From: Metabacillus sp. KUDC1714
GTDB lineage: Bacteria > Bacillota > Bacilli > Bacillales > Bacillaceae
Direction: 5' to 3'
NCBI RefSeq assembly: GCF_014217835.1
Contig: NZ_CP055263.1
Span: forward strand, 2,062,501 to 2,126,500
Length of the DNA: 64,000 bases
Part shown: piece after piece, positions 1 through 64,000 of the stretch
Position numbering within the stretch: the stretch's first letter is position 1
Layout: every line of letters starts with the position of its first letter
The notes under the pieces: generated by a model
The model's database searches: none
What the model saw: only the letters and a program-made list of their open reading frames with translations
Told to the model about the DNA's origin: nothing
Translations under genes and position numbers: made by a program

Positions 1-1576
<1,576 letters not shown>

Positions 1577-1652
1577 AAGCGTTAAATGAAGTGAATTGAA
1601 TTGTGAATCGTTATCTAGTTTTGAAGGAACATCCCTTCAATTTCATAAATTA

Positions 1653-1768
<116 letters not shown>

Positions 1769-1780
1769 AAGAGAGAAAAA

Positions 1781-1806
1781 GATCAGTAGAGATACTGGTC
1801 TTTTTT
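1781..1806 (+). terminator. rRNA operon terminator
   Basis: Hairpin GATCAGTA-GAGA-TACTGGTC (8 pairs, one G-T wobble) followed by six T. It lies 12 bases after the 5S and is repeated exactly after the truncated 5S at 2151-2176. Confidence 0.9.
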
Positions 1807-1809
1807 ATA

Positions 1810-2061
1810 TATTTCTTCTAAACAGCAAGGTTTAATCATTTAAAAATGAAGTCAAATTTAACCTACTAGCCTGAGGCTTGGGAGAAGCATATAAAGGAAC
1901 TTCTACTAAAAACCGCCACGTCCTGTGGCAACGTAGAAGTCAGCACATCCTGTGCAAGTAAGGAAGCGCAGAGAGTGAGGACCGGAATGTGCGTTCTTGG
2001 CACATGAGGATCTGAATGAACAAGCTGACGAAGAGATTCGCCGCTTATCGCAAGCCGATAT
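1810..2061. other. Unexplained insert between two 5S copies
   Basis: About 250 bases that are neither rRNA nor a convincing gene. It holds short self-complementary blocks such as CCACGTCCTGTGG (about 1917-1929) and GCACATCCTGTGC (about 1943-1955), which share the core ATCCTGT/GTCCTGT. It ends abruptly at 2061, where the 3' part of a 5S begins. A minus-strand open frame (1866-2069) runs through it into the 5S piece, and I do not accept it as a gene. The palindromic composition suggests a non-coding repetitive element or structured RNA. Confidence 0.5.
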
Positions 2062-2138
<77 letters not shown>

Positions 2139-2150
2139 AAGAGAGAAAAA

Positions 2151-2176
2151 GATCAGTAGAGATACTGGTCTTTTTT
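2151..2176 (+). terminator. Second copy of the rRNA terminator
   Basis: Same hairpin and T run as 1781-1806, carried along with the truncated 5S. Confidence 0.85.
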
Positions 2177-2437
2177 GTATATATAAAGAACCTTCTCTGC
2201 CTATGAACTTTTTATTACCCTAAGTTGTTCAAGAAGTCTAATCGTTTTAAAAAGTCCCAAGAAAAAATGACTAGAAAATTATTATCCAACTTATAGCTTC
2301 CAGATACTAAATCTACATAAAACTGACGAATTTCTATTTAATTCAATAGTATTGAGCAATACTTTTAGAGTAATTTAATGTCCTAAAAATATAAAAGGAT
2401 CAAAAATATTCATTGAAAATTATTCGATAATTGTGTT

Positions 2438-2466
2438 TTGAAGACAGACATTTGAGTATATATATA
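2438..2466 (+). promoter_or_regulatory. Likely SigA promoter of the MgtC-family gene
   Basis: TTGAAG at 2438-2443 and TATATA at 2461-2466 with a 17-base spacer, about 40 bases before the start codon. The rest of the gap 2180-2502 is AT-rich without another gene. I see no Mg2+ riboswitch signature in it. Confidence 0.5.
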
Positions 2467-2502
2467 TAAGATCACATATTTAAAGCTAAAGAGGCGAAAT
2501 GA

Positions 2503-3201
2503 ATGAATATGCTTGAATTATTAAATCAAGATACATATACCATGTTTGCTCGTATATTTATAGCGACCCTTTTATGTGGAGTAATTGGATTGGAACGTGA
2601 ATTTAAAAATCATCCAGCAGGATTTCGAACCCATTTACTAGTGGGAATAGGATCTTGTTTAATGATGATTTTATCTCTATATGGTTTCAAAAGTTATATA
2701 GATAATGATCCTAATATACGGTTTGATCCAGCTAGGATTCCATCATATGTTATTAGTGGTATAGGGTTTTTAGGTGGTGGAACGATTCTAGTAAAGGGTG
2801 CAACTGTAAGAGGGCTAACGACAGCTGCATCAATATGGATCGTGGCTGGTTTAGGTTTAGTTATAGGTGCCGGAATGTATGTAGTAGCATTTTTTACTAC
2901 AGCAATGGTTTTAATGTGTTTAATATTCTTAAATCAACTTGAAAATTATATGAATGTTAAAAGGGCAAGGAGGAAAATGAAAATATCCGTAGATTCCCGC
3001 AAGACTACGATTGATCAAGTAATTCAAAAATTAACATCATATGATGTAACAACCCATAAGATAGTAATGACATCTTGTAGGAAAGATAAAGATAGCAATG
3101 TTGTGTTTCATTATCAATTAGATATTGATATATCTTCTGTTTCACATACTGATTTAGAAAAGATACTGGTAGAGAATCACGAAGTGGAAAAAATATTTTA
3201 A
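2503..3201 (+). CDS. MgtC/SapB family membrane protein
   Basis: A 232-residue protein of the MgtC/SapB/YhiD family. The first ~150 residues hold several hydrophobic helices with the family motifs GLEREFKNHPAGFRTH (about 29-44), GIGFLGGGTI (about 86-95) and GLTTAASIW (about 103-111). The last ~80 residues form a soluble tail. MgtC proteins inhibit the F1Fo ATP synthase or support growth at low Mg2+ in pathogens, but the role of the Bacillus homologues is unclear. ATG at 2503 follows a GAGGCGAA ribosome-binding site. An earlier ATG at 2499 is out of frame and ends at once. It stands alone between the rRNA operon and ctsR, and this placement differs from B. subtilis. Confidence 0.85.
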   Translation: MNMLELLNQDTYTMFARIFIATLLCGVIGLEREFKNHPAGFRTHLLVGIGSCLMMILSLYGFKSYIDNDPNIRFDPARIPSYVISGIGFLGGGTILVKGATVRGLTTAASIWIVAGLGLVIGAGMYVVAFFTTAMVLMCLIFLNQLENYMNVKRARRKMKISVDSRKTTIDQVIQKLTSYDVTTHKIVMTSCRKDKDSNVVFHYQLDIDISSVSHTDLEKILVENHEVEKIF

Positions 3202-3252
3202 ATACGTTTTACTTCCTCTTATTTTGGCAATATTTAAATTGAAACAGAAAAG

Positions 3253-3281
3253 TTGAAAAATTTTTCTGTTCGTTTTATAGT
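3253..3281 (+). promoter_or_regulatory. SigA-type promoter of the ctsR operon
   Basis: TTGAAA at 3253-3258 and TATAGT at 3276-3281, 17 bases apart, directly upstream of the CtsR box. The layout is that of class III heat-shock promoters. Confidence 0.75.
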
Positions 3282-3289
3282 AATATTAA

Positions 3290-3306
3290 AGTCAAATATA
3301 GTCAAA
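3290..3306 (+). promoter_or_regulatory. CtsR operator
   Basis: A direct repeat AGTCAAA-TAT-AGTCAAA, which fits the CtsR heptamer consensus RGTCAAA-N3-RGTCAAA. It lies just after the predicted -10 and 21 bases before the ctsR start, so CtsR should repress its own operon here. Confidence 0.92.
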
Positions 3307-3326
3307 GTCAGTGAGGGGGAGGTTGA

Positions 3327-3788
3327 GTGAGAAATATTTCAGACATTATTGAACAGTATTTGAAAAAGGTACTAGATAGTAGTGGCAAGGAAATAGTCGA
3401 GATTAAACGAAGTGAAATTGCAGATAAATTTCAGTGTGTGCCTTCACAGATCAATTACGTTATTAATACAAGGTTTACAATTGAAAGAGGCTACGTTGTT
3501 GAAAGTAAGCGTGGCGGAGGCGGCTATATTCGGATTATTAAGGTTCGCGCAAATAATCAGGCACACCTCTTAGATCAAATCTTACACTTGATTCATCACC
3601 GCCTTTCCCAGGCATCTGCTGAGGACATTATAGGTCGGCTTGTAAGTGAGGAAGTTATTTCTTCCCGCGAAGCTAAATTAATGTTAAGTGTAATTGATCG
3701 TTCAGTCCTTTATATTGAGCTCCCTCATAGGGACGAATTAAGGGCAAGGATGTTTAAGGCCATGATAACTTCATTGAAATATAAGTGA
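3327..3788 (+). CDS. ctsR: Transcriptional repressor CtsR
   Basis: A 153-residue repressor of class III heat-shock genes (clp genes). The N-terminal winged helix-turn-helix ends in the tetraglycine wing RGGGGYIRI (Gly63-66), which in the family acts as the heat-sensing loop. The C-terminal half mediates dimerisation. The start is GTG at 3327 behind GAGGGGGAGG, and the TTG at 3323 is out of frame. It is first in ctsR-mcsA-mcsB-clpC, with a CtsR box immediately upstream. In the family the McsB kinase and the Clp machinery relieve repression under stress. Confidence 0.97.
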   Translation: MRNISDIIEQYLKKVLDSSGKEIVEIKRSEIADKFQCVPSQINYVINTRFTIERGYVVESKRGGGGYIRIIKVRANNQAHLLDQILHLIHHRLSQASAEDIIGRLVSEEVISSREAKLMLSVIDRSVLYIELPHRDELRARMFKAMITSLKYK

Positions 3789-3803
3789 AAGTAGGGGAGA
3801 CGG

Positions 3804-4355
3804 ATGATCTGCCAGGAGTGTAATGAAAGACCGGCAACGTTTCACTTTACAAAAGTGATTAATGGAGAAAAAACGGAAGTCCACATATGTGAACATTGCG
3901 CACATGAAAATAGTGAACTTTTTATGTTTAATGTTAACACAGGATTTTCTTTAAATAATTTATTAACTGGATTGCTTAACATGGAATCTGATATTGCTAA
4001 TACAGAGGAACAAAATGTTTTTAAAGCTAGTGATGTACCACAATGTGATCGATGTAAAATGACCTTACATCAGTTTAAAAAGGTTGGAAGATTTGGCTGT
4101 TCAAATTGTTATCCTACTTTTAAAAATCATATAACCCCAATACTTAAACGAGTTCATGGCGGGAACACTGTTCACTCAGGAAAAATCCCTGAGCGAATAG
4201 GGGGAGATATTCATATCCGCAAGCAAATAGATGAGCTGAAAACTAAAATTCATGAATTCATTGTACAGGAAGAGTTTGAGCAAGCTGCTAAAGTAAGAGA
4301 TCAAATAAGATCTCTTGAGAAAAGGATAAGTAGCTTTCATGAGGAGGGATCATAA
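3804..4355 (+). CDS. mcsA: McsA, zinc-finger activator of McsB
   Basis: A 183-residue protein with four CxxC pairs (Cys3/6, 29/32, 81/84, 99/102) for zinc binding, and a C-terminal UVR-type coiled coil (about 138-175, [17 protein letters not shown]). McsA activates the arginine kinase McsB and helps modulate CtsR. It starts 15 bases after ctsR behind GTAGGGGAG and ends two bases before mcsB, so the genes are translationally close. The length and all cysteines are as in B. subtilis. Confidence 0.95.
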
Positions 4356-4357
4356 TC

Positions 4358-5455
4358 ATGTCACTCCAAAATTTTATGAATAAGGCAATGAGTGCTTGGA
4401 TGAGTCAAGAAGGACCGGATTCGGACATTGTATTAAGTAGTCGGATTCGCTTAGCACGTAATATGGAACAGTTTAAATTTCCTACAGTTTCTACAAATGA
4501 AGAATCACAAGAAGTTCTTAACTTCTTTGAAACAACATATGCAAATAAAACATTTCAGGAAATTGGTCAGCTGGAGCTGCTTAAGATGAACGATATGCAG
4601 CCCATTCAGAAAAGGGTTTTAGTAGAAAAGCATCTAATAAGTCCTAATCTAGCTGATAACTCTATTTATGGTGGATGTTTACTTTCTGAAAATGAGGAAG
4701 TTAGCATAATGTTAAATGAAGAGGACCATATCCGGATTCAATGTTTATTTCCAGGATTTCAACTTGAGGAAGCGTTGGATATGGCGAACAAGTTAGATGA
4801 TTGGATTGAAGAAGAGGTAGACTACGCTTTTGATGAAAGAAGGGGATACTTAACCAGTTGTCCTACGAATGTGGGGACTGGATTAAGGGCATCGGTCATG
4901 ATGCATTTACCTGCATTAGTACTTACCCAAAAAGTTAATAGAATTATCCCAGCAATTAATCAGCTTGGATTAGTAGTAAGAGGCATATATGGTGAGGGTA
5001 GTGAGGCCATCGGCAACATTTTTCAGATTTCAAATCAAATAACATTAGGTAAGTCTGAGAAAGATATTGTTGAAGATCTTATTAGTGTGGTTCAACAATT
5101 AATTACCCAAGAAAGAGCTACTCGTGAAGCTCTTTACAACTCATCCCAAAACCAGCTAGAAGACAGAGTGTATAGATCATTCGGAACTTTGACTTATAGC
5201 CGAATAATTGAATCGAATGAGACAGCAAAATGTTTGTCTGATGTTAGATTGGGAATTGATTTAGGAATTATTAAAGATATATCTCGTAATATTCTCAATG
5301 AACTTATGATTTTAACTCAACCTGGATTTTTACAACAATATTTTGGTGGACCATTACGTCCAAATGAAAGAGATGTTCGCCGAGCTGCTTTAATAAGAGA
5401 GCGGCTAAACTTAGAAATGGAACGTAATAAATGGATGGAGGATGATGAATCATGA
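4358..5455 (+). CDS. mcsB: Protein-arginine kinase McsB
   Basis: A 365-residue phosphagen-kinase-fold enzyme that phosphorylates arginine residues on proteins and so marks them for ClpC-ClpP degradation; it also inactivates Cts[10 protein letters not shown] (27-35) is the nucleotide-binding start of the catalytic domain. [15 protein letters not shown] (about 167-181) is the second conserved signature. The C-terminal segment with [10 protein letters not shown] matches the phospho-arginine-binding region of the family. ATG follows GAGGAGGGATC. The 3' end overlaps the clpC start by four bases. Confidence 0.96.
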
Positions 5456-7899
5456 TGTTTGGAAGATTTACAGAGCGCGCACAAAAGGTACTTGCTTTAG
5501 CACAAGAAGAAGCAGTTCGTTTAGGACATAACAATATAGGTACAGAACATATTTTACTGGGGCTAGTTAGTGAAGGTGAAGGGATTGCAGCTAAGGCTTT
5601 ACTTGCATTAGGACTAGGCCCAGAAAAGATCCAAAAAGAGGTAGAAGGTTTAATTGGAAGAGGTCAAGATGCTTCTCAAACAATCCACTACACACCTAGA
5701 GCTAAAAAAGTAATTGAACTATCAATGGATGAAGCAAGAAAGTTAGGTCATTCTTATGTAGGAACAGAACATATTTTGTTAGGACTTATACGTGAAGGTG
5801 AGGGTGTTGCGGCAAGAGTCCTTAACAATCTAGGTGTAAGCTTGAATAAAGCAAGACAACAGGTTCTTCAGCTATTGGGCAGTAATGAAACATCTTCAAA
5901 TCATCAAGGTGGAGGTATGACCAATGCTAATACACCTACACTTGATAGTCTTGCAAGAGACTTAACTTCGATTGCGAGAGAAGGAAGTTTAGATCCAGTT
6001 ATCGGGAGAAGTAAAGAAATTCAACGTGTTATTGAAGTATTAAGTCGCCGTACAAAAAATAACCCAGTCTTAATTGGTGAGCCAGGTGTTGGTAAAACAG
6101 CAATAGCAGAGGGGCTAGCTCAACAAATCGTTCAGAATGAGGTTCCTGAAATCTTACGTGATAAGCGCGTAATGACACTTGATATGGGTACTGTAGTTGC
6201 TGGTACAAAATACCGTGGTGAATTTGAAGATAGACTTAAAAAAGTGATGGATGAAATCCGCCAAGCTGGTAATATTATTCTATTTATCGATGAGTTACAC
6301 ACATTGATTGGTGCTGGTGGTGCAGAGGGAGCAATCGATGCTTCTAACATTTTGAAACCTTCATTAGCTAGGGGTGAATTACAGTGTATTGGTGCAACTA
6401 CACTTGATGAGTACCGAAAATACATTGAGAAAGATGCTGCATTAGAACGTAGATTCCAACCAATTCAGGTCGATGAGCCAACAGCTGAAGAAAGTGTTCA
6501 AATCTTAAAAGGCTTGCGTGACCGCTATGAAGCGCATCATAGAGTATCGATTACAGATGAAGCAATTGATGCTGCTGTAAAATTATCTGATCGTTATATT
6601 TCTGATCGCTTCCTACCAGATAAAGCGATTGATTTAATTGATGAGGCTGGCTCAAAGGTACGATTACGTTCATTCACGACACCACCAAACTTAAAAGAGC
6701 TAGAACAAAAGCTTGATGAAATCCGCAAAGAAAAAGATGCTTCTGTACAAAGTCAGGAGTTTGAAAAAGCGGCATCCCTACGTGATACGGAGCAAAGATT
6801 ACGTGAACAGCTTGAAGAAACGAAGAAAACATGGAAAGAAAAACAAGGTCAAGAGAATACTGAAGTAACAGTCGAAGACATTGCGATGGTAGTCTCCAGT
6901 TGGACCGGTGTTCCAGTTTCAAGATTAGCACAAACAGAAACAGATAAGCTGTTAAATATGGAGAGTCTTTTACATTCAAGAGTTATTGGTCAAGAAGAAG
7001 CTGTAGTTGCTGTAGCAAAAGCAGTTCGTCGTGCACGAGCTGGGTTAAAGGATCCTAAACGTCCAATTGGATCATTTATTTTCTTAGGACCAACAGGTGT
7101 AGGTAAAACTGAGCTTGCTAGGGCATTGGCAGAATCAATTTTCGGTGATGAAGATTCGATGATTCGCATCGATATGTCAGAGTATATGGAGAAGCACTCC
7201 ACTTCTCGTTTAGTTGGTTCACCTCCTGGCTATGTAGGTTATGAAGAAGGTGGTCAATTAACTGAAAAGGTGAGAAGAAAGCCATACTCTGTTGTGCTTT
7301 TAGACGAAATTGAAAAGGCTCATCCTGATGTTTTTAACATCCTTCTGCAGGTATTAGAGGATGGAAGGCTAACAGACTCTAAGGGGCGTACAGTAGACTT
7401 TAGAAATACAATTTTAATTATGACATCTAATGTTGGGGCAAGTGAGTTGAAGCGTAATAAATATGTTGGATTTAACATTCAAGATGAAACTCAAAATTAC
7501 AAGGATATGAAAGGCAAAGTAATGAATGAGTTAAAACGCGCATTCCGACCTGAGTTCATTAACCGTATTGATGAGATTATTGTATTCCACTCATTAGAAA
7601 AGAAACATTTAAAAGAAATTGTTTCGCTAATGTCTGACCAATTAACAAAACGATTAAAAGAACAGGACCTATCATTAGAGTTAACAGACTCTGCTATAGA
7701 AAAAATTGCAGATGAAGGAATTGATCTTGAATACGGTGCTAGACCGCTCCGTCGTTCTATTCAGAAAAATGTTGAAGATCGTCTTTCTGAAGAATTATTA
7801 AGAGGTAATATTAATAAAGGTCATAAGATAATTCTAGATGTAGATAATGGTGAATTTGTTGTAAAAACAACTGAAAAAGAAGAAGTTAAAACTAAATAA
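5452..7899 (+). CDS. clpC: ATP-dependent Clp protease ATPase subunit ClpC
   Basis: An 815-residue Hsp100 unfoldase that delivers substrates to ClpP, with the adaptors MecA and McsB. Two Clp-N repeats (about 1-150) bind phospho-arginine and adaptors. The first AAA+ module has GEPGVGKT (about 208). A short UVR-like middle domain follows (about 415-470), and the second AAA+ module has GPTGVGKT (about 545). The YVGF segment near residue 670 is the ClpP-docking loop. The start is the first of two consecutive ATG codons, as in B. subtilis, and overlaps mcsB by four bases. A terminator follows. Confidence 0.97.
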
Positions 7900-7912
7900 C
7901 AAGACTGTAAGT

Positions 7913-7946
7913 TGAGGCATACCGCGTAAAGTGTGCCTCACTTTCT
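7913..7946 (+). terminator. Terminator after clpC
   Basis: Stem TGAGGCA ... TGCCTCA with a partly paired interior and a T-rich tail (TTTCTTT). It closes the ctsR operon. Confidence 0.65.
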
Positions 7947-7989
7947 TTATATAAATAAAAAGTTAAAATTTTTATATAAAGTTATCATT

Positions 7990-8070
7990 TATAGCTTCAG
8001 TGCTGAGTTCTTACATTCCCATGTACATCCTATTGTGTTGGGACAGACCTAGGCACTTGCACTTTCTAAT
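7990..8070. repeat. Degenerate intergenic repeat, copy A
   Basis: Begins ATAGCTTCAGTGCTGAG and ends CTAGGCACTTGCACTT. This matches, with decay, the outer blocks of the elements at 12121-12252 (CTAGCTCTAGGCGC ... CTTGCGCTTT) and 53115-53252 (ATAGTTTCAGTGCTTAGC ... AGGCGCTTGCGCTT). The outer pattern of a GCGCC-like block and a closing GGCGCTTGCGCTT is that of a palindromic intergenic repeat common in Bacillaceae genomes. It lies between clpC and radA. Confidence 0.55.
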
Positions 8071-8163
8071 AATGCTCCTCAAAGTCTCCATTATTTCTTA
8101 TAATTAAGGATAGGAATCATAATTAGCTTGACTACTTGGTATCTATAAGAGAGGAACACGTAT

Positions 8164-9537
8164 ATGGCTAAAACGAAGGTAAAGTTTATTTGTCAAACAT
8201 GTGGATATGAATCACCTAAATGGATGGGGAAATGTCCGGGTTGTGGTGAATGGAATACAATGACAGAGGAAGTTTTAAAGCCTACTTCACCTCGGAAGGC
8301 GGTTTTTGCTCATTCCACCCAAACGGTACAAAAGCCTTCTCCGATTACAAATATAGAAACAACCCAAGAACCAAGGATTTTTACAAATCTAAAAGAATTT
8401 AACCGTGTCTTAGGAAGCGGTATTGTTAAGGGCTCCCTTGTATTAATTGGTGGAGATCCTGGGATTGGCAAGTCTACACTTTTACTGCAAGTATCATCAC
8501 AGTTAGCTGAAAATGGAAATGATGTATTGTATATTTCAGGAGAAGAATCAGTAAAACAAACAAAACTAAGGGCTGACCGCTTAGGGGTTAAAGCAAATAA
8601 ACTATTTGTTTTGTCTGAAACAGATTTAAGTTTTATTTCAAGGGCGATTGAAGAAACAAACCCTGCATTTGTGGTTGTCGATTCAATCCAAACAGTATTC
8701 CATAGCGAAATAAGCTCTGCTCCTGGAAGTGTGTCACAGGTAAGAGAATCTACTGCAGAACTTATGAGAATTGCGAAAACAAAAGGTATTGCCATCTTTA
8801 TTGTGGGTCATGTAACGAAAGAAGGGTCAATCGCTGGACCGAGATTATTGGAACATATGGTTGATACTGTTCTATATTTTGAAGGAGAAAGACATCATAC
8901 GTATCGTATATTACGTGCTGTAAAGAATCGGTTTGGTTCAACAAATGAAATGGGAATATTTGAGATGAAGGAATCTGGTCTAGAAGAGGTGCAAAATCCC
9001 TCAGAAATATTTCTAGAAGAAAGATCAAAAGGCGCAGCTGGTTCAACTGTTGTAGCTTCAATGGAGGGAACGAGACCTGTTCTTGTCGAGATTCAAGCCT
9101 TAATTTCACCAACTAGCTTCGGTAACCCTAGAAGAATGGCAACAGGAATTGATCACAACCGTGTACCTTTATTAATGGCAGTTTTAGAAAAACGAGTTGG
9201 CTTGCTTCTTCAAAATCAAGATGCGTATTTAAAAGTTGCTGGTGGAGTGAAGCTTGATGAACCTGCTATCGATTTAGCAGTTGCTGTAAGCATTGCATCA
9301 AGTTTTAAGGATGCACCCCCAAAACCAACTGATGTCATTATTGGTGAAGTGGGGTTAACTGGTGAAGTCCGTAGAGTTTCTAGGATTGAACAAAGAGTAA
9401 TGGAGGCAGCAAAGCTTGGTTTTAAAAGGGCGATTATTCCAGAGGCAAATATAGGTGGATGGAACCCTCCAGATGATATCGAGATTATTGGAGTGAAGAA
9501 TGTAGCGGAGGCTCTCCATAAAACGTTAGGAGGATAG
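8164..9537 (+). CDS. radA: DNA repair protein RadA (branch-migration helicase)
   Basis: A 457-residue RecA-like enzyme that processes recombination intermediates. It has an N-terminal C4 zinc finger (Cys10, 13, 24, 27), Walker [10 protein letters not shown] (about 98-106), the RadA-specific KNRFG motif (about 255-259) and a C-terminal Lon-protease-like domain (about 290-457) with no visible protease active-site serine. It begins with ATG behind AGAGAGGAAC and ends three bases before disA, the usual Bacillus pairing of recombination repair with a DNA-integrity sensor. Confidence 0.96.
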
Positions 9538-9540
9538 TAC

Positions 9541-10620
9541 ATGACAAAGATAGAGAGTATATCAGGTGAACGGACGTTAAATGAAATTTTACAATTCGTT
9601 GCACCTGGAACACCAATAAGGGAAGGAATTGAGAATGTCTTACGTGCTAAAACAGGTGGTTTAATTGTTGTTGGTCACAACGAAAAAGTAAAAGAAGTTA
9701 TTGATGGTGGCTTTTCTATACAATGTTCATTCTCCTCGGCACATTTATATGAGTTAGCAAAAATGGATGGTGCCATTATCTTAAGTGATTCGGGTAATAA
9801 AATTTTGTATGCAAATGCCCAGTTGGTTCCAGATTCATCAATATATTCATCAGAAACTGGTATGAGGCATCGAACCGCAGAGCGGGTGGCTAAACAAACA
9901 GGCAACTTAGTGATTGCCATTTCCCAAAGGAGAAATGTTATTACTCTCTATCATGGTGAATTAAGGTATGCGCTTAGAGACATTGGTGTCATATTAACGA
10001 AGGCTAATCAAGCGATCCAAACGTTAGAAAAATATAAGCTTGTTCTTGATCAATCAATCTCGACATTAGGTGCATTAGAGCTAGAGGAACTTGTTACGTT
10101 TAAGGAAGTTTTACAAGTGTTGCATCGGATTGAAATGGTCTTACGTATAAAGGATGAAATAAATGATTATGTGAATGAACTAGGAGCAGAAGGCCATCTT
10201 ATTAGGTTACAATTAGCTGAGTTACTATCTGGACTAGAAGAAGAAGCTGCTTTATTAATAAAAGATTACGCAAATGATAAAGCTGTTGATCCTTATCGAT
10301 TCCTTAAACAGCTCCAGGACCTTTCAAGCTTTGAACTTTTAGAGGATTCTGTTCTTTTTAAATTACTAGGTTTCTCCTCATTTACAAATATAGATAGCCC
10401 AGTTATGCCAAGAGGGTATCGAATGTTAAATAAAATTCCTAGGCTCCCAACGATCATTATTGAAAATTTAGTGACAACCTATAAAAATTTGAAACTTATT
10501 TTGCGCGCATCCGTAGAAGAGTTAGATGAGGTTGATGGTATAGGAGAGGTGAGGGCGAAAAAGATTATTGAAGGATTGAAAAGGTTACAAGATCAACTTT
10601 TAATTGATCGTCACATATAA
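9541..10620 (+). CDS. disA: Diadenylate cyclase / DNA integrity scanning protein DisA
   Basis: A 359-residue enzyme making cyclic di-AMP from two ATP, which stalls at branched DNA. The DAC catalytic domain (about 1-140) has the DGA motif at 76-78 and the RHRT motif at 109-112. A helical linker follows, and a C-terminal helix-hairpin-helix domain (about 300-350, [16 protein letters not shown]) binds DNA. It follows radA directly and is probably cotranscribed with it. Confidence 0.97.
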
Positions 10621-10977
10621 GAATATTTAATGAAACTTTCATTTTTATGGTTTTAAACTCATTAATTTAGGGTATATTAAAATTGATTTTTACGTGTGTA
10701 TAAAGGAAGTGGGATCTTAGGTTAAGCTATCATATTTATTACAAACTCATTTAAAAACGAATTGAATCTAGCTTCATAAAACTCCCATCACCAGACCATA
10801 TAAGAGTTGGTGTGAAGGCATTACAATGTCTAACCTTATACAAAGAAAAGCAAGTATCGCAGTCAAATTGTTTGTAAAATTACAACAATGTATCAATCTT
10901 TTTACATTTTTAATTTTTTATTTCACATGTCCTAGAAGTAGGATAAAGTAGTTATATCGTTAAAAGGAGGTGAAGGT
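10621..10977. other. Intergenic region between disA and yacL
   Basis: 357 AT-rich bases without a gene. A weak SigA-like pair, TTGTTT (10868-10873) and TATCAA (10891-10896), is 17 bases apart. Its spacer holds an inverted repeat TTGTAA-AA-TTACAA. AAAGGAGGTGAAGG just before 10978 is a strong ribosome-binding site for yacL. Confidence 0.4.
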
Positions 10978-12075
10978 ATGTTAATTAAACGCATTATACA
11001 ACTGTTATTTTTGAGTGTAGGTGGTATGTTAGGGATCTTTTTCATGCCAGAGCTACTTGAGTTATTAAATATGCAGGACATACCTTTTATTAATACACCT
11101 TATACTTTAGCTGTATTAGGTGCAGTTGTCTTTTTTGTTGCAACATTTTGGTTAGTAGATTACGTTGTGAATTGGATTCGAGTATTAGAAGAGGCTGTTG
11201 TTAAAGCTCCTGTTACAGATGTGTTATTTGGTAGTTTAGGATTAATCTTTGGTCTTATTATTGCTTTTCTTATTGTTATTCCTTTAAAAGATATTCAATA
11301 TCAAATATTTAATACAATCATTCCAATCTTTTTAACATTACTGCTCGGATATCTAGGTTTCCAAATTGGGTTTAAGAAAAAAGATGAATTAATTAACTTA
11401 TTTTCCGTGCCAAATCGAATCGGTAAGAAAAAGGGATCTGCGGATGAAGAGGTTGAAACTGAGGATAAAAAACTGAAAATATTAGATACAAGTGTTATCA
11501 TCGATGGTAGAATCGCTGACATTTGTCAAACTGGCTTTTTAGAAGGAACTATTGTTATTCCCCAATTCGTTTTAGAGGAGCTTCAGCATATTGCTGATTC
11601 ATCTGATGTATTAAAACGAAACAGAGGTCGTAGGGGTCTTGATATTCTTAATCGAATTCAAAAAGAGCTTGCAATTAATGTAGAAATTTATGAAGGTGAT
11701 TTTGAGGAAATTCAAGAAGTTGATAGCAAATTAGTGAAATTAGCGAAGATAACTTCCGGAGTTGTCGTTACAAATGATTTTAATTTAAATAAAGTTTGTG
11801 AATTACAAAAGGTTCATGTACTTAATATCAATGATTTAGCAAATGCTGTTAAACCTGTCGTGTTACCTGGAGAAGAAATGAATGTTCAGGTAATCAAGGA
11901 TGGGAAAGAGCATAATCAAGGAATCGCCTATTTGGATGATGGTACAATGATTGTTGTAGAAGACGGACGTAATTATATCGGAAAACATATTGATGTCCTT
12001 GTTACAAGTGTTCTTCAAACGTCTGCAGGTAGAATGATTTTTGCAAAACCAAAATTATTAGAAAAAGCATTGTAA
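10978..12075 (+). CDS. yacL: PIN/TRAM-domain membrane protein (YacL family)
   Basis: A 365-residue protein with about four transmembrane helices in the first ~135 residues, a charged linker, a PIN nuclease-like domain (about 163-290; [14 protein letters not shown] and [15 protein letters not shown] carry the conserved acidic residues) and a C-terminal TRAM domain (about 295-350) that usually binds RNA. The substrate of the Bacillus protein is unknown. The gene sits between disA and ispD in Bacillus. The length and the acidic residues look intact. Confidence 0.9.
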
Positions 12076-12120
12076 AAAATATAAATATTTAAAAGGGATA
12101 TGAAGATAATTTATTTGTAC

Positions 12121-12252
12121 TTAGCTTTCATGTCTAGCTCTAGGCGCTATCTTCTTGAGAGGAATCTTCTTATGCCATTCGTCCAGAAGGTTAATGTATA
12201 ACCTTCCGACTTGTCTTATTCTTCTTGTCGATATCGGCGTCTTGCGCTTTTT
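12121..12252. repeat. Degenerate intergenic repeat, copy B
   Basis: Contains CTAGCTCTAGGCGC near the left edge and GGCGTCTTGCGCTTTT at the right edge, the outer blocks of the same family as copies A and C. An internal hairpin GAAGGTTA-ATGTA-TAACCTTC lies at about 12188-12208. No coding frame is visible. Confidence 0.6.
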
Positions 12253-12253
12253 T

Positions 12254-12297
12254 AACAGGCCCGTGGTACATTAGGTGACTAATGTTTCATGGGCTGT

Positions 12298-12300
<3 letters not shown>
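12254..12300 (+). terminator. Long hairpin terminator before ispD
   Basis: AACAGGCCCGTG paired with CATGGGCTGTT around an inner stem TACATTAG-GTGA-CTAATGT, followed by TTTT. It probably ends transcription from yacL and separates it from the ispD promoter, which starts at the same T run. Confidence 0.75.
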
Positions 12301-13035
<735 letters not shown>

Positions 13036-13053
13036 AAACTTTAATCTATAGGC

Positions 13054-13183
13054 TCTGTTAAAGCTCACCGTTGATTTGGCACTTTGTTGATTGGGACGGA
13101 TATGTGTACTTCTGCGGGAGGATTCTGGACATTCCGCGGAAAGCGAACACCTACAGAGCAAATCAACAAACAAGTTTAACAGA
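13054..13183. repeat. MITE-like long inverted repeat between ispD and ispF
   Basis: The ends are complementary: TCTGTTAAA (13054-13062) with TTTAACAGA (13175-13183), and GTTGATTTG (13070-13078) with CAAATCAAC (13159-13167). The interior keeps ATTGGGACGGA, CTTCTGCGGGAGGA and CCGCGGAAAGCGAACACCT. I recognise these as the body of a palindromic intergenic element widespread in Bacillus genomes, shorter here than the usual form. It does not interrupt a gene and could fold into a long hairpin within the ispD-ispF transcript. Confidence 0.8.
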
Positions 13184-13224
13184 ACTAATCGATAAAATAC
13201 CAATAGTAAGCGAAAAGAGGAAAA

Positions 13225-13707
13225 ATGATGATTAGAATTGGACAAGGCTACGATGTTCATCAATTAGTTGAAGGTCGCCCTTTAATAATTGGTGGGATTG
13301 AAATTCCGTATGAAAAAGGATTGTTAGGTCATTCAGATGCGGATGTTTTATTACATACTGTTGCAGATGCTTGTTTAGGAGCAATTGCAGAAGGAGACAT
13401 CGGAAAACATTTTCCTGATACCGATCCAAACTTCAAGGATGCAGATTCGGCTAAGTTACTAATCCATGTTTGGAAGCTTGTAAAAGAAAGAGGATATGAG
13501 TTAGGAAACATAGACTGTACAATCATCGCGCAAAAACCGAAAATGGCTCCACATATAGGTAACATGAGAGAACGTATCGCTGAATTGCTTGAAGCAGATA
13601 TTTCCCAGGTGAATGTGAAGGCAACAACAACAGAAAAGCTAGGCTTTACCGGCAGACAAGAAGGGATTGCGTCACAGGCAACGGTTTTGATTCAGAAACG
13701 AAAGTAA
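13225..13707 (+). CDS. ispF: 2-C-methyl-D-erythritol 2,4-cyclodiphosphate synthase
   Basis: A 160-residue enzyme of the MEP pathway that cyclises CDP-ME 2-phosphate to MEcPP, working as a homotrimer. The metal ligands are visible in GYDVH (Asp10, His12) and [24 protein letters not shown] near the C-terminus is the family signature. ATG 13225 is the first of two consecutive ATG codons behind AAAAGAGG, and the second is equally possible. It pairs with ispD upstream despite the intervening repeat. Confidence 0.96.
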
Positions 13708-13864
13708 GTTGATTTATTTTTTTGTATCTTATTATTTTTGGTGATAAAATTAATTCTGGCCAATTTAATAATTTGGGAAAAGGATATACAAGTTCATACA
13801 AAGGGATTCCTTTCAAAAGGTTAAATTAGTGATAAATTCATAGAAAATTGTGGAGGTTTACGAT

Positions 13865-15322
13865 ATGGCAAATGAAGTAAGGGTACGTTATGCCCCAAGT
13901 CCTACTGGGCATTTACATATTGGAAATGCGAGAACGGCATTATTTAACTATCTATTCGCAAAAAATCAAGGCGGGAAATTCATTGTCCGTATTGAAGATA
14001 CCGATAAAAAGCGAAATATTGAAGGTGGAGAAGAAAGTCAATTAAAGTATTTAAAGTGGCTTGGAATTGACTGGGATGAGAGTGTAGATGTTGGTGGAGA
14101 GTATGGCCCATACCGCCAGTCTGAAAGAAATGAAATCTATAAGAAATATTATGAGCAACTACTAGAAAAAGGTTTGGCTTATAAATGCTATTGTACAGAA
14201 GAGGAATTGGAAAAAGAACGTGAGGAACAAATTGCTCGTGGTGAGACACCACAGTATTCTGGAAAGCATGCGGACATAACAGTCGAAGAGCAAAAGAGCC
14301 TTGAAGATCAAGGGTTACAGCCGAGCATTCGATTTAGAGTTCCAGCAAATAGAGAATTTCGCTTCAAAGATATGGTGAAAGGTGACATTTCATTTGAATC
14401 AGAAGGTATGGGTGACTTCGTTATTGTCAAAAAAGATGGTACACCTACCTATAATTTTGCGGTAGCAGTTGATGATCACTTAATGGAAATTTCTCATGTA
14501 TTACGTGGCGAAGATCATATTTCGAATACACCAAAGCAAATCATGATTTATGAAGCCTTTGGATGGGATGTTCCTGTATTCGGACATATGACGTTAATTG
14601 TCAATGAAAATCGTAAAAAGCTAAGTAAACGAGACGAATCAATTATTCAATTTATTGAGCAATATGAGGAACTAGGTTACCTTTCAGATGCCTTATTTAA
14701 CTTTATTGCTCTTCTTGGTTGGTCTCCAGGTGGAGAAGAAGAGGTATATAATAAAGAGCAACTAATTGAAATTTTTGATCCTGCTCGTTTATCCAAATCT
14801 CCTGCTGTTTTTGACACACAAAAGCTTGCTTGGATGAATAACCAATATATTAAGCAATTAGAGTTAGACGTACTTATTTCTCTATCTTTACCACACTTAA
14901 TAAAAGCTGGTAAAGTATCGGATAATATGAGTGAGGAAGAAGCTGAAAGAATTCACGGGCTAATTGCTCTTTATCAAGAACAAATGAGCTATGGTGCAGA
15001 AATTGTAAGCTTAACTGAATTGTTCTTCAAAGAGGACATCACATACAATGAGGAAGCAAAAGCAGTTCTAGAAGGTGAACAGGTTCCTGAAGTGTTATCA
15101 GCATTTATTAATGAGCTAAAAATTGTTGAAGACTTTTCAGCAGACAATGTAAAGGCCTCAATTAAAGCTGTCCAAAAGGCTACTGGTCAAAAGGGCAAGA
15201 ACTTGTTTATGCCAATTCGTGTTGCCATTACTGGTCAAATGCACGGTCCTGATTTACCGAAATCAATAGCGGTTTTAGGTAAAAGTAAAGTGATTTCAAG
15301 ATTAGAAAATATTATTAGTTAA
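13865..15322 (+). CDS. gltX: Glutamyl-tRNA synthetase
   Basis: A 485-residue class I aminoacyl-tRNA synthetase. The HIGH-type motif is in [14 protein letters not shown] near the N-terminus and KLSKRDES is the second ATP motif. The C-terminal third is the helical anticodon-binding region. In Bacillus this enzyme is non-discriminating and also charges tRNA-Gln, which GatCAB then corrects. I start it at ATG 13865, seven bases after GGAGGT. An in-frame upstream ATG (13850) would cover that ribosome-binding site. cysE and cysS follow behind their own T-box. Confidence 0.96.
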
Positions 15323-15347
15323 CTTTTTATCAAAAATGTAATATAGT
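15319..15347 (+). promoter_or_regulatory. SigA-like promoter of cysE-cysS
   Basis: TTAACT (15319-15324) and TATAGT (15342-15347), 17 bases apart, at the very end of gltX. The T-box leader begins just downstream. Confidence 0.6.
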
Positions 15348-15363
15348 AGGGTTAAACCAATAG

Positions 15364-15641
15364 TTAAAACGTTGATAAGGAGAGTAAAGATTTACTTCCT
15401 TTTTAGAGAAAACCTCCATTGGCTGAAAGAGGTTTATGTGAAGTAATTCTTGAAATGCACCTTTGAGTCTTTTGCTAAACGTCCACACGTGATTAGTAAG
15501 TAAAAGCGTATCGCTCTACGTTAAAGAGCCAAAGTTGAGGTCATGAGGCGTCTTAGTGCGTGATTAAGCTTCTCATACCTAAACAGAGTGGAACCGCGCA
15601 TAACAAGCGTCTCTGTATTTTTTACAGAGACGCTTTTTTTT
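15364..15641 (+). promoter_or_regulatory. T-box riboswitch, cysteine-specific, controlling cysE-cysS
   Basis: The T-box sequence AGAGTGGAACCGCG lies at 15585-15598. A terminator hairpin follows, AAGCGTCTCTGTA ... TACAGAGACGCTT (15605-15635), with a run of T. In the Stem I region TGAAATGCACC (about 15451-15461) places TGC (15456-15458) as the specifier, a cysteine codon, which suits the downstream genes. Uncharged tRNA-Cys should stabilise the antiterminator and allow transcription. The location between gltX and cysE is as in B. subtilis. Confidence 0.93.
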
Positions 15642-15754
15642 GTACCTACAATTACCTTATTTTACGGCGCAAATGGGATTGGGAAACTGGAATAGTCCTT
15701 ACCTTTAGGGCTAAAGTGAAAAATTAAACAAAAGTGATGATTGGAGGGATAGTC

Positions 15755-16450
15755 GTGTTTAGCATGATGAAAGAAGATGTAGAGGTCGTGTTCGAACAAG
15801 ATCCAGCTGCTAGAAACTACTTTGAGGTCATATTAACGTACTCTGGATTACATGCGATTTGGGGTCATCGTATTGCTCATGCATTTTACAAAAAGAAACT
15901 TTTCTTCTTAGCGAGAACAGTTTCTCAAATTAGCCGATTTTTTACAGGAGTTGAAATCCATCCTGCTGCAAGAATTGGTCGCAGGTTTTTTATTGATCAC
16001 GGTATGGGAGTCGTAATCGGTGAAACCTGTGAAATTGGTGATAATGTTACGGTTTTCCAAGGAGTTACTCTAGGTGGAACTGGTAAGGAAAAAGGTAAAA
16101 GGCACCCTACAATTAAAGATCATGCATTAATTGCCACAGGAGCAAAAGTGTTAGGATCTATCACTGTTGGTGCATACTCTAAAATAGGAGCAGGTTCTGT
16201 TGTACTGAAGGATGTTCCAGATCATTCAACTGTTGTGGGAATTCCAGGTAGAGTAGTCATACAAAACGGTAGACGGGTTGATCAAGATCTAAATCACTGT
16301 GATTTACCAGATCCAGTTGCAGATCGTTTTAAAGAGTTAGAGTCAGAGCTTTCAAGCTTAAGAAATGAAGTACAACAGTTAAGGAAAGGAACGAGTGAAC
16401 ATGACAATAAAGTTGTACAATACGCTAACAAGGCAAAAGGAAACGTTTGA
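15755..16450 (+). CDS. cysE: Serine O-acetyltransferase
   Basis: A 231-residue enzyme transferring acetyl from acetyl-CoA to serine, the first step of cysteine synthesis. A short helical N-terminal part precedes a left-handed beta-helix with hexapeptide repeats ([17 protein letters not shown] and later). I choose GTG 15755 because it is seven bases after GGAGGG and gives the family N-terminus V(M)FSMMKED; an in-frame extension to 15734 would include the ribosome-binding site. The C-terminal 50 bases overlap cysS, so the genes are translationally linked. A cysteine T-box lies upstream. Confidence 0.95.
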
Positions 16451-17798
16451 ACCACTTGAAGCAGGGAAAGTGAAAATGTATGTATGTGGTCCAACAGTCT
16501 ATAATTATATTCATATAGGAAATGCCAGACCAGCAATCGTTTACGATACAGTAAGAAGATACTTAGAATATAGTGGATATGAAGTAAACTTTGTATCTAA
16601 CTTTACTGATGTTGATGATAAATTAATTAAAGCAGCAAATGAACTTGGCGAGGATGTACCAACAATTGCAGAGCGCTTTATCGATGCTTATTTTGAAGAT
16701 GTTTCGGCACTTGGATGCAAGCGGGCTACAATTCACCCACGTGTTACCGAAAGCATTGATATTATCATTGACTTTATTCAAGCATTGATTGATAAAGGAT
16801 ATGCTTATGAGGCTGGTGGAGATGTTTATTATAAAACAAGAGAATTTAAGGAGTATGGTAAGCTTTCACATCAGTCAATTGATGAACTACGTTTAGGTAA
16901 CCGGATTGGTGTAGGAGAGAAGAAACTTGATGCGCTGGATTTTGTTTTGTGGAAAGCGGCGAAGGAAGGAGAAATTTCCTGGGAAAGTCCTTGGGGGAAT
17001 GGTCGACCTGGTTGGCATATAGAATGCTCAGCTATGGCAAAAAAATATCTTGGAGATACGATAGACATACATGCAGGTGGCCAAGATTTAACCTTCCCAC
17101 ACCATGAGAATGAAATTGCTCAATCAGAGGCTTTAAATCAAAAACCATTTGCAAAGTACTGGATGCATAATGGTTATATAAATATAAATAATGAAAAGAT
17201 GTCTAAATCATTAGGAAATTTCGTATTAGTCCACGATATCATTAAAGAAATTGACCCACAAGTTGTTCGTTTCTTTATGCTATCTGTCCATTATCGACAT
17301 CCAATCAACTTTTCACAAGATTTATTGGAAAGTACAAAAAATGCATTTGAACGATTAACTACATCTTATGTTAATCTTCAACACCGAAAGAATAGTAGCA
17401 CAAATTTGACTGATAACAATGGATGGTGGCTTAGTAAAATCAACGAATATCATCTTCAGTTTAAAAAAGAGATGGATGATGATTTTAATACAGCTAATGC
17501 AATATCTGTTCTGTTTGACTTGTCAAAACAAGCGAACTACTATTTACAGGAACAAAATACGTCAGAGGAAGTCATTCAAGCTTTTCTTAATGAGTTCGAT
17601 CAATTAGGAGCAGTGTTAGGTGTTAAATTTGCACAGGCAGATCTTCTGGATGATGAAATTGACTTAATGATTGAGCAACGTATTCAAGCTAGAAAAGACC
17701 GTAATTTTGCATTAGCAGATGAAATTCGTGATAAATTAAAAGACTTAAATATTATTTTAGAGGATACGCCTCAAGGAACAAGATGGAAACGTAGTTAA
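16401..17798 (+). CDS. cysS: Cysteinyl-tRNA synthetase
   Basis: A 465-residue class I synthetase. YIHIGNARP (about 36-44) is the HIGH motif and [10 protein letters not shown] (about 267-276) is KMSKS. Cys in [10 protein letters not shown], Cys in WHIECSAM and His in [10 protein letters not shown] are the zinc ligands that sort cysteine. The DALR and C-terminal domains complete it. ATG 16401 matches the family N-terminus [19 protein letters not shown] 16395 in the same frame is less likely, since AAGGAAAGGA fits the ATG better. The start lies inside the cysE coding end, so both are made from the T-box-regulated mRNA. Confidence 0.96.
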
Positions 17799-17956
17799 TT
17801 GATTATGTTTTTAGATATGAGGGAATAAAGATAGTAAGAGTTTTAACGTTGATTAAGGCGAATAGAGCGGGACTTGTAGCGATGGTTCCGTCTATCCTTC
17901 ATTTTTGGAATTGTTGCTAAACGCCATTTGGCATTTGTATAGAAAAGAGGAACATC

Positions 17957-18364
17957 ATGTTTTTAGATTTTGAAACAATTAAAGATTCGAAGCTTTTGAA
18001 TAGCTTAGCATTGGCTTATATAGGTGATGCTGTCTATGAAATTTATGTAAGGCATCACCTTATAGCCAAAGGGAATATACGACCAAACCAGCTTCATAAC
18101 CAAGCGAAAAGGTATGTTTCTGCAAAAGCTCAAGCTAGTATTTTGCATCATTTATTCTCATCAGAGAGCTTTACTGAAGAAGAATTAGCTGTTATTAGAC
18201 GGGGGAGAAATGCAAAATCAGGGACAATTCCGAAAAACACAGATGTACAAACATACCGATATAGTACAGCGTTTGAAGCGTTGATCGGACATCTTTATTT
18301 AGAAAAAAAGCATAATCGAATGGAAGAACTGATACATGCTTCATTTGAGTTTATTAATGATTAA
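17957..18364 (+). CDS. mrnC: Mini-ribonuclease III
   Basis: A 135-residue RNase III catalytic domain without a double-stranded-RNA-binding domain. The signature LALAYIGDAVYEIYVRHHL (about 16-34) includes the catalytic acidic residue. The family matures 23S rRNA 5' and 3' ends in Bacillus. ATG 17957 follows AAAGAGGAAC. rlmB starts 18 bases after its stop. The 158-base gap upstream (17799-17956) shows no gene. Confidence 0.94.
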   Translation: MFLDFETIKDSKLLNSLALAYIGDAVYEIYVRHHLIAKGNIRPNQLHNQAKRYVSAKAQASILHHLFSSESFTEEELAVIRRGRNAKSGTIPKNTDVQTYRYSTAFEALIGHLYLEKKHNRMEELIHASFEFIND

Positions 18365-18382
18365 AGAAAGGAGGAAAGGCTA

Positions 18383-19126
18383 ATGGATCAAGATTATATT
18401 ATTGGACGTAATCCTGTAATAGAGGTGTTAAAGTCATCTCGAGATATTAATAAAATATGGGTTGCTGAAAATTCATTAAAAGGACAAGCACAGCAAATAA
18501 CGAAGCTTGCAAAAGAAAAAGGTGTAACGATCAACTTTGTGCCAAAGAAGAAAATTGATCAAATGGTGGAAGGTAATCACCAAGGTGTGGTGGCACAAGT
18601 AGCTGCTTATGAATATGTTCATGTTGATGATATTTTACTTAATGCAGAAAAAAGAGGTGAACTACCTTTCCTACTGTTATTAGATGAAATTGAAGATCCA
18701 CATAATTTAGGATCAATTATGAGAACAGCAGACGCTGTTGGTGCACATGGAATCGTGATTCCTAAAAGAAGAGCAGTAGGATTAACGGCTACAGTCGCTA
18801 AAGCTTCTACTGGTGCAATTGAATATATCCCCGTTGCCCGTGTAACAAACATGGCGAGAACAATAGAAGAATTAAAAGAACGAGGGGTTTGGATCGTAGG
18901 AACAGATGCCAAAGGTGCGGATGATTACCGTAATTTAGACGGAAAAATGCCACTAGCCCTCATTATAGGAAGTGAAGGAAAAGGAATTGGTCGTCTTATT
19001 AAAGAAAAATGCGACTTCTTAATTAAAATGCCAATGGTGGGACATGTTACATCATTAAATGCTTCTGTTGCAGCAAGCCTTTTGATGTATGAGGTATACA
19101 GAAAGCGACACCCTTTAGGGGAGTAG
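18383..19126 (+). CDS. rlmB: 23S rRNA (guanosine-2'-O-)-methyltransferase RlmB-type
   Basis: A 247-residue SPOUT methyltransferase of the TrmH/RlmB group. An N-terminal RNA-binding domain (about 1-75) precedes the knotted SAM-binding domain, with NLGSIMRTADAVGAHG, GSEGKGIG and NASVAASLLMYE as its three motifs. The family methylates ribose of G2251 (E. coli numbering) in the peptidyl-transferase P-loop. It starts with ATG behind AAAGGAGGAAAGG and is followed six bases later by rae1. Confidence 0.93.
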   Translation: MDQDYIIGRNPVIEVLKSSRDINKIWVAENSLKGQAQQITKLAKEKGVTINFVPKKKIDQMVEGNHQGVVAQVAAYEYVHVDDILLNAEKRGELPFLLLLDEIEDPHNLGSIMRTADAVGAHGIVIPKRRAVGLTATVAKASTGAIEYIPVARVTNMARTIEELKERGVWIVGTDAKGADDYRNLDGKMPLALIIGSEGKGIGRLIKEKCDFLIKMPMVGHVTSLNASVAASLLMYEVYRKRHPLGE

Positions 19127-19132
19127 AATGAA

Positions 19133-19642
19133 ATGGATATCCTATTAGTTGATGGATATAACATTATCGGGGCTTGGCCCTTTTTACAAAGGCTTAAGAA
19201 GGACAATCTTTCTGAGGCAAGAAATCAATTAATTGAAAAAATGGCTGAATATCAAGCCTATACTGGTTACCGAGTTATTATCGTTTTTGATGCACACCTT
19301 GTAAAAGGAATTGAAAAAAAGCAAAAAAACTATCGAGTAGAGGTTATTTTCACTCGAGAGAACGAGACTGCAGATGAGCGTATTGAAAAGCTAGCAATAT
19401 CATTAAACAATATTAAAACTCAAGTTCATGTTGCTACATCGGATTTTACTGAACAATGGGCGATATTTGGGCAAGGTGCACTTCGTAAATCAGCGAGAGA
19501 GTTGTTGAATGAGATGGATTCCATAGAAGGTAGAATTAAACACAGAGTGAAAAAGATTGAGGAAAAACGTCCATCTTCAAAAATATTATTTCCTGATGAT
19601 GTCATGGAAAAGCTAGAGAAGTGGCGCAGGGGGAATTTATAG
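19133..19642 (+). CDS. rae1: Ribosome-associated endoribonuclease Rae1 (YacP, NYN domain)
   Basis: A 169-residue NYN/PIN-like nuclease. The N-terminal MDILLVDGYNIIGAW and the central FTRENETADERIE and VATSDFTEQW supply the conserved acidic residues. In B. subtilis the enzyme enters the ribosomal A site and cuts mRNA during translation. The sigH promoter begins four bases after the stop codon, so the end of this gene touches the next regulatory region. Confidence 0.92.
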   Translation: MDILLVDGYNIIGAWPFLQRLKKDNLSEARNQLIEKMAEYQAYTGYRVIIVFDAHLVKGIEKKQKNYRVEVIFTRENETADERIEKLAISLNNIKTQVHVATSDFTEQWAIFGQGALRKSARELLNEMDSIEGRIKHRVKKIEEKRPSSKILFPDDVMEKLEKWRRGNL

Positions 19643-19646
19643 TTGG

Positions 19647-19676
19647 TTGACGCTTACAAAATGCATGCTGTATAAT
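19647..19676 (+). promoter_or_regulatory. SigA promoter of sigH
   Basis: TTGACG (19647-19652) and a perfect TATAAT (19671-19676) with an 18-base spacer, about 34 bases before the sigH start. The B. subtilis counterpart is repressed by AbrB. I cannot identify an AbrB site here. Confidence 0.8.
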
Positions 19677-19709
19677 ATTGTTATCTTGTGTGCGGTCGGG
19701 GGGATCGGC

Positions 19710-20366
19710 TTGAATTCACCATTCAACAAGGGTAAGGTCAACAGGGAAGAATTTGGATTATTGGAAGACGAACAAGTGGTTGAACTCGTGCATAATGGAG
19801 ATAGTGAAGCACTTGACTACTTAATTACTAAATATCGAAATTTTGTACGAGCAAAAGCAAGATCGTATTTTTTAATTGGTGCGGATCGAGAGGATATTAT
19901 TCAAGAGGGAATGATTGGTTTATATAAAGCCATTCGTGACTTTAAAGAGGACAAGCTCACTTCATTTAAGGCATTTGCTGAATTATGTATTACCAGGCAA
20001 ATCATTACCGCTATAAAAACCGCTACTCGTCAAAAACATATTCCGTTAAATTCTTATGTATCATTGGACAAGCCGATTTATGATGAAGAATCGGATCGGA
20101 CATTAATGGATGTTATTTCCGGTGCAAAAGTTATGGACCCTGAAGAGCTCATCATTAATCAAGAGGAATTTGATGACATTGAGGTTAAGATGGGTGAATT
20201 ATTAAGTGATTTAGAACGAAAGGTGCTGGTCTTATATTTAGACGGCCGTTCATATCACGAAATTTCAGAAGAATTAAATAGACACGTGAAGTCCATCGAT
20301 AATGCATTGCAGCGTGTAAAGAGAAAACTTGAACGGTATTTAGAATTAAGAGAAATTAGTTTGTGA
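19710..20366 (+). CDS. sigH: RNA polymerase sigma-H factor
   Basis: A 218-residue sigma-70 family factor for the transition state and the start of sporulation, exactly the length of B. subtilis SigH. Region 2 holds ALDYLITKYRNFVRAKA and DREDIIQEGMIGLYKA. Region 4 holds LDGRSYHEISEELN with the helix-turn-helix. I choose TTG 19710, seven bases after GGGGGATCGG, because it gives the known N-terminus with NKGK. Frames opening further upstream run through the promoter. rpmG, secE and nusG follow. Confidence 0.95.
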   Translation: MNSPFNKGKVNREEFGLLEDEQVVELVHNGDSEALDYLITKYRNFVRAKARSYFLIGADREDIIQEGMIGLYKAIRDFKEDKLTSFKAFAELCITRQIITAIKTATRQKHIPLNSYVSLDKPIYDEESDRTLMDVISGAKVMDPEELIINQEEFDDIEVKMGELLSDLERKVLVLYLDGRSYHEISEELNRHVKSIDNALQRVKRKLERYLELREISL

Positions 20367-20461
20367 AAATCAAAAATTAGGCTGAATTTGATCGTTTATT
20401 GACGAAAAAACCTCACTATGATACAGTTTTATGGAATAAAAGTGAAACGGTAGGTGAGGAA

Positions 20462-20611
20462 ATGCGAAAAAAAGTAACGTTGGCTTGTACTTCCTGTGGA
20501 AGTAGAAACTATACTACAATGAAAAATATAACGAGCACAAATGAACGGTTAGAAGTCAATAAATTTTGTAAAGTCTGTAATTCGCATACGAACCACCGTG
20601 AAACAAAGTAG
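20462..20611 (+). CDS. rpmG: 50S ribosomal protein L33 (zinc form)
   Basis: A 49-residue large-subunit protein with two CxxC pairs (Cys9/12 and Cys36/39), the zinc-binding C+ type. I start it at ATG 20462 behind GGTGAGGAA. An in-frame frame open from 20399 would add 21 residues absent from the family. It lies just before secE, its usual position in Bacillus. Confidence 0.95.
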
Positions 20612-20665
20612 TCTTCATAAATTATTTTATACGAAGTTTCCCTATTATTCCTGGAGGTAGCATTC

Positions 20666-20848
20666 ATGCAACGTTTAGTTAATTTTTTCCGAGATGTATC
20701 TCGTGAAATGAAGAAGGTTAGTTGGCCGAAAGGTAAAGAATTGACAAGGTATACAATTACGGTTGTATCCACTGTAGTATTTGTTGGTGTTTTCTTTGCG
20801 GTCATTGACTTAGGTATTTCTTCTTTAATTCGTTTAATTTTTGAATAA
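20666..20848 (+). CDS. secE: Preprotein translocase subunit SecE
   Basis: A 60-residue single-span subunit of the SecYEG channel. An amphipathic N-terminal helix with the family motif FRDVSREMKKVSWP is followed by one transmembrane helix (about 27-56). The short one-helix form is typical of Gram-positive bacteria. A terminator hairpin (20895-20917) separates it from nusG. Confidence 0.95.
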   Translation: MQRLVNFFRDVSREMKKVSWPKGKELTRYTITVVSTVVFVGVFFAVIDLGISSLIRLIFE

Positions 20849-20894
20849 CAGATGGAAAATCGTGCTATAATAGAAAATATTAATCTTTCTCTGC

Positions 20895-20917
20895 AAAACC
20901 CGTTAAACGGGTTTTTT
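20895..20917 (+). terminator. Hairpin between secE and nusG
   Basis: AAAACCCG-TTAAA-CGGGTTTT with a continuing T run. A canonical intrinsic terminator or attenuator, so nusG probably also has its own promoter downstream. Confidence 0.85.
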
Positions 20918-21026
20918 CATTGTTTAAAAAAGATTTAGTATTCATGTAGAATAATATAGATTTTCGTATTGGTGCGTTTAGTATAAAATCTACTGTGGGG
21001 AGGGAAGGACAAGTTGTCCTGACACT

Positions 21027-21560
21027 ATGGAAAAGAATTGGTATGTTGTACACACATATTCAGGTTATGAAAATAAGGTAAAAGCAAATCTAGAGAAACG
21101 TGTAGAATCTATGGGCATGGAAGATAAAATATTCCGTGTGGTAGTACCTGAAGAGGAAGAAACAGATTATAAGGACGGCAAAAAGAAAGTTGTAAAGAAA
21201 AAAGTCTTCCCTGGATATGTACTAGTTGAGATTGTAATGACTGACGATTCTTGGTATGTTGTTCGTAATACGCCCGGAGTAACTGGGTTTGTTGGTTCGT
21301 CTGGTCATGGGTCAAAACCAACACCTCTATTACCTGATGAAGTGAGTTTCATCTTAAAACGCATGGGTATGGATGAGCGTAGAGTTGAATTTGATTACGA
21401 ATTGAAAGAAACAGTGAAGGTCACAGAAGGACCGTTTGCAAACTTTACTGGATCGATCGAAGAAATTGATCAAGATAAAAATAAGCTTAAAGTTCTTGTT
21501 AATATGTTTGGACGTGAAACACCTGTAGAGTTGGACTTTGAACAGGTAAGTAAATTATAA
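21027..21560 (+). CDS. nusG: Transcription termination/antitermination factor NusG
   Basis: A 177-residue factor that binds RNA polymerase through its NGN domain (about 1-110, starting MEKNWYVVHTYSGYE) and has a C-terminal KOW domain (about 125-177, VKVTEGPFANFTGSIEEID) that contacts Rho or ribosomal S10. An internal basic stretch GKKKVVKKKVFPGYV lies in the NGN domain. It is preceded by the terminator at 20895-20917 and followed by the rplK leader. Confidence 0.96.
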   Translation: MEKNWYVVHTYSGYENKVKANLEKRVESMGMEDKIFRVVVPEEEETDYKDGKKKVVKKKVFPGYVLVEIVMTDDSWYVVRNTPGVTGFVGSSGHGSKPTPLLPDEVSFILKRMGMDERRVEFDYELKETVKVTEGPFANFTGSIEEIDQDKNKLKVLVNMFGRETPVELDFEQVSKL

Positions 21561-21816
21561 TCTAAAAAAACTTGAAATCAATTATGAAAAGTGTTAAACT
21601 TTCATAGGTCAGTATGTCTCAGGATTATGAGACAGAATTATGTTTTTACACTGATCAGAAATACAGTTATTTCTGAATCGATATGGGTAGGTAAGCTCGT
21701 CAATAAACTTGATTTGACTTGTTGCCCAAATTTTAACCATTCATATTACGAATGGCTTAGATGAGTGGGAGGGTATAACCCAATTACCACATCACGGACT
21801 TAAGGAGGTGTGTCTC
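21561..21816 (+). promoter_or_regulatory. Leader region of the rplK-rplA operon
   Basis: 256 bases without a gene. A possible SigA promoter, TTGAAA (21572-21577) with TAAACT (21595-21600), has a 17-base spacer. A hairpin CCATTC-ATATTAC-GAATGG lies at 21737-21755. The segment GTGGGAGGGTATAACCC before the AAGGAGGTG ribosome-binding site looks conserved among Bacillus leaders. L1 binding to the leader is known in other bacteria; I cannot show it here. Confidence 0.45.
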
Positions 21817-22242
21817 GTGGCTAAAAAAGTAATTAAAATTGTAAAATTGCAAATTCCTGCAGCTAAAGCTAATCCAGCTCCACCAGTTGGTCCTGCATTA
21901 GGTCAAGCTGGTGTTAATATCATGGGATTCTGTAAAGAATTTAACGCTCGTACAGCTGATCAAGCTGGCTTAATCATTCCAGTTGAAATCACGGTATTCG
22001 AAGACCGTTCATTTACATTTATTACGAAAACTCCGCCTGCTGCTGTTCTTCTTAAAAAAGCGGCTGGAATTGAGTCTGGTTCTGGTGAACCAAACCGTAA
22101 TAAAGTAGCGACAGTTAAGCGTGACAAAGTACGTGAAATAGCTGAAACAAAAATGCCTGATTTAAACGCAGCAAGCGTTGAATCAGCAATGCGTATGGTT
22201 GAAGGTACTGCACGTAGCATGGGTATCGTTATCGAAGACTAA
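21817..22242 (+). CDS. rplK: 50S ribosomal protein L11
   Basis: A 141-residue protein of the GTPase-associated centre, contacting EF-G and thiostrepton. [22 protein letters not shown] (about 22-43; the Pro/Gly-rich N-domain) and the C-terminal RNA-binding domain are complete. I start it at GTG 21817, behind AAGGAGGTG, which gives the family N-terminus (M)[12 protein letters not shown] frame opening at 21808 would put the start on the ribosome-binding site. Confidence 0.96.
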
Positions 22243-22353
22243 TTTTTTATTAGATTCGAATGTTTTTTGGGGTTGCGAGTTTGCTTAAAAACAAGTTCGC
22301 AACCTTTATTCGTGGGAGGTTATTCCGCTAAAACCACTAAGGAGGAAATAAAA

Positions 22354-23052
22354 ATGGCTAAAAGAGGTAAAAAGTTAGTAGAAGCTGCTAAGCTTGTAGA
22401 TCGTACTAAGTTTTATGCGGTTCAAGAAGCAGTGGAACTAGTTAAAAAAACTAGTGTTGTTAAGTTTGACGCAACTGTAGAAGTTGCTTTCCGTTTAGGA
22501 GTTGACCCTAAGAAAGCTGACCAACAAATTCGTGGTGCAGTAGTACTTCCTAATGGTACTGGTAAAACTCAACGTGTATTAGTATTTGCTAAAGGCGAGA
22601 AAGCGAAAGAAGCTGAAGCTGCTGGTGCAGATTTCGTTGGTGATGCTGATTATATCACTAAAATCCAACAAGGTTGGTTTGACTTCGATGTAATCGTTGC
22701 GACACCAGACATGATGGGTGAAGTTGGTAAATTAGGTCGTGTATTAGGACCAAAAGGTTTAATGCCAAACCCTAAAACTGGAACTGTAACATTTGATGTT
22801 ACAAAAGCTGTTAATGAAATTAAAGCTGGTAAGGTTGAATACCGTCTTGATAAAGCTGGTATCATCCATGTTCCTATCGGTAAAGTATCATTTGACGATA
22901 GCAAACTAGTTGAAAACTTCACAACAGTTTTCGAAACATTATTAAAAGCAAAACCAGCTGCAGCAAAAGGAACTTATATGAAGAGTGTTAATACTACTTC
23001 TACAATGGGACCTGGCGTTAAAGTTGACACTTCAAGTTTTTCTGTAAAATAA
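22354..23052 (+). CDS. rplA: 50S ribosomal protein L1
   Basis: A 232-residue protein of the L1 stalk, which moves deacylated tRNA out of the E site; in many bacteria it also represses its own operon. [21 protein letters not shown] (central) is the family signature. ATG 22354 follows AAGGAGG and gives MAKRGKKL, exactly the B. subtilis length. The open frame continues upstream to 22267 without family sequence. Confidence 0.96.
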
Positions 23053-23058
23053 TAACTA

Positions 23059-23087
23059 TTGACTTAGTGAAATAGTTTATATATAAT
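23059..23087 (+). promoter_or_regulatory. SigA promoter of rplJ-rplL
   Basis: TTGACT (23059-23064) and perfect TATAAT (23082-23087) with a 17-base spacer, immediately after rplA. The L10 leader follows. Confidence 0.8.
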
Positions 23088-23094
23088 TAGCAAT

Positions 23095-23238
23095 GTTGTT
23101 TTAAATAAATATCGCTATACCGTAGACAGTAGGTGCTTGTAAAGCTTAAATCCCTACCGAGGTGTATTTACGAATAAAGCATTTGTTTGCTTGTTGTTGT
23201 ATATACAAACCTCCATGTCTATCGTGGAGGTTTTTCCA
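23095..23238 (+). ncRNA. L10 leader (autoregulatory leader of rplJ-rplL)
   Basis: A structured leader between the rplA stop and the rplJ ribosome-binding site. The core GACAGTAGGTGCTTGTAAAG ... AAATCCCTACCGAGGTG (about 23126-23166) matches the L10-binding fold. It ends in a terminator-like hairpin AACCTCCATG-TCTAT-CGTGGAGGTT plus T run (23209-23236). In Bacillus the L10(L12)4 complex binds such leaders and causes attenuation. Confidence 0.82.
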
Positions 23239-23294
23239 TGCAGCCATCACCGAACGGTAATAGTGTCACACATGAAACTACAGGAGGTGTAACA

Positions 23295-23795
23295 ATGAGC
23301 GCAATTATCGAACAAAAGAAACAGATCGTTGACGAGATTACTACTAAATTTCGTGAAAGCAAATCTACTATCGTTGTAGACTACCGTGGATTAACTGTAG
23401 GTGAAGTTACTGAACTACGTAAGCAATTACGTGATGCAGGTATCGACTTCAAAGTATACAAAAACACGATGACTCGCCGTGCTGTAGAACAAGCTGAACT
23501 TACTGGTCTTAATGACGCCTTAACTGGTCCGAATGCGATTGCATTCAGTTCTGAGGATGTTGTTGCTCCAGCAAAAATTTTAAATGACTTCGCTAAAAAG
23601 CATGAAGCACTTGAAATCAAAGCTGGTGTAATTGAAGGTAATATCGCTACAGTTGAAGAAGTTAAAGCTCTTGCTGAACTTCCATCACGCGAAGGTTTAC
23701 TTTCTATGTTGCTTAGCGTTCTTCAAGCTCCAATCCGTAACCTTGCACTTGCTACTAAAGCTGTTGCAGATCAAAAAGAAGAACAAGGCGCATAA
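23295..23795 (+). CDS. rplJ: 50S ribosomal protein L10
   Basis: A 166-residue protein that anchors the L7/L12 dimers to the ribosome. The N-terminal RNA-binding domain ([21 protein letters not shown] and [13 protein letters not shown]) and the C-terminal helix for L12 are present. I start it at ATG 23295 behind AGGAGGTG. A frame open from 23187 would translate the attenuator hairpin and is rejected. It is followed by rplL. Confidence 0.96.
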
Positions 23796-23859
23796 TTCAA
23801 TTAGCCTATTATTCATTTAGTAATAAAACATTAAAAGGAAAAACAAGGAGGAAATTATA

Positions 23860-24219
23860 ATGACTCAAGAACAAATCATTGAAGCAGTTAAAAGTATGAC
23901 TGTTTTAGAATTAAACGACTTAGTTAAAGCAATCGAAGAAGAGTTTGGTGTTACTGCTGCAGCTCCTGTAGCTGTTGCTGCTGCTGGTGGCGAAGCTGCT
24001 GCTGAGCAAACTGAATTTGACGTAATACTTGCAAGTGCTGGCGGACAAAAAATCAAAGTTATCAAAGTTGTACGTGAAGCAACTGGCCTTGGCTTAAAAG
24101 AAGCTAAAGAAGTAGTTGATAACGCTCCTAAAGCAATCAAAGAAGGCGTTACTAAAGAAGAAGCTGAAGAATTAAAAGCTAAACTTGAAGAAGTTGGCGC
24201 TTCTGTAGAGGTTAAGTAA
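23860..24219 (+). CDS. rplL: 50S ribosomal protein L7/L12
   Basis: A 119-residue stalk protein that recruits translational GTPases. It has an N-terminal dimerisation helix pair, an alanine-rich hinge (about 36-52) and a C-terminal factor-binding domain with [12 protein letters not shown]. The start follows AAGGAGGAAA. A terminator-like hairpin follows at 24237-24266. Confidence 0.97.
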
Positions 24220-24236
24220 TTATAACGCAACTTGTT

Positions 24237-24266
24237 AAAAAGCTCGCTAGTGATGGCGAGCTTTTT
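24237..24266 (+). terminator. Terminator after rplL
   Basis: AAAAAGCTCGC ... GCGAGCTTTTT hairpin with a T-rich tail, just after the rplL stop. Confidence 0.8.
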
Positions 24267-24351
24267 ATTTATAGTGAAATAAAATAGCGGCTAAATGTAT
24301 AAAAAGAAATAAAAATGTAAACCCTAAACTCCTGAAAGAGGAGGAATAAAG

Positions 24352-24954
24352 ATGAATAACCATTATTATTCTCAAAAACCTACAGTTCAAAGTAAACGCA
24401 AAACGTGGGAATTTACCTTAAAGGGGCACCTCTTTACTTTTCAAAGTGATCGGGGGGTGTTTTCGAAAAATGAAGTTGACTTTGGGTCGCGGCTTTTAAT
24501 AGAAGCATTTACACTACCTGATATCAAAGGAGATATTTTGGATGTTGGTTGTGGATATGGGCCAGTAGGTCTATCGATTGCGAAACACTATAATAGGCAT
24601 GTTGACTTAATCGACATCAATGAGCGGGCAATTGAATTAGCGATTGATAATGCAGCTCTCAATTCGGTTGAAAATGTGACAATCTTTCAAAGTGACTTAT
24701 TTCAAAAAATAAAAGCAGATCGCAAATATATGGCGATCTTAACGAACCCTCCTATACGAGCTGGCAAAAAGATTGTTCATTCAATCTTTGAAGATAGCTT
24801 TAAGCATTTAGTTGAAGACGGTGAGTTGTGGATTGTTATTCAAAAGAAACAAGGAGCACCATCAGCAATTGATAAATTAGAAGAAATGTTTAAGGAAGTT
24901 GAAGTTGTCGAAAAGAAAAAAGGCTATTATATCATTAAAGCTAAAAAATGTTGA
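24352..24954 (+). CDS. ybxB: Class I SAM-dependent methyltransferase (YbxB, RsmC-like)
   Basis: A 200-residue methyltransferase. DILDVGCGYGPVGLSIA (about 62-78) is the SAM-binding motif I, and NPPI (about 131-134) is the NPPY-type motif of base N-methyltransferases. This suggests a 16S rRNA guanine N2-methyltransferase like RsmC. It lies between rplL and rpoB, as in B. subtilis. The target base is inferred from the family only. Confidence 0.88.
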   Translation: MNNHYYSQKPTVQSKRKTWEFTLKGHLFTFQSDRGVFSKNEVDFGSRLLIEAFTLPDIKGDILDVGCGYGPVGLSIAKHYNRHVDLIDINERAIELAIDNAALNSVENVTIFQSDLFQKIKADRKYMAILTNPPIRAGKKIVHSIFEDSFKHLVEDGELWIVIQKKQGAPSAIDKLEEMFKEVEVVEKKKGYYIIKAKKC

Positions 24955-24979
24955 CTCAATTTTCCTACTATGTTAATAT
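24951..24979 (+). promoter_or_regulatory. Possible rpoB promoter and long leader
   Basis: TTGACT (24951-24956, overlapping the end of ybxB) and TAATAT (24974-24979) with a 17-base spacer. It leaves an AT-rich leader of about 330 bases before rpoB (to 25311). The leader contains no gene I can support. Confidence 0.4.
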
Positions 24980-25311
24980 TATAAAATGCCAATATATAAT
25001 TTCCATAACTGTCTAATTTTTAGGTAAATTGATGTATAAAAGTTAGTTTTATGGAGATAATTATAAAATCAATAGTACGATTCAAATTGTGGTTTTCTAG
25101 GATGAAACCCTTTTTATTTTTTGTTTTTTCCTTGCGTTTGTACTTGATTTCCCTTTGTTTTTATTTCAGATTTCATAGGTTGTATATTAAGATATTGATT
25201 TTAAAGAGAATGATCATATGTGAGTTCTCTTATTCGTCTGTCTAAAAAATTTAAGGTATACATAATGGTACAACGCAAGATCTATTACGCTTGATTTGAG
25301 GGGTGAATGAG

Positions 25312-28300
25312 TTGACAGGTCAACTAGTTCAGTATGGACGACACCGCCAACGTAGAAGTTATGCACGCATTAGTGAAGTGTTAGAATTACCAAATCTTAT
25401 TGAAATTCAAACCTCTTCCTATCAATGGTTTCTTGATGAGGGCTTGAGAGAAATGTTTCAGGATATTTCTCCTATTGAGGATTTCACTGGTAACCTCTCG
25501 CTAGAATTTATTGATTATAGCTTAGGAGATCCTAAGTACTCCGTTGAGGAATCAAAGGAGCGCGATGTTACCTATTCTGCGCCATTACGTGTAAAGGTGC
25601 GCTTAATTAACAAGGAAACTGGTGAAGTAAAAGATCAAGATGTCTTTATGGGAGATTTTCCTCTCATGACAGAAACAGGTACATTTGTAATTAACGGGGC
25701 AGAGCGCGTTATCGTGTCTCAGTTAGTCCGTAGCCCAAGTGTATATTTCAGTGGTAAAGTTGATAAAAATGGTAAAAGAGGCTTTACTGCGACTGTTATT
25801 CCAAACCGTGGAGCTTGGTTAGAGTACGAAACAGATGCAAAAGATGTAGTTTATGTACGAATCGATCGTACACGTAAATTACCTGTATCGGTTTTATTGC
25901 GTGCTCTTGGGTTTGGCTCTGATCAAGAAATCATCGACTTATTGGGTGAGAATGAGTACTTACGTAATACTCTTGATAAAGATAATACGGAAAGTACTGA
26001 AAAAGCCCTGCTTGAAATCTATGAGCGTCTTCGCCCGGGTGAACCACCAACAGTTGATAACGCGAAGAGTTTATTAGACTCAAGATTTTTTGATCCAAAA
26101 CGCTATGATTTAGCAAATGTTGGGCGTTACAAGATTAATAAAAAGCTTCATATTAAGAATCGCCTTTTCAATCAACGTTTAGCAGAAACACTAGTTGATC
26201 CGGAAACAGGTGAAATCATAGTTGAAAAAGGAACAATGATTGATAGAAGAACATTAGATCGAATCATGCCAAACCTTGAAAGTGGTGTAGGATTCAAAAA
26301 AGAGCACCCATCTGGTGGAGTGACTGACGACGAGATAACTCTTCAATCTATTAAAATCTACGCACCGAATGATCCTGAAGGTGAAAAGGTTATTAATGTT
26401 TTAGGAAATGCGTATGTAGAAGAAGCTGTTAAAAACATCACTGTTGCTGATATTTTATCTTCTATTAGCTATTTCTTTAATCTATTACATGGTGTTGGTG
26501 ATACAGACGATATCGATCACCTAGGAAATCGTAGATTGCGTTCAGTCGGAGAATTATTACAAAATCAATTTAGAATTGGTTTATCAAGGATGGAACGTGT
26601 AGTTCGTGAGAGAATGTCAATTCAGGATACGAATACAATTACTCCGCAACAATTAATTAACATTCGTCCTGTTATTGCGTCTATTAAAGAGTTCTTTGGT
26701 AGCTCACAATTATCTCAGTTCATGGATCAAACGAATCCATTAGCCGAGTTAACTCATAAACGTCGTTTATCAGCATTAGGACCTGGTGGTTTAACTCGTG
26801 AACGTGCAGGATTTGAAGTGCGTGACGTACATTACTCACACTATGGCCGTATGTGTCCAATCGAGACTCCTGAGGGTCCGAACATCGGTTTGATTAACTC
26901 GCTGTCATCTTATGCAAAAGTAAACAGATTTGGGTTTATTGAAACACCATATCGTAGAGTTGATCCAGAGACAGGAAAAGTAACATCTCGTATTGACTAC
27001 TTAACTGCTGATGAAGAAGATAATTACGTTGTTGCCCAAGCAAATGCTAGGTTAGCTGATGATGGTTCATTTATTGATACTGATATCGTTGCACGTTTCC
27101 GTGGCGAGAATACAGTTATTAATAGAGACCGCATAGATTACATGGATGTATCACCTAAGCAGGTAGTATCTGCTGCAACAGCTTGTATTCCTTTCTTAGA
27201 AAACGATGACTCGAACCGTGCATTAATGGGTGCAAACATGCAACGTCAAGCAGTACCATTAATGAATCCAGAGGCTCCATTTGTCGGAACAGGTATGGAA
27301 TATGTATCTGGTAAAGACTCAGGTGCTGCAGTTATCTGTAAACATCCTGGTATTGTTGAACGAGTGGAAGCCAAAAATGTTTGGGTTCGCCGATATGAGG
27401 ATGTAAATGGTCAAAAAGTTAAAGGTAATTTAGATAAATATAGTATGTTGAAGTTCATTCGTTCTAACCAAGGAACTTGCTACAACCAACGTCCAATTGT
27501 TAGTGAAGGTGATGAAGTCGTAAAAGGTGAAATCCTTGCTGATGGTCCATCGATGGAAAAAGGTGAACTAGCATTAGGAAGAAACGTTATGGTTGCTTTC
27601 ATGACTTGGGATGGATATAACTATGAAGATGCAATTATCATGAGTGAAAGACTTGTGAAGGATGATGTTTATACATCTATTCACATTGAAGAATACGAGT
27701 CAGAATCTCGTGATACGAAGTTAGGACCTGAAGAAATCACTCGTGATATCCCTAATGTTGGGGAAGATGCGTTAAGAAACTTAGATGAGCGTGGAATTAT
27801 CCGAGTTGGTGCAGAAGTAAAAGACGGTGATCTACTTGTTGGTAAAGTTACACCTAAAGGGGTAACTGAGCTTACAGCAGAAGAACGACTTTTACATGCA
27901 ATCTTCGGTGAAAAAGCTCGTGAAGTCCGTGATACTTCATTGCGTGTACCACATGGTGGGGAAGGAATCATCCTTGACGTTAAGGTATTTAATCGTGAAG
28001 ATGGAGATGAATTACCACCAGGTGTGAATCAATTAGTCCGTGTATATATCGTTCAAAAGCGTAAAATCTCTGAAGGAGATAAAATGGCTGGACGACATGG
28101 TAACAAGGGTGTTATTTCACGTATTCTCCCAGAAGAGGATATGCCTTACTTACCAGATGGAACGCCGGTTGATATCATGTTAAATCCGCTTGGAGTTCCT
28201 TCACGTATGAATATCGGTCAGGTACTAGAGCTACACTTAGGAATGGCTGCTCGTAAATTGGGTATTCATGTTGCTTCTCCTGTATTTGATGGTGCGAGGG

Positions 28301-28890
28301 AAGAGGATGTATGGTCAACGTTAGAAGAAGCAGGTATGGCACGTGATGCTAAGACTGTGCTTTACGATGGTCGTACAGGTGAACCATTTGATAACCGTGT
28401 ATCAGTTGGAATCATGTATATGATCAAGCTAGCTCACATGGTTGATGATAAATTACATGCTCGTTCAACTGGTCCATACTCATTAGTTACACAGCAACCA
28501 CTTGGTGGTAAAGCACAATTTGGTGGTCAGCGTTTTGGAGAGATGGAGGTTTGGGCACTTGAAGCTTATGGTGCTGCTTATACTCTTCAAGAAATTCTGA
28601 CTGTTAAATCAGATGATGTTGTTGGTCGTGTAAAAACTTATGAAGCGATTGTTAAAGGTGAAAATGTTCCAGAACCAGGTGTTCCTGAATCATTTAAAGT
28701 ATTAATTAAAGAGCTTCAAAGTTTAGGTATGGATGTAAAAATGCTTTCAAGTGACGAAAAAGAGATCGAAATGAGAGACCTTGATGATGATGAAGAATCA
28801 CAACAAGCAGAAGGTCTATCAATAAATGAACAAGTGGATACAGTGCCTGAAGCTGTTGAGTTAGAAAAAGACACAGTAGTGAAAGAATAA
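25312..28890 (+). CDS. rpoB: DNA-directed RNA polymerase subunit beta
   Basis: A 1192-residue catalytic subunit, almost identical by eye to B. subtilis RpoB. The rifampicin pocket region is wild type ([17 protein letters not shown] and [13 protein letters not shown] near residues 460-490). [18 protein letters not shown] and the C-terminal [23 protein letters not shown] are conserved active-centre and RpoC-contact segments. I start it at TTG 25312, since GAGGGGTG precedes it and it gives the B. subtilis N-terminus (M)[15 protein letters not shown] 25303 in the same frame would overlap that ribosome-binding site. rpoC follows after 201 bases. Confidence 0.98.
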
Positions 28891-29091
28891 TAATAAATAC
28901 TGAAAGAGCTTTGCTAAAGCCATAAGTAATATAGATGCTTATGAATAAAGAGGTTTTCATGTTCTTCATTCATGAGTGTCTATACCCTTGAGGTTTAGCG
29001 CAATAGCTAGACATAAAATTTAGTTAAAACTTATTCTTTCGAATCTTTTAAAATAGGGTAGAACCTGAAGACGAAAAGGGAGGTAGGCCCC

Positions 29092-32000
29092 TTGTTAGAT
29101 GTAAATAATTTTGAATATATGAGCATCGGCTTAGCTTCACCAGACAAGATTCGTTCTTGGTCTTTTGGTGAGGTTAAGAAACCAGAAACGATTAATTATC
29201 GTACACTGAAGCCAGAAAAAGATGGTTTGTTTTGTGAACGCATATTCGGGCCAACTAAAGACTGGGAATGCCATTGTGGTAAATATAAAAGAGTACGTTA
29301 TAAAGGTGTAGTATGTGATCGCTGTGGAGTTGAAGTTACTCGTGCCAAGGTAAGACGTGAGAGAATGGGACATATTGAATTAGCTGCTCCTGTCTCACAT
29401 ATTTGGTACTTTAAGGGTATTCCTAGCCGTATGGGCTTAGTGTTAGACATGTCTCCTCGTGCTTTAGAAGAAGTAATCTATTTTGCTTCATACGTAACAA
29501 CAGACACAGGTGATACTCCATTAGAGAAAAAACAGCTATTATCTGAGAAAGAATACCGTGCATATCGCGAAAAATACGGTAATACTTTCCAAGCATCTAT
29601 GGGTGCAGAAGCTATTAAAAAGCTTTTATCTGATATTGATTTAGATAAAGAAGTTGACGCTCTAAAAGAAGAACTAAAAACAGCTCAAGGACAAAGAAGA
29701 ACGCGTGCAATTAAGCGTCTAGAAGTTCTTGAAGCATTCCGTAATTCTGGTAATCATCCATCATGGATGATTCTTGATGTTCTTCCTGTTATTCCACCTG
29801 AGCTTCGTCCAATGGTACAGCTTGATGGTGGTCGTTTTGCAACATCTGATTTAAATGACTTATACAGACGTGTTATTAACCGTAATAATCGTCTTAAGCG
29901 TTTATTAGATTTAGGCGCTCCTAGTATCATTGTTCAAAACGAAAAGCGTATGCTACAAGAGGCAGTTGATGCTCTTATTGATAATGGACGTCGTGGTCGA
30001 CCTGTTACAGGACCAGGTAACCGTCCGTTAAAATCCCTTTCTCATATGCTGAAAGGGAAACAAGGACGTTTCCGTCAAAACCTATTGGGTAAACGTGTTG
30101 ACTACTCAGGTCGTTCGGTAATCGTTGTTGGACCAAACCTGAAAATGTATCAATGTGGATTACCTAAAGAAATGGCCCTTGAGTTATTCAAACCATTCGT
30201 AATGAAAGAGTTAGTTGAAAAAGGATTAGCTCATAATATAAAAAGTGCGAAACGTAAAATTGAGAGAGTGCAACCAGAGGTATGGGATGTTTTAGAATCT
30301 GTGATTAAGGAACATCCAGTATTGCTTAACCGTGCACCTACTCTTCATAGATTAGGAATTCAAGCATTTGAACCTACTTTAGTTGAAGGGCGTGCGATCC
30401 GTCTGCATCCACTTGTATGTACTGCATATAATGCGGACTTTGATGGTGACCAAATGGCGGTTCACGTTCCGTTATCAGCTGAAGCACAAGCTGAAGCGCG
30501 TATTTTAATGCTTGCTGCTCAAAACATTCTTAACCCTAAGGATGGTAAGCCAGTTGTTACTCCTTCTCAGGATATGGTGTTAGGTAACTATTACTTAACA
30601 TTAGAGCGTGAGGGTGCAATTGGTGAGGGTATGATTTTCAATGATATAAATGAAGCACTACTTGCATATCAAAACGGTTATGTACATTTACATACACGTG
30701 TGGCTGTTAATGCTGGTACTTTGAATAAACAATCCTTTACCGAAAAGCAAAACAAAATGTTACTAATTACCACAGTTGGAAAGTTAATTTTCAATGAAAT
30801 TTTACCGGAATCATTCCCGTATATGAATGAGCCGACTAAACAAAACATTGAAGAAAAAACACCAGATAATTATTTTGTTGAAACAAGCGTGAATGTTAAG
30901 GAGCATATTGCAGCACAAGAAGAAATAGCTCCATTTAAAAAAGGTATTCTTGGGAAGATTATCGCTGAGATCTTCAAGAAGTTCCATATAACTGAAACTT
31001 CAAAAATGCTAGATCGTCTTAAGAATCTTGGATTCAGATACTCCACTAAAGCAGGGATTACTGTTGGTGTTTCTGACATTATCGTTTTAAAAGAAAAGCA
31101 AGAGATTATTGGCGAAGGTCAGAATAAAGTTGATAATGTATTAAAGCAATTTAGAAGAGGTTTAATTACTGAGGACGAGCGATATGAGCGCGTTATATCG
31201 ATTTGGAGTGCGGCAAAAGATAACATTCAAGGAAAATTGATGGCATCTCTTGATAAACGTAACCCAATCTTTATGATGAGTGACTCTGGTGCCCGTGGTA
31301 ATGCATCAAACTTCACACAACTTGCTGGAATGCGTGGTCTAATGGCCAACCCAGCCGGACGTATTATTGAATTACCGATTAAATCTAGTTTCCGTGAAGG
31401 TTTAACAGTTTTAGAGTACTTCATATCTACACATGGAGCTCGTAAAGGTCTTGCAGATACAGCCTTGAAAACTGCTGACTCTGGTTACTTAACACGTCGA
31501 CTTGTTGACGTTGCCCAGGATGTTATCATTCGTGATGATGACTGTGGAACAGATCGAGGAATACGTGCGGAGTCAATTAGAGAAGGTACAGAAATTATTG
31601 AAAAACTTGATGAACGTTTAATCGGTCGATATTGCCGTAAGGTTGTTAAACATCCTGAAACAGGTGAAATCATCGTTAATGAAAACGAGTTAATCACTGA
31701 AGATATCGCTGTAGAAATTATTGATGCTGGTATTGATCATGTATGGATTCGTTCTGCATTTACATGTAACACAAGACATGGTGTTTGTAAAAAATGTTAC
31801 GGACGAAACCTTGCAACAGGTAGTGAAGTCGAGGTTGGAGAAGCAGTTGGAATTATCGCTGCACAATCTATCGGTGAACCTGGTACACAGTTAACAATGC
31901 GTACTTTCCATACTGGTGGGGTAGCAGGAGACGATATCACTCAAGGTTTACCTCGTATTCAAGAGCTATTTGAGGCTAGAAACCCTAAAGGTCAAGCAAT

Positions 32001-32691
32001 TATTTCCGAAATTAGTGGTGTTGTAGCTGAAATAAATGAAGTGCGTGATAAACAGCAAGAAATTGTTATTCAAGGTGATGTCGAATCTCGTTCATACACT
32101 GCACCATATAATGCTCGCTTAAAGGTAACTCAAGGTGATAAAATTGAGAGTGGTCAAGTTTTAACAGAAGGTTCTATTGATCCGAAGGAATTACTTAAAG
32201 TTAAGGATCTTCAAGCAGTGCAACAATATCTATTACGTGAAGTTCAAAAAGTTTACCGTATGCAAGGGGTAGAAATTGGAGATAAGCACGTAGAGGTTAT
32301 GGTACGCCAAATGCTCCGTAAAGTTAGAGTTATGGATGCTGGTGATACAGATGTTTTACCAGGTACACTTCTTGATGTTCATCAATTTACAGATGCCAAC
32401 AAGCAAGTATTATTAGAGGGTAAACGACCTGCAACAGGTAGACCTGTATTACTTGGTATAACAAAAGCATCACTTGAAACTGATTCCTTCTTATCTGCAG
32501 CATCATTCCAAGAAACAACTCGTGTTCTTACAGATGCAGCAATTAAAGGGAAACGTGATGAACTATTAGGGCTTAAAGAAAATGTTATTATTGGTAAACT
32601 TGTACCAGCCGGAACAGGAATGCCAAGGTATCGTCAAGCTGAACCAATTTCTAAAGTTGAACAAATGGAAGAAGCTGTTTCAGTAGATTAA
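29092..32691 (+). CDS. rpoC: DNA-directed RNA polymerase subunit beta'
   Basis: A 1199-residue largest subunit. The N-terminal zinc site is CHCGKYKR ... CDRCG (about 60-78), the catalytic Mg loop is [12 protein letters not shown] (about 447-458), and the trigger-loop and bridge-helix region is around [19 protein letters not shown]. The second zinc site is CGTDRG ... [13 protein letters not shown]. The start is TTG 29092 behind GGGAGGTAGGCCCC, matching the B. subtilis N-terminus (M)[10 protein letters not shown] hairpin (32701-32749) follows the stop. Confidence 0.98.
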
Positions 32692-32700
32692 TAAAAGTGA

Positions 32701-32752
32701 AGAGATGGATGTTAAAAGTTTTTCGAGAGTAATGTTGACATCCATCTCTTTC
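32701..32752 (+). terminator. Hairpin after rpoC
   Basis: AGAGATGGATGT (32701-32712) pairs perfectly with ACATCCATCTCT (32738-32749), followed by TTTC. It has a 12-pair stem with a 25-base loop. It probably acts as a partial terminator or processing site before rplGB. Confidence 0.65.
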
Positions 32753-32811
32753 AATGTTACTATATTCAAGGTGCTTAATCACAACCTGTTTGCTTTGGAG
32801 GATATATAAAT

Positions 32812-33060
32812 ATGTCTTATGAAAAAGTATCTCAGGCACAAAAAATTATTGTTGGTACTAAGCAATCAGTTAAAGCTCTATTAAATAATGAGGTTAGAGA
32901 AATGATCATTGCTGAAGATGCTGAACAACGAATTGTCCAAAAGATTATTCAAACAGCAGAACAACAGCATATTCCTTTAACAAAAGTTTCTTCTATGAAA
33001 AAGCTTGGTAAAGCTTGTGGAATAGAAGTTGGAGCTGCAGCTGTAGCTATAATCCAGTAA
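32812..33060 (+). CDS. rplGB: L7Ae-family ribosomal protein (RplGB/YbxF)
   Basis: An 82-residue L7Ae/L30e-fold protein that binds kink-turn RNA. The segments [18 protein letters not shown] and [18 protein letters not shown] are the family's N-terminal helix and RNA-binding loop. It lies between rpoC and rpsL, as in B. subtilis. The ribosome-binding site is GGAGGA. Its role on the ribosome is not firmly established. Confidence 0.93.
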
Positions 33061-33143
33061 AAGCTGTTTTTGCGATATGTGAATTCATTTTGCAGAAACT
33101 TTGTTTTTGCCCAAATATGAACCACCTGGATGTGTGGTATTAA

Positions 33144-33590
<447 letters not shown>

Positions 33591-33622
33591 TATAATTTTT
33601 AAATAAAATGAAATCAGCATGA

Positions 33623-34108
<486 letters not shown>

Positions 34109-34160
34109 TCAATACAGTTTAACTATACTAAATTTCCTATGAGGAAGGAGAAATTACCCA

Positions 34161-36239
34161 ATGGCAAGAGAGTTCTCCTTATTAAACACTCGTAATATTG
34201 GTATCATGGCTCATATTGATGCTGGAAAAACAACAACAACTGAGCGTGTACTATATTACACTGGTCGTATTCACAAGATTGGTGAAACTCATGAAGGTGC
34301 ATCTCAAATGGACTGGATGGAGCAAGAACAAGAACGTGGAATCACGATTACTTCCGCTGCAACAACTGCGCAGTGGAAAGGACATCGTGTTAACATCATC
34401 GATACACCTGGACACGTAGACTTCACAGTTGAAGTTGAACGTTCATTACGTGTACTTGATGGTGCTGTAGCTGTTCTTGATGCTCAATCAGGTGTTGAGC
34501 CGCAAACAGAAACAGTTTGGCGTCAGGCTACAACTTATGGAGTTCCTCGTGTTGTTTTTGTTAACAAAATGGACAAAATCGGCGCAGACTTCTTATATTC
34601 TGTTAAAACAATTCATGAGCGTCTTCAAGCTAATGCTCACCCAATCCAATTACCGATTGGTGCTGAGGATCAATTTGAAGGAATCATCGACTTGGTAGAA
34701 ATGAGAGCGACGTTCTATGGCAATGACTTAGGTACTGATATCCAAGATAAGGAAATACCTGAGGAATACCTTGAACAAGCAAACGAATACCGTGAAAGCC
34801 TAGTTGAAGCAGTAGCAGAACTAGATGAAGAATTAATGGAGAAATACCTTGGTGGTGAGGAAATCACTAACGAAGAGCTAAAAGCTGCAATTCGTCAAGG
34901 TACTGTTAATGTTGAATTTTATCCTGTAATCTGTGGATCAGCTTTCAAAAATAAAGGTGTTCAAAAAATGTTAGATGCAGTTATCGATTACCTTCCATCA
35001 CCATTAGACGTACCTGCAATTAAAGGTATTGTTCCTGATACAGATGAAGAAGTAACTCGTGAATCTAGCGATGATGCACCATTCGCTGCATTAGCTTTCA
35101 AAGTAATGACAGACCCTTATGTTGGTAAGCTTACATTCTTCCGTGTTTACTCTGGTACGTTAAGTTCTGGATCTTATGTTCAAAACTCAACAAAAGGTAA
35201 ACGTGAGCGTGTAGGTCGTATCCTTCAAATGCATGCAAATAGCCGTGAAGAAATCTCAATGGTTTACTCTGGTGATATTGCAGCTGCTGTAGGTTTGAAA
35301 GATACAACGACTGGTGATACTTTATGCGATGACAAAAACCTTGTTATCCTTGAGTCTATGGAATTCCCAGAGCCAGTAATTCAACTTTCTGTTGAACCAA
35401 AATCTAAAGCAGACCAAGATAAAATGACAACTGCTTTACAAAAGCTTCAAGAAGAAGATCCAACATTCAGAGCTCATACTGATCAAGAAACTGGTCAAAC
35501 AATTATTGCTGGTATGGGTGAACTTCACTTAGATATTCTTGTTGATCGTATGAAACGTGAATTCAAAGTTGAAGCTAATGTTGGTGCTCCTCAGGTTGCA
35601 TATCGTGAAACATTCCGTGCAGGTGCAAAAGTAGAAGGTAAATTTGCACGTCAATCGGGTGGTCGTGGACAATTTGGACACGTATGGATCGAATTTGAAC
35701 CTAACGAAGAAGGTAATGGTTTTGAGTTTGAGAACAAAATCGTTGGTGGTGTAGTACCTCGTGAATATGTACCTGCAGTTCAAGCTGGTCTTGAAGATGC
35801 AATGCAAAACGGTGTACTTGCTGGATATCCATTAGTTGATGTAAAAGCTGCATTAGTTGATGGTTCATACCATGATGTTGACTCAAGTGAAATGGCATTT
35901 AAGATTGCAGCTTCTTTAGCACTTAAAAATGCTGTTTCTAAATGTAGCCCAGTTATCCTTGAACCTGTTATGAGGGTTGAAGTAGTAGTACCAGAGGAAT
36001 ACATGGGTGATATCATGGGTCAAGTCACAGCTCGTCGTGGACGTGTTGAAGGTATGGAAGCTCGTGGTAATGCACAAGTTGTACGTGCAATGATTCCACT
36101 TTCTGAAATGTTTGGATATGCTACTGCATTACGTTCTAGTACACAAGGTCGCGGAGTATTTACAATGCACTTTGATCACTATGAAGAGGTTCCAAAATCA
36201 GTTTCAGAAGAAATAATTAAAAAAAATAAAGGTGAGTAA
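34161..36239 (+). CDS. fusA: Elongation factor G
   Basis: A 692-residue translocase GTPase. P-loop AHIDAGKTT (about 17-25), switch [10 protein letters not shown] (about 82-89) and NKMD (about 136-139). Domains II-V follow, with [18 protein letters not shown] in domain III and the C-terminal [18 protein letters not shown]. The ribosome-binding site is GAGGAAGGAG. It lies between rpsG and tuf. Confidence 0.98.
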
Positions 36240-36352
36240 TTGATTTTACTCCTTTGATGAAGTATAACTACTTATGTGAGAACAGAGAGTGATGTGATCA
36301 CTTTCTGTTACATATATCCTAAAATAATTAAACTCTAAGGAGGATTTTTAGA

Positions 36353-37543
36353 ATGGCTAAAGAAAAATTCGACCGATCCAAAACGCATGCTAATATTGGT
36401 ACAATCGGACACGTTGACCATGGTAAAACTACATTAACAGCTGCAATCACTACTGTACTTGCAAAACGCAGTGGTAAAGGTGCTGCTATGGCATATGATA
36501 TGATCGATGCTGCTCCTGAAGAGCGCGAGCGTGGAATCACTATCTCAACTGCACACGTTGAGTATGAAACTGAAACTCGTCACTATGCACACGTAGACTG
36601 CCCAGGACATGCTGACTATGTTAAAAACATGATCACTGGTGCTGCTCAAATGGATGGCGGAATCTTAGTAGTATCTGCTGCTGATGGTCCAATGCCACAA
36701 ACTCGTGAGCACATCCTTTTATCTCGTCAAGTAGGTGTTCCTTACCTTGTTGTATTCTTAAACAAATGTGACATGGTTGATGACGAAGAATTATTAGAAC
36801 TAGTTGAAATGGAAGTACGTGACTTACTTTCTGAGTACGATTTCCCTGGTGACGATGTACCAGTAATCAAAGGTTCTGCTCTTAAAGCTCTTGAGGGTGA
36901 AGCTGATTGGGAAGAAAAAATCGTTGAGTTAATGAATGCAGTTGATGAGTATATCCCAACTCCAGAACGTGACACTGACAAACCATTCATGATGCCAGTT
37001 GAGGATGTATTCTCAATCACAGGTCGTGGAACAGTTGCTACAGGTCGTGTTGAGCGTGGACAAGTTAAAGTTGGTGAAGTTATTGACATCATCGGTTTTA
37101 CAGAAGAGCCAAAATCAACAACTGTAACAGGTGTTGAAATGTTCCGTAAACTTCTTGATTTTGCAGAAGCTGGCGATAACATCGGTGCACTTCTTCGTGG
37201 GGTTTCTCGTGATGATATCCAACGTGGACAAGTTCTTGCTAAACCAGGCACAATCACTCCACACACAAAGTTCAAAGCAGAAGTATACGTTTTATCAAAA
37301 GAAGAGGGTGGACGTCACACTCCATTCTTCACTAACTACCGTCCTCAGTTCTACTTCCGTACAACTGATGTAACTGGTATCTGCCAACTTCCAGAAGGCA
37401 TTGAAATGGTTATGCCTGGAGATAACGTAGAAATGTCAGTTGAACTTATCGCTCCAATCGCGATTGAAGAAGGTACTAAATTCTCAATCCGTGAAGGTGG
37501 ACGTACAGTAGGCGCTGGCGTAGTTGCTACTATCCAAGAATAA
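36353..37543 (+). CDS. tuf: Elongation factor Tu
   Basis: A 396-residue GTPase that carries aminoacyl-tRNA to the ribosome. P-loop GHVDHGKTT (about 19-27), DCPGHADY (about 81-88) and NKCD (about 136-139). The C-terminal domains are complete, ending [11 protein letters not shown]. Codon use is strongly biased, as for a very highly expressed gene. A strong terminator lies at 37566-37596. Confidence 0.98.
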
Positions 37544-37565
37544 TCTTTCTTCTATAGAAGAAATA

Positions 37566-37596
37566 AAAAAGGCGAGCATTTATTGCTCGCCTTTTT
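37566..37596 (+). terminator. Terminator after tuf
   Basis: AAAAAGGCGAGCA-TTTAT-TGCTCGCCTTTTT, a perfect stem and T run. It closes the str cluster. Confidence 0.95.
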
Positions 37597-37763
37597 GTAT
37601 GTTTTTTTCAGTAGTTATTAAACTTAAAAAATTTTATTAAACAATTACTTTTGATCAACAGGAAAGTATTGAAGTTAAAAAAATGTTACTACAAAAATTA
37701 ATAACTATTTTAATAAGATTTTGCACTACAATTAGTTAGAAAATAAAACCATCATAGCTTTTC

Positions 37764-37792
37764 TTGATATTAGTATACAATCTATGTATAAT
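37764..37792 (+). promoter_or_regulatory. S10 operon promoter P1
   Basis: TTGATA (37764-37769) and perfect TATAAT (37787-37792), 17 bases apart, in the 457-base gap between tuf and rpsJ. Confidence 0.8.
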
Positions 37793-37837
37793 AGGAAAAG
37801 TGCGCAAGAAGATTATAAGTTTAATTTATTTTTTTTC

Positions 37838-37866
37838 TTGCATCTATCACGACTTTTATGTATAAT
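37838..37866 (+). promoter_or_regulatory. S10 operon promoter P2
   Basis: TTGCAT (37838-37843) and perfect TATAAT (37861-37866), 17 bases apart. It is 74 bases downstream of P1 in the same orientation, so the giant ribosomal operon appears to have tandem promoters. Confidence 0.8.
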
Positions 37867-37874
37867 AGACAATG

Positions 37875-38309
<435 letters not shown>

Positions 38310-38350
38310 TAATTAAAATAAATAATGAAATTTTATAGGAGGTGTGACTC

Positions 38351-38980
38351 ATGACCAAAGGAATCTTAGGAAGAAAAATTGGTATGACGCAAGTATTTGC
38401 AGAAAACGGTGATTTAATTCCTGTAACAGTAATTGAAGCTACTCCAAACGTTGTTCTACAAAAGAAATCTGCTGAAACTGATGGTTATACAGCTGTTCAG
38501 TTAGGATTTGAAGATAAACGCGAAAAGTTAGCTAACAAACCTGAAAAAGGACACGTTAGTAAAGCTAATACTGCACCTAAGCGCTTCGTTAAAGAACTTC
38601 GTGAAGCTAGCTTAGATGCATACGAAGTTGGTCAAGAAGTCAAGGTTGATATTTTCGCTGCTGGTGAAACAGTAGATGTAACAGGAATTTCTAAAGGGAA
38701 AGGTTTCCAAGGCTCTATTAAACGCCACGGACAATCTCGTGGACCTATGTCTCACGGTTCTCGTTATCATCGTCGCCCAGGTTCAATGGGACCTGTAGCT
38801 CCAAACCGTGTATTTAAAAACAAACTTTTACCAGGTCGTATGGGTGGAGAACGTGTTACTGTTCAAAACTTAGAGATTGTAAAAGTAGATGCTGAACGTA
38901 ATCTATTACTTATTAAAGGTAACGTTCCAGGACCTAAAAAAGCACTTATTACTGTAAAAGGCGCAGTGAAATCTAAATAA
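38351..38980 (+). CDS. rplC: 50S ribosomal protein L3
   Basis: A 209-residue early assembly protein. The long loop reaching the peptidyl-transferase centre is in GHGQ-type sequence [20 protein letters not shown] (about 129-148), with no resistance-type change that I can recognise. GGAGGTGTG ribosome-binding site. Confidence 0.97.
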
Positions 38981-39007
38981 TTTCTTTAGGAAAGGAGGAA
39001 TTGGATA

Positions 39008-39631
39008 ATGCCGAAAGTAGCATTATTAAACCAATCTGGATCAAACGTTGGAGAAATCGAACTTAATGATTCTGTATTTGGTATCGAACCTAATCAGCAC
39101 GTATTATTTGAAGCGGTTATTATGCAAAGAGCTTCCTTACGTCAAGGAACTCACAAAGTAAAAAATCGTTCTGAAGTAGCAGGCGGAGGTCGTAAACCTT
39201 GGCGTCAAAAGGGTACTGGTCGTGCTCGTCAAGGATCTATCCGTTCGCCACAATGGCGCGGTGGTGGTGTCGTATTTGGACCAACTCCACGTTCATATTC
39301 ATATAAATTACCTAAAAAAGTTCGCCGTTTAGCGATCAAATCAGCTTTATCATCAAAAGTAGTTGATAACAGCATTGTTGTATTAGAGGACTTAACTTTA
39401 AACGCTCCAAAAACAAAAGAAATGGCTGCAGTACTTAAAGGTCTTTCTGTTGAGAGAAAAGCGTTAATCGTGACAGCTGACAACAATGAAAATGTTGCAT
39501 TATCATCACGTAATATTCCTAATGTAACAGTAGTTACAGCTAATGGAGTAAACGTACTTGATGTACTTAACCATGATAAGCTTATTATGACGAAAGCTGC
39601 GGTGCAAAAAGTAGAGGAGGTGCTTGCATAA
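39008..39631 (+). CDS. rplD: 50S ribosomal protein L4
   Basis: A 207-residue protein lining the exit tunnel. The extended loop is [18 protein letters not shown] (about 59-76), the site of macrolide-resistance mutations and wild type here. L4 is the S10-operon autoregulator in E. coli. The stop codon overlaps the rplW start by one base. Confidence 0.97.
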
Positions 39632-39918
39632 TGAAAGATCCTCGTGATATTATTAAGCGCCCCGTAATCACTGAACGTTCATCAGATCTTATGGCTGAGA
39701 AAAAATATACGTTTGAAGTTGATGTTAAGGCTAATAAAACTGAAGTTAAAGATGCGATCGAGTCAATCTTTGGTGTTAAAGTTGAAAAAGTAAACATCAT
39801 GAACTATAAAGGTAAATTCAAACGCGTTGGTCGTTATAGCGGCTTAACAAATCGTCGTCGTAAAGCAATCATTAAGCTTGCTGCAGACAGCAATGAAATC
39901 GAATTATTTGAAGTATAA
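39631..39918 (+). CDS. rplW: 50S ribosomal protein L23
   Basis: A 95-residue protein at the tunnel exit, the docking site for trigger factor and [19 protein letters not shown] at the N-terminus and [19 protein letters not shown] are conserved. Its start overlaps rplD by one base (TAATG), which suggests coupled translation. Confidence 0.97.
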
Positions 39919-39928
39919 ATTTTAATAG

Positions 39929-40776
<848 letters not shown>

Positions 40777-40777
<1 letters not shown>

Positions 40778-40813
40778 CGTGATTGAACTACGGTTCAGTC
40801 GAACCGTAGCACG
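40777..40813 (+). other. Inverted repeat between rplB and rpsS
   Basis: CTACGGTTC-AGTC-GAACCGTAG, nine perfect pairs (40788-40809), with an outer CGTG/CACG pairing across a bulge (40777-40780 with 40810-40813). No T run follows, so it is not a typical terminator. It sits inside the operon, about 20 bases before the rpsS start. Confidence 0.7.
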
Positions 40814-40834
40814 ATCGCGAAGGGAGGTACAATC

Positions 40835-41113
40835 ATGGGCCGTAGCTTAAAAAAAGGACCATTCGTTGATGATCATTTAATAAGCAAAGTTGAAGCGTTA
40901 AATGAAACTGAAAAGAAGCAAGTTATTAAAACTTGGTCTCGTCGTTCTACAATTTTCCCACAATTCATTGGTCACACTATTGCTGTTTATGATGGACGTA
41001 AACATGTTCCTGTTTATGTAACTGAGGACATGGTAGGACACAAACTTGGTGAGTTTGCACCTACACGTACGTACAAAGGTCATGCAAGTGATGACAAAAA
41101 AACAAGACGTTAA
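40835..41113 (+). CDS. rpsS: 30S ribosomal protein S19
   Basis: A 92-residue head protein. [15 protein letters not shown] and [16 protein letters not shown] are the family ends. GGGAGG ribosome-binding site. Confidence 0.97.
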
Positions 41114-41130
41114 TGAGAGGAGGCATTTAA

Positions 41131-41475
41131 ATGCAACAATCTAAAGCTGTCGCAAGAACAGTTCGTATTGCTCCTCGTAAAGCTCGTTTAGTTCTGGATC
41201 TTATTCGAGGTAAGCAAGTAGGCGAAGCAGTAGCGATTTTGAATCATACGCCAAAGGCTGCTTCTCCAATCATAGAAAAAGTATTAAAATCAGCAGTGGC
41301 AAACGCTGAGCATAACTATGAAATGGACATCAATAGCTTAGTTGTAACTGAAGCTTTTGCAAACGAAGGTCCAACTCTTAAACGTTTCCGTCCACGTGCT
41401 ATGGGTCGTGCGAGTGCAATTAATAAACGTACAAGTCACATCACAATCATCTTATCAGAAAAGAAGGAGGGATAA
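41131..41475 (+). CDS. rplV: 50S ribosomal protein L22
   Basis: A 114-residue tunnel protein. The beta-hairpin that lines the tunnel is [19 protein letters not shown] (about 87-105), wild type at the macrolide site. It is followed three bases later by rpsC. Confidence 0.97.
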
Positions 41476-41478
41476 TCC

Positions 41479-42764
<1,286 letters not shown>

Positions 42765-42784
42765 TAAGAGAGGAGGTTTATCGA

Positions 42785-43048
42785 ATGAGTGAACGTAACC
42801 AACGTAAAGTGTATACTGGTCGTGTTGTTTCTGACAAAATGGATAAGACAATTACTGTTCTTGTTGAAACTTACAAAACACACTCTCTATACGGCAAACG
42901 TGTAAAATACTCTAAGAAATACAAAGCACATGATGAAAACAACCAAGCAAAAATTGGTGATATCGTAAGAGTAATGGAAACTCGTCCATTATCAGCTACT
43001 AAGCGTTTCCGTCTAGTAGAAATCGTAGAAGAATCTATTATCATTTAA
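42785..43048 (+). CDS. rpsQ: 30S ribosomal protein S17
   Basis: An 87-residue OB-fold protein. [22 protein letters not shown] and the C-terminal [19 protein letters not shown] are family signatures. GGAGG ribosome-binding site. Confidence 0.97.
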
Positions 43049-43087
43049 TTTTGTTCGGATAGTTAATTCCGAAGGGAGGTAACATAA

Positions 43088-43456
<369 letters not shown>

Positions 43457-43492
43457 TAAATCTGATTGCCTTACTAAGGAGGTGCAACTAGG

Positions 43493-43804
43493 ATGCATGT
43501 TAAAAAAGGTGATAAAGTAATGGTTATCTCTGGCAAGGATAAAGGAAAACAAGGCGTAGTACTTGCTTCTTATCCTAAAAAAGATCGCGTACTTGTTGAA
43601 GGTATAAATGTTGTGAAAAAACACTCAAAACCATCACAAGTTAACCCACAAGGTGGGATCTTAAGCCAAGAGGCACCTATCCATGTATCAAATGTTATGC
43701 CACTTGATCCTAAATCAGGTGAACCAACTCGTGTTGGTTATAAAGTGGTAGACAATAAAAAGGTACGTGTAGCAAAAAAATCTGGTGAAACTTTAGATAA
43801 ATAG
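43493..43804 (+). CDS. rplX: 50S ribosomal protein L24
   Basis: A 103-residue assembly initiator with an N-terminal KOW motif ([20 protein letters not shown]) and [24 protein letters not shown] ribosome-binding site. Confidence 0.97.
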
Positions 43805-43829
43805 TAAATAAGGAAGGGAGGTCTATGTC

Positions 43830-44369
43830 ATGAACCGCCTTAAAGAAAAGTATCAAAAAGAAATTACACCTGCATTAATGAGTAAGTTTTCTTACAAATC
43901 AGTAATGCAAGCTCCGAAATTAGAAAAAATCGTTATCAACATGGGTGTTGGTGATGCTGTATCAAATTCAAAAGCACTAGATGTTGCTGTTGAAGAGTTA
44001 GCGCAAATCACTGGTCAAAAACCTGTTGTAACTAAAGCAAAAAAATCAATCGCTGGCTTCCGTTTACGTGAAGGTATGCCAATTGGTGCAAAAGTTACAT
44101 TACGCGGTGAGCGTATGTACCAATTCTTAGATAAGTTAGTTTCTGTTTCATTACCACGTGTACGTGACTTCCGTGGCGTATCAAAGAAATCATTTGACGG
44201 ACGCGGTAACTACACTTTAGGTGTGAAAGAGCAATTAATCTTCCCTGAGATTGATTATGATAAAGTAAATAAAGTTCGTGGTATGGATATCGTTATCGTA
44301 ACTACTGCGAATACTGATGAAGAAGCACGCGAACTATTAACACAGTTCGGTATGCCGTTCCAAAAATAA
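43830..44369 (+). CDS. rplE: 50S ribosomal protein L5
   Basis: A 179-residue central-protuberance protein that binds 5S rRNA and P-site t[34 protein letters not shown] and [20 protein letters not shown] are conserved. GGGAGG ribosome-binding site. Confidence 0.97.
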
Positions 44370-45009
<640 letters not shown>

Positions 45010-45038
45010 TAAGCTCAAAATGAATGGAGGTGTAATGA

Positions 45039-45578
45039 ATGTCTCGTATTGGAAAGAAACCACTTGAAATTCCTGCAGGTGTTACAGTTACTATCGCTGA
45101 TGATAATACAGTAACGGTTAAAGGTCCTAAAGGTGAGTTAACTCGCACATTCAACTCTGATATTAAAATCACTATCGAAGAGAACGTCTTAACTGTAAGT
45201 CGTCCTTCTGATGTTAAAGAACACCGTGCACTTCACGGTACAACACGTAGTCTACTTGGTAACATGGTAGAGGGTGTTTCTAAAGGATTCGAAAGAGGCT
45301 TAGAACTTATCGGTGTCGGTTACCGTGCTTCTAAATCTGGAAATAAATTAGTTCTTAATGTTGGTTACTCTCACCCTGTTGAGATCACACCTGAGACAGG
45401 TATCGAAATCGAAGTACCGACTCAAACTAAGGTTCTTGTTAAAGGTACTGACAAAGAACGTGTAGGTGCAATTGCAGCTAACATTCGTGACGTTCGTCCA
45501 CCAGAGCCTTATAAAGGTAAAGGTATTCGCTACGAAGGCGAACATGTACGTCGTAAAGAAGGTAAAACTGCGAAGTAA
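45039..45578 (+). CDS. rplF: 50S ribosomal protein L6
   Basis: A 179-residue protein near the factor-binding site with two similar domains. [16 protein letters not shown] is the N-terminus and [23 protein letters not shown] the conserved C-terminal signature. GGAGGTG ribosome-binding site. Confidence 0.97.
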
Positions 45579-45611
45579 TATCGCCTAGATGATAAGAAAG
45601 GAGTGACTTAA

Positions 45612-45974
45612 ATGATAAATAAGGCTGATAAAAATGCTGTACGTAAAAAGAGACATGCGCGTGTTCGTTCTAAGTTAACTGGTACAACTACACGTCCTCG
45701 TCTAAACGTATATCGTTCCAACCAACACATCTATGCACAAGTTATTGATGATACAAATTCAGTTACTTTAGTAAGTGCTTCTACTCTAGATAAAGATTTT
45801 AATCTTGATTCTAAAAGCAATCTTGAAGCTGCTCAAAAAGTTGGAGAATTAGTAGCAAATCGTGCTATTGAAAAAGGTGTTAAATCTGTCGTATTTGATC
45901 GCGGTGGATACTTATATCATGGTCGTATTAAAGCACTAGCTGAAGCAGCACGTACGGCTGGACTTGAATTTTAA
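45612..45974 (+). CDS. rplR: 50S ribosomal protein L18
   Basis: A 120-residue 5S rRNA-binding protein. The basic N-terminus ([20 protein letters not shown]) and the C-terminal [20 protein letters not shown] are conserved. Behind AAGGAG. Confidence 0.97.
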
Positions 45975-45994
45975 TCGGAAAAGGAGGGACATAA

Positions 45995-46498
<504 letters not shown>

Positions 46499-46511
46499 GG
46501 AGGGAACTAAA

Positions 46512-46694
46512 ATGGCGAATAAGTTAGAAATTACCCTCACTCGCAGTGTAATTGGTCGTCCTGAAGATCAACGTATTACTGTTAGAACACTTGGACTAAA
46601 AAAGTTACATCAAACTGTAGTACAAGATGATAATCCTGCGATTCGCGGTATGATTAATAAAGTTGCTCACTTAGTTACAGTTAAAGAACAATAA
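46512..46694 (+). CDS. rpmD: 50S ribosomal protein L30
   Basis: A 60-residue protein. [21 protein letters not shown] and the closing VKEQ are the short bacterial L30. AAGGAGGG ribosome-binding site overlapping the end of rpsE. Confidence 0.96.
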
Positions 46695-46725
46695 AAGTAA
46701 CAAAAATTAATAAGGAGGTGTCCCG

Positions 46726-47166
46726 ATGAAACTTCATGAGTTGAAACCAGCAGAAGGTTCACGTAAAACACGTAATCGTGTTGGTCGTGGTACTGGTTCT
46801 GGTAACGGTAAAACAGCTGGTAAAGGTCATAAAGGACAAAACGCCCGTTCTGGTGGTGGAGTTCGTCCTGGATTCGAAGGTGGTCAAACTCCTTTGTTCC
46901 AACGCTTACCTAAACGCGGTTTTACGAACATTAACCGCAAGGACTTTGCTATTGTAAACCTTGAGACGCTAAACCGCTTTGAAGAAGGCACTGAGGTTAC
47001 TCCAGAATTATTGCTTGAAACAGGTATTGTTAGCAATGTAAAATCTGGTGTAAAAATTCTTGGTAATGGTCAATTAGAGAAAAAACTTACTGTAAAAGCT
47101 AACAAATTCTCTGCTTCTGCTAAAGAAGCTATTGAATCTGCTGGCGGTTCAGTTGAGGTGATCTAA
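46726..47166 (+). CDS. rplO: 50S ribosomal protein L15
   Basis: A 146-residue assembly protein with the glycine-rich N-terminal extension ([19 protein letters not shown], about 20-38), [15 protein letters not shown] and the C-terminal [16 protein letters not shown]. Its stop codon overlaps the secY start by one base (TAATG). Confidence 0.97.
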
Positions 47167-48461
47167 TGTTAAAAACAATCTCCAATTTTATGCGCGTGGG
47201 TGATATTAGAAGTAAGATCATATTCACCCTTTTAATGTTAGTGGTATTTCGTATTGGTACGTTCATTCCTGTGCCAAATGTCAATGCAGATGTTCTTCAA
47301 GCACAGGATGAGCTTAATGTATTCGGAATCTTAAACACATTCGGTGGCGGTGCATTGTATAATTTTTCAATCTTAGCGATGGGGATTATGCCATATATCA
47401 CTGCTTCGATCATCATTCAGCTCCTGCAGATGGATGTTGTTCCGAAGTTCACTGAATGGTCAAAACAAGGTGATGTTGGGCGTCGTAAGCTCGCTCAATT
47501 TACAAGATACTTTACGATAATATTAGGTTTCATCCAGGCGTTAGGTATGTCCTATGGTTTTAATACACAGTCAGGTGGATTATTAATTGAGAATCCTGGC
47601 ATCGGAACATACTTGCTAATTGCGATTGTATTAACAGCTGGTACAGCATTTTTAATGTGGTTAGGAGAACAAATCACTTCTAAAGGTGTAGGAAATGGTA
47701 TTTCCATTATCATCTTTGCTGGGATCGTTGCAGGAATTCCCTCAACAATTAACCAAATCTATGCACAACAATTTGAAGATGCGGGTGACCAACTATTTAT
47801 TAGAATAGTCACAGTCGTCATTCTTTTATTGGCAATATTAGCAGTTGTGGTTGGAGTTATCTTCATTCAACAAGCACTTCGTAAGATACCAATTCAATAC
47901 GCTAAGCGTTCTGGGAATAATAACAATATGGCTGGTGGTCAATCGACTCATCTTCCATTGAAAGTTAATCCCGCTGGCGTTATCCCTGTTATCTTTGCGG
48001 TGTCATTCATCATTACACCACCAACGATTGCAGCATTTTTTGGCCCTAATGATGTGACTGATTGGATCCAGAAAACATTTGATTACACACAGCCTATTGG
48101 GATGATTATCTATATAGCATTAATTATTGCTTTCGCATACTTCTATACATTTGTTCAAGTTAACCCGGAACAAATGGCAGAAAACTTGAAGAAGCAAGGC
48201 GGCTATATACCTGGTATTCGTCCAGGTAAGAGTACGCAGGAATATGTTACAAAGGTATTATATCGTCTAACTTTTGTCGGTTCTCTTTTCTTAGCAGCTA
48301 TAGCTGTTCTTCCTGTTTTCTTCATTAAGTTTGCTGATCTTCCTCAATCTGCTCAGATTGGTGGAACAAGTTTGTTGATTGTTGTTGGGGTTGCCCTTGA
48401 GACAATGAAACAGCTTGAAAGTCAGTTAGTGAAACGTCATTATAAAGGCTTTATTAAGTAA
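47166..48461 (+). CDS. secY: Preprotein translocase subunit SecY
   Basis: A 431-residue channel protein with about ten transmembrane helices. The plug and TM2 region follows the first helix (GGGALYNFSILAMGIMPYITAS), and GIRPGKSTQEYV is in the C5-type cytoplasmic loop that contacts SecA and ribosomes. Translation is coupled to rplO by a one-base overlap. An inverted repeat without a T run follows the stop. Confidence 0.97.
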   Translation: MLKTISNFMRVGDIRSKIIFTLLMLVVFRIGTFIPVPNVNADVLQAQDELNVFGILNTFGGGALYNFSILAMGIMPYITASIIIQLLQMDVVPKFTEWSKQGDVGRRKLAQFTRYFTIILGFIQALGMSYGFNTQSGGLLIENPGIGTYLLIAIVLTAGTAFLMWLGEQITSKGVGNGISIIIFAGIVAGIPSTINQIYAQQFEDAGDQLFIRIVTVVILLLAILAVVVGVIFIQQALRKIPIQYAKRSGNNNNMAGGQSTHLPLKVNPAGVIPVIFAVSFIITPPTIAAFFGPNDVTDWIQKTFDYTQPIGMIIYIALIIAFAYFYTFVQVNPEQMAENLKKQGGYIPGIRPGKSTQEYVTKVLYRLTFVGSLFLAAIAVLPVFFIKFADLPQSAQIGGTSLLIVVGVALETMKQLESQLVKRHYKGFIK

Positions 48462-48468
48462 TGAGGTT

Positions 48469-48486
48469 ATGGGAAACACTTCCCAT
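48469..48486 (+). other. Hairpin between secY and adk
   Basis: ATGGGAA-ACAC-TTCCCAT, a perfect seven-pair stem, with partial extension by GAGG/CCCTC. It has no T run, so it is more likely an mRNA-processing or stability element than a terminator. AGGGGGG for adk follows. Confidence 0.6.
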
Positions 48487-48499
48487 TCCCTCAAAATAG

Positions 48500-49916
<1,417 letters not shown>

Positions 49917-49933
49917 CCAGAAGGTGACATTGC

Positions 49934-50105
49934 TTGAACGAACCTAATTCGATTCCATGCATATGTCAATTTGTCTTAATTTAGTCAAGTACTATATGCC
50001 ATATTGATTGGAATTTTCGGATGTCATTTCGTTTAAAATGCTTATGGAGAGAAGTGATAATTTGACTCTCCAAGTAGAAGAATGTTCATCATCTAGAATT
50101 CTTTA
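49934..50105 (+). pseudogene. Decayed KOW-domain RNA-binding protein gene (YbzG type)
   Basis: In B. subtilis a small KOW-domain gene lies between map and infA. Here AAGGTGAC is followed by TTG at 49934 and a frame reading MNEPNSIPCICQFVLI, close to the family N-terminus (...PSVGQIVRVL), that ends at a TAG. In another frame, from about 49993, YAILIGIFGCHFV-stop-NAYGEK-stop-stop-FDSPSRRMFII-stop aligns with the family's YAVIIGIVDDRFVLIADGDKRKFDxPKRKN. At least one frameshift and several stop codons rule out a working protein. The alignment is from memory of the family. Confidence 0.7.
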
Positions 50106-50224
50106 CCTGAGTATCTCCGGAAGTTCAGAACAGTATAGTGGAAACAGGTCGTGTGACAAATGGAAGTTCAACATTAAGTTTGTCAATGAGCAAGTTACTG
50201 ATTTTGAGAAGGGAGAACAGTTCG

Positions 50225-50443
50225 ATGGCGAAAGACGATGTAATTGAAGTAGAAGGCACTGTCATTGAAACATTGCCAAATGCAATGTTCAAGGTAGAAC
50301 TTGAGAACGGTCATACGGTATTAGCGCATGTTTCTGGAAAGATTCGCATGCATTTCATTCGTATTTTACCTGGAGACAAAGTAACGGTAGAATTATCTCC
50401 ATATGATTTAACTCGTGGAAGAATTACGTACCGTTTTAAATAA
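50225..50443 (+). CDS. infA: Translation initiation factor IF-1
   Basis: A 72-residue OB-fold factor that blocks the ribosomal A site during initiation. [20 protein letters not shown] and the closing [12 protein letters not shown] are exact family ends. The start is ATG 50225 behind GAAGGGAG. Longer in-frame openings upstream would cross the decayed KOW gene. Confidence 0.97.
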
Positions 50444-50464
50444 TTTAGCACTCCGTACTACTAA

Positions 50465-50593
<129 letters not shown>

Positions 50594-50600
50594 TCTATAA

Positions 50601-50981
<381 letters not shown>

Positions 50982-50996
50982 TGTAAAGGAGGTTAA

Positions 50997-51392
<396 letters not shown>

Positions 51393-51572
51393 ATTTTCTG
51401 TATAGATTTTGTATCTCTGTCTATAATGGGTTATGATACAGTATATAAGTTCTAGCAGAATCACTTTGTTGTTGTGCACATTCGGGAACTTTTGAATGGG
51501 GAATTTCGGTTAGACGTTTTATCAAATTTCTAGTCTAGCCGGGGTTTCGACGTTTTGAAGGAGGGTTTATAG

Positions 51573-52517
51573 ATGATAGAAATTGAAAAACCAAAAATCG
51601 AAACGGTTGAAATCAACGATGATACCAAATATGGTAAATTCGTCGTCGAGCCACTTGAGCGTGGATATGGTACTACTTTGGGTAACTCCTTACGTCGTAT
51701 CCTCTTATCCTCACTCCCTGGTGCCGCTGTAACATCGATCCAAATAGATGGCGTACTTCATGAGTTTTCAACGATCGAAGGTGTTGTTGAAGATGTTACT
51801 TCGATTATCTTAAACATTAAAAAGCTTGCTCTTAAAATCTATTCAGATGAAGAAAAGACGCTTGAGATTGATGTTCAAGGCGAAGGAAGTGTAACAGCTT
51901 CTGACATTACTCATGATAGTGATGTAGAAATTCTAAATCCAGAACTTCATATTGCAACTCTTGCATCAGATGCTAGCTTTAGAATGAGACTAACAGCTAA
52001 GCGTGGACGTGGTTATACTCCAGCTGATTCAAACAAAAGAGAGGATCAACCAATTGGAGTTATTCCAATTGATTCAATCTTCACACCAGTTGCACGTGTT
52101 TCCTACCAGGTAGAGAAAACACGCGTTGGTCAAATTGCTAACTATGATAAGCTGACACTTGATGTTTGGACAGATGGTAGTACTGGACCGAAAGAAGCAA
52201 TTGCTTTAGGTTCAAAGATTCTCACAGAACACTTAAATATTTTTGTTGGGCTTACTGATGAAGCTCAAAATGCAGAAATTATGGTGGAAAAAGAAGAGGA
52301 TCAAAAAGAAAAAGTTCTTGAGATGACGATTGAAGAACTAGACTTGTCTGTTCGTTCTTACAACTGTTTAAAACGTGCTGGTATTAATACAGTACAAGAG
52401 CTTGCTCATAAAACAGAAGAAGATATGATGAAGGTTCGTAATCTAGGTCGTAAATCTCTTGAAGAAGTTAAGGCAAAATTAGAAGAACTAGGTTTAGGTC
52501 TTCGAAAAGACGACTGA
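51573..52517 (+). CDS. rpoA: DNA-directed RNA polymerase subunit alpha
   Basis: A 314-residue subunit. The N-terminal domain (about 1-230; [20 protein letters not shown] is the dimer and beta/beta' contact) and the C-terminal domain (about 250-314; [20 protein letters not shown] with its helix-hairpin-helix) are joined by an acidic linker. GGAGGG ribosome-binding site. rplQ follows after 118 bases. Confidence 0.98.
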
Positions 52518-52635
52518 CGACTAGTTAGAAAATTAACTAGCGTTTTCGTATGTTTCAATAGATCATTTGTTTCTATCACGTTATATTAACATGTTCTAAA
52601 AAACATACATTATACAACGAAGGAGGGGACATCAC

Positions 52636-53031
52636 ATGTCATACAGAAAATTAGGTCGTACTAGTGCTCAACGTAAAGCTATGCTACGTGACTTAACAAC
52701 TGATTTAATTATCAGTGAGCGCATCGAAACAACTGAAGCTCGTGCGAAAGAATTACGTTCTACTGTTGAAAAGATGATTACATTAGGAAAGCGCGGAGAT
52801 CTTCATGCTCGCCGTCAAGCTGCTTCTTATGTACGTAACGAAGTGGCAGAGGTTGTAACTACTACAACTGAAGAAGGTAAAGAGAAGGAAAAACCAAAAT
52901 ATGCTTTAGAAAAGCTTTTCAGTGATATTGCTCCACGATACGAAGATCGTCAAGGCGGTTACACTCGTATCATGAAACTTGGACCTCGCCGCGGTGACGG
53001 TGCACCAATGGTTATCATTGAATTAGTTTAA
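52636..53031 (+). CDS. rplQ: 50S ribosomal protein L17
   Basis: A 131-residue protein at the tunnel exit. [19 protein letters not shown] and [24 protein letters not shown] are conserved. After RNEVAEV it carries an acidic and threonine-rich stretch ([15 protein letters not shown], about 75-89), which makes it roughly 11 residues longer than the 120-residue B. subtilis protein. A terminator follows. Confidence 0.96.
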
Positions 53032-53048
53032 TATTACTTTTTTACTAC

Positions 53049-53100
53049 AAGGGCGTGACAGTTGCAAAACTGGATCAATGCCCTTTTTTTATAGGATTAG
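53049..53100 (+). terminator. Terminator after rplQ
   Basis: AAGGGC ... GCCCTT outer stem around an inner CAGTT-GCAA-AACTG, followed by a run of T. It ends the alpha cluster. Confidence 0.8.
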
Positions 53101-53114
53101 AATTACATTCTAAT

Positions 53115-53252
53115 TCATAGTTTCAGTGCTTAGCTTAGGCGCCTAGCTCTTTAGGACGCGTGAATAGGATTGGGGGAAACATGCCGCGAATCTTCTATTC
53201 ACGTCGTCTATTTTGATAGAGGCTGAGTAAGGCGCTTGCGCTTATATTAGTA
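53115..53252. repeat. Degenerate intergenic repeat, copy C
   Basis: ATAGTTTCAGTGCTTAGCTTAGGCGCCTAGC at the left and AGGCGCTTGCGCTT at the right. Inside, GACGCGTGAATAG is complementary to CTATTCACGTCGTC, giving a long hairpin. Same family as copies A and B. It lies between rplQ and ecfA1. Confidence 0.65.
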
Positions 53253-53277
53253 TGAAAGAGTTTAGGGGAGACGAGCA

Positions 53278-54117
53278 ATGAGTCAAACAATCATAGATGT
53301 AGAAAATGTAACCTTCCATTATCATCAGGAAGCTGCTCCTGCCCTAGAAAATGTTTCGCTTAATGTTAAACAGGGTGAGTGGCTTGCTATTGTTGGGCAT
53401 AATGGTTCTGGTAAATCTACTTTAGCACGTATTTTAAACGGGCTATATATACCTGATAAGGGTAAGGTTAAAGTCTGTGGGATTGAACTATCTGATAAAA
53501 CGATTTGGGACATTAGAAATCATGTTGGCATGGTTTTTCAAAATCCAGATAATCAGTTTGTTGGTGCAACCGTTAAGGACGATGTTGCCTTTGGTCTGGA
53601 GAATAATGGTGTACCACGAGATGAGATGGTTAATAGAATTGAGTGGTCTACTAAGCAGGTGAAAATGGACGCTTTTCTTGAGAATGAACCACATCATCTT
53701 TCAGGGGGGCAAAAACAACGTGTAGCGATTGCCGGGGTAATTGCTGTTCAACCTGACATCATCATTTTAGATGAAGCAACATCTATGTTAGACCCACTTG
53801 GTAGAAGTGAAGTTATACAAACAGTACGTGAGTTAAATAATCAGGGAGATCTAACTGTTATATCAATTACTCATGACTTAGAAGAAGCATCAAAAGCTGA
53901 TAGAATGATTGTTATGAATGGTGGACACAAGTTCGCAGAAGGTACACCTGAAGAGGTTTTTATGCTTGATGATAAGCTTGTAGAGATTGGTCTAGATTTA
54001 CCTTTCCCTTTTCAGTTAAGCAAGAAATTAAGAGCTGCAGGAGTTCCTATTCAAAACAACCATTTAACTGAGGAAGGTCTGGTGAATGAGCTTTGGACAT
54101 TACAATCAAAAACTTAG
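53278..54117 (+). CDS. ecfA1: Energy-coupling factor transporter ATPase EcfA1
   Basis: A 279-residue ABC ATPase. Walker A GHNGSGKST (about 39-47), signature LSGGQKQR (about 141-148), Walker B IIILDEATSMLD (about 161-172) and the H-loop in ISITHDLEE. With EcfA2 and EcfT it powers interchangeable S-components for vitamin uptake. Its end overlaps ecfA2 by 25 bases. Confidence 0.96.
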   Translation: MSQTIIDVENVTFHYHQEAAPALENVSLNVKQGEWLAIVGHNGSGKSTLARILNGLYIPDKGKVKVCGIELSDKTIWDIRNHVGMVFQNPDNQFVGATVKDDVAFGLENNGVPRDEMVNRIEWSTKQVKMDAFLENEPHHLSGGQKQRVAIAGVIAVQPDIIILDEATSMLDPLGRSEVIQTVRELNNQGDLTVISITHDLEEASKADRMIVMNGGHKFAEGTPEEVFMLDDKLVEIGLDLPFPFQLSKKLRAAGVPIQNNHLTEEGLVNELWTLQSKT

Positions 54118-54959
54118 AATATCGTTATCAGGCTCGAACACCATTTGAAAGACTTGCTCTCTATGATGTAAATCTATCGGTTAAGAAGGGAACGTATTTA
54201 TCGATCATTGGACATACTGGTTCTGGTAAGTCAACGATTCTTCAGCATTTGAATGGACTATTAAAGCCTACAAAGGGATCAATTCAAATTGGAGAACACA
54301 TTATTGAGGCGGGAAAAAAACAAAAGCATCTAAAGGTAGTAAGGAGCCTTGTTGGGATTGTTTTTCAGTTTCCTGAGCATCAGCTTTTTGAAGAAACAGT
54401 TGAAAAGGATATTGCGTTTGGCCCGATGAATTTTGGCGTAAGTGAAGAAGCTGCAATCATAAAAGCACGACAGACTTTAGAAATTGTTGGATTACCAGAA
54501 TCAATTCTGCAAAAATCACCCTTTGATTTAAGTGGTGGTCAAATGAGAAGGGTTGCGATTGCCGGTGTATTGGCAATGGGTCCTGAAGTTCTTGTCTTAG
54601 ATGAGCCAACTGCAGGTCTGGACCCTAGAGGTAGAAAAGAGATTATGGACCTATTCTATCGATTGCAAAAGGAGCAAAATCTAACGATTATCCTTGTTAC
54701 CCATAGTATGGAGGATGCGGCTAAATATTCCGATGAGATCATTGTTATGCATAAGGGAACAATTGAAATGCACGGTACTCCAAAAGAAATATTTAGTAAA
54801 GCAGATAAGTTGTCAGCTCTAGGGCTGGATTTACCTGAAACAGTTAAACTTCAACGTCAATTAATCGATAGGGGTTTATCATTTAACGAGATTCCATTAA
54901 CAATTGATGATACTGTTGCTCAGATAAAGGCTTTAATGGGTGAGGTGAACCCATTATGA
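54093..54959 (+). CDS. ecfA2: Energy-coupling factor transporter ATPase EcfA2
   Basis: A 288-residue ABC ATPase. Walker A GHTGSGKST, signature LSGGQMRR and Walker B VLVLDEPTAGLD. The TTG start at 54093 gives the family N-terminus (M)DITIKNLEYRYQ and overlaps ecfA1. It forms the second half of the ECF ATPase heterodimer. The stop overlaps ecfT by four bases. Confidence 0.96.
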   Translation: MDITIKNLEYRYQARTPFERLALYDVNLSVKKGTYLSIIGHTGSGKSTILQHLNGLLKPTKGSIQIGEHIIEAGKKQKHLKVVRSLVGIVFQFPEHQLFEETVEKDIAFGPMNFGVSEEAAIIKARQTLEIVGLPESILQKSPFDLSGGQMRRVAIAGVLAMGPEVLVLDEPTAGLDPRGRKEIMDLFYRLQKEQNLTIILVTHSMEDAAKYSDEIIVMHKGTIEMHGTPKEIFSKADKLSALGLDLPETVKLQRQLIDRGLSFNEIPLTIDDTVAQIKALMGEVNPL

Positions 54960-55753
54960 TGGATAGTATTATTATAGGGAAATATGTTCCTGGTCAATCG
55001 CTTATTCATAGGATGGATCCACGATCAAAATTAATGATGATTTTTGTGTTCGTTTTTATTGTATTTTTGGCGAATAATCTTTTAACTTACTTTGTACTCG
55101 GAATATTCACATTGGTTATAGTGGCACTCACAAAATTACCAGTGAGTTTTCTACTAAAAGGTCTTAAGCCTGTATTATGGATCATTTTATTTACGTTTAT
55201 TCTTCATCTTTTTGTTACAAAGGAAGGAGAAATCCTATTAGATTTAGGTTTTTTTCGTATATATGAAGAAGGACTAAAACAAGGGATTTATATTTCACTA
55301 CGGTTTTTATATTTGATTTTAATGACAACAATATTAACACTAACAACCACACCAATCGAAATTACTGATGGAATGGAAAGCTTGTTGGCTCCACTTAAAA
55401 AACTAGGGTTGCCAGTACACGAGCTTGCATTAATGATGTCAATTTCATTACGTTTTATACCGACATTGATGGAAGAAACAGATAAGATATTAAAGGCACA
55501 GATGGCACGTGGCGTAGACTTCACTAGCGGCCCCGTTAAAGACCGTTTGAAGGCTGTTGTACCTTTACTAGTTCCTCTCTTTATAAGTGCATTTAAACGG
55601 GCTGAGGAGCTTGCTACAGCAATGGAAGCTAGAGGATATAAGGGTGGAGAAGGCAGAACTAAGCTGAGGCAGTTAAAATGGGGCATTCTAGACACTTCAG
55701 TAATTTCGTTACTAGTCGCTTTAGGGTTAGTATTAATTTATTTACGGACATAG
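54956..55753 (+). CDS. ecfT: Energy-coupling factor transporter transmembrane protein EcfT
   Basis: A 265-residue membrane protein that links the ATPases to the S-component. About five hydrophobic helices, with two Ala-Arg-Gly coupling motifs in the cytoplasmic part (QMARGVDF and MEARGYKG, about 182 and 222). The start overlaps ecfA2 by four bases (ATGA). No S-component gene is in the window. Confidence 0.95.
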   Translation: MMDSIIIGKYVPGQSLIHRMDPRSKLMMIFVFVFIVFLANNLLTYFVLGIFTLVIVALTKLPVSFLLKGLKPVLWIILFTFILHLFVTKEGEILLDLGFFRIYEEGLKQGIYISLRFLYLILMTTILTLTTTPIEITDGMESLLAPLKKLGLPVHELALMMSISLRFIPTLMEETDKILKAQMARGVDFTSGPVKDRLKAVVPLLVPLFISAFKRAEELATAMEARGYKGGEGRTKLRQLKWGILDTSVISLLVALGLVLIYLRT

Positions 55754-55762
55754 GAGCAGAAG

Positions 55763-56503
55763 ATGAGAGTAAAATGTATTGTTTCTTATGACGGCACACA
55801 TTTTAGTGGATATCAGGTCCAACCAAACAAAAGAACGGTTCAAGGCGAAATTGAAGAAGCTTTACTAAAGCTCCATAAAGGACAACCTATAAAAGTTCAT
55901 GCATCAGGAAGAACCGATGCAGGGGTTCATGCTCATGGACAAGTATTTCATTTTGATTCCTGTTTAAACATCCCTGAGGAAAAGTGGCCATATGCTTTGA
56001 ATAGCTTACTTCCTGAGGATGTTGTGATAATAGAAGCTAGCTATGTAAATCCAGATTTCCATGCGCGTTTTAATGCGACTGCTAAGGAATATCGCTATCG
56101 TATTAATCAACAAAAGGTGAAGGATGTCTTTAAGAGAAATTATAGCTTCCATTACCAGTATAAGCTTGATTTGAGCGCGATTAGACAAGCTTGTAACCAT
56201 TTATGTGGGACACATGATTTTACAAGCTTCTGTGTGGCAAAAACCGAGGTAGACGATAAAGTAAGAACGATCTATTCAATTGAGATTATTGAAGATGATT
56301 CAGAAATTATTTTTAGTTTTATTGGTAGTGGTTTTTTGTATAATATGGTACGAATCCTAGTAGGGACATTGCTAGATGTAGGGCAAGGTTATACAGATCC
56401 CAATAGTATTCCTGTAATAATTGAGGGGCGTAACAGGAGCTTAAGCGGTAAAACTGTCCCTGGTCATGGATTATATTTATGGAAAGTTCATTATGACAAC
56501 TAA
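55763..56503 (+). CDS. truA: tRNA pseudouridine synthase A
   Basis: A 246-residue enzyme forming pseudouridine at tRNA positions 38-40. GRTDAGVHAHGQV holds the catalytic aspartate. SYDGTHFSGYQVQPNKRTVQ and the C-terminal SFIGSGFLYNMVRILVG are conserved. It starts nine bases after the ecfT stop, as in B. subtilis. Confidence 0.96.
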   Translation: MRVKCIVSYDGTHFSGYQVQPNKRTVQGEIEEALLKLHKGQPIKVHASGRTDAGVHAHGQVFHFDSCLNIPEEKWPYALNSLLPEDVVIIEASYVNPDFHARFNATAKEYRYRINQQKVKDVFKRNYSFHYQYKLDLSAIRQACNHLCGTHDFTSFCVAKTEVDDKVRTIYSIEIIEDDSEIIFSFIGSGFLYNMVRILVGTLLDVGQGYTDPNSIPVIIEGRNRSLSGKTVPGHGLYLWKVHYDN

Positions 56504-56521
56504 ACCAGGTGTAACATTTTC

Positions 56522-56550
56522 TTGACATTATGCTCTTTAAGTTATATCAT
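56522..56550 (+). promoter_or_regulatory. SigA promoter of rplM-rpsI
   Basis: Perfect TTGACA (56522-56527) and TATCAT (56545-56550), 17 bases apart. Confidence 0.8.
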
Positions 56551-56556
56551 ATCTAA

Positions 56557-57515
<959 letters not shown>

Positions 57516-57523
57516 GTTTCGAA

Positions 57524-57556
57524 GGCTCTTTTCACTTAGTGGAAAGGGTCTTTTTT
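57524..57556 (+). terminator. Terminator after rpsI
   Basis: GGCTCTTTTCAC-TTA-GTGGAAAGGGTC with wobble pairs and six T. The corresponding place at the second att copy (63826-63858) has a hairpin of different sequence, so each element end seems to carry its own terminator. Confidence 0.85.
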
Positions 57557-57570
57557 ATTCTTAAAAAGTG

Positions 57571-57611
57571 GTTTTGACCACATTTTGACCACGAAAAATT
57601 TTTGACCACAT
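57571..57611. repeat. Triple TTTTGACCAC motif, likely integrase arm-binding sites
   Basis: Three near-direct repeats, TTTTGACCACA, TTTTGACCACG and TTTTGACCACA, between about 57572 and 57610, right after the rpsI terminator. Related copies flank the second att at 63623-63632 (with a variant TTTGACTAC at 63612-63620) and 63875-63883. Direct repeats of this kind beside att sites are typical arm-type binding sites of tyrosine integrases. The assignment is inference from position and spacing. Confidence 0.65.
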
Positions 57612-57612
57612 A

Positions 57613-57783
57613 TTATAATTCAATGTACCTTTCAAATTTTTTGGCGGTTTGTTCTTTTAACGTATCTGTTACGTGTGTATAGATGTTCATGGTCATTTGA
57701 ATGTCAGAGTGTCCTAAACGCTCCTGAACCCCTTTTATACTCGCACCAGCTTCAAATAAAAGAGAAGCATGGTTATTAAAAAC
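57613..57783 (-). pseudogene. Integrase 3' remnant (tyrosine recombinase)
   Basis: The minus strand reads FNNHASLLFEAGASIKGVQE, RLGHSDIQMTMNIYTHV and KEQTAKKFERYIEL-stop: the C-terminal end of a phage-type tyrosine recombinase. LGHSDI is the box with the catalytic His/Trp, and the final Y in NIYTHV is the catalytic tyrosine. The frame loses similarity just before HASLL, where the family has the catalytic RHTH, so about 85% of the gene is missing. It reads toward rpsI, like the integrase at the second att. Confidence 0.9.
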
Positions 57784-57986
57784 TAAACATCTAAATTTTC
57801 GTATAACGAGAATTCTGTGATTCTACTTTATAAATCCGGGAATAATTCCCATTTACTTTAACTATCTATAGTAGTGTGTATTTTTCACTTTAATATGGAG
57901 GCGATAAGCTTGACAAACTGCCACACGTGTCTCATGAAGAATTAGCCAAAGTTTCTTCTTTGTACTTTTTCTTACGGAGGTAAAAA
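57784..57986. other. Junction and upstream region of the 1060-residue gene
   Basis: Sequence between the integrase remnant and the large gene. It holds a perfect 13-base palindrome GGGAATAATTCCC (57838-57850) and ACTAT-CT-ATAGT (57861-57872), either of which could be an operator. A plus-strand stretch at 57894-57983 reads YGGDKLDKLPHVSHEELAKV followed by SSLYFFLRR and a stop, which resembles the end of a coding region of unknown origin, without a start. ACGGAGG (57973-57980) is the ribosome-binding site of the next gene. Confidence 0.4.
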
Positions 57987-60900
57987 ATGATGGAAATACG
58001 TATCGACACTAGCAGTCTGACGTACACGCAGTTCTTGATTCTTGGAGTACCTTCCGTATTGATGGAGGGTGCTGCTGCGCCGGCTATTCAGCTCGAGCCA
58101 GGTGAGTACGGCTTTCTGCAGCAGTCCGGTTTGCCAGCTAATTTCACATTCAAAGTCACTGCGGACGGACTGATTGACTATGACGACACATACGAGGGAT
58201 TCCTTGACGGTCGCGGCACAAATACTTTAATCGTACGGGGCTTCAGTATAACACTCGACGCGAGGTCGCTCTCACACGACCTCCTGCCAATGGTAGCTGG
58301 TGCGGATGTTTTGTCCCGAGAACGTACCCACGATCTAACCCTTGTCCCGGCGATGGGATATGGCTTCCAGCCGGCATCGGGAATCGTAGCAGATTTCCAT
58401 TTCGGCGTAACTGTCGATGGTCAGGTAATGGTAGATGAGCGTTATGCGGGATTCTCGGAGGTCAACGGAAGCTTTAGGAGTACGCTGATTATTAACGGGT
58501 ACCGGATTACAATTGATGGACGTGCTCTCTCCCATGATCTCTTGCCGGTGAGCATGCTGGGCAACAGCGATATCCTGCCGCGTGAGCGTACGAATGAGTT
58601 CACCTATATACCAGCGGCTGGATATGGTTTCCAGCCGGCAGCAGGAATCGTGGCAGATTTTCAATTCCACGTAACTACCGACGGCAAGGTAGTGGTAGAT
58701 GAGCGCTATGCGGGATTCGCAGTGGGCAGAGGAAGGACGCTGACTATTACAGGTTATCGAATCACAATCGATGGTCGTGCTCTCTCCCACGATCTTCTGC
58801 CGCTGAATATGCTGGGCAACAGCGATATCCTGCCGCGTGAGCATACCAATGAGTTCACCTATATACCAGCGGCAGGGTATGGATTCCTACCAGCGGCAGG
58901 AATCGTGGCAGATTTTCAATTCAAGGTGACTGTAGACGGTCAGGTAATGGTAGCAGCGCGCTATGCGGGATTTGCTTCAGGCACCGGGCGGACGCTCACC
59001 ATTTACGGTTATAAGGTTACAATCGATGGTCGTACCCTTCCCCACGATCTCATACCGAGGAATATGCTGGGCAACAGCGAAGTCCTTTCGCGGGACCGTA
59101 GACATGATTTAACCTATATACCGGCGGGAGGGTATGGCTTTCTGCCGGCAATCGATACACTGGCAGATTTCGGCTTCAACGTAAACGTCGACGGTCAGAT
59201 CTTTGTGGATCCGCGCTTCGCTGATTTTGCAAGCGCACAGGGCCGAATTTTAATTTTAGGTAGAAAACGAAAGCGAACACCTGCACAAAAGGTAGAGGAT
59301 CTGTGCCAATTGATTGGCACCAAGGAGCCTATCCTGCCGGCATTAGCAGCTATTTGGCAGCGGCGTGAGAACGGTGAACCAAGCAGGAATACATTCGAAG
59401 AAGAACTTTACACGGTCTTCGGCAGCCTTAGCTCACAAAATCAGGAGGCATTGGCACACGGATTTGCGAGGTACAGCGAGTTCCGGGGGAATAATCTTGG
59501 TGATTGTTTTTTCGATGATCAACTGGCAAACGAACTAGTCAATCGGCCGCTTGAGAAGGCTGAATTTGCTTCCAAAATGATGCATTTGGGTCTTAAATTT
59601 GCCGGACAGCAATTATTTAACGGTTCAGGCGGTGATATGGGGCCCGGCCAGGTGCGCCCTTGGACCAGACCTCCCGCAATAGGAGAAGAAGTTACCACTC
59701 CGAATCCGCGGCCTTGGATAACAGCCATTCGGCCGGATGGTTCAAGCACCAACGAGTTCGGCAATACCGAAAGCTTTATAGCGGCACCAGGGGATTCTGT
59801 GGATTGGAAAGGCTATCAGTTCGCTCAAACATGCCGCTTCGAAACGAATGTATCAGGCGGAATTATAGCGCATTGCGACCGTGTACATCCTCCTCCGGGT
59901 TCTCCGGGCCAATTATTTGGTCCCGGATGCGAAGGCGGCAACTATTATCATATTCTGAATGATTGCCTTCGGATTCCCTCACAGCGTGCCGGCGGCTCAA
60001 TCCGATTAAGAGGGTTCAATTTTATTACACCCTCAGTCAAAGTACATCTTCAGTCCAGAGATAATCCGCCGTTAACACCTATCATCCTGGAATGCGTTGT
60101 ATGGGGTGATCGGAATAGACCGGTACATGACGAGCAAGGTAAGGTGATTGCCGATCTTCGAGTGTTTGACTGGGTTGACGTACCCATTCCGTCTGAACAT
60201 CCTGATCGGCCGGGTTCGCCCCTTGCTCCAGGCCTATACGATATTTGGATTAGTGTTAAAGATCCATCCTCTACCCCGGAAAATCCTATTGTTCGGGAGT
60301 CCAATAGACTTGTGCTCAGGGTTGAACCAAACGAGAATGTACACTTTCTTTTAAGAAGCCAGCACGGCCGCTGCATAAAGGAAACCCCAGGCGGCGGTGA
60401 CGATGAGATCTGGTGGGATGCTTTTGTCGGACATATCGTCCCAAACAAAATCCCTCTTGACTTAGAGGGAGGCACAGCGTTCCGTGTGGAAGAGATAAGT
60501 CGAAAGCCATTTCCTCGTGAACCATGGGAGGATATGGACGAAGGGGAATCTGCTAATTACAACCACAATATCTTTGGTCCCGGTCCATTCCAGCTGAACG
60601 GTGTTGTAGCCATTGCTTTCGTTGGCCTTGAAGTTGACAGCGAAGATGCCGCTAGTGAACAGCTCCAAGGTTTCTGGAACGCATACTTTGAAGCCTTTAA
60701 AGCAGTCGCGGAGGTCACTCTTGGGCTTGGGGGGCCTGGGTTGGTTACAACTCTTGCCGAAATCCTTAAAGAAGCTGGACTTGTAGCAGCAAAGGCAGCT
60801 GTAAGTGCCGCAATTGCAATTCTTGCTTATATTGCTGCCATTACTTTGATTACGATGGGATTGTGGGCTGTCTGGGCACCCGCCGATCTCATCGCTCTCG

Positions 60901-61169
60901 ACATTTTTTATCTGGATGGCTTAACGGCCTGGGAGTACACGGATTCAAAGAAACCTCTTCCTTACGAAACCAAGCGTCAATTTGGTCCTGTCGAATCCGA
61001 TGATAACGAAGTACTGATAACAGTCACCCAGCGAGCTTTACAAAAACGCGGAAACCCTGGTGAGGCAACTGCCACATGGGTTCAGGAAAATCAGTATGAT
61101 GCAAAACATGATGGTGAAGATTTTGCTAGCTATGTATTGGAGTTTCGGCTTACTAGAACAACGGTTTAA
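57987..61169 (+). CDS. Large repeat protein of unknown function, 1060 residues
   Basis: I do not recognise the family. Residues 34-425 hold about 4.6 tandem repeats of 82-88 residues. The repeat pattern includes YIPAAGYGF, ADFxFxVTxDGxVxVDxRYAGF, LTIxGYxITIDGRxLSHDLLP and LGNSDILPRE. A helical segment (about 430-545) follows, then a Gly/Pro-rich region with Cys616, 630, 648 and 660. Next come two beta-rich parts that resemble IPT/TIG folds (about 590-790), then a CIKETPGGGDDEIWW segment (about 796-810). A long hydrophobic stretch lies at about 930-975. No signal peptide is visible. Sampled lines are 50-55% G+C, unlike the neighbours, so it was probably acquired. ATG 57987 (or 57990) follows ACGGAGG. 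It may bind a surface or insert in a membrane; this is speculation. Confidence 0.85.
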   Translation: MMEIRIDTSSLTYTQFLILGVPSVLMEGAAAPAIQLEPGEYGFLQQSGLPANFTFKVTADGLIDYDDTYEGFLDGRGTNTLIVRGFSITLDARSLSHDLLPMVAGADVLSRERTHDLTLVPAMGYGFQPASGIVADFHFGVTVDGQVMVDERYAGFSEVNGSFRSTLIINGYRITIDGRALSHDLLPVSMLGNSDILPRERTNEFTYIPAAGYGFQPAAGIVADFQFHVTTDGKVVVDERYAGFAVGRGRTLTITGYRITIDGRALSHDLLPLNMLGNSDILPREHTNEFTYIPAAGYGFLPAAGIVADFQFKVTVDGQVMVAARYAGFASGTGRTLTIYGYKVTIDGRTLPHDLIPRNMLGNSEVLSRDRRHDLTYIPAGGYGFLPAIDTLADFGFNVNVDGQIFVDPRFADFASAQGRILILGRKRKRTPAQKVEDLCQLIGTKEPILPALAAIWQRRENGEPSRNTFEEELYTVFGSLSSQNQEALAHGFARYSEFRGNNLGDCFFDDQLANELVNRPLEKAEFASKMMHLGLKFAGQQLFNGSGGDMGPGQVRPWTRPPAIGEEVTTPNPRPWITAIRPDGSSTNEFGNTESFIAAPGDSVDWKGYQFAQTCRFETNVSGGIIAHCDRVHPPPGSPGQLFGPGCEGGNYYHILNDCLRIPSQRAGGSIRLRGFNFITPSVKVHLQSRDNPPLTPIILECVVWGDRNRPVHDEQGKVIADLRVFDWVDVPIPSEHPDRPGSPLAPGLYDIWISVKDPSSTPENPIVRESNRLVLRVEPNENVHFLLRSQHGRCIKETPGGGDDEIWWDAFVGHIVPNKIPLDLEGGTAFRVEEISRKPFPREPWEDMDEGESANYNHNIFGPGPFQLNGVVAIAFVGLEVDSEDAASEQLQGFWNAYFEAFKAVAEVTLGLGGPGLVTTLAEILKEAGLVAAKAAVSAAIAILAYIAAITLITMGLWAVWAPADLIALDIFYLDGLTAWEYTDSKKPLPYETKRQFGPVESDDNEVLITVTQRALQKRGNPGEATATWVQENQYDAKHDGEDFASYVLEFRLTRTTV

Positions 61170-61264
61170 AGGGTGTTTCACGTGTTTCTACCAATGTATG
61201 CCGTGGTCCGCACGGGCTATTTTATTCTTTTATAGTTGTTCCAGGGTGGTACCCTGATCCAGAA

Positions 61265-61311
61265 AACGAAAAGCCTGCAGCTAACTCCTACTGCAGGCCT
61301 TTCGTTTCTTT
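61265..61311. terminator. Terminator after the 1060-residue gene
   Basis: AACGAAA-A-GCCTGCAG ... CTGCAGGC-C-TTTCGTT, 15 pairs with one mismatch around a 10-base loop, then TTCTTTC. A smaller hairpin GCCGTG-GTCC-GCACGGGC near 61199-61216 precedes it. Confidence 0.8.
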
Positions 61312-61844
61312 CATTTAAATTGGTCAAGCCTTTTTCTAGTAAAAATAACAAATTTCTTTCAGCTTTTCTAAATCCTTATCCTGACTTAAGTATAAATGAA
61401 CAGTCTATATTTTTTCTGTATCTGATTTTTACCGTTTCTCCACATTTTTTCTAAGAAAGAACCTTAACACTCTTCTTAACATGATCAGGTATAATTTCCA
61501 TTTCAATCACTTCCGGCTCAGTTTTATTAGATACTTCCAAAATGATAGATTTAAATCTTCATGGGCTCCATTTACAAGCTCTTTTCTTCTATACTTCGGA
61601 CAGAATTTCGAACATCAATTTCTAATATGAAATCCCGGATTGCAGTATTTATGTTGACTGCTTATTTAGCATTAAAGTTTTTTTGGCAAATGATCCTAGT
61701 CTGCCTCTATTAAACCAATTGTTTAAACATCAGGACTTCCTTTGGCTTTATCACCATTAAAAATGAATAAAAGCGACCAGTGTTATGATCACTGATCCCT
61801 TTAAGATTGTAGAACTGGTCCTCACTTATTTATTTTACTTCTTT
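61312..61844. other. AT-rich region with decayed coding sequence
   Basis: No intact gene. On the minus strand the stretch 61451-61661 carries protein-like sequence broken by frameshifts (listed separately). The rest (61312-61450 and 61662-61844) shows nothing I can assign. Confidence 0.5.
61451..61661 (-). pseudogene. Frameshifted fragment of an unknown protein gene
   Basis: Reading the minus strand, NTAIRDFILEIDVRNSVRS continues as IEEK; one frame over it reads ELVNGAHEDL; a further shift gives KSIILEVSNKTEPEVIEMEI followed by IPDHVKKSVKVLS and a stop. The pieces join smoothly in order, as expected for a once-intact gene with two frameshifts. I do not recognise the family, and no start is visible. 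Confidence 0.5.
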
Positions 61845-62021
61845 TTAAACATTGATTTCCGTACTTTCACGCATTTTCCTAAGATCCGAAACCAGTTTCC
61901 AGACATGTTCATTTTTAATGTGCTGCTCCAGTGCCTCTAGATCTTCCCACGCTTCCAACGTTGTCAAAATCAATGGATCATTTACATCTTCATGAAGGGC
62001 ATACATGATCTGGTTTCTTGC
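61845..62021 (-). pseudogene. 3' half of an antibiotic-biosynthesis-monooxygenase-type gene
   Basis: The minus strand reads ARNQIMYALHEDVNDPLILTTLEAW, then EDLEALEQHIKNEHVWKLVSDLRKM and a stop, 58 codons in all. The Y-L-x-P-x-x-L-E-x-W pattern, with HI and LEQH, is that of the C-terminal half of ABM/YgiN quinol-monooxygenase proteins (normally about 95-100 residues). The frame meets a stop at 62022-62024, exactly where the duplicated leader of the small gene begins, so the 5' half was lost at that junction. Confidence 0.65.
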
Positions 62022-62095
62022 CTATACAAATAGGTATTTAACTGCATATAAAAGTAAAGGAACTAATAAAACCAAATTAGAAAAGAGGTTAAAGT
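62019..62095 (+). repeat. Duplicated leader of the small paralogue genes, copy 1
   Basis: TGCCTATACAAATAGGTATTTAACTGCATATA and, after a few changes, AAAGGAACTAATAAAACC through AGAAAAGAGGTTAAAGT is almost identical to 62623-62699. The inverted repeat CCTAT-ACAA-ATAGG heads it. The second copy has CCTA-TTCAAT-TAGG. It ends at the ribosome-binding site GAAAAGAGG. It probably carries the promoter, but I cannot fit a sigma factor with confidence. Confidence 0.75.
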
Positions 62096-62422
62096 ATGTA
62101 TCAAAACTTTTATCCACATACACCTGTATATGGATATACTGGTAATCTGTATAATAATTATCCTAATATGCAATGGCCAAATAATGAATACAGATTAACA
62201 AATTTTACTCAACATGTAGGTAAGTTAATGGCTGCTCCAGCAGATGTAGAAGGCTACTTTCCAAAAGGAACCCGCATTTTTATTCACCGAACCTACTTTG
62301 ATAACGAGGGTCAACAAATGGTAATTGTCGTGTACCCATTCCAAAACCCTAATACTGGTATGTCTTCAGTTAGATCTAGAACTTTTTCAGCACTTCAACT
62401 TGATGGAATACAACCCATTTAG
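62096..62422 (+). CDS. Small protein of unknown function, paralogue 1
   Basis: A 108-residue protein I do not recognise. The N-terminal 35 residues are rich in Tyr, Asn and Pro (YPHTPVYGYTGNLYNNYP), a composition seen in spore-coat and surface proteins. The C-terminal ~70 residues (DVEGYFPKGTRIFIHRTYF and VIVVYPFQNPNTG) look like a small beta domain. No signal peptide or transmembrane helix. ATG follows AGAGG. It is strongly AT-rich. A paralogue lies 604 bases downstream, and both have a duplicated leader and a similar hairpin terminator. Confidence 0.75.
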   Translation: MYQNFYPHTPVYGYTGNLYNNYPNMQWPNNEYRLTNFTQHVGKLMAAPADVEGYFPKGTRIFIHRTYFDNEGQQMVIVVYPFQNPNTGMSSVRSRTFSALQLDGIQPI

Positions 62423-62509
62423 TTAAAAAACCTTTTAACTTTATATTTGAGAAATGTGTAGATCATACATTTCAACATAAAGCCAACTTCACAGGAAGTA
62501 AGTATGTAA

Positions 62510-62534
62510 AACCCCCTTGGTACTCAAGGGGGTT
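62510..62534 (+). terminator. Terminator of paralogue 1
   Basis: AACCCCCTTG-GTACT-CAAGGGGGTT, ten pairs, then a T-rich run (TTTTGTTTTT) a few bases on. The second paralogue has a related hairpin (63142-63162). Confidence 0.85.
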
Positions 62535-62622
62535 GGCGTCTTTTGTTTTTATTGTTTATGCATGATTTTATACATCGTTGATTTTTCACAAATCACAGCA
62601 ATAAAATATCCCGCCTAGATTA

Positions 62623-62699
62623 CTGCCTATTCAATTAGGTATTTAACTGCATATAGATGAAAGGAACTAATAAAACCAAATTAGAAAAGAGGTTAAAGT
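62623..62699 (+). repeat. Duplicated leader of the small paralogue genes, copy 2
   Basis: The second copy of the leader described at 62019-62095. TATTTAACTGCATATA and AGGAACTAATAAAACCAAAT, then TAGAAAAGAGGTTAAAG, are unchanged. The period between copies is about 604 bases. Confidence 0.75.
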
Positions 62700-63035
62700 A
62701 TGTATCAAAACTTATATCCATATACACCTGTATATGGATATACTAGTAATCTGTATAATAATTATCCTAATATGCAATGGTCAGAAAATGAATACAGAGT
62801 AAATTATACTCCATATGTAAGTAAGACAATAGTTGCTCCAGCAGATGTAGAAGGCTACTTTTCAAAAGGAACCCAAATTTTTATCCATGGAACCTATTTT
62901 GATAGTACCACTGGTGAGCAAATAGTAATTGTGGCGTATCCAGTCACAAACCCTAATACTGGTGTGTGTTCAGTCAGAGTTAAAGAATTTCATGCAGCCG
63001 TCCTTGATGGAATACAACTCCCCCCTGAAAGTTAA
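62700..63035 (+). CDS. Small protein of unknown function, paralogue 2
   Basis: A 111-residue paralogue of the preceding gene. The N-terminal YPYTPVYGYTSNLYNNYPNMQW is nearly unchanged. The C-terminal domain has diverged more (GTQIFIHGTYFDSTTGEQIV against GTRIFIHRTYFDNEGQQMV) and has one cysteine. The N-terminal third is much better conserved than the rest, which suggests constraint or recent gene conversion. 16 of 60 bases in line 62761 are G or C, far below the large upstream gene. Confidence 0.75.
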   Translation: MYQNLYPYTPVYGYTSNLYNNYPNMQWSENEYRVNYTPYVSKTIVAPADVEGYFSKGTQIFIHGTYFDSTTGEQIVIVAYPVTNPNTGVCSVRVKEFHAAVLDGIQLPPES

Positions 63036-63141
63036 AAAAATAGAAAACAAGATTTAAAATAGCTTTTAACTTTATTAATAGAGAAGTGCATAATCTATAC
63101 AATTCTAATTAACATAAAACTTCTTTCAGGAATTTGACCAC

Positions 63142-63162
63142 CCCCCTTGGAATCCAAGGGGG
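63142..63162 (+). terminator. Terminator of paralogue 2
   Basis: CCCCCTTGG-AAT-CCAAGGGGG, nine perfect pairs, followed later by GTTTTTTTAT. A TTTGACCAC motif (63133-63141) abuts its left arm. Confidence 0.8.
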
Positions 63163-63463
63163 ATAAACTTGTCCGTTTTTTTATTCATGCGAGATTTTAT
63201 ACATGTTTTCAATATCATTTGCAATGTAAACTAATAACAATTTTCTTACATTGTAAAACTTCTTTCATACTATAAGATATAATGAGAGAAAATTTAAATG
63301 GGAATTATTTAAAGTACGAATACTTGTCTTTCCTGTCATAGAAAAAGATGGTTAAAGGCAGAAAACAGGTGAAAAACCATGTGTAAAAAATGCTGAACGT
63401 TTCACCGGCGGATATGTTATGCGATGGAGTGGGTTTAACTTTCCGTAGTCATTACCTTAATGG

Positions 63464-63601
63464 ATGGACGGGTTTACAATAAAAGAAACTGGACGCATAA
63501 ACTTAGACCCAATTCGAAAGGAAGTATCAGTTAGTTTCGGAAAACAAAGAGGTGTTACGGATGGAATGTCGGATATTATTGGTGTCAGGATAATCGAATA
63601 G
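63464..63601 (+). pseudogene. Possible 3' fragment of an unknown gene
   Basis: A 45-codon plus-strand frame, MDGFTIKETGRINLDPIRKE through VSVSFGKQRGVTDGMSDIIG and VRIIE-stop, with protein-like composition. There is no ribosome-binding site at the ATG and a stop lies just upstream. It may be the end of a lost gene of the island; the family is not recognised. Confidence 0.3.
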
Positions 63602-63611
63602 AAAATGAATC

Positions 63612-63632
63612 TTTGACTACAATTTGACCACA
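63612..63632. repeat. Arm-type motif pair left of the second att
   Basis: TTTGACTAC (63612-63620) and TTTGACCACA (63623-63632), 11 bases apart from start to start, matching the motif that occurs three times beside the first att and once right of the second. Confidence 0.6.
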
Positions 63633-63746
63633 AAACATATAGAAGGATATTTAATTCATTTTCACTTATAAAGAAAAAGAGCCTGCTGTTGCAGGCTTCA
63701 GAAAGATTGTTTTGTTTTACTTTTCTTCATATAAATATTATAAATT

Positions 63747-63817
63747 AAAGAACGTAAAAAATACGGTCTTAAAGGCGCTCGTCGTGCACCTCAGTTCTCA
63801 AAACGTTAATTATCAAC
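63747..63817 (+). repeat. Attachment site copy 2 (duplicated rpsI 3' end)
   Basis: Identical over 71 bases to 57445-57515. The first 63 bases (63747-63809) repeat the last codons and stop of rpsI but are preceded by unrelated DNA, so they encode nothing. It marks the junction between the inner element and a second element that runs out of the window. Confidence 0.93.
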
Positions 63818-63825
63818 TTTTCAAA

Positions 63826-63858
63826 GGCTCTCAAGCTTTTTGCTTGGGGGTCTTTTTT
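63826..63858 (+). terminator. Terminator at the second att
   Basis: GGCTCTCAAGC-TTTTT-GCTTGGGGGTC and a T run. It has the same place and frame as the rpsI terminator at 57524-57556 but a different sequence. Confidence 0.8.
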
Positions 63859-63885
63859 ATGCCCAAAAAGTGCATTTGACCACTA

Positions 63886-64000
63886 TCACAGATCAATGTA
63901 CCTTTGAAATTTTTCCGCTGTCTGTTCCTTTAAGTGGTCAGTAACATGTGTATATATATTCATGGTTATTTGTATATCTGAGTGACCTAAACGTTCTTGA
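63886..64000 (-). CDS. Tyrosine-recombinase integrase, C-terminal end (runs out of window)
   Basis: The minus strand reads QERLGHSDIQITMNIYTHVT, then DHLKEQTAEKFQRYIDL and a TGA stop at 63886-63888. It is clearly homologous to the remnant at 57613-57783 but not identical at the DNA level. LGHSDI and the catalytic tyrosine in NIYTHV are present. The gene continues past the right edge, so whether it is complete is unknown. It lies next to att copy 2, reading toward it, in the standard layout of an integrated element. Confidence 0.9.
   Translation of the reverse strand, partial: QERLGHSDIQITMNIYTHVTDHLKEQTAEKFQRYIDL

Follow-up and report, generated by a model that had tools for sequence, protein, structure and literature searches.

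A two-module protein gene of a rare, unnamed family in a decayed rpsI-integrating element of Metabacillus sp. KUDC1714

Gene organization of the locus

The window analyzed here is a 64,000-nucleotide stretch of Metabacillus sp. KUDC1714 (contig NZ_CP055263.1, positions 2,062,501 to 2,126,500 of the forward strand), whose 5.76-Mb genome consists of one contig and contains Bacillus-type RNA families (Bacillaceae-1 RNA and the L10, L13, and T-box leaders). The large open reading frame proposed in the preliminary description was confirmed (Table 1), and the ribosomal-protein genes, ecfAAT, truA, rplM, and rpsI were named upstream of it by reading the ORFs. The gene is indeed unlike its surroundings, as had been proposed, with a G+C content of 0.504 versus 0.353–0.383 in four upstream genes and 0.351–0.352 in the two small downstream genes; the third-position value is 0.467, and those of the same six neighbors are 0.21–0.29. 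A GGAGG ribosome site precedes the gene, and a terminator-like hairpin follows it. The only candidate for a sporulation-sigma promoter upstream of the gene is a loose sigG/F-like match at −220; since the background rate of such matches is 0.2 per 250 bases, no such promoter is claimed.

Table 1. Features of the two-module gene and of the element that contains it (window coordinates).
Feature	Position	Strand	Remarks and basis
rpsI (ribosomal protein S9), 3′ end is the integration site	57115..57507	+	ORF named by reading; 3′-end copies
Left att-like 71-bp repeat, the real rpsI 3′ end	57445..57515	+	identical to 63747-63817
Tyrosine integrase remnant, last 52 codons only	57616..57771	-	tblastn
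Two-module protein gene	57987..61169	+	1060 codons and stop; ORF list
N-terminal module: ~5 beta units of 85 residues, weak CnaB likeness	57987..59261	+	residues 1-425; repeat lag, model, fold comparison
Helical start of C-terminal module	59262..59624	+	residues 426-546; AlphaFold secondary structure
Ig-fold region of TIG/IPT type, invariant cysteines 616, 630, 648, 660	59655..60329	+	residues ~557-781
Beta structure interrupted by conserved hydrophobic helical segment (~895-966), invariant acidic residues	60333..61166	+	residues 783-1060
Strong terminator-like hairpin 3′ of two-module gene	61264..61307	+	fold z-score -5.0
Small gene, 108 aa, first of tandem pair	62096..62422	+	same island
Small gene, 111 aa, second of tandem pair (proteins 70% identical)	62700..63035	+	same island
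Right att-like 71-bp repeat, start of second decayed element	63747..63817	+	identical to left copy

A decayed element at the 3′ end of rpsI

The two 71-bp copies of the rpsI end are 6302 bp apart and differ by no mismatch, and the repeat ends just after the rpsI stop codon. A third, imperfect copy is located at genome position 2129831, and the rpsI end was matched in every one of the 60 genomes searched for relatives, in several of them at two or more places. The integrase remnant shares 94% identity with the 52 C-terminal residues of an intact 386-residue integrase, which is located at rpsI in another genome of this genus (G014), and the second element, to the right, contains an integrase interrupted by stops. 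No mobilization gene was recognized in the rpsI element, and the Rfam search gave nothing within the island.

This element is similar to McRImecD-1 and IMESag-rpsI, the latter of which reportedly integrates at rpsI, in that it targets the rpsI 3′ end and is flanked by direct repeats. In contrast to the rpsI IMEs, it has only the last 52 codons of its integrase and does not carry a resistance gene as cargo. A published report describes a 61-bp core att at the rpsI 3′ end for the McRImecD islands and rpsI-associated integrases in Bacillus (PMC5341023). The 71-bp repeats, the integrase remnant, and the published rpsI site together show that the earlier assignment as island cargo was right and that the island is of a known kind: the two-module gene, the only large intact gene between the repeats, is cargo that a decayed rpsI-integrating element has kept.

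Other features of this and related elements were also observed. The tandem duplication of the two small genes includes their upstream and terminator regions, and a conserved palindrome-like CCTATNCAANTAGG stretch, perhaps an operator, precedes each of them. Relatives of these genes were absent from the other 59 of the 60 genomes searched. The product of the second gene matched Pfam TIG below the threshold (E 0.058), and kinship of the pair with the 1060-residue protein was rejected (BLASTP E 0.078). In the second decayed rpsI element, tandem segments of ~400–540 bp with 81–90% identity (L002:7224-8734; genome 2127123-2128633) overlap a 235-aa HTH-type gene. The intact integrase of the G014 genome belongs to an element of 12 kb located at rpsI (L036, G014:C1:4014000-4029000), which by eye also contains genes for a replication-type protein and an HTH regulator and two adjoining C5-type DNA methyltransferase genes.

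Two modules that mostly occur apart

The encoded protein is a fusion of two mostly separate modules. Of 85 non-self relatives, 29 match only residues 1–425, 54 match only residues 426–1060, and two (P0002 and P0003) match both. The repeat module searched alone gave 85 proteins, and the C-terminal profile gave 65, the query among them; the whole-protein search and these two each scored only the best ~8000 candidates. Among 25 aligned rows, the repeat module is accompanied by Matrixin (6), Big_3_5 (6), PG_binding_1 (5), GH5 (1), and DUF4185 (1), and the C-terminal module is accompanied in four of the 56 rows of its alignment by DUF3597 (PF12200), a putative wall-binding domain, and elsewhere, by eye, by Pro/Cys-rich tails and two unnamed domains. 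Homologues were thus obtained for both modules and a described family for neither, and the expectation that no described family would cover most of the length held. Within P0015, a segment of ~100 residues resembling the N-terminus of P0006 sits, by eye, inside another N-terminal module of the family, as if its modules nest.

In the N-terminal module, 131 of 345 residue pairs (38%) are identical at a lag of 85 within residues 1–430, far above chance; of the other lags between 60 and 119, only lag 88 exceeds 15% identity (16%). At the DNA level, a 255-nt repeat is present in three copies (100/82/67%). The units are anchored at residues 107, 195, 280, and 365, the first unit before these anchors is divergent, and the last lacks its final third, so that the 4.6 repeats of ~85 residues counted earlier are a fair estimate. 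The AlphaFold model of residues 1–425 is a row of beta-sandwich repeats (pLDDT 91) with weak CnaB likeness in fold comparison, although pVHL matches almost equally well. The repeats differ from the CnaB domains of pilus adhesins (SpaC and Cpa; SpyCatcher) in having no common isopeptide lysine, no visible signal peptide or sortase signal, and no PDB match by sequence, the last being true of the entire 1060-residue protein. The four anchored unit slices contain, in order, no lysine; lysine at 40; at 34 and 64; and at 63, 65, 71, and 82 (this last slice enters the next module), with no position common to all. A PDB profile search with alignment A2 gave matrixin-type enzymes among the best 60 of 93 matches, which is uninformative on the repeats because matrixin rows belong to A2. 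In a viral fold library, the repeats gave seven matches at E 0.001 with TM of at most 0.18, including phage membrane, baseplate, and surface-anchor proteins.

Residues 426–1060 are, by sequence comparison, a rare family unnamed in Pfam, NCBIfam, PHROGs, and PADLOC. For the whole protein, Pfam gave only two short sub-threshold matches, PHROGs one at E 0.045, and NCBIfam and PADLOC none; the sequence profile of this module matched nothing in the PDB. Foldseek with its model gave no match at E 0.001, the rows listed being mostly T-cell-receptor and antibody chains. The IPT-like part proposed earlier stood in fold comparison, in which residues ~557–781 have an Ig-like fold of TIG type, but not in Pfam, in which neither the whole protein nor its pieces hit TIG (PF01833). 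A fold of this type occurs in a domain of cyclodextrin glycosyltransferase; in contrast to that enzyme, the region here has four invariant cysteines and long loops, and no glycosidase is attached.

The Cys-containing middle is also present (cysteines 440, 507, 616, 630, 648, 660, 703, and 796), and five of these cysteines are invariant in all 56 rows of the alignment, as are the acidic residues D806, E807, E882, and D884. The hydrophobic segment, conserved in 56 of 56 rows, does exist as a stretch at ~931–963, but it is not C-terminal as had been described, since ~97 mainly beta residues follow it in the model.

Distribution and probable import

The family has a patchy spread. At E 1e-3, none of the 59 relatives matched, the own genome being the only match among the 60, and in the own phylum none of 397 other sampled genomes did, a set that overlaps with these 60 genomes. 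One of 396 genomes matched in the phylum of Nocardia (E 1e-3), namely that Nocardia, and among 251 genomes from the Anaerolinea phylum there were three matches (E 1e-3), two through the C-terminal module (both already found) and one through the repeats. A GTDB contig scan gave 10 loci, five of Anaerolineaceae type (one partial) and the others in Bradyrhizobium, a soil deltaproteobacterial MAG, a proteobacterial MAG, Nocardia, and Paracoccus. Beside the Paracoccus homologue (L008:5661-6086), the start of an apparent IS110-type transposase was seen by eye, which looks like a further sign of mobility.

A virus origin was rejected, since tblastn confirmed a viral contig for none of the 29 pattern matches and 50,697 phage records gave no match, and so was plasmid cargo, with one match, of repeats only and from Streptomyces, in 72,556 plasmid records.

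The nearest kin is a metagenome protein, followed by Bradyrhizobium and Acidobacteria proteins. In a quick tree of 73 rows, the 1060-residue protein is sister to P0003 (SH-aLRT 99), and a group of eight rows (SH-aLRT 92) contains it together with Acidobacteria and Bradyrhizobium proteins. Because P0003 also carries the end of a repeat module, the fusion is probably older than its arrival in this host. The absence from relatives and phylum, together with the nearest kin in other phyla, suggests that the gene was probably imported already fused, from a bacterium of another phylum into the present host. The G+C content of the other homologues is 0.509–0.639 (six loci; the Anaerolinea homologue was left out, masked runs being counted in its length).

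A G+C content so far from that of the host and the decay of the surrounding element could also be explained if the gene were a functionless passenger, recently arrived and intact by chance. This is rather unlikely, as the protein keeps all 41 columns that do not vary among the other 55 rows, along with 64 of the 65 that are nearly invariant, no stop occurs in 1060 codons, and a good ribosome site and the hairpin directly flank the gene. The conserved columns fit whole-gene import and continued function.

A gene that appears to act alone

The ORF lists of six homologous loci (L004, L006, L007, L008, L010, and L012) were read, and no neighbor gene was common to them. For a system, this is, as far as the six loci go, the very outcome that the earlier description had named as refuting. 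The suggestion of an undescribed system is therefore unsupported, an undescribed protein family being supported instead, and the gene seems to act alone and not in a multi-gene system. On a Streptomyces plasmid (L019:1-17242; NZ_CP109170.1), the neighborhood of a repeat-module gene includes phospholipase D-like, DUF2235, peptidoglycan-binding, and DUF6603 genes, an arrangement observed at this one locus. A limited literature search gave no paper on DUF6603, on matrixin repeats and signal peptides in soil-bacterial horizontal transfer, or on CnaB repeats and signal peptides in Acidobacteria, which does not prove the family to be unpublished.

The exchangeable N-terminal modules before a constant C-terminal module, the hydrophobic segment kept in every row, and the patchy spread would also suit a membrane-active effector or toxin-like protein, in which the repeats or another N-terminal module would target a cell and the hydrophobic helix would insert. 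Such an effector appears unlikely, however, in view of the lack of a common partner gene in the six loci; only two mechanical ORFs (65 and 72 aa, GTG/TTG starts) lie before the small genes 0.9 kb downstream, which might still protect against it, and toxin-family hits were absent from Pfam, NCBIfam, and PADLOC. Cargo of a contractile injection apparatus was rejected, on a result that also speaks against the effector: in seven genomes, which include the own one and not the Bradyrhizobium one, the sheath family PF04984 was over the cut-off in none, below it in one (G454), and without a match in the own genome.

Possible role and relation to known proteins

Neither a signal peptide nor a sortase signal is visible by eye in the 1060-residue protein, and its first modeled strand starts at residue 2. 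Furthermore, the start motif lies within the first 120 residues in 51 of the 166 proteins examined, and the protein begins at most eight residues from it in 48 of the 51, which upholds the earlier statement that a signal peptide is lacking. The partners of the repeats (proteases, GH5, and wall-binding domains) and the DUF3597 partner of the C-terminal module point to surfaces outside the cell, and the lack of a visible signal peptide points to lysis or another route of release.

Based on these features, we tentatively favor a released extracellular binding protein that works alone. The product would be made without a signal peptide and may leave the cell by a non-classical route or lysis; the row of beta sandwiches could then serve as a stalk, or as an arm that binds cell-surface or polymeric material. 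Docking on a membrane or ligand may be the part of the C-terminal module, with its helices, TIG-like Ig region, beta structure with hydrophobic helical insert, and acidic residues. The build suits a surface-binding or membrane-touching protein, as had been suggested. A cytosolic enzyme or ligand binder, in which the C-terminal cysteines and acidic residues hold a metal, with the beta units as scaffold, would agree with the lack of a visible signal peptide and with the four invariant acidic residues and five invariant cysteines, and is considered doubtful. Also of low probability is a bolder proposal for the C-terminal module, namely that it might be a new kind of membrane-docking domain, composed of a TIG-like Ig domain and beta structure carrying a hydrophobic helix inside its fold and an acidic, possibly calcium-binding site, and passed from phylum to phylum in a single "plug-in" gene that combines with varied N-terminal targeting modules (CnaB-like repeats, DUF3597 pairs, two unnamed domains, and Pro/Cys-rich tails). 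DUF3597 proteins, e.g., those of Bradyrhizobium and Roseimicrobium, contain the same C-terminal module, but PF12200 is absent from the 1060-residue protein.

The two-module protein is real and well conserved; it is ordinary as mobile-element cargo, and it belongs to an unnamed family and not to a system. This small family occurs as a lone gene in different phyla with exchanged N-terminal modules, and in this Bacillus-type genome an rpsI-type element has either brought such a gene in or given it a place to land. Should the C-terminal module indeed touch membranes, it would represent a novel membrane-touching domain; should the protein be no more than adhesive, it would be an ordinary modular surface protein, unusual in having no signal peptide.
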